A stretch of DNA of 34,963 bases from Clostridia bacterium (GTDB taxonomy: Bacteria; Bacillota; Clostridia; TANB77; CAG-508), in the NCBI GenBank assembly GCA_022795075.1, contig JAAWGB010000018.1, positions 1 to 34,963 of the forward strand, read 5' to 3'. How positions within the stretch are numbered: the stretch's first letter is position 1; the number at the start of each line of letters is the position of its first letter. The notes under the pieces are model-generated. The model was not told where the DNA came from, searched no databases, and worked only from the letters and a program-made list of their open reading frames with translations. Positions 1-34,963 of the stretch are shown here, one piece after another. Made by a program: the position numbers and the translations under genes.

Positions 1-78
1 AAACTTTAAATTATTAAAATACTTTTGTGCTGATTTTGCTTTTCCTTTATTATGTGTTACAAAAACTATTTCTTCCAC
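1..78 (-). CDS. 5' end of a HAM1/RdgB-type non-canonical NTP pyrophosphatase, GTG start at 78, running off the left edge
   Basis: Reverse strand reads (V)EEIVFVTHNKGKAKSAQKYFNNLKF, nearly identical to the start of the HAM1-like ORF at 6848..7144. Confidence 0.65.
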   Translation of the reverse strand, partial: MEEIVFVTHNKGKAKSAQKYFNNLKF

Positions 79-81
79 TAC

Positions 82-672
82 TTATACCTCTTTTTCTTTT
101 ATGATTCTATATATGTCTCCCCAATTATTTACTTCTTTTATATATTGATTTTCTTCTAATTTTACTAAATTCGTATCTCTAAAATATAATGTTTTTATAT
201 GATTATCTGCTAACTTTTTTATAATTTTCCAATCATCATCAATCATAATGTCTACATCTTCATTTTTACATACTTCTAATTTGTCATCAATGTTCCAATA
301 ATACTTATCAAAACTAATTTTATTTTCTTCTAATAATCTTATTGCATCATCTTTCATTTGTTTAACAAATCCACCTCTAGCAGTAATAACTACAAATTCG
401 TGTCCTTGCTTTTTTAGTAAATTATATACTCCTATAAATCCTGACATTAGATTACTTTCTTTTGATACTGTTAAAAAATATTTTTCAATAAATTCTTGTT
501 CTTGTTCTTCTGTCCAATTATATCTAGCTTGAAATTTTGGCTCTTCTCTATTTATTAGATTATTTCCTTTTACAGTATCTATATCAAATATTTCTTCATA
601 AGTTCTAAAAGTTGTTTCACTGTCTATAACAACTCCATCTAAATCTATTCCTATCTTCATTACTTCCTCCAA
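82..672 (-). CDS. HAD-superfamily phosphatase / 5'-nucleotidase-like protein
   Basis: N-terminal IGIDLDGVV motif, later VVITAR and DIMIDDD motifs. A start at MKIGIDLDG (internal M) is likely. Confidence 0.75.
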   Translation of the reverse strand: MEEVMKIGIDLDGVVIDSETTFRTYEEIFDIDTVKGNNLINREEPKFQARYNWTEEQEQEFIEKYFLTVSKESNLMSGFIGVYNLLKKQGHEFVVITARGGFVKQMKDDAIRLLEENKISFDKYYWNIDDKLEVCKNEDVDIMIDDDWKIIKKLADNHIKTLYFRDTNLVKLEENQYIKEVNNWGDIYRIIKEKEV

Positions 673-674
673 AT

Positions 675-1292
675 TTATATTGTTTTAACTACTTTCTTTA
701 CTCTTTTAATAAATTCTTCTTTATTTAATAATGCTTGTCTTAATTTATCTAAAGCATCTTCAAATTCTTTATCTTCTAAATATACTTTTGCATAACCATT
801 TTCTCCATATTTTTCTGTCAAATGCCTATAAACTCTTTCAATTTGTTGTTCTTCAGATAAGTTTATATAATTTCTTTTTCCATAAGAATATGTTCGTTTA
901 ATAGTGTTATCTATATCAATAATTGTTCTATCTGCTGTACTTATTATTTTTCCATATATAGTTCTAGGTTCATGATTACTAGAGGCTCTATGGTCTTCTA
1001 TTGCTTCTTTAATTATAATTATTTGCTCATCTGTAAACCATTGTCTTATTTTTTCATCTTGCATAAACATTTTAGCTGATATAATTTCATGTGTCTTCCT
1101 ATCTATATAATGTCCTAAATCATGATATGAAGCTATTGTATAAACCATATTTAGATCAACATCATAATCTTTTGCTAATTCTAAACTTCTTTTTATTACT
1201 ATTTTTATATGTTTTATTCCATGTCCCTCTTCATTTTTATCATATTTTGGAAAAACTTCGTTTTCTATATATTGGACTAATTCTTCATTCAT
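675..1292 (-). CDS. HD-domain phosphohydrolase
   Basis: GHGIKHIKIV, ASYHDLGHY and EDHRASS pattern typical of HD domains. Confidence 0.8.
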   Translation of the reverse strand: MNEELVQYIENEVFPKYDKNEEGHGIKHIKIVIKRSLELAKDYDVDLNMVYTIASYHDLGHYIDRKTHEIISAKMFMQDEKIRQWFTDEQIIIIKEAIEDHRASSNHEPRTIYGKIISTADRTIIDIDNTIKRTYSYGKRNYINLSEEQQIERVYRHLTEKYGENGYAKVYLEDKEFEDALDKLRQALLNKEEFIKRVKKVVKTI

Positions 1293-1811
1293 TTAATTAA
1301 TTTCCTCCAAATTATAATCTATATTTAATATATTTTCTTGTTCATCTACTACAATATGCATACTGAAATTGTAATTATCATCTATTAAACCTTTTATAAA
1401 GAATTTATCTAAAATCATTATATTAGACAATATTTTTTCTTTTTGTAATAATTTCTTAATATCTATCCACTCTGATGTATTCTCTTCAAATTCTTGTGGT
1501 TCTCCCTCATATTCATTTGATATAAAAGTATCAAATAGAAATTTTCTATCTGGATATTCTATTGTCATAATTCCCTTATATTTTAAATTTTTAATGTCTA
1601 TTCCTGTTTCTTCTTTCATCTCTCTTATAGCTGTTTGTTTTGGAATTTCTCCATCTTCAATTTTTCCTCCTGGTATATCATAGTATCCCTCTTTTCTGTT
1701 GCCTTTTTTATATTTTGTAACTACTACTTGGTTATCTTTTATTAAATAGCATCTTACTGCTTTTCTTATTGGTTTATCCATCTTATATTTCCCCATTCTA
1801 ATTTTTAACAT
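1293..1811 (-). CDS. NUDIX hydrolase
   Basis: NUDIX box GGKIEDGEIPKQTAIREMKEETGI. Confidence 0.88.
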   Translation of the reverse strand: MLKIRMGKYKMDKPIRKAVRCYLIKDNQVVVTKYKKGNRKEGYYDIPGGKIEDGEIPKQTAIREMKEETGIDIKNLKYKGIMTIEYPDRKFLFDTFISNEYEGEPQEFEENTSEWIDIKKLLQKEKILSNIMILDKFFIKGLIDDNYNFSMHIVVDEQENILNIDYNLEEIN

Positions 1812-2601
1812 TTTATATCTTTTAAATATTTCTTTACTGTTTTAATTACTTCATTATGTACTTTTCCATTACTAATAACTGCTCCATTTATGCTTTCATC
1901 ATATCTTTGTTCATTTCCAAATAAATCTGTAACTGTCCCTCCTGCTTCTTCTACTATAACTTTAACTGCTGCAATATCACAATTTTTATGTTTTGTACCA
2001 GGAAAAATAGCAAGGCTAAAATCTCCAGAAGCAACACACATACAAGCTCTTATAATACTTCCTAATCCAATAATGTATGTTTTATTTCCTAATTCTTGTA
2101 ATACATTAGAATATTATAATCTGCTCCAACCCATAAATCATAATGACATACAGTTTTCATATCATCTAATTCATAGTCATTTACAGTTATTTTTTCTCCG
2201 TTTTTATATGCTCCTTGTCCTTTTATAGCAGTATATAAACTATAAGTAAATGGATCAAAAACTATTCCAACTTTTGATTCTCCTTTTATAACTAATGCTA
2301 GTGAAAATACTGCTACTGGGATATGTCTAGCATACATTTCTGTTCCATCAACTGGATCACATACCCATACCTAATCACTTTTTCCAAATTGTTCTTCTTC
2401 TCCATCTACTGAATAAGAGGGATATTTTTCTTTAACTCTTTTTATTAAATATGAATTTATTTCTGTATCTGCTAATGTTACAATGGTTTTATCTCCTTTA
2501 TAACTTGCACCATTATTTTGTTTGAAATATTTAAGCATTACTTCTCCAGCATGTCTTGCTATATCTTTTGCAAAGTCTAAATATTCTTCTAGTGTCTCCA
2601 T
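1805..2601 (-). pseudogene. Inositol monophosphatase family protein, disrupted by an in-frame TAG and a frameshift
   Basis: Three consecutive ORF fragments (2371..2601, 2089..2337, 1805..2041) reconstruct one IMPase: GEVMLKYF..DGEEEQFGKSD*VWVCDPVDGTEMYARHIPVAVFSLALV..CDIAAVKVIVEEAGG. Confidence 0.8.
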
Positions 2602-2602
2602 A

Positions 2603-3175
2603 TTAATTTTCCTCCAATTCCATTGCTTTACTTATACTTTCCCTCTTTTCTTCAAAGTTAGCTTTTGTTACTGGTATTCTTGCATACATTTCAGTTTTCA
2701 AAAAGTAATTTAGTGTATCAAATGCCATTAATGTTTCTTCTGTTCCACTACCACTTCCACCAGCACAAGCAATGCAAACAATTTTCTTTCCTTTTATTTT
2801 TGAATCTTCCTTAAAAGCATCACATCTTTTTAATCTATCAAAAAATGTTTTTGCTGATTCACTCATTTCGTGGAAATATACTGGAGTAATAAAAATGTAA
2901 GCATCAAAGTTTTCCATATACTTATAAATCTCATTGAAATCATCTTTTTGTATGCAGATATGTTCTTCTAAACATATTCCCCATCCTCTTTTACCACATG
3001 CAATACATTTTTTTATATTCTTTTTATTTATACAAATATGTTCATATTTATATTTTAGTGTTTTTAATTGTTTTTCGCATTCTTCAACACAAGAAAATGT
3101 TAATCCTATTTTATTTGGTACAAAGCTATCTTCATTTACTTGATTACTGCTAAAACTTAATATTAAAACTTTCAT
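2603..3175 (-). CDS. NADPH-dependent FMN reductase / flavodoxin-like protein
   Basis: MKVLILSFSSN start, CIACGKRGWGICL, DAYIFITPVYFHEMSESAKTFFDRL. Confidence 0.75.
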   Translation of the reverse strand: MKVLILSFSSNQVNEDSFVPNKIGLTFSCVEECEKQLKTLKYKYEHICINKKNIKKCIACGKRGWGICLEEHICIQKDDFNEIYKYMENFDAYIFITPVYFHEMSESAKTFFDRLKRCDAFKEDSKIKGKKIVCIACAGGSGSGTEETLMAFDTLNYFLKTEMYARIPVTKANFEEKRESISKAMELEEN

Positions 3176-3212
3176 ATTCTACTCCTATTTATAAATAATG
3201 TTACAGTTGCTT

Positions 3213-3499
3213 TTATTCTATTTCAATGCTTTCATCATTTTCTTTAACAATATTTATATCTAATGTTGGATGAGCATTTTTTACTTCGTTACTTGAATAT
3301 ATTTTGATATTCTTATCTATTTTTTCTAATATCTCTGTATTACAATGGTCTCGATGTTTATGTGTTATTAAATTATATCTACAGTATTCCATATATCAAA
3401 ATACTCCTCTTTATATTTTTAATTTCCTGGATCAACTAATATCTTCTTTCCTTTTGTTTCTATTAATAAACATGATTGTGGGAATTTTGTAATTTTCAT
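3213..3499 (-). pseudogene. MBL-fold metallo-hydrolase remnant (truncated, stop plus frameshift)
   Basis: Reverse strand reads MKITKFPQSCLLIETKGKKILVDPGN*KYKEEYFDIWNTVDII(frameshift)LITHKHRDHCNTEILEKI...; THxHxDH is the MBL motif. Confidence 0.7.
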
Positions 3500-3535
3500 A
3501 ATTTATCAAATCCTTTCTTTTTTTATTAAACTTAT

Positions 3536-3979
3536 CTATGAATTGTATTTATTATTATCAAATATATCTAAAGGATATATTTTGTTGTCTTCAATGTCAT
3601 CAATAGTTTTTATGCCTATTTCGTAACCTCTTAATTCTTCTTTTTTCATTTTCTTTATATCTTCTATTGGAATCCATTTAACATCTAAAATTTCTTCTTT
3701 ATCAAATTCTATGTGTTCTTCTACTATTTCTGCCATAAACCTTATTAAAATATGAGTTTCTTTTTCTAAATCAATGTTAGCAATAGGCAAAACACCTAGT
3801 AATTTAACTTTACATCCAGTTTCTTCAAAAGTTTCTCTTATTGCTCCATTCATTATTTTTTCAAATTCTTCTAAATGCCCTGCTGGATAATTCCATTGTC
3901 CATAACATGATTTTTTTGCTTCTTTTACCATTAATATTTTGTTATCTCTTTTTATTACACACCCTGCTATAATTTTCAT
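3536..3979 (-). CDS. NUDIX hydrolase
   Basis: NUDIX box AGHLEEFEKIMNGAIRETFEETGC. Confidence 0.88.
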   Translation of the reverse strand: MKIIAGCVIKRDNKILMVKEAKKSCYGQWNYPAGHLEEFEKIMNGAIRETFEETGCKVKLLGVLPIANIDLEKETHILIRFMAEIVEEHIEFDKEEILDVKWIPIEDIKKMKKEELRGYEIGIKTIDDIEDNKIYPLDIFDNNKYNS

Positions 3980-3996
3980 TGATTGATTTCCTCCAT

Positions 3997-4515
3997 TTAT
4001 TTTAAATAACTATATTTCTCACTTACAATATTATATAATTCTCTTGCACCATTGCTTAATTCATTTTGGTCTACTTCGCCGATTTTATATCTTTCATATC
4101 CTAAACATTTATTAGGTTCTGCGATTTTTAATTCTCCACTTTTTAAATTTCCTTTATATACAAGATAAACCCAGTCTTGTTCTTTATTATTTCTTACATC
4201 AAATGTTTTAGCATAAGTTGCTACAATAAATTCTTGTAGTTCAATATCTGCATCTGTTCCAATTTCTTCTTCAATTTCTCTTTGTAATGCTGTTCTAAAA
4301 TCTATATCACTTTTCTTTACTCTACCTCCAATAGTTTCTAGTTTTAGCTGTTCATCTCTACAACCTAAACCTCTTCTTTGAAATACTATTTTATTTTCTT
4401 TGTCAAACGCATATACAATTACTGCAACTTCATATTCTTTTGAGATTTCATTATTATTTTTTAGAACTTCGTTTAATTCGTTCATATCTTTTACTTCTTT
4501 TAAAAATAGCTTCAT
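3997..4515 (-). CDS. NUDIX hydrolase
   Basis: GGRVKKSDIDFRTALQREIEEEIG NUDIX-like box. Confidence 0.8.
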   Translation of the reverse strand: MKLFLKEVKDMNELNEVLKNNNEISKEYEVAVIVYAFDKENKIVFQRRGLGCRDEQLKLETIGGRVKKSDIDFRTALQREIEEEIGTDADIELQEFIVATYAKTFDVRNNKEQDWVYLVYKGNLKSGELKIAEPNKCLGYERYKIGEVDQNELSNGARELYNIVSEKYSYLK

Positions 4516-4541
4516 TTTTTCTACCTCCTTAATTATAAAAA

Positions 4542-4940
4542 TTACTTTAAAAGTCCTTTTTCATATAAAGCCTTAAATATAAGTTTATCTACTGGCGAAA
4601 TTATATCTATATCTTTATAATTTAACCATCTTATTTCTTGAATTTCTGAATTAGGTTTTATTTCTCCTATAAATTCTGCTGTATAACAAGTCATTTTAAC
4701 TAGTATACCTTCTGTTTTTCCATGTGCCTTAGCTTTAAATGTTCCATAATATTTGATTGTATCTTCTTTTATATCAATAGTTAATTCTTCTTTGCATTCT
4801 CTAATTAACGTTTGTTCATCTGTTTCATTTAGTTCTCTTTTTCCTCCTGGCAAATAATATGTATCTTTTCCTTTTGATAATGAACTTAATATTTGACCAT
4901 CTTTTAGATATAATAATGCAATTTTATCAATTTCTTTCAT
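4542..4940 (-). CDS. NUDIX hydrolase
   Basis: YYLPGGKRELNETDEQTLIRECKEELTI NUDIX box. Confidence 0.85.
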   Translation of the reverse strand: MKEIDKIALLYLKDGQILSSLSKGKDTYYLPGGKRELNETDEQTLIRECKEELTIDIKEDTIKYYGTFKAKAHGKTEGILVKMTCYTAEFIGEIKPNSEIQEIRWLNYKDIDIISPVDKLIFKALYEKGLLK

Positions 4941-5668
4941 TGGTTATCCTCCAATTCATTTTTAATATAATTTAGCATCTCATTATAATCTTTAAATTGA
5001 TATTGTGATAATTTATTAATCTCTTCTCTGTTACAATCTGAATATTTATCATATATTACTGCTACTTCTATATCTGCATTATTTGCTGTTTCTACTCCAA
5101 TTAGTGAATCTTCTATTATTAAACATTCTTCTTTATCTACATTCAATTCCTTTAATATCTTATAATGTATTTCTGGATTTGGTTTTAATTGCTTAACTGC
5201 ACCTTTTGAATATACTAATGAAAATATATCTTCAATATTGGCTTTATTGATTATATTTGGATTATCATTCTTATAGTTTTCTATTGTATGGTCGTTTGTT
5301 GTACTGGCAATAATTAAAATAAATCCTTTTTCTTTTAAATATTTCAAGACTTTTTCAGCGTTTGGTTTATAATCAATTACTGTTCTTAAATAATTATCTG
5401 CTATTTCATATCTTAGTTTTTTTATTTCTTCTTTCGATATTTTAGAATGATATTTTTCTTTTAGAAATCCACAATACTCTAAATAAGCATCTTCACATTT
5501 ACTATATTCTTTTAATTTTTCATCTCTTTGCTTTCCTATATCTACCTTATCAATACTACCATTTCCTACTGTTTTTATTAGTTCTTTATCTATTTCGTTC
5601 CATATTCCTATTGAATCTATTAATGTTCCATCTAAATCAAATATAATTACTTTTTTATCTTTTAACAT
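4937..5668 (-). CDS. HAD-IA family hydrolase (phosphoglycolate phosphatase / beta-PGM-like)
   Basis: IIFDLDGTLIDS, IIASTTND, LKPNPEIHYKIL, CLIIEDSLIGVETANNA. Confidence 0.88.
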   Translation of the reverse strand: MLKDKKVIIFDLDGTLIDSIGIWNEIDKELIKTVGNGSIDKVDIGKQRDEKLKEYSKCEDAYLEYCGFLKEKYHSKISKEEIKKLRYEIADNYLRTVIDYKPNAEKVLKYLKEKGFILIIASTTNDHTIENYKNDNPNIINKANIEDIFSLVYSKGAVKQLKPNPEIHYKILKELNVDKEECLIIEDSLIGVETANNADIEVAVIYDKYSDCNREEINKLSQYQFKDYNEMLNYIKNELEDNQ

Positions 5669-5724
5669 ATTACTTTATTTGCTCCTTTAAACACTTTTTC
5701 TAACTTCATATTTTAGTTATTTTA

Positions 5725-6555
5725 CTATTTTTCAAACTCATTTTTTTTACTTTTAAAAAATTCATAAAAATATCTTACATTTTCAAGTTCACTCCATTTT
5801 TGAACTTTATAATCTTCAGTATCTAAATTATATATTTTAGTATTTAAAATTCCTAACATAAATGGCGAATGTGTTGCTATTATAAATTGAACACCTAAAT
5901 ATCTTGACATTTTATTTATTTCTTCTGCAAGTTTTACTTGATTTTGAGGAGATAGCGAAACCTCTGGTTCATCTAATAAATACAATGTGTCTGGCAAGAT
6001 ATTATCTTCTAAAATTTGCATTGTTGTTTCTCCATTAGAATATTTATCTTGTGCAAATTCAAATCTTGCAAACTGTTTTCCACCTTCCTTTGTCTTTAAA
6101 AATTCTTTAGCCTTTTCTAATCCTCTTTCTCTTGCTAAATTGCTTTCCATGCTTTCTTGTAAAACTGCATCTTGTTGTATTTTTCTTATCTCATATAATA
6201 TCTCTTCACTCTTTACATATCTACTATTTTTTGGTATTCTACTAAATTTTATACCATATTCGTTTTCTCCAAATTCGTATTCACACTCTGCTGCATATTC
6301 TTCAAAATATGGTAGCCAGCCATCAACTTTTGAATAGTTTCTTTCTTTTCCTTTTAAATTTAGCTTATGTGCAATAATATTTAATATAGTCGATTTCCCA
6401 GAGCCATTATTACCATATAGTACAGTTATATTATCAAATAAAAATACATCTGGTTCTTTATTTTTCAATACATTAAAAGGATATATATTACTATTTTTAC
6501 TTTTGCTATTACTTAATTTAAATGTTTTTAAATATATCAAACCTACCTCCAACAA
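5725..6555 (-). CDS. AAA-family / ABC-like ATPase
   Basis: Walker A YGNNGSGKST, signature-like SNGETTMQIL, Walker B TLYLLDEPEVSLSPQ, FIIATHSPF. Confidence 0.88.
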   Translation of the reverse strand: MLEVGLIYLKTFKLSNSKSKNSNIYPFNVLKNKEPDVFLFDNITVLYGNNGSGKSTILNIIAHKLNLKGKERNYSKVDGWLPYFEEYAAECEYEFGENEYGIKFSRIPKNSRYVKSEEILYEIRKIQQDAVLQESMESNLARERGLEKAKEFLKTKEGGKQFARFEFAQDKYSNGETTMQILEDNILPDTLYLLDEPEVSLSPQNQVKLAEEINKMSRYLGVQFIIATHSPFMLGILNTKIYNLDTEDYKVQKWSELENVRYFYEFFKSKKNEFEK

Positions 6556-6570
6556 ATTTTAGTAAATTTA

Positions 6571-7144
6571 CTATTTATTTTCTTTATACCATTCAGCGAA
6601 AACTTTTAATGCTTCTACTGAACTATCAATTTTCCTTCGTTCTTCTCTTTCTGTACTATCCATTTCAGCCAGTGTCTTTTCAAAATGTTCTGGCTTAAAT
6701 ATATACCATAAATCAGACCATTTTTCTTCTCTATCCATACCTTGAATTTTTGTTGCTAAATTTCCTGGATGTTTTCCATAAAAATAATGTATCTCTTTTC
6801 CATCATGATATGCTAAGCATCCCTCAAATCTACATTTTCTATCTTCTTTATTTTCCATTAGTTTCAAAATTCCGTCTATTCCTATTGTATCTAGTGAAAA
6901 AATTAACAAATGCCCTTGGAAATCCATTTAACTCATCTATAAAAAATCCAGTATCTAATGCTATGCAAGGTTTCCTTACAATTTCATATGCTTGTTTTAC
7001 TTTTGCAGTTGCTATTTCTTTTATATCATCACTTCTAGGTTCATCTAATTCAAAATCATATGTACTAAACTTTAAATTATTAAAATACCTTTCTGCTGAT
7101 TTTGCTTTTCCTTTATTATGTGTTACAAATACTATTTCTTCCAT
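6571..7144 (-). pseudogene. HAM1/RdgB-type non-canonical NTP pyrophosphatase, frameshifted second copy
   Basis: ORFs 6848..7144 and 6571..6927 overlap in different frames. Joined they read MEEIVFVTHNKGKAKSAERYF..CIALDTGFFIDELNGFPRAFVNF|SLDTIGIDGILKLMENK..., with the break in a T6 run. Confidence 0.75.
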
Positions 7145-7225
7145 TTATTGCACCTCTTATTCTTATGCTGTAATTCTATCACAGGTTGACAAATTTTACA
7201 ATAAAATCAAAAATTAAAAATCCTA

Positions 7226-8155
7226 TTATTCACATAACATGCTTTCGTTTCTAATCTTATCTAAATATCTATCAATTTCAATAATATTGGTTGATTTAAC
7301 TAACATTTCATTAATCTTACTTCTATTTCCCTTTAAAGTTAATATATCAATGTTTCTTTTAGATTCTTTATTATCTCCATAAGCTATATTTAATTTATGC
7401 AATTTCCCTGTATCGATAAAAGGCATAAAAACAATATACTTTTTATCTTCTGTCATAAAATCTGCTTTATTCCAATTAGAAAGCAATATTTCTTTTCCTT
7501 TGTAAATTTCTTTTACTACATCATAAATATCTACATCTTTAATAGTCTTTATCAATTCTAAATTATCATCTGTTGGATTGATTACCTGTATAGATTTACC
7601 ACTTATTGTAAAATACTTATTACTTTTATTGATTCTATCAAAATCTTCTAAAAGCACGATTACTTTATCATTTGAAAACATTTTATTAATATCTGTTAAA
7701 GTTTGTTTTACATATAATGGATTATTTCTATTTGAAATATAATACACAATATATTTATTTTGTAAGATTTCCAATTCACCAATATATTTTCTACCTAAAT
7801 CTGTATAAACGTTATTTTCTTTTAGCTCCCAACTAGGTATAAAATTTATATCATCTTCAAATCCAAGCATTGCAATCTTTGCTACATCTTTTATTCTATC
7901 TTTGTAATCTTTATTTCTACAAAGATTATAACTTTCATATCCAAAATCTTGTAATAATCTTCTTCCCTCTATATCAATTTTTATATAATACGTATTTTCT
8001 CTTTTTACATACCCTGCCTTTTCTAATACTTTTAATCTTTTTCTATAATAATCTTTAGATTTATAAATCTTTTTACAATCAACTGATTTTATTTGTTTAT
8101 ATCTGCCTATAAAACATATAAGCTCTATATCTCTTGAACTTAATCTTATTTTCAT
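7226..8155 (-). CDS. Winged-helix protein resembling replication-relaxation family proteins
   Basis: N-terminal wHTH (LSSRDIELICFIGRYKQIKSVDCKKIY..YYRKRLKVLEKAGYVKRE) with a long C-terminal domain; RBS aaaggaggtttgag. Family call by resemblance only. Confidence 0.5.
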   Translation of the reverse strand: MKIRLSSRDIELICFIGRYKQIKSVDCKKIYKSKDYYRKRLKVLEKAGYVKRENTYYIKIDIEGRRLLQDFGYESYNLCRNKDYKDRIKDVAKIAMLGFEDDINFIPSWELKENNVYTDLGRKYIGELEILQNKYIVYYISNRNNPLYVKQTLTDINKMFSNDKVIVLLEDFDRINKSNKYFTISGKSIQVINPTDDNLELIKTIKDVDIYDVVKEIYKGKEILLSNWNKADFMTEDKKYIVFMPFIDTGKLHKLNIAYGDNKESKRNIDILTLKGNRSKINEMLVKSTNIIEIDRYLDKIRNESMLCE

Positions 8156-8458
8156 AATCTCAAACCTCCTTTTTCTAATTAATTAACTAACATACATCTT
8201 CTTTTTTCTTTTGAACCACTTACCTATATGTACACCCTAAACTCCATACAATGTTTTTCTTTTGTTTTTAGATTTCTTAATCATTTGCATACTTTTATTT
8301 TGTCCGCCTTTTTGCTAATAAAATTAGCCTAAATCGGACATATTTTTACTATCAAAAATCCTAAATTTTATATCCGTTTCTTTATCTATTTTGTTCATTT
8401 ATTTGTACCTGTAAATCTATTAGCTTTTATATTCAAAACTTTTTTAGAATAAAAAAAA

Positions 8459-8512
8459 CGAATTATCAGAATTTCTAAGTGATGGCAATCACAAAGAAAT
8501 TCTAGAAATTCG
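8459..8512 (-). terminator. Intrinsic terminator/attenuator hairpin upstream of the wHTH gene
   Basis: On the minus strand a 54-nt hairpin (arms agaatttct/agaaattct with tip gtgat-loop-atcac) is followed by T8. Confidence 0.65.
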
Positions 8513-8529
8513 CATATTTATCTTCTACG

Positions 8530-8556
8530 GAAATTTATCATACTATGATAAATTTC
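8530..8556. repeat. Perfect 13-bp inverted repeat with 1-nt centre
   Basis: gaaatttatcata-c-tatgataaatttc. Confidence 0.85.
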
Positions 8557-8767
8557 TTAGAATATAAAAATAAAGTGCTATTGCTAACACTCTATTTCTT
8601 GTAATCGGCATATTAAATTTTTTATTTTTGCTATGTCAATGGACATATTCCCTACCTACCAGTTAGGCTATCATTTTTTACTATTTTAATAAAATTGGTC
8701 GCTTTTTTAAGTTTTTTATAAAATTCTATGTTTTTATCTTTTTTACCAAACTCGCTAATATCAATGC

Positions 8768-9022
8768 TTACAAGTTTTCTATTTCAGATGTTCCTATCTT
8801 ATACTCAATATCTTCCATATCTAGAAACATTTCCTTAACCCTTTTCAAAGTCAGCATAAGAACTTTGGGTTGTGGATTTTTCTTATGATCAGAAAGCAAT
8901 TTTTGTGTATAGCAATTTTCTGCTGTCTTAAAAAGCAAATAACGATTACCCACATAAGTATAATAAATTTGATATCCATTTCTTAAATCTTCCCACATTT
9001 TTTCAAACGTATAATTTTCCAT
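8768..9022 (-). CDS. Small hypothetical protein (84 aa)
   Basis: ORF with good RBS (aaggaggaaaaATG). Confidence 0.5.
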   Translation of the reverse strand: MENYTFEKMWEDLRNGYQIYYTYVGNRYLLFKTAENCYTQKLLSDHKKNPQPKVLMLTLKRVKEMFLDMEDIEYKIGTSEIENL

Positions 9023-9035
9023 TTTTCCTCCTTAA

Positions 9036-9123
9036 CCTGTCCCAAAAAACACATTTAGGGGTAATTGGTGCCTGTCCCCAAACACACATTTAGGGGGAAC
9101 TGGTGCCTGTCCCCAAACACACA

Positions 9124-9124
<1 letters not shown>
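9036..9124. repeat. 35-bp tandem repeat, about 2.5 copies (CCTGTCCCC..TTTAGGGG..CTGGTG)
   Basis: Units 9036-9070, 9071-9105, partial 9106-9124; related copies at 28711-28762 and 28901-28952. Confidence 0.9.
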
Positions 9125-11157
<2,033 letters not shown>

Positions 11158-11178
11158 TTATTATATACAATTTAATAA

Positions 11179-11218
11179 AAAAAATAAAGAAATTTTAAAA
11201 ATTCCTTTATTTTTATCT
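11179..11218 (-). terminator. Putative terminator downstream of sortase
   Basis: AAAAATAAAG...CTTTATTTTT inverted repeat. Confidence 0.5.
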
Positions 11219-11295
11219 TATAAATACTTTTTATTTTGTTTTTGTCTACCATTCACTGAGCTATTATTTTAAGCAAATCTCTAAATTGCAACCTA

Positions 11296-11970
11296 TTATT
11301 CTGCTTTTGCACATATGATTAATCTTGCACTACTGTCATCTGTACAAGTTGATAAAGTAACTTCTGGTTTTCCTCCTGTATCTCTTTGATAAAAAGATGT
11401 GTCTTCTGGTGTTGTTTCAAATTTATTATAAATTGTATAAATCAATTTTTTACCATTATTATCTGTAATATATATTTTGTCACCAATATTTAATTTTTTG
11501 TTATTAGAAAAGAATAAACCATTTCTATAGTTGTGTCCAATAATAACACTATTTCCAGCTTCATTAATTCCTGTTCCATATAAAAAGGCTACTGCTGTTT
11601 CAATTGATTTTTTAGTTACTTTTTCTAATATTGGATATTTAAAATTAGTAGTTGGTATTTCCATTGTTCCTAAAACACCAAATCCTTTATACATTTGTTT
11701 TTGAGATGAACCTGATGAGGTATTAGCATCTTTTATTTGGTCAAATGGATTGGCACCTGCATTTTCATCCTCACTAGGATTTTGTGTATCTTCTGTAGAA
11801 GTTCCATCTGACACTTCTCCTTGGAAATTATCAACAAAATCAGATGTATCTTTTGTAACAACATAATTTTGATAATAATCATAACCTAAAAATCCAAGTA
11901 ATCCAAGAATGGCTACAATAACAATTATTAATATGGCAGTTAATACTTTACTATATTTACTTTCAAACAT
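11296..11970 (-). CDS. Sortase family transpeptidase
   Basis: N-terminal TM; VIIGHN and TLSTCTDD...ARLIICA catalytic His/Cys/Arg context. Upstream TTTACA-N17-TATAAT promoter. Confidence 0.85.
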   Translation of the reverse strand: MFESKYSKVLTAILIIVIVAILGLLGFLGYDYYQNYVVTKDTSDFVDNFQGEVSDGTSTEDTQNPSEDENAGANPFDQIKDANTSSGSSQKQMYKGFGVLGTMEIPTTNFKYPILEKVTKKSIETAVAFLYGTGINEAGNSVIIGHNYRNGLFFSNNKKLNIGDKIYITDNNGKKLIYTIYNKFETTPEDTSFYQRDTGGKPEVTLSTCTDDSSARLIICAKAE

Positions 11971-12081
11971 ATTTTTTCCCTCCGTATCTCTTTCTTTTTT
12001 ACTCTATTTTAATTATATCATTTTTGATTTATTTTGTAAACTATGGTAACCAATTTTATATCATTTCTTCTTCAATATTAA

Positions 12082-12720
12082 TTATTCCTTTTTTATTATT
12101 GGATGTCTGATAACTGTTTTTAATTTATTTACATCACACCTTCTTGGATCACTTAAATAAATTTCATGATGAAATCGTTTGTCTGTAATATCTAGTTCAT
12201 ATCCATTTTCTATCATATAGTCGTGCATGATACGAATAGTTTTAGGTTCATTATCATAAGCTCCTATGTGCATACATTGAACGCAGATTCCTTCATCATA
12301 AGTTAAAAATTCCACTTTTGAAAAGTCTATCTTTTTCTTATTTGTTGCTTCCTTTATAGCCCACTGAAAATCTTCTTTCGTTACAAAGTCTGGTAATCTA
12401 ATAATAGATATAAAGTTCATTTGGTCTTTATGGCTATAGTCAATACTATCCTTCATTCCATCTTGCCACCAAAATCCTTCTAATGGTGGAACTACATATT
12501 CAAAATAACCATCTATTTTATGTGTGCCTTTATAACTCATTTTTATAGTAAAAGCAATAGCATATAAAAGTCCTATTTTCTGTTTATACACTCCTTTTTC
12601 GTCATTAGGATTTCCCTTACCTCTAACTGCAATATAATTCATTGTTGGAATTTTTATCATACTAGGCTTATTCTTTGGCAGATAAAATTCCTTATATTCT
12701 TTTTTATAATCAAAAGCCAT
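12082..12720 (-). CDS. GyrI-like small-molecule-binding domain protein
   Basis: MIKIPTMNYIAVRGKGNPND..YAIAFTIKMSYKG..YVVPPLEGFWW. Confidence 0.75.
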   Translation of the reverse strand: MAFDYKKEYKEFYLPKNKPSMIKIPTMNYIAVRGKGNPNDEKGVYKQKIGLLYAIAFTIKMSYKGTHKIDGYFEYVVPPLEGFWWQDGMKDSIDYSHKDQMNFISIIRLPDFVTKEDFQWAIKEATNKKKIDFSKVEFLTYDEGICVQCMHIGAYDNEPKTIRIMHDYMIENGYELDITDKRFHHEIYLSDPRRCDVNKLKTVIRHPIIKKE

Positions 12721-12735
12721 TTTATCTTTTCCTTT

Positions 12736-13200
12736 CTACTCATCTAGTGCAATATAAATATGAATTTCTTGTTTTTGCATATCTTTGGAATTGTTTTGAT
12801 ATTCTTCAAAATCACAAGTATATTTTCTTTTTAAGTCCATATTCCATATTTCTTGCCAAGCCTGTCCTACTGCATTTTGCACATCTCCTGTTATAACAAA
12901 CTTAGCATATTTTCCTTTTGGAATCATAATACTTTCTATTTGTTCTCCTATTTTTACTTCCCTACTCACTTCTGCTCCTGCAATAAATGTATAAGGTTTT
13001 GTATAATCACCCTCATATTCTGTATATAATCCTATCGTTTTACCATTTACCTTATTGGGAACTTTCTCATAAATTCCATCTGCAAATAATTTTTGCCAAG
13101 TTATTCCTATATCTTGCATAGCCTTTCCATCTTGATTAGTTGTTTTAATTCTAATTCCTGTAATAACCTTTTCTTCTAATTTTACAATTTTATATTTCAT
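12736..13200 (-). CDS. GyrI-like / AraC effector-binding domain protein
   Basis: MKYKIVKLEEKVITGIRIKTTN..GLYTEYEGDYTKPYTFIAGAEV..IPKGKYAKFVITG. Confidence 0.8.
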   Translation of the reverse strand: MKYKIVKLEEKVITGIRIKTTNQDGKAMQDIGITWQKLFADGIYEKVPNKVNGKTIGLYTEYEGDYTKPYTFIAGAEVSREVKIGEQIESIMIPKGKYAKFVITGDVQNAVGQAWQEIWNMDLKRKYTCDFEEYQNNSKDMQKQEIHIYIALDE

Positions 13201-13241
13201 AATATATCTACCTCCTAACCAGAAATATATATCATATAACT

Positions 13242-13257
13242 TGACAACTGTATGTCA
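13242..13257. promoter_or_regulatory. Putative WYL-regulator operator TGACA-N6-TGTCA upstream of the GyrI-like genes
   Basis: TGACAactgtaTGTCA; same palindrome as at 14188-14203. Confidence 0.65.
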
Positions 13258-13259
13258 TA

Positions 13260-14153
13260 TTATAAATAATTTTTTAAAGTTTTTTCTAATTTATCTTTCA
13301 TAATATTTTTTGCTCTAGTTGGTGATAAAACTTTTATATGTTCCCCAAAAGATAAAATATAACCATATACCCATTCATTTTCTGGATAGATTACTTTTAT
13401 AATAAAGTTTCCATCTTCTTTTTTCATTATTTCTTTACTTTCAAATTCATCATATACTCTATAAGTCATAGCTTTACTTATTTCTAGTTCAAGTTCTATC
13501 ATTTTTAATTTACGTTTTTCTTTCTTTTCTTCTTTTGGTAATTCTCTTTCAAAATGTTCTTGTAACATATTAACTTCTTTTATTCTTGCAATTTTGAATA
13601 TTCTGTAATCTTGTTTTAATTTACAATAACTTACTAAATACCATGATTTATCTTTAAGCCATATTTGTAATGGTTCTACAATTCTTTTACTTTCTTCCCC
13701 ATTAGAATTATAATAAGTAAATTGTACTAGTTGCTTATTTAAAATTGCAGATTTAATCATGTCAAATCGTTGTTCTTTGGCATTACCCCAATTAGAAAAA
13801 TCAATCTTAATCCAATCATTTATTTTTTTATTAAATAATATGCTTAATTTTTCTAAAATATCTTGTTCATCTTGTCCTTTTACCTTTTTCATTCCTTGCA
13901 AGGCAAATAAAATCTGATTTTGTTCTTCTTCAGAAAGTATCGTTTTATTTAGTACATATTCATCTAAAAGTCCTATTCCTCCATCTTTTCCTTTACTTGC
14001 ATAAATTGGTATGTTTGCTCCACTTAATGTTTCTATATCTCTATAAATTGTTCTTGTAGATACCTCAAACCTATTAGCTAATTCTTTAGCTGTAGTTTTT
14101 CTTTTTTGCATTAGTATATATACTATTTCAAATAATCTATTATTTACTTGCAT
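13260..14153 (-). CDS. HTH_11 + WYL domain transcriptional regulator (YafY-like)
   Basis: N-terminal wHTH TAKELANRFEVSTRTIYRDIETLSGANIPIYASKGKDGGIGLLD, then WYL-type domain. Confidence 0.92.
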   Translation of the reverse strand: MQVNNRLFEIVYILMQKRKTTAKELANRFEVSTRTIYRDIETLSGANIPIYASKGKDGGIGLLDEYVLNKTILSEEEQNQILFALQGMKKVKGQDEQDILEKLSILFNKKINDWIKIDFSNWGNAKEQRFDMIKSAILNKQLVQFTYYNSNGEESKRIVEPLQIWLKDKSWYLVSYCKLKQDYRIFKIARIKEVNMLQEHFERELPKEEKKEKRKLKMIELELEISKAMTYRVYDEFESKEIMKKEDGNFIIKVIYPENEWVYGYILSFGEHIKVLSPTRAKNIMKDKLEKTLKNYL

Positions 14154-14184
14154 ATTTTCCTCCTACCAATATTATAGCATATAA

Positions 14185-14206
14185 ATATGACATCTACCTG
14201 TCATAT
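14185..14206. promoter_or_regulatory. Putative autoregulatory operator ATATGACA-N6-TGTCATAT
   Basis: Perfect 8-bp inverted repeat about 30 bp upstream of the WYL-regulator start. Confidence 0.7.
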
Positions 14207-14209
14207 TTC

Positions 14210-14244
14210 AAAAAAAGAAGATACTAATTTTTTAATATCTTCTA
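14210..14244 (-). terminator. Putative terminator of the HIT gene
   Basis: Minus strand AGAAGATATTAA..TTAGTATCTTCT followed by T7. Confidence 0.65.
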
Positions 14245-14332
14245 TAACTTTTTTCTTATATTTATTCCTTACCTACTATCTTACTTATTTTTTAACTTTT
14301 CACATTCGTAACATCTCATAGTTACTCTATTT

Positions 14333-14677
14333 TTAGACAATTTTTTCACCTAATTGTTTGCCCCCTAATATATGGAAGTGTAAGTGCATAATTTCTTGTC
14401 CTCCATTTTTGCCACAATTTACAATAACACGATAACCATCTTGTTTAAATCCATTGTCTTCTGCAATTTGATTAATAACTCGGTAAATTTTCCCAACTAT
14501 TGCTTCATCTTCTTTTTCTAAATGTGCTAAAGAAATGATATGTTTTTTTGGTATAACTAAAATATGAATAGGAGCAGCTGGATGAATATCATAAAAAGCC
14601 AAAATCTCCTCATCTTCATAAACTTTCTTACATGGTATTTCACCCTTAATTATTTTACAAAATAAACAATCTTCCAT
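14333..14677 (-). CDS. HIT-family protein (HinT-like)
   Basis: CLFCKIIKGEIPCKKVYEDE and HLHFHILGG HIT motif. Confidence 0.95.
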   Translation of the reverse strand: MEDCLFCKIIKGEIPCKKVYEDEEILAFYDIHPAAPIHILVIPKKHIISLAHLEKEDEAIVGKIYRVINQIAEDNGFKQDGYRVIVNCGKNGGQEIMHLHFHILGGKQLGEKIV

Positions 14678-14775
14678 TTTTTCATTCCTTTCTTTTTAGC
14701 AGAAATTTAACAAAAAGGGACTAAAGAACACTTCTTAAAATCCCTCCTTCTAAACTCCTTACAATCTAAAATCTT

Positions 14776-16530
14776 TTATTTAACTAAAATTGCTTTAATT
14801 CTTCTAATTCCAGATGAGCTAGCTTCTTCTTTTTTAATTTTAAAAGTTCCTAACTCTTTTGTATTTTTAACATGTGGTCCTCCACATAGCTCTTTTGATA
14901 CATTTCCAATACTATAAACGGTTACAATATCTGGATATTTTTCAATAAACATACATTCTGCTCCAGATTGAATAGCTTCTTCTTTTTTCATTTCTTGTTT
15001 AGTTACTTCTATTCCTTCTTGTATCCATTGATTAACTAAATTTTCTATTTGTGTCTTTTCTTCTTGTGTAAGTTTATGGTCACAGTTAAAATCAAATCTC
15101 ATTCTATCAACTGTGATATTAGACCCCCTTTGATGAGCATCTTTTCCGATTACTTGTTTTAATGCAGCATTTAGTAAATGGGTAGCTGTATGATAAGCAA
15201 TGGTTTCTTCCGTTTGCTCTGCTAGTCCACCTTTAAATTTTTGCTCTGCTCCCATTCTTGATTTTTCTTGATGTTTTTTAAATAATTCATCAAATTCTTT
15301 TAAGTCTACTTCATAACCATGTTCAGCTGCTAATTCTTTGGTTACTTCTGGTGGAAAACCATAGGTATCATATAATCGAAATACAATTTCTCCAGCAATT
15401 TTTTTATGATTTGTTCCTTCTAATTTTTTAATTTCTTTTTCAAATTCTCTTTCTCCATGTGTTAGTGTTTTTACGAATTTATCTTTTTCTTCTAAAATAA
15501 CACTTTTTAGGATGTCTTTATTTTTTTCTAAATCTGGATACATTTCTTTTAAATTATCTACATTGATTTCTATTAATGTAGATAATTCTTCTAAATTAAT
15601 TTCCAATTTATTTAAATGCCTAATCATTCTTCTAATTAATCTTCTTAATACATATCCTCTATCTAAGTTACTTGGTCTTCCTCCATCTGAAATAATCATC
15701 ATGCTAGAGCGCAAGTGCTCTGCTATAATTCTTCTACTTTCTATATAATCTACTTTTTGCAATTGTTCCAACTTTTGCATAATAGGGCTAAATAGTTCAG
15801 TGTCAAAAGGAGTTTCTTTACCTTGTAATAACATCGTCATTCTCTCTAAGCCTAAACCAGTATCTACATTTTTTTTGGCTAATTTGGAATAACCATTTTT
15901 ATCTTTAAAGTATTCCATAAATACATTGTTCCATATTTCTACATATTTTCCACAATCACAAGATGGCTCACAGTCTGATGAACAAGCTGGCTTTCCTGTA
16001 TCATAAAACATTTCTGTATCTGGTCCACATGGTCCTTCCTCTCCTGCAATCCACCAATTATCGTCTTTTCCATAAAAGTAAATTCTTTCTTTTGGTATTC
16101 CTACTTTTCCCCAAATCTCGGCTGATAAGGTATCTCTTGGACAATCTTCATCTCCTGCAAAACAAGTTACTGATAGCTTTTCGACTGGAATTCCTAATTC
16201 TTTGGTTAAAAATTCATAACTCATGGCAATAGATTCTTCTTTAAAATAATCCCCTAATGACCAGTTTCCTAGCATCTCAAAGTAGGTCAAATGACGATTA
16301 TCTCCTACTTCTTCTATGTCATTTGTTCTAACACATTTTTGGTAATCGGTTAATCTTGTTCCTTCTGGATGTTTTTCGCCTAATAAATAGGGTACTAATG
16401 GTTGCATGCCTGCTGTTGTGAATAATACAGATGGGTCATTTTCTGGTATGAGTGGTGCAGATGGTATAACAGCATGTCCATGTTTTTTGAAAAAGTCCAA
16501 GTATTTGTTTCTAATTTCGATTGCTTTCAT
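14776..16530 (-). CDS. alaS: Alanine--tRNA ligase, short form lacking the C-terminal C-Ala/DHHA1 region
   Basis: AlaRS catalytic and editing motifs (FTTAGMQPLVPYL, HTATHLLNAAL, ELCGGPHVKNT); start reset to MKAIEIRNKY with RBS ggag. Confidence 0.9.
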   Translation of the reverse strand: MKAIEIRNKYLDFFKKHGHAVIPSAPLIPENDPSVLFTTAGMQPLVPYLLGEKHPEGTRLTDYQKCVRTNDIEEVGDNRHLTYFEMLGNWSLGDYFKEESIAMSYEFLTKELGIPVEKLSVTCFAGDEDCPRDTLSAEIWGKVGIPKERIYFYGKDDNWWIAGEEGPCGPDTEMFYDTGKPACSSDCEPSCDCGKYVEIWNNVFMEYFKDKNGYSKLAKKNVDTGLGLERMTMLLQGKETPFDTELFSPIMQKLEQLQKVDYIESRRIIAEHLRSSMMIISDGGRPSNLDRGYVLRRLIRRMIRHLNKLEINLEELSTLIEINVDNLKEMYPDLEKNKDILKSVILEEKDKFVKTLTHGEREFEKEIKKLEGTNHKKIAGEIVFRLYDTYGFPPEVTKELAAEHGYEVDLKEFDELFKKHQEKSRMGAEQKFKGGLAEQTEETIAYHTATHLLNAALKQVIGKDAHQRGSNITVDRMRFDFNCDHKLTQEEKTQIENLVNQWIQEGIEVTKQEMKKEEAIQSGAECMFIEKYPDIVTVYSIGNVSKELCGGPHVKNTKELGTFKIKKEEASSSGIRRIKAILVK

Positions 16531-16625
16531 AGTTTTCTCCTTTTTATTTTTATTTCTTACGAAATTATACATCAGATACTGGAAAAAATCAAGATATTGT
16601 AATCGAGCAAAATATAATGTAACTT

Positions 16626-18251
16626 TTAATCATTCCATGCTTCTGTCCCATAATATACGCCTACTTTATTTTCTATAAATTTTGCATTTTCTTTACTTGC
16701 TTTTATTAATTCTTTCATAGACATATCTGTCTTTCCAAATTGCTCTGTTATAACATTTTTGTTAGCTCCAACAGGATTTTCTTCAGGTGTTACATTGGTA
16801 GCAATATTTTCATAGAAAGCTTGTGCATCCCAATTTGGAAGTACCTCACCTTTATTATGAAAAAAGGTACAATTCTTTATTTGAAATTTTGGAAATCCTC
16901 CATATAAATAGGCTCCCGTATTAGGGCCAATTACCCTAAAAAATACATTATATACTTTTCCAGAGCAACTACAAAATATTCCAACATTTGGTCCTCCCCA
17001 ACTGTCTGGCTCGGTAGGAGTAAATTCAAAACATAAATTCTTTAATATTACATCTGCTCCTAACATAATTGCTGGACGTCTCCAACCTGCACCATCATCT
17101 TTGGCATTATAACGAATAATGGTACCACTATTTTCTCCACAAATAGTAATATCTTTTCCATCTGCTAATAATCCAACTGATATTAAATCGTTTGTATTAG
17201 GAACAAAAGTAGGAGTTAACGTATATTCCCCTGCTAAAATTTTTATAATATCACCATCTTGTGAAACATTAACTGCATTTTGTATATCTGTATATGGCTT
17301 TGAAATAGTACCATCTTGACCTGCCATATTTCCTTCATTTGCTACAAAAATAGTACGTCCTATTTTTAAGGTATTAGTGGATTCTTTTCTATTTCCAGCT
17401 TTATCATATACAATCACATAAACTTCATATCGATTTGAATTTATTTCATTGTTTAGTATATAATTTGACTCCAAACTCTCATATTTTGTTCCATTAATAT
17501 AGTATTCATATTTTCCTATTCCACTTTTTACACTCTCTTCATTTTCTTCTGCATCTTCTGCATCAACCATTATTTTAACTTTATTATCATTGGTCATTGC
17601 CTTACTAATAGAAAAATCTAATGGTTCTACTTTATCGATTATTTTTATATTTATTATTTTTGTTTTTCTTTCTCCTGCTGAATCTTCTACTACAAATTCA
17701 TAACTTCCGTTTTTTGTTAAGCAAAACGTTCCATCATCTTTTTTGCTTACATTATCATTTATACATTGTATATTTGTTATACTTCCATTTGTAGAACCCG
17801 CATGTATGGTAAGAGTTATTTCTTGATTGGTATATCCTTTTGGATCTAATTGATAACGAAAACTGATTCCTTCTATTTTTCCTTCTATTGTTACACTTAA
17901 ATTTTTATCTATCTTATATTCATATCCTTTATATTCACCAGTAATTTCATCCTCATTTAATTGGATTGTTATTTCATTTAGTTTTTTTGATAATTCTTCA
18001 TAATATTCATTTCCTAGTGTTTCTAATGTTACTTTATTTCCTTTTTCGCCTTCTTCTATTTGTATTTCCATAATTGCCATTTCTATTTCTTCTTTTAATT
18101 GTGCTTTTATTGTCTCTTCTTGTGCTTTACTTGCTTTACTTAATATCCCATTTTCTCCTGTTAAGGTTGTAAGGGTTATTCCTACTAAAATTAATAATAT
18201 TATGATTGTAATAATTAATGCTATTAATGTAATTCCTTTTATATTTTTCAT
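16626..18251 (-). CDS. Prepilin-like N-terminus fused to a large extracellular region with a right-handed beta-helix-like domain
   Basis: MKNIKG|ITLIALIITIIILLILVGITLTTLTGENGIL leader; C-terminal FVANEGNMAGQDGTISKPYTDIQNAV..GDIIKILAGEYT. Start reset to 18251 (RBS aggagg). Confidence 0.75.
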   Translation of the reverse strand: MKNIKGITLIALIITIIILLILVGITLTTLTGENGILSKASKAQEETIKAQLKEEIEMAIMEIQIEEGEKGNKVTLETLGNEYYEELSKKLNEITIQLNEDEITGEYKGYEYKIDKNLSVTIEGKIEGISFRYQLDPKGYTNQEITLTIHAGSTNGSITNIQCINDNVSKKDDGTFCLTKNGSYEFVVEDSAGERKTKIINIKIIDKVEPLDFSISKAMTNDNKVKIMVDAEDAEENEESVKSGIGKYEYYINGTKYESLESNYILNNEINSNRYEVYVIVYDKAGNRKESTNTLKIGRTIFVANEGNMAGQDGTISKPYTDIQNAVNVSQDGDIIKILAGEYTLTPTFVPNTNDLISVGLLADGKDITICGENSGTIIRYNAKDDGAGWRRPAIMLGADVILKNLCFEFTPTEPDSWGGPNVGIFCSCSGKVYNVFFRVIGPNTGAYLYGGFPKFQIKNCTFFHNKGEVLPNWDAQAFYENIATNVTPEENPVGANKNVITEQFGKTDMSMKELIKASKENAKFIENKVGVYYGTEAWND

Positions 18252-18306
18252 TTGTTTCCTCCTTTTTTGTTTTAGTATTCTTTTATTTGTTATTGGTACT
18301 TTTTGC

Positions 18307-18335
18307 ATTTTACCAACAAAGTAAAATTACGTCAA
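18307..18335 (-). promoter_or_regulatory. Promoter P1 (TTGACG-N17-TAAAAT) of the 16626..18251 gene
   Basis: -35 at 18330-18335, -10 at 18307-18312. Confidence 0.7.
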
Positions 18336-18365
18336 CATGTTATAATATTATTTATGTTATTACTA

Positions 18366-18612
18366 GTTACCGTTCACTACTAGCACCATTCAAACTTGCA
18401 AAAGACTAGAATAACAATATTTATTCGGATTTTCGGTTACCCTACATGACGCTAAGAAATATTAAAAATACAGCTGAACGATAGCCGAAAACAGGACCCT
18501 TTCATCTGTATTTTAAATATTTCTAAAGCTATTTCGGTCACATTCAAATCCTCAAAAATATTGTTATTCTAGTCTTTTGCAAGTTTGAATGGTGTTAGTA
18601 GTGAACGGTAAC
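18366..18612. repeat. 247-bp palindromic / MITE-like element with 57-nt arms (1 mismatch) and a nested 19-bp inverted repeat
   Basis: GTTACCGTTCACTACTAGCACCATTCAAACTTGCAAAAGACTAGAATAACAATATTT at the left; reverse complement at the right with one G/A change. Confidence 0.9.
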
Positions 18613-18642
18613 AATAAATTAAATAATCCAAATTATAACATA

Positions 18643-18671
18643 TTGACATAATTTTAATTCATTCATACAAT
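18643..18671 (+). promoter_or_regulatory. Promoter P2 (TTGACA-N17-TACAAT) of the 18704..20083 gene
   Basis: -35 at 18643-18648, -10 at 18666-18671. Confidence 0.8.
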
Positions 18672-18703
18672 AACAATATAAATTTAAAATAAGGAGAATT
18701 CAA

Positions 18704-20083
18704 ATGAAGAAAATAGCAAACCTTTCAAGTGCAAAAACGAATTATACAGGTATTACACTAATTGCATTAGTTATCACCATAATTGTGCTATTAATATTAG
18801 CAGGAATAACAATTGCAACCTTAACTGGAGAAAATGGAATCTTACATAAAGCTACCCAAGCTGAGGAAAAAACAGAACAATCACAAGCAAAAGAAAAATT
18901 AGAATTAACTTTATTAGACTTGCAAACCGAAAAATCTACCAATTCAAATTATAATGAAAACGAATTTATAGATGATGCCTTACTATCTGCTGATATGCAA
19001 GTAGATGAAGATATTATAACAGTAGATAATTATCAATTCCAAATTGATCGAACGGTTCCTAAAATAGTAAATGAATTAGGAAAAGCTACTGAGCAAACTT
19101 TGTTAATGCCTGTCATAAGAAAAATATATGCAGAAGAAGGGCATACACAAATTCATGTAAAAATAGAACTAAAAAATATAGAAGGAACTACCTTAACCTA
19201 TATCATACAAAAAGAAGGTGAACTAGTAGAAAAAGAAAGAATTGAAAATCAAACAGAATTCGAACACACTTTTAAAAATTTAGAACTTAACACAAAATAT
19301 AAAATAACCATCGAAGCTACCAATGAATATGGAACAAGAACAAGAAATATTACTATATCAACCAAAAAACCAAGCATTCAATTAAGTGACACTTCCCTAC
19401 GATTAAAAATAGATGAAACAAAATTGTTAACTTATACTATTATCCCAGAAACTACTAATAAAAACATAAAATGGACAAGTAGTAATTCTAATGTTGTAAC
19501 AGTAGACGAAAATGGATTACTAACAGCCATTAAAGAAGGAAAAGCAACCATAACAGCCTTATCAGAAGATGATAGTTTGGAATCTGCAATTTGTATGATT
19601 GAAGTTGTTAAAACTGTTTATCTCATACAAGATGGACAATTAAATCAGAATATTTTGGGTAGTTGGAATCCTTTTTTCCTTAATAAAACTGATTCTTTTG
19701 TCACCTATCCAAAAAATGGTATATCTATACAGTGTTCACATGCTAATAATAGAGTTGGTATTTATTCTACTAATAAAATTGATGTAACAGATATTAATTC
19801 TATTACTACTAATATATCCCTACGTAATAATTATTTTAACGCAACAACCATAACCTCATCCTTATATATTGGTTTATGCTCTACTATTGATAATACAGTA
19901 ACTAATTTCGAACGATATGTATCAAAATCTACCAAAGCAAATTCTACTCAAAACTATGAATTAAATTTAGATACTAAAGACTTGCAAGGAGAATATTATT
20001 TAAAAATAGTAGCTACCCATGGAAATGAATATCATGCTTATAGTGTTTTTGCAACAATTTTTAACATGGTTGCCTGGAAATAA
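18704..20083 (+). CDS. Prepilin-like N-terminus with Fn3-like and BIG2 (bacterial Ig-like) domains
   Basis: G|ITLIALVITIIVLLILAGITIATLTGENGIL; LKIDETKLLTYTIIPETTNKNIKWTSSNSNVVTVDENGLLTAIKEGKATITA is a classic BIG2 signature. Confidence 0.8.
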   Translation: MKKIANLSSAKTNYTGITLIALVITIIVLLILAGITIATLTGENGILHKATQAEEKTEQSQAKEKLELTLLDLQTEKSTNSNYNENEFIDDALLSADMQVDEDIITVDNYQFQIDRTVPKIVNELGKATEQTLLMPVIRKIYAEEGHTQIHVKIELKNIEGTTLTYIIQKEGELVEKERIENQTEFEHTFKNLELNTKYKITIEATNEYGTRTRNITISTKKPSIQLSDTSLRLKIDETKLLTYTIIPETTNKNIKWTSSNSNVVTVDENGLLTAIKEGKATITALSEDDSLESAICMIEVVKTVYLIQDGQLNQNILGSWNPFFLNKTDSFVTYPKNGISIQCSHANNRVGIYSTNKIDVTDINSITTNISLRNNYFNATTITSSLYIGLCSTIDNTVTNFERYVSKSTKANSTQNYELNLDTKDLQGEYYLKIVATHGNEYHAYSVFATIFNMVAWK

Positions 20084-20106
20084 AAATAGAACTTTTCCTA
20101 CCCAAT

Positions 20107-20157
20107 AAAAAATTAAAATCGCTTTAATTTTGATAATTAAAAGCGATTTTAATTTTT
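20107..20157. terminator. Bidirectional terminator between convergent surface-protein genes
   Basis: aaaaattaaaatcgcttt..aaaagcgattttaattttt inverted repeat. Confidence 0.85.
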
Positions 20158-20163
20158 AAATTT

Positions 20164-21066
20164 TTAATTTCCTGCTGTGTATTTCATTGCCCAATATCCT
20201 GTTAGTTGTTTTCCATCAAATTCGAACGCTTTTGGTATTTGATAACCTATCCCTGTTTGTGTGGAAGTAGCATCAATAAATCTAACTTCTGTTCTTCCTT
20301 GTTCTGGCTGTTTTTGCTGGCTACTTGTTAGTTTAAATTCATATTTTGGTATCCATGTATAGTAGATTTGTTTCCCATTTGCCTCTACCATAATATTAGC
20401 CCATTTGCTATTTTTGTAATCATACCAATCCTTAGTTGGCTTTTTGTTAATCCAATTTCCTGGTGTTAGGTTGTCTTGTTCGTTTACTTCTAAATATCTA
20501 GTTCTTTCTACTATAAAGCCGTTCATCTAATTTAGGTGTACACAAGTACACGCCATTTACCAATCATAGTCTCCATTTCTAATTTCAATACTTTCTAGTT
20601 CTTCCATTTCTAGTATTTTAATTCCTAATTCTTTACACCATTGTTCTTGTTTTTTATTATTTGGTATTTTTGGATTAGAAGCATAACAAATTTCTCCTTT
20701 ATAAACAACCACATAGTCTTTTGCCTCTTTTTTTATGTTTTCTATTATATCATTTATAGAAATGGTTACATCATTTTCTTCAATATCCAATATTATACCT
20801 TGTTCAATTGCATTTTTTAATGGTTCTCCTGAATTAATGGGATATGTATCTGTAGTCATATCTTCCATAATTCTCCATGAAACATATAGATTTACTTTTT
20901 CTCTATATTCCCCCATGTTATTTTTGAATTTAGCTTCCTCTGCTTTGGCTAATAATCCATCTTCTCCCATTATCATGCCAATTCCTATTCCTGCTAGTAT
21001 TAATAATACAATTATAGTAATAATCAATGCAATTAATGTGATTCCTTTTTCTTTGCTACTCTTCAT
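20164..21066 (-). pseudogene. Prepilin-like protein split by two compensating indels (ORFs 20557..21066 and 20164..20526)
   Basis: N-terminal KEKG|ITLIALIITIIVLLILAGIGIGM. The intervening 30 nt read VNGVYLCTPKLDE in a shifted frame, then return to the original frame for GFIVERTRYLEVNEQDNLTPGNWINKKP. Confidence 0.7.
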
Positions 21067-21108
21067 CTATTTCTCCCTATTTATGATTTCCAAAATTGAA
21101 ATTTCTTT

Positions 21109-21771
21109 TTATATTCCTTTACCACATACTGCTACACCTCTACTGTAATATTCTTGACTATAATATTGGGTCGTGTAGCCAAAAATACCACTTATACCAC
21201 GAACAAGAATTGGCTCATTTGCGACAACCAAACTACCTGGTGTTGCTAAATGCCAACCACGACATCCTGGATTTATATCTGTAGCATTTCCCAAAGCATC
21301 TCCTGCTTTTGCTAATCTATCCCCATAAGCATCATAATATTTTGCATTTATTTTTGTGAAATATCTACTTTCATATACTCCTGCTACCATTTCTCGATGT
21401 GCTGTATTTAACATTACACCTGTTTTATTTCCTGTTGTTGATGTAATAGCATTATCATTGCTTGGATTTCCATATCCTGATGCAGAAAGAATCGCTATAG
21501 CTCCATATTCTGTACTCCTCATCATGTGTACATCAATATTATTACTTCCACTAGAAGCTGTTAAGTCATCATTTAATGTTTCTGAAAGTCCCATACCTTG
21601 TCCACTTTGTTCCATTTCTCTGAATTCTCTTGCCCAAGTTTCACCTGTTTTAATATCTTTATATTGTGTATTAGGATTTGCTTGTAAAGCTGCTTCTACG
21701 GTGCTAAAACTACTTACTATTGTTATAATTGTTGTAATCATAACAAAACTTACTATTTTTAATTTTTTCAT
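21109..21771 (-). CDS. Secreted protein with Sec-type signal peptide
   Basis: MKKLKIVSFVMITTIITIVSSFSTVEA signal; MRSTEYGAIAILSASGYG..STTGNKTGV module. Confidence 0.65.
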   Translation of the reverse strand: MKKLKIVSFVMITTIITIVSSFSTVEAALQANPNTQYKDIKTGETWAREFREMEQSGQGMGLSETLNDDLTASSGSNNIDVHMMRSTEYGAIAILSASGYGNPSNDNAITSTTGNKTGVMLNTAHREMVAGVYESRYFTKINAKYYDAYGDRLAKAGDALGNATDINPGCRGWHLATPGSLVVANEPILVRGISGIFGYTTQYYSQEYYSRGVAVCGKGI

Positions 21772-21800
21772 ATTTTCTTCACCTTTCTTTTTTTATTCTT

Positions 21801-21829
21801 ATTTTATTGATAAGTAAAAATTATGTCAA
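21801..21829 (-). promoter_or_regulatory. Promoter P3 (TTGACA-N17-TAAAAT) of the 21771-to-20164 operon
   Basis: -35 at 21824-21829, -10 at 21801-21806. Confidence 0.75.
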
Positions 21830-21885
21830 TAATTTATAGTCTGATTGCTTTAATTTTAGGTTACAGTTCACTAAAAATAAATTAG

Positions 21886-22049
21886 ATGATTCAAAGACAA
21901 CAATACTATTCTGAATATGAAAATGGAAGAAGAACTCTTCCCCTTCAACACTTAATAACATTAGCCAATATTACAATACTTCAATAGATTATTTAGTTGG
22001 ATTATCCAACGAAAAACATGTAAAAAAAAACAAGTTCGCACTTATTTAA
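21886..22049 (+). pseudogene. 3' remnant of an XRE-family HTH regulator
   Basis: QQYYSEYENGRRTLPLQHLITLAN(frameshift)YYNTSIDYLVGLSNEKH matches the C-terminal half of Cro/CI-type HTH domains; the 5' half is missing. Confidence 0.65.
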
Positions 22050-22070
22050 AAAAGGGAAACTTGTTTTTTA
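22022..22070 (-). terminator. Terminator downstream of spoVT
   Basis: AAAAAACAAGTT...AACTTGTTTTTT inverted repeat. Confidence 0.7.
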
Positions 22071-22075
22071 TATAA

Positions 22076-22630
22076 CTATATATCCATTTGACTACCTAAA
22101 AATGTTGCTGCTGATTGAGCAACTTTTTTCTCAACATCATTCATTTTACCATTTGGCTCTTTTGACATTAATATAACTGTACCTATTGTATCTCCATTAG
22201 AAACAATAGGATATACTATTTGTGCATTATTTTTTCTTTCTTGCGTATCATTTTTAGTAATTGGTATTGCCACATTACTATTTTCTGTACTGGTATAAAT
22301 TTCTTTATCTTCCATCAATTGTTCTAATTGTGTACTAATATCTTGTTCTAAAAATTCTTTTTTAGAACCTCCTGATACTGCTATAATAGTGTCTTTATCT
22401 GTTATACATGCAATGTGACCAGTTGTTTTAGATAAAGTTTCTGCATAACCTGCAGCAAATTCTGAAAGCTCACCAATTGGAGAATATTTTTTTAAGATTA
22501 CTTGCCCTTCTCTATCTGTAAATATCTCTAATGGATCCCCTTCTTTAATTCTTAATGTTTTTCTTATTTCTTTTGGAATAACTACTCTTCCTAAATCATC
22601 TATTCTTCTTACAACTCCAGTTGCTTTCAT
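22076..22630 (-). CDS. spoVT: Stage V sporulation protein T-like AbrB-family regulator
   Basis: MKATGVVRRIDDLGRVVIPKEIRKTLRIKEGDPLEIF plus C-terminal GAF-like domain; start reset to 22630 with RBS gaggagg. Confidence 0.92.
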   Translation of the reverse strand: MKATGVVRRIDDLGRVVIPKEIRKTLRIKEGDPLEIFTDREGQVILKKYSPIGELSEFAAGYAETLSKTTGHIACITDKDTIIAVSGGSKKEFLEQDISTQLEQLMEDKEIYTSTENSNVAIPITKNDTQERKNNAQIVYPIVSNGDTIGTVILMSKEPNGKMNDVEKKVAQSAATFLGSQMDI

Positions 22631-22711
22631 ATTTTTCCTCCTCGTCATAATTTTGTTTATAATTTTATTATGACAATTTAGGAAAAAATTATACATCAAA
22701 ATTTCAAAAAG

Positions 22712-24706
22712 TTAATTCTCTTCTTCTATTTCTATTGTTTTATCCTCTTTCTTTGGTAAAAACGTAATTCTATATTTATCCAATATATACCCCATATCTT
22801 TTGAAAACTCTTTTAACATAACAATCTTAATCGTTGGATCTTTTCCTTTTAAGTAATCATCAATTATTTGTTTTAGTTGCTTAATATTTTTCATTTCTGG
22901 CTCAATTTGTTTTGGGTAACGATTAGCCCTGTCAATTAACTTTTCTTTTATTAGTACAATATCTTCATTACTAGCACAAGAAATTCTTTGGAACAATTGG
23001 AAAGGATCATAATATTTAAAAATAGGTAGACTCATACATTCTTTATCAAACTTCTCATAAAATTGTTCCATTTTCATTGGAATACACTTCATAATTTCTT
23101 CTGCCTTTTCTTTATACATCTTATCTAACAATTGATCATTTAGCATATTAAAGTGTTTCAAAATATCTGCCATATCTTCTTCTACTTCTTCAATTGCAAT
23201 TTTTCCTAGTTCTTCTTTTGGATTTGGACAATATTCAGAAGATAAAGACGCAATATTCATACCATTAAAAAACGAACTTCTTAGATTTTTTAAGTCATAT
23301 TCAATTAATCCTTTTCTTGAAAAATAACTAAAATAAGCAAATAATTTTACCGTATCAATTAAACTTAATTTTCCTTCTTTCACATCTCCCATTACTTCTT
23401 CTATAATGGTGTCAAATTGATCATCTGATATTTTCCAATATTCTTCTGTTAATAATCTCTTGTATCCTGGTAAGTTTTCTGTGTCTACTGTATTTCTAAT
23501 TGTTTCCATGTTTTCTTTAAATAATTTCATATCAAAAATACGGGTTCGAATGTAATATTCTATAAATTTAAAGAAACGATATTCCGATTTAAAATTATAA
23601 TAATAATTGTTATCAAATTCTTTAATATAGAATTGTCTATTATCCATTAAGATTCTAGAAGATACCAAAATAGATTTATATTCTTCATTATCTTTAATGT
23701 TAATAAATTTATCTTTTGTAATTTTTCCAGCTTTAATTTCAAAAGAAATAGCTATGGTAAATATCAACATCGTTTGCATAACTCTATGGTTAGTATTGGG
23801 ATAAGATTTATTTACCATCTCATAGATTTTTTTAAAGTCATTTAAAGCATGTTTCAAAATTCTTAAATTTCTTGTTCCACTCTTATGAAAAGTCGATATA
23901 ATCAATCCTGTATTTTCCCTTAAAAATCGAATTAATTCTGGATTATTTTCATAACGCATCAAAATTCCATTTATAATATAGTCAAATTTAGGAGCATATT
24001 CAAAAGTTTCACCTATCAATTTTTCTTTAATTCTCTCATAATCATTGGCTTTATCAAAAACATGTTCAATTTTATCTTGAATTTTCTCTACCATTGGCTT
24101 GTCTGATTTGTTTAGTTCATCTTGTTTATCTAATAAATAAGTTGCAATAAAAGTTTTCATTTCAAGATTGGAACTTTTTAATTTAGTAGAAAGCTCTTTT
24201 TCATTACAAATAATAATGGTTTTAATATGATCATGTTCTACAAAATTATTGATATATCCTAGTATATCTATAACATCTACATTGGCTCTTTCTAGGTCAT
24301 CAAAACATAGTACTTTATCATCTGTAGAAAAGAATTCGCCATAATCTACTCTATCTCCATTTTGCGTAACACCAAAAAAATTCGCCATATCAATTCCTGT
24401 TTTGGCATACTCTGGAATGGCAGTTTGACCATTGGCATCCATAAATTTTCTTAAATTCTTGTCCATCAATTGTGTTGTTTCAATAAATATTTTTTTGCTG
24501 ATTTCCTCTAAATTTGAAATTCCATACAAAGACATATAAATGGTAGTATATCTTTTTCCATTTAGTTGCAAAGATTCAATTTTTTTTCTAATTTTATTAT
24601 TCCAAAAATGGGTCTTTCCAGAACCCCATTCTCCATTAATCATAATCGCATAATCTGTATAATCTGATCTTACATAGTCTAATATGCTTTCTACTAAATC
24701 TTCCAT
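22712..24706 (-). CDS. KAP-type P-loop NTPase
   Basis: Walker A INGEWGSGKTHFW, Walker B KVLCFDDLERA, 664 aa, no obvious TM segments. Confidence 0.75.
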   Translation of the reverse strand: MEDLVESILDYVRSDYTDYAIMINGEWGSGKTHFWNNKIRKKIESLQLNGKRYTTIYMSLYGISNLEEISKKIFIETTQLMDKNLRKFMDANGQTAIPEYAKTGIDMANFFGVTQNGDRVDYGEFFSTDDKVLCFDDLERANVDVIDILGYINNFVEHDHIKTIIICNEKELSTKLKSSNLEMKTFIATYLLDKQDELNKSDKPMVEKIQDKIEHVFDKANDYERIKEKLIGETFEYAPKFDYIINGILMRYENNPELIRFLRENTGLIISTFHKSGTRNLRILKHALNDFKKIYEMVNKSYPNTNHRVMQTMLIFTIAISFEIKAGKITKDKFINIKDNEEYKSILVSSRILMDNRQFYIKEFDNNYYYNFKSEYRFFKFIEYYIRTRIFDMKLFKENMETIRNTVDTENLPGYKRLLTEEYWKISDDQFDTIIEEVMGDVKEGKLSLIDTVKLFAYFSYFSRKGLIEYDLKNLRSSFFNGMNIASLSSEYCPNPKEELGKIAIEEVEEDMADILKHFNMLNDQLLDKMYKEKAEEIMKCIPMKMEQFYEKFDKECMSLPIFKYYDPFQLFQRISCASNEDIVLIKEKLIDRANRYPKQIEPEMKNIKQLKQIIDDYLKGKDPTIKIVMLKEFSKDMGYILDKYRITFLPKKEDKTIEIEEEN

Positions 24707-24737
24707 TTGTTCCCTTCCTATCTAAATAATTTTTTGA

Positions 24738-24838
24738 ATGATTTTGGATATCTAAAAAAAATCATGATATTAGAATTTTTCTTCTAAGATAAAATAAGAA
24801 ATTCTTCATGATTTTTGGACTTTCGTCCCCAAAATCAT
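24738..24838. repeat. Long imperfect hairpin (about 100 nt)
   Basis: Nested stems ATGATTTTGG/CCAAAATCAT, AAAAATCATGA/TCATGATTTTT, AGAATTT/AAATTCT. Confidence 0.8.
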
Positions 24839-24841
24839 CCT

Positions 24842-25489
24842 CTAATCTTTTGCTAATGTTAAAACTCCTATTTGCTTAGGATTGGCTTGTTTTAAAGTTT
24901 TGCTACATTCATTAACCGTACTTCCTGTTGTATATATATCATCTATTAACAAAATTTTTTTATTTTCTAGTAATTTTGTTTTTTCTATTTTGTAAACACC
25001 TTGTATGTTTTTTTCTCTTTCTTCTTTATTTAATTTACTTTGTTCCACAATATTTTTGGTTTTGAAAAGGCATTGACTATTATAATCAATTCCTACTTTT
25101 TTTGCTATTTCTTTTCCAATTAGCTCACTTTGATTATAACCTCTTTCTTTTCTTCTTTTTTTACTAATGGGAACTGGTATAATTGTATCATAACATTTTA
25201 AGATTTTAAAGAATTTTTTGTTTTTTAATAAAAAATTTACAATTGTTAAATATAAATAAGATTTTTCATTAAATTTGTAATTGATAATTATTTTTCTTAT
25301 CATACCCTGATATTTAAAAATATATAAATGTTCTTTAAAATAATAATTACTATTTTGATTTTCTTCGATTTTAAATTCTGCTTGTTCTTCTAATTTCTTT
25401 TGACATTTGTTACATAAAAAATTGGATGTTAACTTTCCACATATTCCACAAATTGGTGGATAAATTAAATTGATTATTTGATTTAAAAT
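24842..25489 (-). CDS. comF: ComF-family phosphoribosyltransferase-like protein, 5' end uncertain (no ATG/GTG/TTG)
   Basis: PRT motif ILLIDDIYTTGSTVNEC. The frame continues upstream of the listed ATG through INLIYPPICGICGKLTSNFLCNKCQKKLEEQ (zinc-finger-like). Confidence 0.75.
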   Translation of the reverse strand: MLNQIINLIYPPICGICGKLTSNFLCNKCQKKLEEQAEFKIEENQNSNYYFKEHLYIFKYQGMIRKIIINYKFNEKSYLYLTIVNFLLKNKKFFKILKCYDTIIPVPISKKRRKERGYNQSELIGKEIAKKVGIDYNSQCLFKTKNIVEQSKLNKEEREKNIQGVYKIEKTKLLENKKILLIDDIYTTGSTVNECSKTLKQANPKQIGVLTLAKD

Positions 25490-25552
25490 TTTATTTCTCC
25501 TTTTCTTTTTATTAGGAATCTCAATAACATGCTTATCAATCAGTATAATTTT

Positions 25553-25722
25553 TGTTACCGTTCACTAACTTGATTTATTATAAAAAATATATAAACTTTT
25601 CGATTAAAATAATAGGTCAGTAAACTGTAACAATTTTTAATTCTTTTCGTTACAGTTCACTACTAGCACCATTCAAACTTACAAAAGACAACAATAACAA
25701 TATTTATTTTCAGCAAACTGTA
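25553..25722. repeat. Two short inverted-repeat elements related to the 18366-18612 element
   Basis: GTTACCGTTCACTaac...agtaaACTGTAAC, then GTTACAGTTCACTACTAGCACCATTCAAACTTACAAAAGAC.AACAATAACAATATTTATT...gcaaACTGTAAC. Confidence 0.8.
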
Positions 25723-25863
25723 ACTTCTTTTCTCTTCAATATTTTTCATACTTTGAGTTTATAGTTATCTTCTACTATTCTAAATGATAGAAATTACAAT
25801 ATTACCATTTTGATTGAATGGTAACATTACAAAATAAAATATTATCTTAGTTACCAATCATCA

Positions 25864-28102
25864 TTATTTTGTTTCTTTTATGACTTTCATTTTATAATCT
25901 AATCCTGTATTTCGCTTTTTTACTTCTACATTTTGAATCATATAATCTACTACATTTTCAAATCCCACCATGACTAATAATTTTTTGGCTCTTGTTATTC
26001 CTGTGTAAAGCAAGTTTCTAGTTATTAACATTGGTGAAGCTGGTGGAATAACCATAATTACTACATCAAATTCACTTCCGTTGGGATTTATGAATAGTTA
26101 TGGCATAACTATGCTCAATTTGGTCCAAATCTGAAAATTGGTACCATGCTATTTTTTCATCATCAAATTTTATTTCAACTTTCTTTTCTTTTTCATTAAT
26201 CTTTGTTATTGTCCCTATTTCTCCATTAAAAACTCCGCTTCCCATTTCTTTTTTAGTAGAGATTTGTTTTTCCCAATAGATGTCATAATTATTTTTAATT
26301 TGCATAACTCTATCGCCTGCCCTAAAAACAGCACCCATACTAGCTTTTTCCGATAAATCATGAATATTAGGGTTTAATTGTTGTTGCAAAGCTTTATTTA
26401 ATTCTTTTGTTCCCAATATTCCCTTTTTAGTTGGCGATAATACTTGTATATTTTGAAAAAAATCATAATCTCCATAATTTTTCAATCTTCCTGTACATAA
26501 AGAAATAACTTCTGCTAACATTTTTTCTTGATTGTTTCCTTTAATAAAGAAAAAATCTTCTTTTATTTTGTCTAAATTCTTTTCTTCTTCTTTTTTTAAA
26601 AATCCTTCTCCTTGATTGACTCTATGGGCATTTAATATAATCTTACTTTCAGCTGCTTGTCTAAAAATTTTGTCTAAATGAATGGTAGCAATTTGTTCTG
26701 AATGAATTAAATCCTTTAATACACTTCCTGGTCCAACAGATGCCAATTGATCTTCATCGCCAACTAATATTAGCTTGGTAGATGGATAAATACATTTTAA
26801 CAAATAGTTCATTAAAAACATATCTACCATTGACATCTCATCTACAATAATCAAATCTCCATCAATTGGTGCCCCCTCATAGTCTGAAACATTTTTGTAT
26901 AAACTATCTTCATCAAATTTTCCAATTTCTAATAATCGATGTAACGTAGATGCTTCTTTTCCTGTTGTTTCTGTCATTCTCTTTGCTGCTCTTCCTGTTG
27001 GTGCACAAAGAACTACTTTTTTTCCTTTTTGCTCATAAATTTCAATAATTGTTTTAATAATTGTCGTTTTTCCTGTTCCTGGTCCTCCTGTAATAATTGT
27101 TACATTATTATCATTGATTAATTTTATGGCTTCTTTTTGCTTTTCAGACAATTCTATACTTGAAGTTTCCTCTTCTTTTTTTAATTCCTTATCTATCTCC
27201 ATAATTTTTTTTACATTTTTAGCTTTTTGTAGTCTATCAATTCGAATGGCTATTTCCGCTTCTGTATGAAAAAAAGATTTTAGATAAATATAGTCTTCTC
27301 CTTCTCTGTCTTCAACTACAATCTCTTCTTTTACATTTAAATTAATTAAACCGTCTTCAACATTTTCACTAGTTACATCTAAAAGATCGATAACAAATTC
27401 CAATAAATTGGCTTTTAGTACACAAGTATGTCCATTATAGGTACTTCTAATTAAGCCATATTTAATACCACTTGTAACTCTTCTTTCATTATCATAATTA
27501 ATCCCTAAATCAAGTGCCATTTTATCTATTTGTTTAAAATCAACACCTTTAGCAATATCAATTAATATATAAGGATTAGCCTCAATTTGTTCAATAGCAT
27601 TTGTACCAAGTAAATCAAATACTTTTTTGGCATGTTCTGCACCAATTCCAAATCTCTCTAAAAAACCTACTATTTGCCAAACTTCCCAATTTTGTATAAA
27701 AGTCTCTGACATTTCTAAAGCTCTACTCTCTGAAATCCCCTTTACCTCTGCTAATCTCTTTGGCTCATATTTAAAAATATGAATGGTTTCATCTCCGAAT
27801 TTTTTGATAATTCTCTTGGCTATCATCTCTCCAATTCCCTTTATATTGCCATTTGCTAAATATCTTTCTAAAGCTCCTAAAGTTTGTGGCATCATCTTTT
27901 CAAAAGTATCAATTTTAAACTGTCTCCCATATTCCTTATGCTCCACAAACTTTCCAATTAATTTTAGACTATCACCTTCGTGTATGAATGGTAAATAACC
28001 TACTACTGTAGTAGTTTCTTCTTCTGTTTCAAAATCTGCTATTGTATAACTATTTATTTCATTTTTATAAATAATTCCTTGTACTTCTCCAGTAATTTCC
28101 AT
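25864..28102 (-). pseudogene. recD2: RecD2-type ATP-dependent DNA helicase, frameshifted near the C-terminus
   Basis: N-terminal HhH region, GGPGTGKTT Walker A. Frame breaks at HKSQ|RK*; the other frame continues GSEFDVVVIMVIPPASPMLITRNLLYTGITRAKKLLVMVG. Confidence 0.85.
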
Positions 28103-28304
28103 CTACTTTTTTATTTCTCCTTCTTAGTCTTGTCTATTACTATATTTTATACTATATCACAAATATCTGTTTTTCTCAATTAAATCACGAAAATTTCACA
28201 TTAAACTTTATTTTTTCATACACATATCACATTTTGATAAAAAAACTTTTTTAATAAAATCCATTCAAAAAAGTCCCTAAAAAGAAACTTTAAAGCATTA
28301 TTTT

Positions 28305-28655
28305 TTAACTTTCATCAACATTATCAATAATATCTTTACACTCTTTCCAAGTAGTAACCTTTAAACAATCATACTCCATTTCCATTTTTTTGGCAATTTC
28401 CTTAGTCCTATCCGTTGACTTTAAATCTGCTACAATAATATTTTTCAAATAATCCTCTTTTCCATACAATATCTTGAATAAACTTGACCTTAAAAACCCT
28501 TCCACTTTTTCCTCTTGATTTTTCACTGCTATAATCAAATAAATCCCATCTGACTGAAGGTTTGTATATGTAAATAAATTAACAATTGTCTTTATAATTT
28601 CAAAAAAACCATAAATGGCAAGTGTCCAAAAAATGGTATTTAAGATAAACTCCAT
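28305..28655 (-). CDS. Small membrane-anchored protein of unknown function (116 aa)
   Basis: N-terminal TM; C-terminal IIVADLKSTDRTKEIAKKME resembles a glycosyltransferase-2-like segment. Confidence 0.5.
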   Translation of the reverse strand: MEFILNTIFWTLAIYGFFEIIKTIVNLFTYTNLQSDGIYLIIAVKNQEEKVEGFLRSSLFKILYGKEDYLKNIIVADLKSTDRTKEIAKKMEMEYDCLKVTTWKECKDIIDNVDES

Positions 28656-28710
28656 GACTTCTTAGCCTCCTCTATGGTCTTATTATATGTTTTTCTTATT
28701 AAATTGTGCG

Positions 28711-28952
28711 TGGTGTGTTTGGGGACAGGCACCAGTTACCCCTAAATGTGTTTTTGGGGACAGGTCTAAACTACTTAAAAATGATATAAACATGCTTTTT
28801 TAAAAATATCAAATTAGCTAAAGTTCTTTATTCGTACACAAAATAGAACCAAACGATAAGTTCGTATCTCTCCTCAATTACTCAAAAAGAGGGAAACAGA
28901 CTTGTCCCAAAAAACACATTTAGGGGTAACTGGTGCCTGTCCCCAAACACAC
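28711..28952. repeat. 242-bp inverted-repeat element with about 52-bp termini made of the GTGCCTGTCCCC repeat
   Basis: 28711-28762 and 28901-28952 are near-perfect reverse complements. Confidence 0.88.
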
Positions 28953-28967
28953 CCCAACACATCCAAA

Positions 28968-29001
28968 CAAAAAAAGCCACCATGTTGTTTGGTGGATTTT
29001 T
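28968..29001 (-). terminator. Intrinsic terminator of the rplQ operon
   Basis: Minus strand CCACC-loop-GGTGG followed by a T-run. Confidence 0.85.
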
Positions 29002-29023
29002 TCTTGTTTATAATATTTGAGAT

Positions 29024-29560
29024 TTAGATAAGTTGTAAAATTGCAACTTCTGCTCCGTCTCCTCTTCTTGGTCCTGCTTTGATGATACGTGTGTATCCTC
29101 CTACATTTTTGCCTGCATATTTTGGAGCTATTTCATTGAATAGTTTTGATGGTAAATCAATGTTGTTTCCTTCGCTATCTTTTACTTTGTTTACTTTTCT
29201 CATGATTTTTCTTCTAGCATTTAATCTTGTTGGCATGTCTTTTTGTCTTTTTTCGGTTTTTTCTTCTTTTACTACTTTTAAGTATTCTTTACCATTTTTA
29301 CTTTTTACTAATTCTGTTTCTTTGTTTCCTTTTGCATCTAATTTAGCTTTTACTACTTTAACATCTACCATTTCAAAGTTGTCTTTTTCTTTAATAGCAA
29401 GTGATATGATGCTATCTGCAATAGATTTTACTTCTTTTGCTCTTGCTAATGTTGTTTCTACTTTTCCATGCATAATTAAGTCTGTTGTTAAAGTTTTTAA
29501 CATTGCCATTCTTATGTCTGTTGTTCTACCTAATTTTCTATTTGTAGCCAATTTTTTCAC
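29024..29560 (-). CDS. rplQ: 50S ribosomal protein L17, with an internal insertion
   Basis: RKLGRTTDIRMAMLKTLTTDLI..GGYTRIIKAGPRRGDGAEVAILQLI. Confidence 0.95.
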   Translation of the reverse strand: MKKLATNRKLGRTTDIRMAMLKTLTTDLIMHGKVETTLARAKEVKSIADSIISLAIKEKDNFEMVDVKVVKAKLDAKGNKETELVKSKNGKEYLKVVKEEKTEKRQKDMPTRLNARRKIMRKVNKVKDSEGNNIDLPSKLFNEIAPKYAGKNVGGYTRIIKAGPRRGDGAEVAILQLI

Positions 29561-29600
29561 CTTCCTTTAACTTTTTAAACATTCTTGTTCTCTATTTGTA

Positions 29601-30548
29601 TTATTCGTCTTCAGTAGCAAAATCTAATCCTAATGAATGTAATTTTGCTGTTACTTCGTCAAACGATTTTTTACCTAAATTTCTTACTTTCATCATGTCA
29701 GTTTCAGATTTATTGGTTAAATCTTCAACTGTGCCAATTCCAGCTCTTTTTAAACAGTTGAATGATCTTACTGATAGTTCTAATTCTTCAATTGACATTT
29801 CTAGTACTTTTTCTTTTTTTGATTCTTCTTTTTCAATCATAACTTGAGTATTTTTTGTAGCTTCTGATAAGTCAATAAATAATTCTAAATGTCCTGTCAT
29901 TACTTTTGCTGCTAAACTTAATGCTTCATGCGCTTTTATACTTCCATCTGTCCATACTTCAATTACTAATTTATCATAGTCTACCATTTGTCCTACTCTC
30001 GTATTTTCTACTTGATAGTTAACTTTTTTTACTGGTGTATAGATAGAATCGATTGGAAGTACTGATATATCCTGATTTGCTTTTTTATTTTTGTCAGCAG
30101 AATTATATCCTCTTCCTCTATCTGCTGTCATTTCCATTTTTAGGTTTCCACCTTCAGAAATGGTAGCAATATGTAATTCTGGGTTTAAGATTTCGACAGT
30201 TCCATCTGTGATGATGTCTGCTGCTGTTACTTCTCCTTCTCCCTTGACGTCAATTCTTAAAACTTTTTCTTCGTTTTCGTCAAATTTTAATCTAACATTT
30301 TTCAAGTTAACAATGATTTCAGGTACATCTTCTACTATGTTTGGAATTGTAGAAAATTCATGTAATACTCCATCTATTTTTACGCCTGTTATACTACAAC
30401 CTGGAAGTGATGAAAGCAAAATTCTTCTTAAAGAATTTCCTATCGTTACTCCATAACCTCTTTCTAATGGTTCACATACAAATTTTGCATAGTTATTTGC
30501 ATCATCTACTTCTAGACATTCAATATTTGGCTTTTCAAATTCTATCAT
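29601..30548 (-). CDS. rpoA: RNA polymerase alpha subunit
   Basis: [25 protein letters not shown]; alpha-[20 protein letters not shown]. Confidence 0.98.
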
Positions 30549-30661
30549 TCTTACCTCCTAAATTTTAGGAATATTTTTCCCAAACTTTTTAAAAAATTTA
30601 TAGGCCTTTTCGTAAAATTCTTAAAGTTTTTATATCACTTTTTTGTTTACTTTTTACCTTA

Positions 30662-31288
30662 TTATTTTGAGTAAAGCTCTACTATTAAATGTTCTTCGAT
30701 TGGAATATCAATATCTTCTCTAGCGGCTAATCTAATAACTTTTCCAGTTACATTTTCGCTATTTTTTTCTAACCATGCTGGTATTGGTCTTTTACTTGAT
30801 TCTTCTACATTTATTTTGATAGTAGCATTTCCTTTTTTACTTTCTCTTATTGTGATAACATCTCCTGCTTTTACTAAGTAAGATGGAATATCAACTTTTT
30901 TACCATTTACTTCGAATTGTGCATGATTTACAAATTGTCTTGCTTGTGCTCTAGATGTTCCAAATCCTAATCTATAAACAACATTGTCTAATCTACTTTC
31001 TAATATTTGTAATAAGTTTTCACCTGTTACTCCTTTTTTATTAGAAGCCATTTCAAAGTATTTTCTAAATTGTTTCTCTCCTACTCCATAATATGCTTTT
31101 GTTTTTTGTTTTTCTCTTAACTGTGTTCCGTATTCAGAAAGTTTTGCTCTTTTTTGTCCATGTTGTCCTGGTGCATAGTTTCTTCTTGAAATACTACATT
31201 TATCGGTATAACATCTTTCACCTTTTAAGAACAATTTTTGTCCTTCTCTACGGCATCTACGACATTGCTCGTCTTTATATCTTGCCAT
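30662..31288 (-). CDS. rpsD: 30S ribosomal protein S4
   Basis: [29 protein letters not shown]. Confidence 0.98.
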
Positions 31289-31382
31289 TATTTTTTACTC
31301 CTTTCACTTTTTTAAGACTATACTTCATATGTTTGATTGTATAGATTCTCTTCAACACATAATCTGTTTTCCAAAATGTATT

Positions 31383-31778
31383 TTACACTCTTCTTCTTTT
31401 TGGTGGTCTACAACCATTATGTGGGATTGGTGTTACATCTTTAATACTACTTAATTCTAGTCCAGCTGTTTGAAGAGCACGAATTGCTGCTTCTCTACCT
31501 GAACCTGGTCCTTTTACAAATACTTCAACTGATTTTAATCCATGTTCCATAGCAGCTTTAGCAGCTGTTTCTGCAACTTGACCTGCTGCATATGGTGTAC
31601 TTTTTCTAGATCCTTTAAATCCTAATTCTCCAGCACTTCCCCATGAAATTGCATTTCCTTGTGTATCTGTAATTGTAACGATTGTATTATTAAAACTAGA
31701 ATGAATATGTGCTGCTCCTTTTTCAATGTTTTTTCTATTTCTTCTAGCTACTTTTTTAGTTGTTACATTTTTAGCCAT
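31383..31778 (-). CDS. rpsK: 30S ribosomal protein S11
   Basis: [34 protein letters not shown]. Confidence 0.98.
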
Positions 31779-31848
31779 TTTGCTTTTTCCTCCTTATTCA
31801 AAATTTCATCTTGAACTTTTTTTATATCTTCGCATAATTTACATTATA

Positions 31849-31996
31849 AATCAATTTTATATTGGGAAATTGATTAGAATTGGTATATTGTGCATTTGGT
31901 GATACTGTTAGCTTAGCTATTACAGTATCAGTATGCAAGTGAATTTGTATTCATTTACAACCTTTTTTAATTTAGCTGAAAGTGTACATTGGTACA
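31849..31996. repeat. Run of four short hairpins in the rpsM-rpsK spacer
   Basis: 31849-31875, 31900-31930, 31940-31953, 31983-31996. Confidence 0.75.
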
Positions 31997-32112
31997 TCGA
32001 CGTTTTTAATTTTACAATCTTACTTTCGTTCAATTGCATAAGCTATCTGTAATTCGCTTCCCTCACACAGCTAACTTAAAATGTACAAGATTCCGATTAT
32101 AATCGATTTCTA

Positions 32113-32481
32113 CTATTTTTTGCTCTTACTAACCAACTTTCTAGGACCTTTTCTAGTTCTAGCATTTGTTTTGGTTCTTTGACCTCTAACTGGAAGACCT
32201 TTTCTATGTCTTAATCCTCTGTAGCATCCAATTTCAGTAAGTCTTTTGATGTTAAGAGCAACTTCTCTTCTTAAGTCACCTTCAACTGTATACTCTTCAT
32301 CCATAACTTTTCTAATGTCATTTACTTGGTCATCTGTTAAATCTTTAATTCTAGTATCTAAATTAATACCAGCTTTTGCAAGAATTTTTCTAGAACTTGA
32401 TACTCCTATACCATATATGTAAGTAAGTCCTATTTCAACTCTTTTTTCTTTTGGTAAATCTACTCCTGCTATACGAGCCAT
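32113..32481 (-). CDS. rpsM: 30S ribosomal protein S13
   Basis: [41 protein letters not shown]; start reset to 32481. Confidence 0.97.
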
Positions 32482-32678
32482 ATTTTTTTGCACCTCCAAA
32501 TTATTTATCATTCATTCTATTTTGTTTGTCCTAAAATAATAAAGGTGAAATGCACTGGTGTTTACCCCAGCCTCTTTAAAATTTCAGAACAATCTATATA
32601 AACACAAATTTGATATGGAAATCCTTTAAAGGGTTTCACAGCCGCTACCGAATTTTGTGTTTTTAACATGTTAAGGAA

Positions 32679-32792
32679 TTAACCTTGTCTTTGTTTGTGT
32701 TTAGGGTTTTCGCAAATAACTCTAATGACACCTTTTCTTTTTATAATTTTACACTTGTCACATATTTTCTTTACAGATGGTCTTACTTTCAT
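32679..32792 (-). CDS. rpmJ: 50S ribosomal protein L36 (missed by the ORF track)
   Basis: Reverse strand reads [37 protein letters not shown]. Confidence 0.97.
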
Positions 32793-32933
32793 TTTTTGCA
32801 CCTCTCTTTCAAATGTCAGTGGACTTCTTTTTTTAGTAAGTTTCTAAAATAAAAACATCACTTTTGTTAGTTTAACATTTTAAGTTTTATGGTCCTCTGT
32901 ACGATATATTTTAGTGGGTTAATTTTAACAATT

Positions 32934-33149
32934 TTATTTTGCTCTCCAAGTGATTCTTCCTTTTGTTAAATCATAAGGTGATAACTCAACTTTCACCTTA
33001 TCTCCTGGTAAAATTTTGATATAATTCATTCTTAATTTCCCAGATATATGAGCTAATATTTGATGTCCATTTTCAAGTTCTACTTTGAAGTTTGTATTTG
33101 GTAACGATTCTACAACCGTTCCTTCTACTTCAATAACATCTTCTTTTGC
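32934..33149 (-). CDS. infA: Translation initiation factor IF-1, probable TTG start
   Basis: (L)[38 protein letters not shown]; aaggagggagaaagaaTTG. Confidence 0.95.
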
Positions 33150-33240
33150 CAATTCTTTCTCCCTCCTTAAAGAGCTTTTCATTGATTTTAGGGCAAAATA
33201 TCGCTATTTTGCTTTTTAACTTCTGTATTATACATCATTT

Positions 33241-34011
33241 TTAAAGTATTGTCAATATTTCTGGCTCTTTTTCTGTAATTAAAATTGTATTTTCATAATG
33301 AGCTGCCAAACTACCATCTTCTGTAACAATTGTCCAACCATCTTCTAATTCTAAAATATTGGGTTTTCCTGCAATTACCATAGGTTCTATGGCTAATGTC
33401 ATACCTGGTTCTAAACGAATACCTCTTCCAGCTTTCCCATAATTCGGAATTCCTGGATCTTCGTGCATTTGCTTACCAATTCCATGTCCTTGAAATTCTC
33501 TTATTACAGCATATCCTTGTGAATGTACATATTCTCCAATAGCATGACATACATCACCAATTCTATTTCCTGCTTTGGCATATTGAATCCCTTCAAAAAA
33601 TGCCTGCTTGGTTACTTCTATCAACTCTTTTGCATCTTTAGAAGCATTTCCTACTATAAAAGTTCTTGCCGCATCGCCATTATATCCATTTTTTAAAGCC
33701 ACTGTATCAATACTAACCACATCACCATCTTTTAAAATTCTATTTTTAGATGGAATTCCATGAATCACTTCATCATTAATAGATACACAAATAGAAGCAG
33801 GAAAAGGGGGCACACCTCGAATGCCAATGTCATATCCTTTTTCTGCTGGAATGGCACCCAAACTTCTCATTTTACGTTCTGCCATTTGGTCTAATTCCCA
33901 AGTTGACATACCTGGTTTTATCTTTTCTTCTAATTCTTGATAGGTCAATGCAACCACTTTGCATACTTCACGCATTAATTCAATCTCTTTTTTTGATTTA
34001 ATGGTTACCAC
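33241..34011 (-). CDS. map: Methionine aminopeptidase type I
   Basis: MVTIKSKKEIELMR..GHGIGKQMHEDPGIPNYG. Confidence 0.98.
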   Translation of the reverse strand: MVTIKSKKEIELMREVCKVVALTYQELEEKIKPGMSTWELDQMAERKMRSLGAIPAEKGYDIGIRGVPPFPASICVSINDEVIHGIPSKNRILKDGDVVSIDTVALKNGYNGDAARTFIVGNASKDAKELIEVTKQAFFEGIQYAKAGNRIGDVCHAIGEYVHSQGYAVIREFQGHGIGKQMHEDPGIPNYGKAGRGIRLEPGMTLAIEPMVIAGKPNILELEDGWTIVTEDGSLAAHYENTILITEKEPEILTIL

Positions 34012-34043
34012 TTTAACTCGTCTCCCTTAATTCTTATATTCTA

Positions 34044-34709
34044 TTACTTTTTTATATCTTTTATGATATCTTCTGCTACATCTTTTCCCATTCTATTAAC
34101 AGATTCACTTACTACTTCTGTTCTTAGTACTCCTTTTTGCTTATAATACTCTACTAATGGGCTAGTTTGTTCTTCATAAATTTTTAATCTTTTATTGATT
34201 GCTTCTGGATTTGAGTCATCTTCTCTTTGTTTTAAAGCTGCTCCACATTTATCACATACCCCTTCTACTTTTGGTGGGTTAAGTTTTATGTTATAAGTTG
34301 TTTTACATTCTTGATTCGTACATACTCTTCTTGTTAACATTCTATCAATTAGTTCTTCTTTTGGTGTTGATAAATTAATAACTAAGTCTACTTTTTTTCC
34401 TAATTTTACTAAAATTTCATCTAATTTTTCTGCTTGTGCTGTTGTTCTTGGGAAACCATCTAATATAGCACCATCTTTTGCATCTTCTTGATTTAATCTA
34501 TCTACTACCATTGGAACTGTTATTTCGTCTGGCACTAATTCTCCTTTTGATGTATATTTCTCCGCTTCTACTCCTAACTCAGTTTTTTCACTAATATTTT
34601 TTCTGAAAATATCTCCTGTAGCAATTTGTGGCCATGCAGTTTGCTTGCTTATCATCCCTGCAATGGTTCCTTTTCCTGTTCCTTGTGCTCCTAACATTAT
34701 AATTACCAT
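34044..34709 (-). CDS. adk: Adenylate kinase with zinc-binding LID
   Basis: MLGAQGTGKGTIAGMISK; LID CTNQECKTTYN..CDKCGAALKQREDD. Confidence 0.98.
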   Translation of the reverse strand: MVIIMLGAQGTGKGTIAGMISKQTAWPQIATGDIFRKNISEKTELGVEAEKYTSKGELVPDEITVPMVVDRLNQEDAKDGAILDGFPRTTAQAEKLDEILVKLGKKVDLVINLSTPKEELIDRMLTRRVCTNQECKTTYNIKLNPPKVEGVCDKCGAALKQREDDSNPEAINKRLKIYEEQTSPLVEYYKQKGVLRTEVVSESVNRMGKDVAEDIIKDIKK

Positions 34710-34878
34710 TTGACTTTTCTCCTATCTTATTTTAAAATTAAGATTATTTTATTTTTAGTCCTCTTAAAAAAACGCAACTAATAATCTTTATCATATTTAC
34801 TAATTATGTGATTTACTTTATACTATCAACCTAAAGTTTTTCCCAAAAAGAAAAACAGTGAATGGAAAGTAATTGAAG

Positions 34879-34957
34879 TAGAAATTCTTAATTTATTTTA
34901 TGGAAAATGTTCAAACTTGTTTTGAAAGGGTGCCATAAAATAAATTTAGAAGTTCTA
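34879..34957. repeat. 79-bp inverted repeat, 25-nt arms with 2 mismatches
   Basis: tagaaattcttaatttattttatgg ... ccataaaataaatttagaagttcta. Confidence 0.85.
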
Positions 34958-34963
34958 TGAAAA

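Follow-up and report, generated by a model that had tools for sequence, protein, structure and literature searches.

The window, a stretch of 34,963 nucleotides from the draft genome of a Clostridia bacterium (1.77 Mb in 89 contigs), contains two divergent genes with a 247-bp palindrome (18366–18612) between them. The left gene (16626–18251, minus strand; the start is most likely 18251 rather than 18308) shows a weak match to an Ig-like domain, and the right gene (18704–20083, plus strand) carries a Big_2 domain. An earlier sequence-only reading had called both genes prepilin-like, and the N-termini of both (KNIKGITLIALIITIIILLI in the left gene) fit this description. Each gene is served by a good sigma-A promoter that points outward from the palindrome. 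Specifically, promoter P1 of the left gene (18307–18335, minus strand) combines TTGACG (18335–18330) and TAAAAT (18312–18307) across a 17-nt spacer, and promoter P2 of the right gene (18643–18671, plus strand) combines TTGACA (18643–18648) and TACAAT (18666–18671) across a spacer of the same length. The −35 boxes of P1 and P2 each start exactly 30 nt outside the palindrome, the spacing that had been reported. Prepilin-like genes (GITLIALVITIIVLLILAGI) form a large family in this genome, with varied C-terminal parts and in many cases a MITE before them; the loci are window positions 16626–21771 and L046, L056, L065, L079, L082, L097 and L100, and the upstream regions of these genes resemble one another within the window.

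The architecture of the palindrome is as previously described: 57-nt arms (18366–18422 and 18556–18612) pair with one mismatch, an inner inverted repeat (18455–18473 and 18506–18524), also with one mismatch (A/A), surrounds a 32-nt loop (18474–18505), and no ORF lies within the 247 bp. The arms can be divided into terminal inverted repeats (TIRs) GTTACCGTTCACT, at 18366–18378 (plus strand) and 18600–18612 (minus strand), which are supported by the count of TIR-like sites in the genome, and outer arms at 18379–18422 (plus strand) and 18556–18599 (minus strand), which remain complementary to each other though their sequence varies among copies and species. A conserved core hairpin module (18417–18561, plus strand; 150 bits with covariance model R1) contains the inner repeat and a head, AACGATAGCCGAAAACAGGACCCTTT. 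The predicted RNA fold of the palindrome has an energy of −124 kcal/mol compared to a shuffle mean of −39 kcal/mol (z −21), and the DNA fold has a z of −18 against shuffles.

What the sequence-only reading overlooked, in an otherwise correct description, is the multicopy nature of the palindrome. Rather than a single copy without homologues, about 40 full or partial copies occur in the 1.77-Mb genome, many of them at contig ends, with further pieces in the window itself. The window palindrome is a whole copy with two type A ends, and other copies end at the same sequence (GTTACCGTTCACT). Genome-wide, 107 sites match the end GTTACMGTTCAYT with at most one mismatch, compared to 15 for a reversed-pattern control. 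Complete copies measure 241–247 bp and shorter elements of 57–99 bp have the same ends; the outer ends are of two types, A (GTTACMGTTCACTACTAGCACCATTC...) or B (GTTACAGTTCACTGAGAATAAATTAGATGATTC...), attached to one common inner part. The majority of complete copies lie between 8-bp direct repeats that match at 7–8 of 8 positions (e.g. TGATTTTT, TATTTTAT and CCTTAGAA), whereas the flanks of the window copy, TATTACTA and AATAAATT, match at only 4 of 8, in keeping with the earlier failure to see a target-site duplication there. The further pieces in the window comprise a 76-bp derivative of this family, shortened by deletion (25649–25724), with a perfect 8-bp duplication, TTCTTTTC; a 78-bp MITE of another subfamily (25554–25631) that shares the TIR; and a truncated copy with one end only (21860–21904, plus strand), outside which the −35 box of the gene at 21109–21771 starts at a distance of 30 nt. 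The family thus has the features of a MITE, being multicopy, under ~300 bp and devoid of a transposase gene, with a target-site duplication and TIRs in common with an autonomous transposon.

The search for an empty site, which the sequence-only reading had recommended, was successful. For a short copy between two genes that we take, by reading of their sequences, to be spoIIR and murA, the site was joined computationally (600 nt), and the joined sequence aligns over about its full length, with no large insertion, in many congeners, some match being present in 186 of 211. An alignment of the eleven best relatives shows the murA promoter conserved, with TTGCAAT and a normally spaced TATATT box, and no element at the site. 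One of the original suggestions, a non-autonomous mobile element, is borne out by the high copy number, the TIRs that the copies share, their 8-bp duplications, this empty site in relatives and the existence of autonomous elements that have the same ends. The window also holds repeats of other kinds. Copies of a second inverted-repeat family (GGTGTGTTTGGGGACAGGCACCAGTTACCCC...), about 96% alike, lie at 9035–9133, 28712–28767 and 28898–28953, the last two paired head to head with 130 nt between them; the GGGGACAGGCACC motif of this family presumably recalls REP-type elements. A 98-nt direct repeat (1–98 and 7067–7164, 91% identical) includes the beginning of an open frame (MEEIVFVTHNKGKAKSAERYF) which, by our reading, resembles an XTP/dITP pyrophosphatase.

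The MITE ends, GTTACMGTTCACT, match the ends of ISBst12-type IS66 transposons of the same genus. These IS66-type elements (PF03050) have a single transposase gene, ends of the form GTTACNGTTCA and perfect 8-bp duplications, as seen in L120, L126 (duplication TTTATTTA) and L122 (duplication ATTTGAGG); others occur in the genus. L120, with ends GTTACTGTTCAGAC, spans 1672 bp between copies of the duplication ATAAAATC and encodes a 496-aa transposase that scores 101 bits against PF03050 (cut-off 23.1). ISDge4, of the ISBst12 group, has the TIR GTGACTACTCAGCA and an 8-bp repeat (PMC12898284), and because of this likeness the elements of the genus can be classed, by sequence, as ISBst12-type; the autonomous partner shows the PF03050 single ORF, 8-bp duplication and GTNAC...TCA TIR of that group, with an NF033517 score (170.6) just below the curated cut-off of 180. 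In the MITE-bearing genome itself, the 3′ end of an IS66-type gene runs directly into GTCACCGTTCACT; this gene occupies two frames and stops at the edge of a contig, and no intact autonomous element with the exact MITE TIR was seen in the 89-contig draft. As a separate observation, the transposase genes of L134 (1030–2485) and L122 (1396–2869) are each in two frames, with the break at nearly the same position (following GGQK/GGQE), which may reflect either shared decay or a programmed frameshift. PF00872 (IS256/Mutator) and PF06782 (ISLre2) transposases were also considered as mobilisers and rejected, both being absent from this genome.

The distance to the −35 box was evaluated across the family. 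Among 100 MITE ends, TTGAC occurs 22 times at an offset of 28–31 and twice elsewhere. A two-box score was then applied to outward promoters within 70 nt of the ends, with dinucleotide-shuffled sequences and inward-pointing promoters as controls. The 86 MITE ends yielded 25 strong outward promoters, 21 of which have the −35 box at 28–30 (mean of 0.15 and maximum of 2 in shuffles; 1 inward), and the remaining offsets from 0 to 69 are almost devoid of strong promoters; about one third of the complete, duplication-bearing copies have no recognisable promoter at 28–30. For 16 distinct low-GC IS66-type elements from related gut Clostridia, the −35 box lies at 28 or 39 in 10 of 11 strong promoters (shuffle mean 0.05; inward 1). 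The IS66-type element L165, whose 8-bp duplication is perfect, is flanked by two strong promoters, one at 28 nt and the second, across the element, at 39 nt. The targeted promoters serve unrelated genes, which we take from their sequences to be rpoB, murA, metK, recN, rny, smc and parA, as well as about nine of the prepilin-like genes. Given such unrelated targets, the position of the window copy between prepilin-like genes exemplifies a general rule, and the bidirectional regulatory hub that had been suggested is not needed, the 30-nt spacing being set by the insertion site and not by centring between two genes.

ISLre2-type (PF06782) elements of the genus served as a positive control, with ends defined by relaxed TIR criteria. 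Sigma-A promoters lie 16 nt from one end in L106, L108 and L109, i.e. in the three of five elements with a well-scorable promoter. The published −35 distance for ISLre2 is 15–17 (PMC3942029), and its reproduction here indicates that the distance method works. The distances 16, 28 and 39 are spaced about one helical turn apart. No comparable offset peak was found in more distant ISBst12-type elements (Dictyobacter, Ktedonobacter and Methanothrix), and ISDge4 was inserted inside a gene (PMC12898284); targeting is therefore not general in the family. As far as we could find, promoter-proximal targeting is new for IS66, no case being reported in the searchable literature, from which subscription papers are missing.

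We consider it very probable that the palindrome is a MITE moved in trans by an ISBst12-type IS66 transposase and placed upstream of sigma-A promoters at a constant distance. From the matching ends we infer the trans-mobilisation by an IS66-type transposase: a single-ORF ISBst12-type enzyme would recognise the GTTACNGTTCA terminal repeats and produce the 8-bp duplication. The transposition complex would set one end such that the −35 box starts 28–30 nt away, or 39–40 nt, one helical turn further. Guidance by RNA polymerase may underlie this placement, most likely through reading of the RNA-polymerase–promoter complex or its bent upstream DNA, and the helical-turn spacing of 16, 28 and 39 makes such promoter sensing, whether by polymerase contact or by upstream DNA bending, directly testable. 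Since insertion leaves the promoter whole, insertions beside essential genes would be tolerated.

A fixed distance and phase relative to the −35 box would also be characteristic of an activator site, and the GTTACMGTTCACT ends might instead be transcription-regulator sites ~66 bp upstream of start sites, the palindromes being operators of a regulon and not insertions. However, this reading is at odds with the 8-bp duplications, the empty site in relatives and the unrelated target genes; moreover, transposons in other species have the same ends at the same distance, and the site is missing from the orthologous murA promoter in related species, such that we regard a regulatory origin as highly improbable. 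Slightly less credible still is untargeted insertion, in which only harmless intergenic events survive and lie upstream of promoters by chance. Most copies are indeed intergenic and spare the promoter, but selection for harmlessness cannot yield a peak of ±1 nt with the other offsets from 0 to 69 almost empty, and the IS66-type distances are unlike the ISLre2 distance in the same genus.

The origin of the window copy itself allows several readings. The only other complete MITE copy in the genome with promoters on two sides, L046, lies between the presumed rpoB and a prepilin gene and has no duplication, and no complete MITE copy combines a duplication with good promoters at 28–30 on both sides. 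Given its two flanking promoters and lack of a duplication, the window copy probably marks a place where two copies recombined; the partner junction was not found in the draft genome because many copies lie at contig ends. The junction could also be an artefact of misassembly in a draft of 89 contigs. We think it rather unlikely that the copy was inserted directly between pre-existing divergent promoters and its duplication has since decayed. L165, with promoters on two sides and its duplication perfect, provides a precedent for such an event, but the TIRs of the window copy are intact while its 8-bp flanks mismatch, and the absence of a duplication is shared with L046.

The core differs from the arms in how it varies. 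Within the family, a covariance model built from 17 core sequences, the window copy included, detects the hairpin in 44 of 292 genomes, distributed over 17 of 39 genera; in 291 genomes of the class outside the family it detects none. The alignment of the 17 sequences (A2) has 60 invariant columns, double changes in 20 of 35 pairs and 96% of cells paired, which none of the shuffled and slid controls approaches. Weaker matches (40–70 bits) have short motifs in common but different heads, so that their homology is likely and no more than that. In genome G294, cores are 98% identical between copies, compared to only ~67–70% for the arms. Across the arms of 13 copies from three species, 602 of 610 positions are Watson–Crick paired; single-sided changes are rare, and counts of G–U wobbles do not discriminate RNA from DNA pairing, as reading the other strand swaps A–C and G–T. 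This pattern needs constraint on the core, plus either arm-to-arm correction or selection for arm pairing. The core was not found within the autonomous IS66 elements searched, gave no blastn match in plasmids or phages, and had no match to its head pattern in viral contigs; a different head pattern gave three loose matches. No Rfam family reaches the gathering threshold for the palindrome. The earlier suggestion of a folded ncRNA is unsupported for the whole element, but the core is a conserved structured hairpin. Some longer hairpins (L032, overlapping L244; L265; L304–L309) contain a second internal-loop module that is conserved (GAGGGATGTTCA... / ...TTTCACGTTC or AGTGAAAGAGGCTC), and hairpin modules are ordered differently in different genera (also L248, L252, L256 and L257).

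It is conceivable, if on balance doubtful, that the element is in essence a functional gene for a structured hairpin of RNA or DNA, represented by the core, which was captured between IS66 ends and kept for its own function by the host or the element. The invariant columns, double changes and spread over 17 genera would fit this, as would the near-identity of the G294 cores next to divergent arms and the absence of the core from autonomous IS66 elements. Against it stands the lack of an Rfam family, and a hairpin gene leaves the ends, the duplications and the promoter spacing unexplained; it is compatible with the MITE reading, and thus adds to that reading and does not replace it. A related proposal, offered here tentatively, is that the core constitutes a previously undescribed hairpin mobile module that rides promoter-seeking IS66 ends, its head and internal loops being recognised in folded form and its arms kept complementary by snap-back or template-switch copying. 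If so, every genome would bear tens of hairpins with one common head and individual stems. The combination of a separately conserved core with copy-specific, self-complementary arms recurs across a bacterial family and calls for an explanation.

REP/BIME and attC sites are imperfect palindromes that are recognised as folded single strands, and resemble the core hairpin in having conserved mismatches and loops within sequence-variable stems. Bacterial MITEs such as MITEPsy1 (PMC3189936) are likewise under 300 bp, multicopy and without an ORF, with the TIRs of a resident IS and target duplications; unlike these, the element described here has a conserved core absent from the examined autonomous IS66-type elements, and its arms differ from one copy to another without loss of self-complementarity. 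The autonomous elements share with ISDge4 of the ISBst12 group of IS66 (PMC12898284) a single-ORF PF03050/NF033517-type transposase, the TIR form GTNACTRYTCAG and 8-bp direct repeats, but ISDge4 was inserted inside a coding gene, whereas the Clostridia elements sit at fixed distances upstream of promoters. In this respect they are closer to TnGBS and ISLre2 (p-MULT 3) and ISKra4 (p-MULT 4), DDE elements with 8–9 bp duplications whose insertions keep a fixed distance from the sigma-A −35 box on its upstream side (PMC3942029), and symmetric-ended p-MULT-type elements target promoters in both orientations (PMC3942029), as do the elements here. However, TnGBS, ISLre2 and ISKra4 belong to the Mutator superfamily (PF06782/PF00872), whereas the partner here is a PF03050 transposase of IS66, and the −35 box lies at 15–17 for p-MULT and ISLre2 (16 in this genus) compared to 28–30 or 39–40 here. 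In PMC3942029, promoter targeting by bacterial DDE transposons is described for Mutator-type families only; its occurrence in IS66-type elements too suggests that it has arisen more than once.
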